From JBHIBR01 sp046759145 [NCBI: Nitrospinota bacterium] (GTDB lineage: Bacteria > UBA8248), in assembly GCA_046759145.1 (NCBI GenBank), contig JBHIBR010000102.1, positions 1 through 6,702 of the forward strand: 6,702 nucleotides of DNA, in the 5' to 3' direction. A model generated the notes under the pieces. That model was not told the DNA's origin, searched no databases, and worked only from the letters and a program-made list of their open reading frames with translations. Below, piece by piece: positions 1 through 6,702 of the stretch (positions are counted from its first letter, which is position 1; each line of letters opens with the position of its first letter). The position numbers were made by a program, and so were the translations under genes.

Positions 1-192
1 GGGATGGGGCCCATGGGGATGGGGGGCGACTCGGGCTCCATGGACGTCCACATCGAGATCGCCGTCACCCACACCGCGGCCACCTGCATCGCCTTCAACA
101 CCCAGTGCCAGGTGGGTCGCCGGGCGGTGGCGAAGTGCGGCCCCTCGGGCGCCATCGAGTACGACGACGTCCTGGACTGGATGCGCCGCTGA
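1..192 (+). CDS. Class I fumarate hydratase / L(+)-tartrate dehydratase-type alpha subunit, C-terminal end (partial)
   Basis: Only the last 63 codons are present, in frame from base 1 to the TGA at 190-192; the start lies outside the window. The visible sequence begins with a GMGPMGMGG-type glycine-rich stretch, then VHIEIAVTHTA, then NTQC followed by two arginines, and ends in an IEYDDVLDW tail. This pattern matches the end of the Fe-S hydro-lyase alpha subunit family (fumarase class I, tartrate dehydratase TtdA). In that family the enzyme adds or removes water across a dicarboxylate double bond using a [4Fe-4S] cluster. The Cys at bases 106-108 in NTQC is probably one of the three cluster ligands. 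The beta-type subunit starts 8 bases after the stop, as expected for two-subunit members. The substrate (fumarate, tartrate or another hydroxy-acid) cannot be told from this fragment. Confidence 0.82.
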   Translation, partial: GMGPMGMGGDSGSMDVHIEIAVTHTAATCIAFNTQCQVGRRAVAKCGPSGAIEYDDVLDWMRR

Positions 193-200
193 GGGCCGAG

Positions 201-836
201 ATGGAGAGCCGCACCTTCGAGCTGCGCATCCCGCTGGAAGAGGATGAGATTCGCGAGCTGAGGACGGGTGACGCCGTGTACCTCACAGGTCGCGTCTTCA
301 CCGCCCGCAGCAAGTTCCACATCCAGGGTGCCGAGCAGGGGCACTATCCCCGCCTCGACTACGGGCAGATGAACTGCATCATCCACATCGGCCCCGTCTT
401 CCGGAAGGAGGAGGGCGGCTGGCGGCCGGTGGGGTTTGACCCCACCACGAGCTACCGCTTCGAGAAATGGGCCCCCAAGGTCATCCGTGAGCTCAGGCTC
501 CGCGCCATGGTGGGCAAGACCACCATGGGGAAGGGGACCGCCGAGGCTTGCCGCGAGGTGGGCTGCGTGCACCTCTCTCGGGTGGGTCTCCCGGGGAGCC
601 TCCTCTGCGGGACCATCGAGCGGGTGGTGGGGGTCCATGGGCTCGAGGAGCTCGGGATGACGGAGGCCACCTGGGTGCTCGATGTGAACCGCCTGGGTCC
701 CTTCATCGTCAGCATCGACACCCGGGGGGAGAACCTCTTCGACAACCTGGAAGGGGAGTTCGACCGCCGCTTCCGGGAGCTCTATCGCCGCTTCCAAATC
801 CCCGAGGACTTCGAATATACCCTCAGAGTGGTCTGA
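201..836 (+). CDS. Class I fumarate hydratase / tartrate dehydratase-type beta subunit
   Basis: Complete 211-residue protein, close to the usual length of about 200 for stand-alone beta subunits. The ATG at 201 is chosen because it lies just after the alpha-subunit stop and places the family's opening LRTGDAVYLTGRVFTAR segment at residues 20-36, matching the family GDxVxLxGxxxTAR pattern. A DPTTSYR segment (residues 80-86) stands where the family has GPTTSxRM. A GKTTMGKGT segment (residues 105-113) stands where the family has GKGGM. The swivelling beta domain completes the active site of the Fe-S hydro-lyase. Only a weak purine stretch precedes the start, so translational coupling to the alpha gene is likely. 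The altered motifs suggest a divergent subfamily whose substrate may be neither fumarate nor tartrate. Assignment to the family is firm; the reaction is inferred. Confidence 0.82.
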   Translation: MESRTFELRIPLEEDEIRELRTGDAVYLTGRVFTARSKFHIQGAEQGHYPRLDYGQMNCIIHIGPVFRKEEGGWRPVGFDPTTSYRFEKWAPKVIRELRLRAMVGKTTMGKGTAEACREVGCVHLSRVGLPGSLLCGTIERVVGVHGLEELGMTEATWVLDVNRLGPFIVSIDTRGENLFDNLEGEFDRRFRELYRRFQIPEDFEYTLRVV

Positions 837-966
837 GCGCGCACCTCTGGCGGGCGCGGCGCGGGTGAGGCTGCCTGCTTTTCGCCGCCGGGGCTGAGGG
901 GCGGGTGGAAGCTCGTGGCTCTCCTTGCGCTCGGCCTCAACCCAGTGGCGCGCCTTTGGCTGGGGT

Positions 967-1000
967 GAAGAAAGAAAACCCCCGGCCCGGGGGCCGGGGG
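967..1000 (-). terminator. Rho-independent terminator of the UGSC selenoprotein operon
   Basis: A perfect 9-bp GC stem (979-987 with 992-1000, four-base loop) is followed on the minus strand by a T-rich tract, TTTTCTTTCTTC, at 978-967. It lies 22 bases beyond the stop codon of the minus-strand selenoprotein gene, the right place and orientation to end that operon. Read on the plus strand the hairpin has no following T-tract, so it probably does not terminate the fumarase-like operon. The rest of the 837-1021 gap shows nothing further that I can support. Confidence 0.75.
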
Positions 1001-1021
1001 GCAGTGGGGCGCTTCCTTCCC

Positions 1022-1564
1022 TCAGCCGGCCAGCGCCCTCACTACCTGGGAGAAGGCTGCCCCGACCTTCCTCTCGACCTCCTCATCGGTCGCCACGGCG
1101 ACCGGATGTTCGAGCATGACGTAGGGGAGTTCCTCGTAGCCCAGCGCCCTCCGCTGCGACTGGGCGATGGTCTCGAAGGCGGTCGTGATGAGGCACGCGC
1201 TCGCCACACCCCTCTTCTCCAGCTCGACCGAGTCGCGGATACTCCACGACGTGCAGCTCCCTCATTCCCCCACCCCGGTGATGGCCGCGTGGCAGCGGGC
1301 GGCGAGGCCGTCGAGGACGTGCGGCTGCGCGGGCCGGGCGAAGTAGGGTTTCGAGACCATCACCACCTCCGCCACACCCGCTTCCTGGCGGAGCCGCTCG
1401 GCGATGCGCTCGAAGTAGCGGTTGGGGTGGAGCTTGCTGTTGTCCAAAAAGCCCACCACCTTGCCCCCGAGGTCTCCCAACCTCGGGTTCAGCGGCCCCC
1501 CTTCGGGGAAAGCGTCCGCCACCGGCTCCAGCACCACGATCCCTTCCTGTGTCGCGATGGCCAT
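1022..1564 (-). CDS. UGSC-family selenoprotein, with UGA (1262-1264) read as selenocysteine
   Basis: Two adjacent minus-strand frames are in the same register, separated only by the TGA at 1264-1262. Read through, they form one 180-residue protein with Sec101-Gly102-Ser103-Cys104 in the context ITGVGE-U-GSCTSW. This is the diagnostic motif of the UGSC (seleno)protein family, whose other members carry Cys (CGSC) at that site. Residues 35-60 (KVVGFLDNSK...) and 105-146 (TSWSIRDSVELEKRG..., ...LGYEELPYVMLEHP) continue the family pattern on both sides of the TGA, so a frameshift or random stop is unlikely. The UxxC pair suggests a thiol/selenol redox or nucleophilic site; the biochemical function is not established. 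There is no signal peptide or membrane segment, so it is probably cytoplasmic. The start is ATG at 1564, preceded by a strong GGGGAGGAGG Shine-Dalgarno. It lies 20 bases after the 351-residue gene, in an evident operon. Standard gene callers would miss it or split it. Confidence 0.9.
1232..1250 (-). promoter_or_regulatory. SECIS-like hairpin downstream of the UGA
   Basis: In the minus-strand RNA an 8-bp stem (GUCGUGGA at 1250-1243 with UCCGCGAC at 1239-1232, including one U-G pair) closes a GUA loop at 1242-1240. The loop begins 19 nucleotides after the UGA and its first base is G. Bacterial SECIS elements are known to be hairpins inside the coding region, about 16-37 nt from the UGA to the loop, with a G at the start of the apical loop. 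This one fits. SelB binding is inferred. The surrounding DNA is GC-rich, so hairpins by chance are common. Confidence 0.6.
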
Positions 1565-1584
1565 CTCCCTCCTCCCCGCGCCCC

Positions 1585-2640
1585 TCAGGGCATCTCCACC
1601 TTCTGGGTCACCGCCCGGGTCCCCCAGCCCGGGATGAAGAGCGAGTGGCGCCCCGCACCCCCTGCAACCGCGACCAGGATGTCCTCGGGCGCTCTAGCGA
1701 TGGGGACGAGCGCCTCCTCATCCGTCCGGTCCACCCAGCGGGGCCAGTAGTTCTTCTCCACATGCGGCCCGTACACGCCCCCGATCTTGAGCCTTTTCAC
1801 CGGGAGCTGGGTGATCTCCCACAGGAAGTACTGCACGTCCCGCCGCTTCCAGCCCCCCTCGGCCACGCTCTGGGCGTGCTCGGGGGAGAAGACGACCAGG
1901 GTCTCCCCCATGACGTAGTAGTGGTTGTGCGCGGTGGAGGTCATCGCCCCCGCCACGCCCGTGAGGAGGCGGAAGGGGTCGCGCTCCGAGTGGATGTTGA
2001 TGTTGTGGGGAGGCTCGCAGGCGTAGGCGGTCACCGCGCTCTCCTCCGGCCGCAGGCCGCGCGCCACGTGGAAAGGCTCCCAGGGGCTCTCCTCCTCGTT
2101 CTCGGCGGCGCAGTAGCTGAACTTGCCCGGGTGGCCGAAGGTGGCCTTGTCCGTCTCGCCGGGGATGCCGCCGCCGACGTTCATCATGATGAGCCGCAGC
2201 GCCCGGCCGATGGTGGCGTTCGCCCGGAAGCCGCTGCCGAAGCAGCCCGCCCCCGAGCAGAGCCCCGCCTCCTTCCGGATGGGCCCGTTCACCAGGAAGA
2301 GGGGGGTCACCATGTGGGTGGTGCTCTGCACGCCGTTGAGGTTGAAGCGCTCGTCCAGCAACGCCCTCACGCCCGCCACCACGACGGGGAAGTGCTCGGG
2401 CTCGCACCCCGCCATGACGGCGTTGATGGCGAGCTTCTCCACCGCTGCAGCTCCGTTCTTGGGCGGGACGTATCCCAGCGAGAGTTCCGGCTCCCAGTCC
2501 CCCACCATCCGGCGGACCAGCTCCGGGGTCGGGGGGACGACAGGAAGGCCGTCCGTCCAGCCTCGCTCGAAAAAAAGCTCGATGGCGGCGTGGGCGTCGG
2601 AGACAGCATGCTGCCGCGAGCGGAGGGATCCGCTAGCCAT
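1585..2640 (-). CDS. Conserved Cys/His-containing protein of unknown function, operon partner of the UGSC selenoprotein
   Basis: 351 residues starting at ATG 2640, with an AGAGGG Shine-Dalgarno at 2647-2652 and 6-base spacing. I cannot assign a named family. Segments that look strongly constrained are GWTDGLPVVPPT (residues 27-38), NAVMAGCEPEHFPVV (73-87), a CSGAGC pair of cysteines (C128, C133), the run NATIGRALRLIMMNVGG (141-157), HPGKFSYCAAENEE (170-183), YACEPPHN (206-213), HNHYYVMG (238-245) and the C-terminal VAGGAGRHSLFIPGWG (325-340). The five cysteines (79, 128, 133, 177, 208) and many His residues suggest a metal site or thiol chemistry. No signal peptide or membrane helix is seen. 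It lies directly upstream of the UGSC gene on the same strand, so the two proteins probably act together, for example as catalytic and redox partners. That link is an inference from context only. Confidence 0.88.
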   Translation of the reverse strand: MASGSLRSRQHAVSDAHAAIELFFERGWTDGLPVVPPTPELVRRMVGDWEPELSLGYVPPKNGAAAVEKLAINAVMAGCEPEHFPVVVAGVRALLDERFNLNGVQSTTHMVTPLFLVNGPIRKEAGLCSGAGCFGSGFRANATIGRALRLIMMNVGGGIPGETDKATFGHPGKFSYCAAENEEESPWEPFHVARGLRPEESAVTAYACEPPHNINIHSERDPFRLLTGVAGAMTSTAHNHYYVMGETLVVFSPEHAQSVAEGGWKRRDVQYFLWEITQLPVKRLKIGGVYGPHVEKNYWPRWVDRTDEEALVPIARAPEDILVAVAGGAGRHSLFIPGWGTRAVTQKVEMP

Positions 2641-2672
2641 GAGAGTCCCTCTAGCGAGGTGTCAACCGCTTC

Positions 2673-2701
2673 ACTCTAGGGCGGGGGGGAGGCCCTGTCA
2701 A
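2673..2701 (-). promoter_or_regulatory. Promoter of the 351-residue protein / UGSC operon
   Basis: On the minus strand TTGACA (2701-2696) is followed after 17 bases by TAGAGT (2678-2673), a perfect -35 and a 4/6 match to the -10 consensus. The predicted start of transcription, near 2666, would give a leader of about 26 bases before the ATG at 2640. The -35 lies within the left arm of the inverted repeat at 2693-2720, so a protein bound there would compete with RNA polymerase. Confidence 0.5.
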
Positions 2702-2720
2702 CTGCCCTCGGTTGACAGGG
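2693..2720. promoter_or_regulatory. Perfect inverted repeat, likely operator in the divergent promoter region
   Basis: The arms CCCTGTCAAC (2693-2702) and GTTGACAGGG (2711-2720) are perfect 10-base inverted repeats separated by 8 bases. Each arm contains TTGACA reading outwards, i.e. a -35 for the operon on the left and possibly for the amidohydrolase on the right. The right-hand side has only a weak -10 candidate (TAGGCA at 2736-2741 with an upstream TG). A related half-site, TGTCAAC, recurs at 2660-2666. The symmetry suggests a dimeric regulator acting on both divergent units; no regulator gene lies in the window. It is not followed by a T-tract and sits between divergent genes, which argues against a terminator. 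Confidence 0.55.
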
Positions 2721-2799
2721 AGAGGAGGGGGGTGCTAGGCAAGTGCAGGAAGAACAAGGGGAAAGGCAGATCAAGGCCGTTCGAGGGAGGAGGCGCGCC

Positions 2800-3666
2800 A
2801 TGATCATCGATTTCCGCTTCTCTTGCCCCATCCCTGAGGGCCTGGACCGCTACCTCAAGCCCAAGGCGCACATGGCGCACTACGCAGAGCACTACGGCGC
2901 GCGGGTGTACGGGGAAGGCTCCCTGGGCCGCTACATGGAGCCCTCCGAGCTCATCGATTGGCTGGATAGCCTGGGGGTGGACAGAGTCCTCATGAAGTGC
3001 GCCGACAGCGAGACCACCCGGGGGACCAAGACCCCCATGGACAAAATCTACGGCTACGTCCGCCAACGCCCGGACCGCCTGCTGGCCGCCGCGGGGGTGG
3101 ACCCCCACAAGGGGATGCGGGCGGTGCGCGAGCTCGAGCACGCTGTGAAGGAATATGGCTTTGTGGCCTGCAACATGGGGCCCTGGGAGCTCGAGCTCCA
3201 TGCCAACGACAAGAGGTTCTACCCCATCTACACCAAGTGCTGCGAGCTGGACATCCCCGTCCTGCTTCACACCTCGATGAATCTCAGCCGCAACCTCCTG
3301 ATGGAATACGGCCGGCCCATCCATCTGGACGAGGTGGCGCGGGATTTCCCCGAGCTCAAGATCGTGGCCGTCCACGGCGGGTGGCCGTGGATGCTCGAGA
3401 TGGTCGCGGTAGCCTGGAAGCAGCCCAACGTCTACATCGAGATCTCGGGCACCCGGCCGAAATACATCGGCACGCCCAACACCGGCTGGGAACCCCTCCT
3501 CCAGTTCGGCAACGGCGTCCTCAAGAACAAGGTCCTCTGGGCCTCCAACTGGCCCATGCTCGACCCCAAGGAGGGGATCGAGGGCGTCCGCAGCTTCCCC
3601 CTCAGGGAGGAGGTGAAGCGCATGTGGCTGGGGGAGAATGCCGCACGCCTCCTCAAGCTGGCCTAG
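2800..3666 (+). CDS. Amidohydrolase family 2-like protein with altered metal-binding motifs
   Basis: 288 residues. An in-frame ATG exists at 2743, but the ATG at 2800 is preferred: AGGAGG at 2788-2793 lies 6 bases upstream and the family's N-terminal beta strand (MIIDF) begins there. The fold is that of the amidohydrolase-related (ACMSD-like) TIM barrels. VLLHTS around His157, the strand VAVHGGWPWMLEM with His192, NVYIEISG, and the terminal LWASNWP followed by EENAARLLKL-type helices are all recognisable. Two canonical features are missing: the opening HxH is replaced by R6-F7-S8, and the catalytic Asp of the (G/S)(S/T)DWP motif is Asn250. Members usually hydrolyse or decarboxylate small carboxylates or lactones; with this site the metal and reaction are uncertain. 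The gene is divergent from the selenoprotein operon, shares its putative operator, and is followed 39 bases later by mobA. Confidence 0.85.
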   Translation: MIIDFRFSCPIPEGLDRYLKPKAHMAHYAEHYGARVYGEGSLGRYMEPSELIDWLDSLGVDRVLMKCADSETTRGTKTPMDKIYGYVRQRPDRLLAAAGVDPHKGMRAVRELEHAVKEYGFVACNMGPWELELHANDKRFYPIYTKCCELDIPVLLHTSMNLSRNLLMEYGRPIHLDEVARDFPELKIVAVHGGWPWMLEMVAVAWKQPNVYIEISGTRPKYIGTPNTGWEPLLQFGNGVLKNKVLWASNWPMLDPKEGIEGVRSFPLREEVKRMWLGENAARLLKLA

Positions 3667-3705
3667 GGGCGGGGGGGCGGGCGGAGTTCCGGATGGGCGC
3701 GGACC

Positions 3706-4329
3706 ATGGCGGGGGAGCGGTATGAGGACGTAGCGGGAGCCATCCTGGCCGGGGGGGAGAGCCGGCGGATGGGCTTCAACAAGGCTTTCCTCGAGTTCGA
3801 GGGAAGGACCCTCGTGGAGCGGGTGGCGGAGCGTCTTTCGTCGCTCTTTACTTCCGTGCTGGTGGTGGCCAACGAGGTCGAGCCCTACCGATACCTGGGT
3901 GTCCCCGTCTATCCGGATGCCCGGCCGGGTTGCGGCTCTTTGGGGGGGATCTACACGGCCCTTCTCCACAGCGGCCGGCCCTATTGTTTCGTGGCGGCCT
4001 GCGACATGCCTTTCCTCCGCGAGGAAGCCATCCGCCACCTTGTGGACCTGCGGGAGGGATATGACGTTGTCGTCCCCCTGGTGGAGGACTACCCGCAGAC
4101 CTTGCACGCCCTCTACGGAGATGCCTGCCGGGAGCCCATCGGGAGGATGCTGGAGGCGGGGGAATTCAAGGTCCTCGGGTTTTTTCCCCAGGTGCGGGTG
4201 TGCCAGGTGCCGGAGGGGGAGATGCGGCGTTTCGACCCCGACCTGCGGATGTTCATGAACCTCAACACCCCCGAAGACCTGGAGCGGGCCCGCCGGGGGG
4301 AAGCCTTCCGGGGCAAGCGAGCGCCTTGA
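3706..4329 (+). CDS. mobA: Molybdenum cofactor guanylyltransferase (MobA)
   Basis: 207 residues, normal for MobA. This enzyme transfers GMP from GTP to Mo-molybdopterin, giving the guanine dinucleotide cofactor used by DMSO-reductase-family enzymes such as formate dehydrogenase. The N-terminal nucleotide-binding loop GAILAGGESRRMGFNKAFL (residues 11-29) is clear, with Lys26 conserved and Asn25 where Asp is common. PDARPGCGSLGGI (70-82) matches the family DxxPGxGPLxGI element, and AACDMPFL holds the likely Mg-binding Asp100. FMNLNTPEDLE near the C terminus is the typical closing motif. The ATG at 3706 gives the expected N terminus but has only a poor Shine-Dalgarno, so translation may be coupled to the amidohydrolase 39 bases upstream. 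Its TGA stop overlaps the -35 of the tRNA promoter. No molybdoenzyme is encoded in the window. Confidence 0.93.
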   Translation: MAGERYEDVAGAILAGGESRRMGFNKAFLEFEGRTLVERVAERLSSLFTSVLVVANEVEPYRYLGVPVYPDARPGCGSLGGIYTALLHSGRPYCFVAACDMPFLREEAIRHLVDLREGYDVVVPLVEDYPQTLHALYGDACREPIGRMLEAGEFKVLGFFPQVRVCQVPEGEMRRFDPDLRMFMNLNTPEDLERARRGEAFRGKRAP

Positions 4330-4356
4330 CAAAGGGGCGGGGCCGGTGCTTATATT
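4326..4356 (+). promoter_or_regulatory. Sigma-70-type promoter of the tRNA cluster
   Basis: TTGACA (4326-4331) and TATATT (4351-4356, 5/6) are 19 bases apart; the overlapping TTATAT at 4350 gives an 18-base spacer. The -35 shares bases with the TGA stop of mobA (4327-4329). Downstream of the -10 lies a G-rich stretch from 4361, which could act as a GC-rich discriminator of the kind found at stringently controlled stable-RNA promoters. The leader from about 4363 to the first tRNA at 4497 holds no gene or clear structure that I can support. Confidence 0.65.
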
Positions 4357-4496
4357 CAAAGGGGCGGGACTGGGAGCGGGCCCCTGGAGGCGGGGAAGGG
4401 AGCCTCTGGAGGGCCTGTTGTTCGTTCAGCAGGTTTCCGGGGGCCTCTGCTGCGGCCGAGAAGGGGTGCCCGGGAACAGGGCCAGGAGGCAGGTGG

Positions 4497-4572
4497 GCGC
4501 CTGTAGCTCAGCGGAAAGAGCCACGGACTTCTAATCCGTAGGTCAGAGGTTCGAATCCTCTCAGGCGCGCCA
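4497..4572 (+). tRNA. tRNA-Arg (anticodon TCT)
   Basis: Full cloverleaf: acceptor GCGCCTG (4497-4503) pairs with CAGGCGC (4562-4568), discriminator G, encoded CCA at 4570-4572. The anticodon loop CTTCTAA at 4528-4534 gives TCT at 4530-4532, reading AGA/AGG. The T loop TTCGAAT is canonical. It is the first gene of a five-tRNA cluster and sits about 130 bases after the predicted start of transcription. Confidence 0.96.
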
Positions 4573-4593
4573 ACCGGAGGGGGCAGAGACTGT

Positions 4594-4670
4594 GGCGGGC
4601 GTAGCTCAACCGGCAGAGCACTGGGCTGTGGCCCCAGGGGTTGAGGGTTCGAGTCCCTTCGCTCGCCCCA
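4594..4670 (+). tRNA. tRNA-His (anticodon GTG)
   Basis: Acceptor GCGGGCG (4595-4601) pairs with CGCTCGC (4660-4666), with one G-T wobble. The extra G at 4594 is the encoded G-1 that pairs with discriminator C73 (4667), the identity feature of histidine tRNA. CCA is encoded at 4668-4670. Anticodon stem CTGGG/CCCAG encloses CTGTGGC, giving GTG at 4628-4630. It lies 21 bases after tRNA-Arg(TCT), consistent with a joint transcript. Confidence 0.96.
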
Positions 4671-4718
4671 GCTTTCCCCCGAAGTCCCGACCGCTCCGCC
4701 GGGGCCGGCGTCGCGGGG

Positions 4719-4795
4719 GCGCCCGTAGCTCAATCGGATAGAGCATCGGACTTCGGATCCGAGGGCTGTAGGTTCGAGTCCTACCGGGCGTGCCA
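4719..4795 (+). tRNA. tRNA-Arg (anticodon TCG)
   Basis: Acceptor GCGCCCG (4719-4725) pairs with CGGGCGT (4785-4791), followed by discriminator G and encoded CCA at 4793-4795. The first pair is therefore G1-U72 instead of G-C. The anticodon loop CTTCGGA (4751-4757) gives TCG at 4753-4755, reading CGA/CGG. T arm GTAGG/CCTAC with loop TTCGAGT is intact. The 48-base gap before it is the longest within the cluster. Confidence 0.94.
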
Positions 4796-4820
4796 GGAAG
4801 AGGGATGTGAGGATTCGCGT

Positions 4821-4896
4821 GGGCCGCTAGCTCAACTGGTAGAGCAACGGACTCTTAATCCGTGGGTTCGGGGTTCGACTCCCTGGCGGCTCACCA
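4821..4896 (+). tRNA. tRNA-Lys (anticodon CTT)
   Basis: Acceptor GGGCCGC (4821-4827) pairs with GCGGCTC (4886-4892), one G-U pair at 2-71, discriminator A, CCA at 4894-4896. Anticodon stem ACGGA/TCCGT encloses CTCTTAA, giving CTT at 4854-4856, which reads AAG, the lysine codon favoured in a high-GC genome. T loop is TTCGACT. Confidence 0.95.
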
Positions 4897-4931
4897 AATG
4901 GGTAGCAGGTTGCCCGCGGGGCGGGCGCGTT

Positions 4932-5015
4932 GCGAGGGTGGCGGAACGGTAGACGCGCTGGATTTAGGATCCAGTGCCTTCGGGCGTGGGGGTTCGAATC
5001 CCCCCTCTCGCACCA
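4932..5015 (+). tRNA. tRNA-Leu (anticodon TAG)
   Basis: Class II tRNA of 84 bases with a long variable arm (TGCCTTCGGGCGT-type stem-loop after the anticodon stem). Acceptor GCGAGGG (4932-4938) pairs with CTCTCGC (5005-5011), discriminator A, CCA at 5013-5015. Anticodon loop TTTAGGA gives TAG at 4965-4967, reading CUA/CUG. It is the last gene of the cluster and lies 89 bases before the tig start. Confidence 0.96.
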
Positions 5016-5029
5016 GTTTCGGAGAGGAG

Positions 5030-5089
5030 AGCCCCCGGGCCGCCCGGCGCGGAGCGGCCGGGAGCGGGGGCTATTGTCCCCTTCTTTTT
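5030..5089 (+). terminator. Hairpin between the tRNA cluster and tig, possible terminator or attenuator
   Basis: AGCCCCC (5030-5036) pairs with GGGGGCT (5066-5072), and an inner 6-bp stem GGCCGC/GCGGCC (5038-5043 with 5054-5059) extends it. A T-rich run TTCTTTTT follows at 5082-5089, about ten bases beyond the stem rather than directly adjoining it. It may end the tRNA transcript or let some read through into tig. I see no clear separate promoter for tig in the gap. Confidence 0.45.
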
Positions 5090-5104
5090 GGGGGAGGGTG
5101 TGCG

Positions 5105-6415
5105 GTGGAGGTCGCCCTCACGGAGCTGGGCTCCTGCACGAAGCGACTCCAGATTGCCGTCCCCCCCGAGCGGGTTCGGGAGGAGGTGGAGCGCGCCTAT
5201 GGCGAGTTGCGTCGCACCGTCTCCCTCAAGGGCTTCCGCAAGGGCAAGGTCCCCCGGCCGCTCCTCGAACGCCACCACGGCCAGAGGGTCCGCCAGCAGG
5301 TGCTGAGCCGCATCATCGGCGACTCCTACCGCGAGGCCCTCGCCGAGCGCGGCATGCAGCCGGTGGGTGAGCCTCAGGTGGCCGACGTGAAGATGGACGA
5401 TGGGGCCCCCCTCACCTTCACCGTCACGGTGGAGGTCATCCCCCCCATCGAGCTCAAGTCCTACGAGGGCCTTCGGGTGAGCGTCCGGCGCCGACCCGTG
5501 GGGGAGGCGGAGGTGGAGAGGGCGCTCGGGCAGCTCCGCGAGCAGGCGGCGAGCTACGAGGACGTGGACCGTCCCGCCCGCGGGGGCGACTACGTGCTGG
5601 TGGACTACGAGGCCTTCGAGGGGGGGATGCCCATCCCCGAGGCCCGCGCGCAGGACCAGGCGCTGGTGCTGGGTCGGGGGGCCGCGCCCGAGGCCATGGA
5701 GAGGGCCATCGAGGGGATGCGCCGGGGGGAGGAGAAGGAGGTGACGCTGCCCGTCTCGGAGGACGCCCCCCATCCTGCCCTGGCCGGCAAAGAGGCCCTC
5801 TTCCGTCTCCGGCTCAAGGAGGTGAAGGGGCCCCAGCTGCCCGCCCTGGACGATGAGTTTGCCCGCGGGTTGGGCAGCTATGAGAACCTGGCCGAGCTGC
5901 GGGAGAGAGTGCGCCGGGAGTTAGAGAGGGCCGAAGAGGGCCGCTTTGAGGCCGAGGTGACGGCCCGGGTGCTCGACCGTCTGGTGGAGGAGAACCCCTT
6001 CGAGGTGCCCCCCACGCTGGTGGAACGCCAGACGGAGGCCAGGGTGCGGGAGCTCGAGCGGAGGCTCCGCGAGGAGGGCCACTCGCCGGAAGTGGACCCG
6101 GAGAAGCTCCGGGAGGAGCTGCGGCCCGGGGCGGAGAGGAGGGTGCGGGAGCTCATCTTGGTGGAGCGGGTGCGGCAGCGCGAGGGTTTGGAGGTGAGCG
6201 AGGCCGAGCTGGAGGCCGAGGTGGAGCGCCTGGCCCGCCTGCACGGCCAGCGGCCCGGGCCCCTGCGCGCCCGCCTCGCCCAGTCGGGGACCCTCGAGTC
6301 CATCGCCGACGCCCTCCGCCACAACCAGACCGTCCAGTGGCTCAAGGGGCGCGCCGAGGTTGTCGAAGAGGAGGAGGCCGAGGGCGCCGTCCCCCCCGGC
6401 CCCCAGGAGGGCTAG
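5105..6415 (+). CDS. tig: Trigger factor (ribosome-associated chaperone and peptidyl-prolyl isomerase)
   Basis: 436 residues from the GTG at 5105. The open frame runs further upstream into the tRNA-Lys and tRNA-Leu genes, so the start is set by the GGGAGG-type Shine-Dalgarno 6 bases before this GTG. With this start the ribosome-docking loop GFRKGKVP falls at residues 43-50, the position it has in E. coli. Residues 1 to about 145 are the ribosome-binding domain. Residues about 150-240 form the FKBP-like isomerase domain (GGDYVLVDYEAFEGG..., MERAIEGMRRGEEKEVTLP). The rest is the charged helical chaperone domain (ENPFEVPPTLVERQ, then long Glu/Arg-rich helices). The protein shields nascent chains at the exit tunnel in the cytoplasm. 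clpP starts 6 bases downstream, giving the common tig-clpP order. Confidence 0.97.
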   Translation: MEVALTELGSCTKRLQIAVPPERVREEVERAYGELRRTVSLKGFRKGKVPRPLLERHHGQRVRQQVLSRIIGDSYREALAERGMQPVGEPQVADVKMDDGAPLTFTVTVEVIPPIELKSYEGLRVSVRRRPVGEAEVERALGQLREQAASYEDVDRPARGGDYVLVDYEAFEGGMPIPEARAQDQALVLGRGAAPEAMERAIEGMRRGEEKEVTLPVSEDAPHPALAGKEALFRLRLKEVKGPQLPALDDEFARGLGSYENLAELRERVRRELERAEEGRFEAEVTARVLDRLVEENPFEVPPTLVERQTEARVRELERRLREEGHSPEVDPEKLREELRPGAERRVRELILVERVRQREGLEVSEAELEAEVERLARLHGQRPGPLRARLAQSGTLESIADALRHNQTVQWLKGRAEVVEEEEAEGAVPPGPQEG

Positions 6416-6421
6416 CCTGCC

Positions 6422-6702
6422 ATGCTCATCCCCATGGTGGTGGAGCAGACCTCACGCGGCGAGAGGGCCTATGACATTTACTCCCGCCTGCTGAAGGAAC
6501 GCATCGTCTTCCTGGGTGCTGCCATGGAGGACCACGTCGCCAACGTCATCATCGCCCAGCTCCTCTTCCTCGAGGCCGAGGCCCCCGACCAGGACGTCTA
6601 CATGTACATCAACAGCCCGGGCGGGCTCGTCACCTCGGGCCTTGCCATCTACGACACCATGCAGTACATCAAGCCCGATGTCTCCACCATCTGCATCGGG
6701 CA
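6422..6702 (+). CDS. clpP: ATP-dependent Clp protease proteolytic subunit (ClpP), N-terminal part
   Basis: The first 93 codons are present; the gene runs off the right edge. [32 protein letters not shown] is the standard ClpP opening, and MYINSPGG (residues 61-68) is the family segment shaping the oxyanion hole and substrate cleft. The catalytic Ser of the GQAASMG motif lies just beyond the window end, so activity cannot be judged here. ClpP forms the serine-protease barrel that degrades proteins delivered by ClpX or ClpA. The ATG at 6422 follows the tig stop by 6 bases, with its AGGAGG inside the end of tig, implying co-translation in a tig-clpP operon. Confidence 0.97.

Follow-up and report, generated by a model that had tools for sequence, protein, structure and literature searches.

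A predicted UGSC family selenoprotein gene in a Nitrospinota bacterium, its recurrent partner gene, and remote kinship with the selenocysteine domain of GrdB and PrdB

UGSC proteins have been described since 2008 as a major selenoprotein family in metagenome surveys; the same source suggests a thioredoxin-like fold and describes a UGSC/Unknown_1 fusion selenoprotein from the Global Ocean Sampling set (PMC2398784). A 2016 survey reports 33 UGSC selenoproteins in 26 organisms (PMC5029168), and a 2026 review places the family among selenoproteins whose function is largely uncharacterised (PMC13188914). Our literature search returned the phrase "UGSC family" in no paper, and SAR202 together with selenoprotein in none. 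For the glycine and D-proline reductases, the mechanism described has selenocysteine (Sec) presumably joined to the substrate through a Se-C bond, which is cleaved afterwards, and glycine reductase is described as forming a selenenylsulfide (PMC10298544). A GrdB-type pair, the proposed fluoroacetate reductase FarB/FarE of Cloacibacillus, is proposed to cleave the C-F bond of fluoroacetate; its description also covers multiple protein B sets within a genome, each specific to a substrate, and a FarE that is not a pyruvoyl pro-protein (PMC10838667).

Here we analyse a UGSC gene in a window (the whole stretch of DNA studied) of 6,702 nucleotides, contig JBHIBR010000102.1 of the Nitrospinota bacterium JBHIBR01 sp046759145; its features are collected in Table 1. 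The first-pass annotation of this DNA had proposed that one TGA splits two minus-strand frames of the same register, and that reading it as Sec restores the U-G-S-C motif of a known (seleno)protein family without an established reaction, with family-like sequence on both sides. The list of open reading frames and the translation bear this out. The ordinary frames cover 1262-1564 (100 residues) and 1022-1207 (61 residues), and translation through the TGA yields one frame of 180 residues that carries U-G-S-C at residues 101-104 and ends in a second TGA. Alignments to Pfam UGSC (PF24696; residues 11-179, 164.1 against a cut-off of 25 bits) and NCBIfam NF041046 (UGSC_fam; residues 34-178, 132.6 against a cut-off of 125 bits) both run across the stop, and since both curated cut-offs are exceeded the protein falls within the UGSC family by profile. 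Homologues likewise continue past the TGA, as the suggested alignment with UGSC and CGSC members made clear: column 101 holds Cys or Sec in 85/85 aligned members and column 104 holds Cys in 84/85, the alignment (A4) comprising 73 genome-locus hits that passed a length, score and strand filter, 11 plasmid sequences and the window. The expectation that such a gene would be annotated as broken also held, as the default frame ends at the TGA and the two Sec-type plasmid records examined show the same fate: the gene of Acidovorax p2-T1 (L001) is a "hypothetical protein" ending at the TGA, and that of Paracoccus pFER4 (L007) is split into two "hypothetical proteins". By its profile matches, the window gene adds a member to a selenoprotein family already known but of uncharacterised function, alike in profile match, UGSC motif and Sec/Cys column, with no difference in kind. 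The nearest relative found (L014) shares 52% identity with it, and the partner protein at that locus is 68% identical to the partner in the window.

Table 1. Features of the window, with positions on the 6,702-nucleotide stretch
Feature	Position	Strand	Basis
Predicted UGSC family selenoprotein gene, 180 residues, Sec101	1022..1564	minus	Read-through translation and family profiles
In-frame UGA codon, predicted Sec101	1262..1264	minus	Translation; column Cys/Sec in 85/85
Cys104 codon, second residue of the UxxC pair	1253..1255	minus	Cys in 84/85 aligned members
SECIS-like hairpin, 7 bp, nt 15-21 with nt 27-33 (U of UGA as nt 1); apical loop with GU at nt 23-24	1232..1250	minus	Pairing statistics
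Partner protein gene, 351 residues, upstream in the likely operon, 20 bases before UGSC	1585..2640	minus	Open reading frame and profile/neighbourhood analysis
Purine-rich, ribosome-binding-like stretch ahead of the UGSC start	1567..1575	minus	Read in sequence
Sigma-70-like promoter match (10/12) upstream of the partner	2673..2701	minus	Consensus match only
Terminator-like hairpin and T-rich tail after UGSC	979..1000	minus	Consensus match only
Five tRNA genes (Arg, His, Arg, Lys, Leu), immediately ahead of trigger factor and clpP	4497-5015		

Profile comparison shows the UGSC domain to be remotely homologous to the C-terminal, Sec-bearing domain of GrdB and PrdB (PF07355), the Sec subunits of protein B of glycine reductase and of D-proline reductase. 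In hhalign, the UGSC profile aligned Sec on Sec over 90 columns with the C-terminal sequences of 12 GrdB/PrdB-like proteins of related genomes (probability 94.5, score 54.1); none of 150 column shuffles exceeded 22.7, and no score among 17 unrelated alignments exceeded 24.0. GrdB-like sequences alone scored 52.9 and PrdB-like sequences alone a weaker 35.5; this lower score and the extent of only about 90 columns weigh against the overall reading. The profiles used (A6, 74 rows; A7, 66 rows) contained only the window and genome-contig proteins. The likeness extends to a shared E-x-x-G context after the Sec and to the use of a second protein beside the Sec subunit. The window protein itself gave no match to PF07355, only PF24696 being listed at E ≤10 with HMMER filters that drop most matches above about 0.1. 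The AlphaFold2 model of UGSC (pLDDT 94.7) is a five-strand alpha/beta repeat of strands and helices, with Sec101 right before the helix that follows strand 93-99. Foldseek and VIA-align matched this model to alpha/beta folds of a generic kind only, with no thioredoxin among the matches listed; for a model of a UGSC-partner fusion, the matches listed covered mainly the UGSC part and barely the partner, with no GrdB/PrdB entry among them. These fold matches are compatible with either reading, and our data favour the GrdB/PrdB kinship over the thioredoxin-like fold. Some UGSC-bearing genomes also hold PrdB-like Sec proteins with a U-P-x-C motif (L100-L104, five fetched), and other such genomes hold full GrdB-like genes (L093-L099) together with GrdE-like genes.

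The second protein sets the UGSC system apart from these reductases. Glycine and proline reductases employ GrdE or PrdA, and the UGSC partner is not detectably related to either: its profile scored 13.1 against 10 Gly_reductase (PF09338) sequences, with 60 shuffles averaging 16.2 and reaching 22.3, a difference that we count against the analogy. A relationship of the partner to the part of GrdB that precedes the Sec end was also considered and rejected, the score of 21.3 lying within 60 shuffles (maximum 25.8). FarB and FarE are described as GrdB and GrdE homologues of anaerobes (PMC10838667), and the UGSC partner is of another kind. At E 0.01 it matched neither Pfam nor NCBIfam, PDB sequence searches with UGSC and with the partner gave nothing convincing for either, and we found no relative in single-protein searches of genome contigs and viral contigs or in a partner-profile search of viral contigs. 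The UGSC/Unknown_1 selenoprotein shares the fusion of UGSC to a second domain (PMC2398784), and the partner is plausibly that Unknown_1 domain, likened by description and not by sequence.

The constancy of the partner suggests that UGSC very probably works together with it. In a plasmid search made with the partner, independently of UGSC, all 20 UGSC records were among the 24 partner records with adjoining coordinates, these 20 including 5 from Neorhizobium and 3 from Paracoccus and so not being independent. Across window, plasmid and genome loci, the partner lies on the same strand within 600 nt of 91/96 UGSC domains and within 1500 nt of 95/96, counts that are biased because it was the partner profile that retrieved the genome loci. 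A betaproteobacterial metagenome bin (G021, the genome of L069; L116-L165) was searched with UGSC alone, and there the partner lies within 400 nt of 30/30 fetched copies. Conversely, 8 of the 79 partner-derived genome loci are without UGSC, some of them, not all, at contig ends. Gene order varies among loci, and the two are often fused: partner and UGSC share one frame with no other stop at the 12 genome loci that served for the fusion model, as do 18 of the 30 copies from G021, where the single TGA was confirmed. The AlphaFold2 model of a natural fusion has a pLDDT of 93.9 and a pTM of 0.93. We infer that the two proteins make physical contact, and in the window they are likely the two genes of one operon. 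Within the partner, D30, N141, G145, R146 and E180 are invariant in 90/90 sequences, with Cys at position 79 in 89/90 and at position 177 in 80/90; this alignment (A5) holds 78 of 84 filtered genome hits (6 were left out by hand), 11 plasmid sequences and the window. On two haloarchaeal plasmids (L005:4846-7581 and L006:4851-7531) the arrangement is partner-UGSC-partner, two different partners flanking one Cys-type UGSC.

We consider it probable that the best overall explanation is a Sec-read UGSC protein acting with its partner in GrdB/PrdB-like chemistry on carboxylates, the similarity of chemistry being drawn from the distant relationship to the GrdB/PrdB Sec domain. The partner would hold or activate the substrate, and the UGSC selenolate would attack it, either displacing a group from carbon or becoming oxidised by the substrate. 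A selenenyl intermediate could then be resolved by Cys104 and a thiol reductant of the thioredoxin type, and the conserved partner cysteines Cys79 and Cys177 possibly join in this resolution. The reaction, substrate and reductant named here are inferred. By analogy, the role may be Sec-dependent reductive cleavage of C-N, C-O, C-S or C-halogen bonds in small carboxylic acids taken up for catabolism, which we put forward tentatively. FarB/FarE offers a precedent in kind, with a GrdB-type Sec subunit proposed to attack the C-X bond of a small carboxylate (PMC10838667).

Gene neighbourhoods bear on this proposal. Among 93 sources, with each neighbour cluster named from one representative, the recurrent neighbours were TctC receptors (19 loci), CoA transferase III (16), luciferase-like monooxygenase (10), SDR (9) and enoyl-CoA hydratase (9). 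In G021, TctC genes lie within 2.5 kb of 23/30 UGSC copies against 52% by chance (P 0.005) and within 500 bp of 16/30 against 29% by chance (P 0.0045). A strong association of TctC with UGSC was rejected as only modest: 20 UGSC-free G021 contigs hold 50 TctC genes in 400 kb, and TctC-type receptor density in these control regions (L166-L185) is very high. Thioredoxin reductase (TrxR)-like genes occur at 5/12 Cys-type loci against 1/68 other genome loci with UGSC, a comparison in which Cys type is confounded with plasmid origin and two of the five, those at L010 and L011, resemble annotated TrxR at just 26-35%. In the window, Pfam and NCBIfam profiles recognised no TctC, CoA transferase or TrxR gene, which we count against the proposal. 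Taken together, GrdB/PrdB-type chemistry, the neighbouring genes and TrxR near Cys-type copies lead us to favour reductive carboxylate cleavage, tentatively.

Two other functions would fit part of this evidence. UGSC could be a general thiol/selenol oxidoreductase, serving antioxidant defence or disulfide exchange, with the partner as client or scaffold. Its UxxC motif, its published description as probably thioredoxin-like and the TrxR genes that adjoin several Cys-type copies, once with thioredoxin, are all consistent with such a role. We nonetheless judge it unlikely in view of the remote homology to GrdB/PrdB and of the modelled strand-helix repeat with Sec right ahead of a helix; up to dozens of copies per genome and a partner beside every G021 copy fetched would also be unusual for a housekeeping reductase. 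Less likely still, UGSC and its partner could form an isomerase, lyase, racemase or other non-reductive enzyme in which Sec or Cys is the nucleophile. The often catabolic neighbours (TctC, CoA transferase III and enoyl-CoA hydratase) would suit such an enzyme, as would partner residues D30, N141, R146 and E180 in substrate binding, but the UxxC pair, with C104 in 84/85, and the TrxR genes beside Cys-type copies indicate redox turnover. We therefore retain reductive cleavage as the working proposal.

Whatever the reaction, codon 101 is almost certainly read as Sec, judging by TGA conservation and by a SECIS-like hairpin beginning 14 nt downstream of the UGA's U. TGA stands at the motif in 78 of the 82 UGSC domains from 79 genome loci (retrieved with the partner profile as the best 80 of 588 candidates), Cys in 3 and neither in 1. 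In the phylum of one related genome (G012), 72/95 genomes carry the family, with exactly one in-frame TGA in each among the matches listed. Over all 93 sources there are 96 UGSC hits, 15 of them without TGA; 12 of these have Cys, and both TGA and a Cys motif are missing from L062, L012 and L013. The last two, in Sporomusa (L012:5278-7032) and Vibrio (L013:4158-6005), are UGSC-partner fusions that have aconitase X genes nearby and read D-M-G-T-S where the Sec/Cys motif would stand, so that the Sec/Cys site is gone and the partner kept. One TGA-bearing copy (L046:722-1240) reads U-G-S-S, not U-G-S-C. On a quick tree the distribution of Sec and Cys requires 7 changes, at least 3 of them forced by starred branches, with details left unsure by long branches.

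The hairpin is supported by its pairing statistics, from which one TGA copy cut by a contig end (L066) is left out. The 79 Sec sequences make 6.38 of the 7 pairs on average, whereas synonymous codon redraws give 4.31 (sd 0.15), with 4.70 as the highest value in 200 draws; the window has 7/7 pairs and the GU loop, with a probability of 0.002 under such redraws. The loop GU is found in 76/80 Sec genes and 0/12 Cys genes; this G and U presumably match those of the E. coli fdhF SECIS. Among 104 distinct Sec sequences, those of G021 included, pair 21-27 occurs as G-C 80 times and as C-G 22 times, pair 18-30 as G-C 87 times and as C-G 8 times, and the loop GU is present in 95. These G-C/C-G swaps are compensating changes. 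Counted against the hairpin, Cys genes average 4.9 of the 7 pairs and 8/12 of them still form 5-7, so that the conserved peptide accounts for some of the stem. In a divergent fused subgroup (L061:17447-18901, L036:12550-14169 and L040:184-1500) the stem after the UGA is different and GC-rich.

Sec machinery in related genomes is consistent with this decoding. Among 24 Sec-type genomes, SelB is above cut-off in 22, SelA in 21 and tRNA-Sec at or above 63 bits in 23; all three are at 0/3 in the Cys-type genomes. We drew the tRNA-Sec line at 63 bits because other tRNAs score in the 47-50.8 range, and the gathering score of 47 is also reached by the Cys-type genomes G026 (47.0) and G027 (50.8). The exceptions are G007, without SelB, SelA or tRNA-Sec; G010, with SelB in pieces; G001, with a SelA fragment at a contig edge; and G006, with no SelA above cut-off. 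In the G012 phylum SelB does not discriminate, since it is near-general with or without UGSC (above cut-off in 62/72 genomes with the family and 22/23 without); the 10 UGSC genomes without SelB above cut-off are drafts, two with fragments at contig edges.

Set against these data, a TGA that is a real stop in a decaying pseudogene or a sequencing error is very improbable: a standard gene caller does terminate the frame there, but the same codon is TGA in 78 of 82 domains elsewhere, family sequence is conserved on both sides, and the hairpin and the Sec machinery of relatives speak for decoding. Weakest of all is a genome-wide reassignment of TGA, to Trp or Gly for example, for which no support was found, since TGA is the true stop of both UGSC and partner in the same operon and a genome-wide residue code thus does not explain the in-frame TGA, Cys stands in 12/15 homologues without TGA, and relatives carry tRNA-Sec and SelB.

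The remainder of the window looks like ordinary chromosome. Besides the tRNA genes it holds a tartrate dehydratase/fumarase beta-like (TtdB-like) gene, an amidohydrolase gene, a MobA-like gene, trigger factor and clpP, and the TtdB-like, amidohydrolase and MobA neighbours had no match in 92 loci.

Our analysis adds to the UGSC family a constant partner gene, a hairpin test, a GrdB/PrdB relationship and large copy numbers in some genomes; partner, hairpin and GrdB/PrdB kinship were absent from the first-pass annotation. Among 27 genomes, UGSC matches, which may be copies or fragments, number 58 in G021, 36 in G023, 35 in G010, 34 in G020 and 1-9 in the rest. In G021, 54 of the 58 matches have an in-frame TGA, three with a further stop and some being fragments; in the 30 copies fetched, the TGA was located within the motif. 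G021 is a metagenome bin in which mixed strains could inflate this count. UGSC selenoprotein genes also lie in metagenome bins titled Bordetella parapertussis (L060, L067 and L083), a species label that looks doubtful. The largest bacterial selenoproteomes named in the 2026 review hold 57 and 63 genes (PMC13188914), and the G021 UGSC family by itself would approach them.

UGSC and its partner may, as a more speculative possibility, constitute a separate class of Sec-dependent two-subunit reductases that share only the Sec domain with glycine and proline reductase and have an unrelated activating subunit. Such enzymes would break C-X bonds of organic acids in soil, groundwater and ocean lineages, with dozens of substrate-specific copies in some genomes. 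Collectively, the fixed partner, the tie to GrdB/PrdB and the large copy numbers turn an "unknown" family into a concrete assay.
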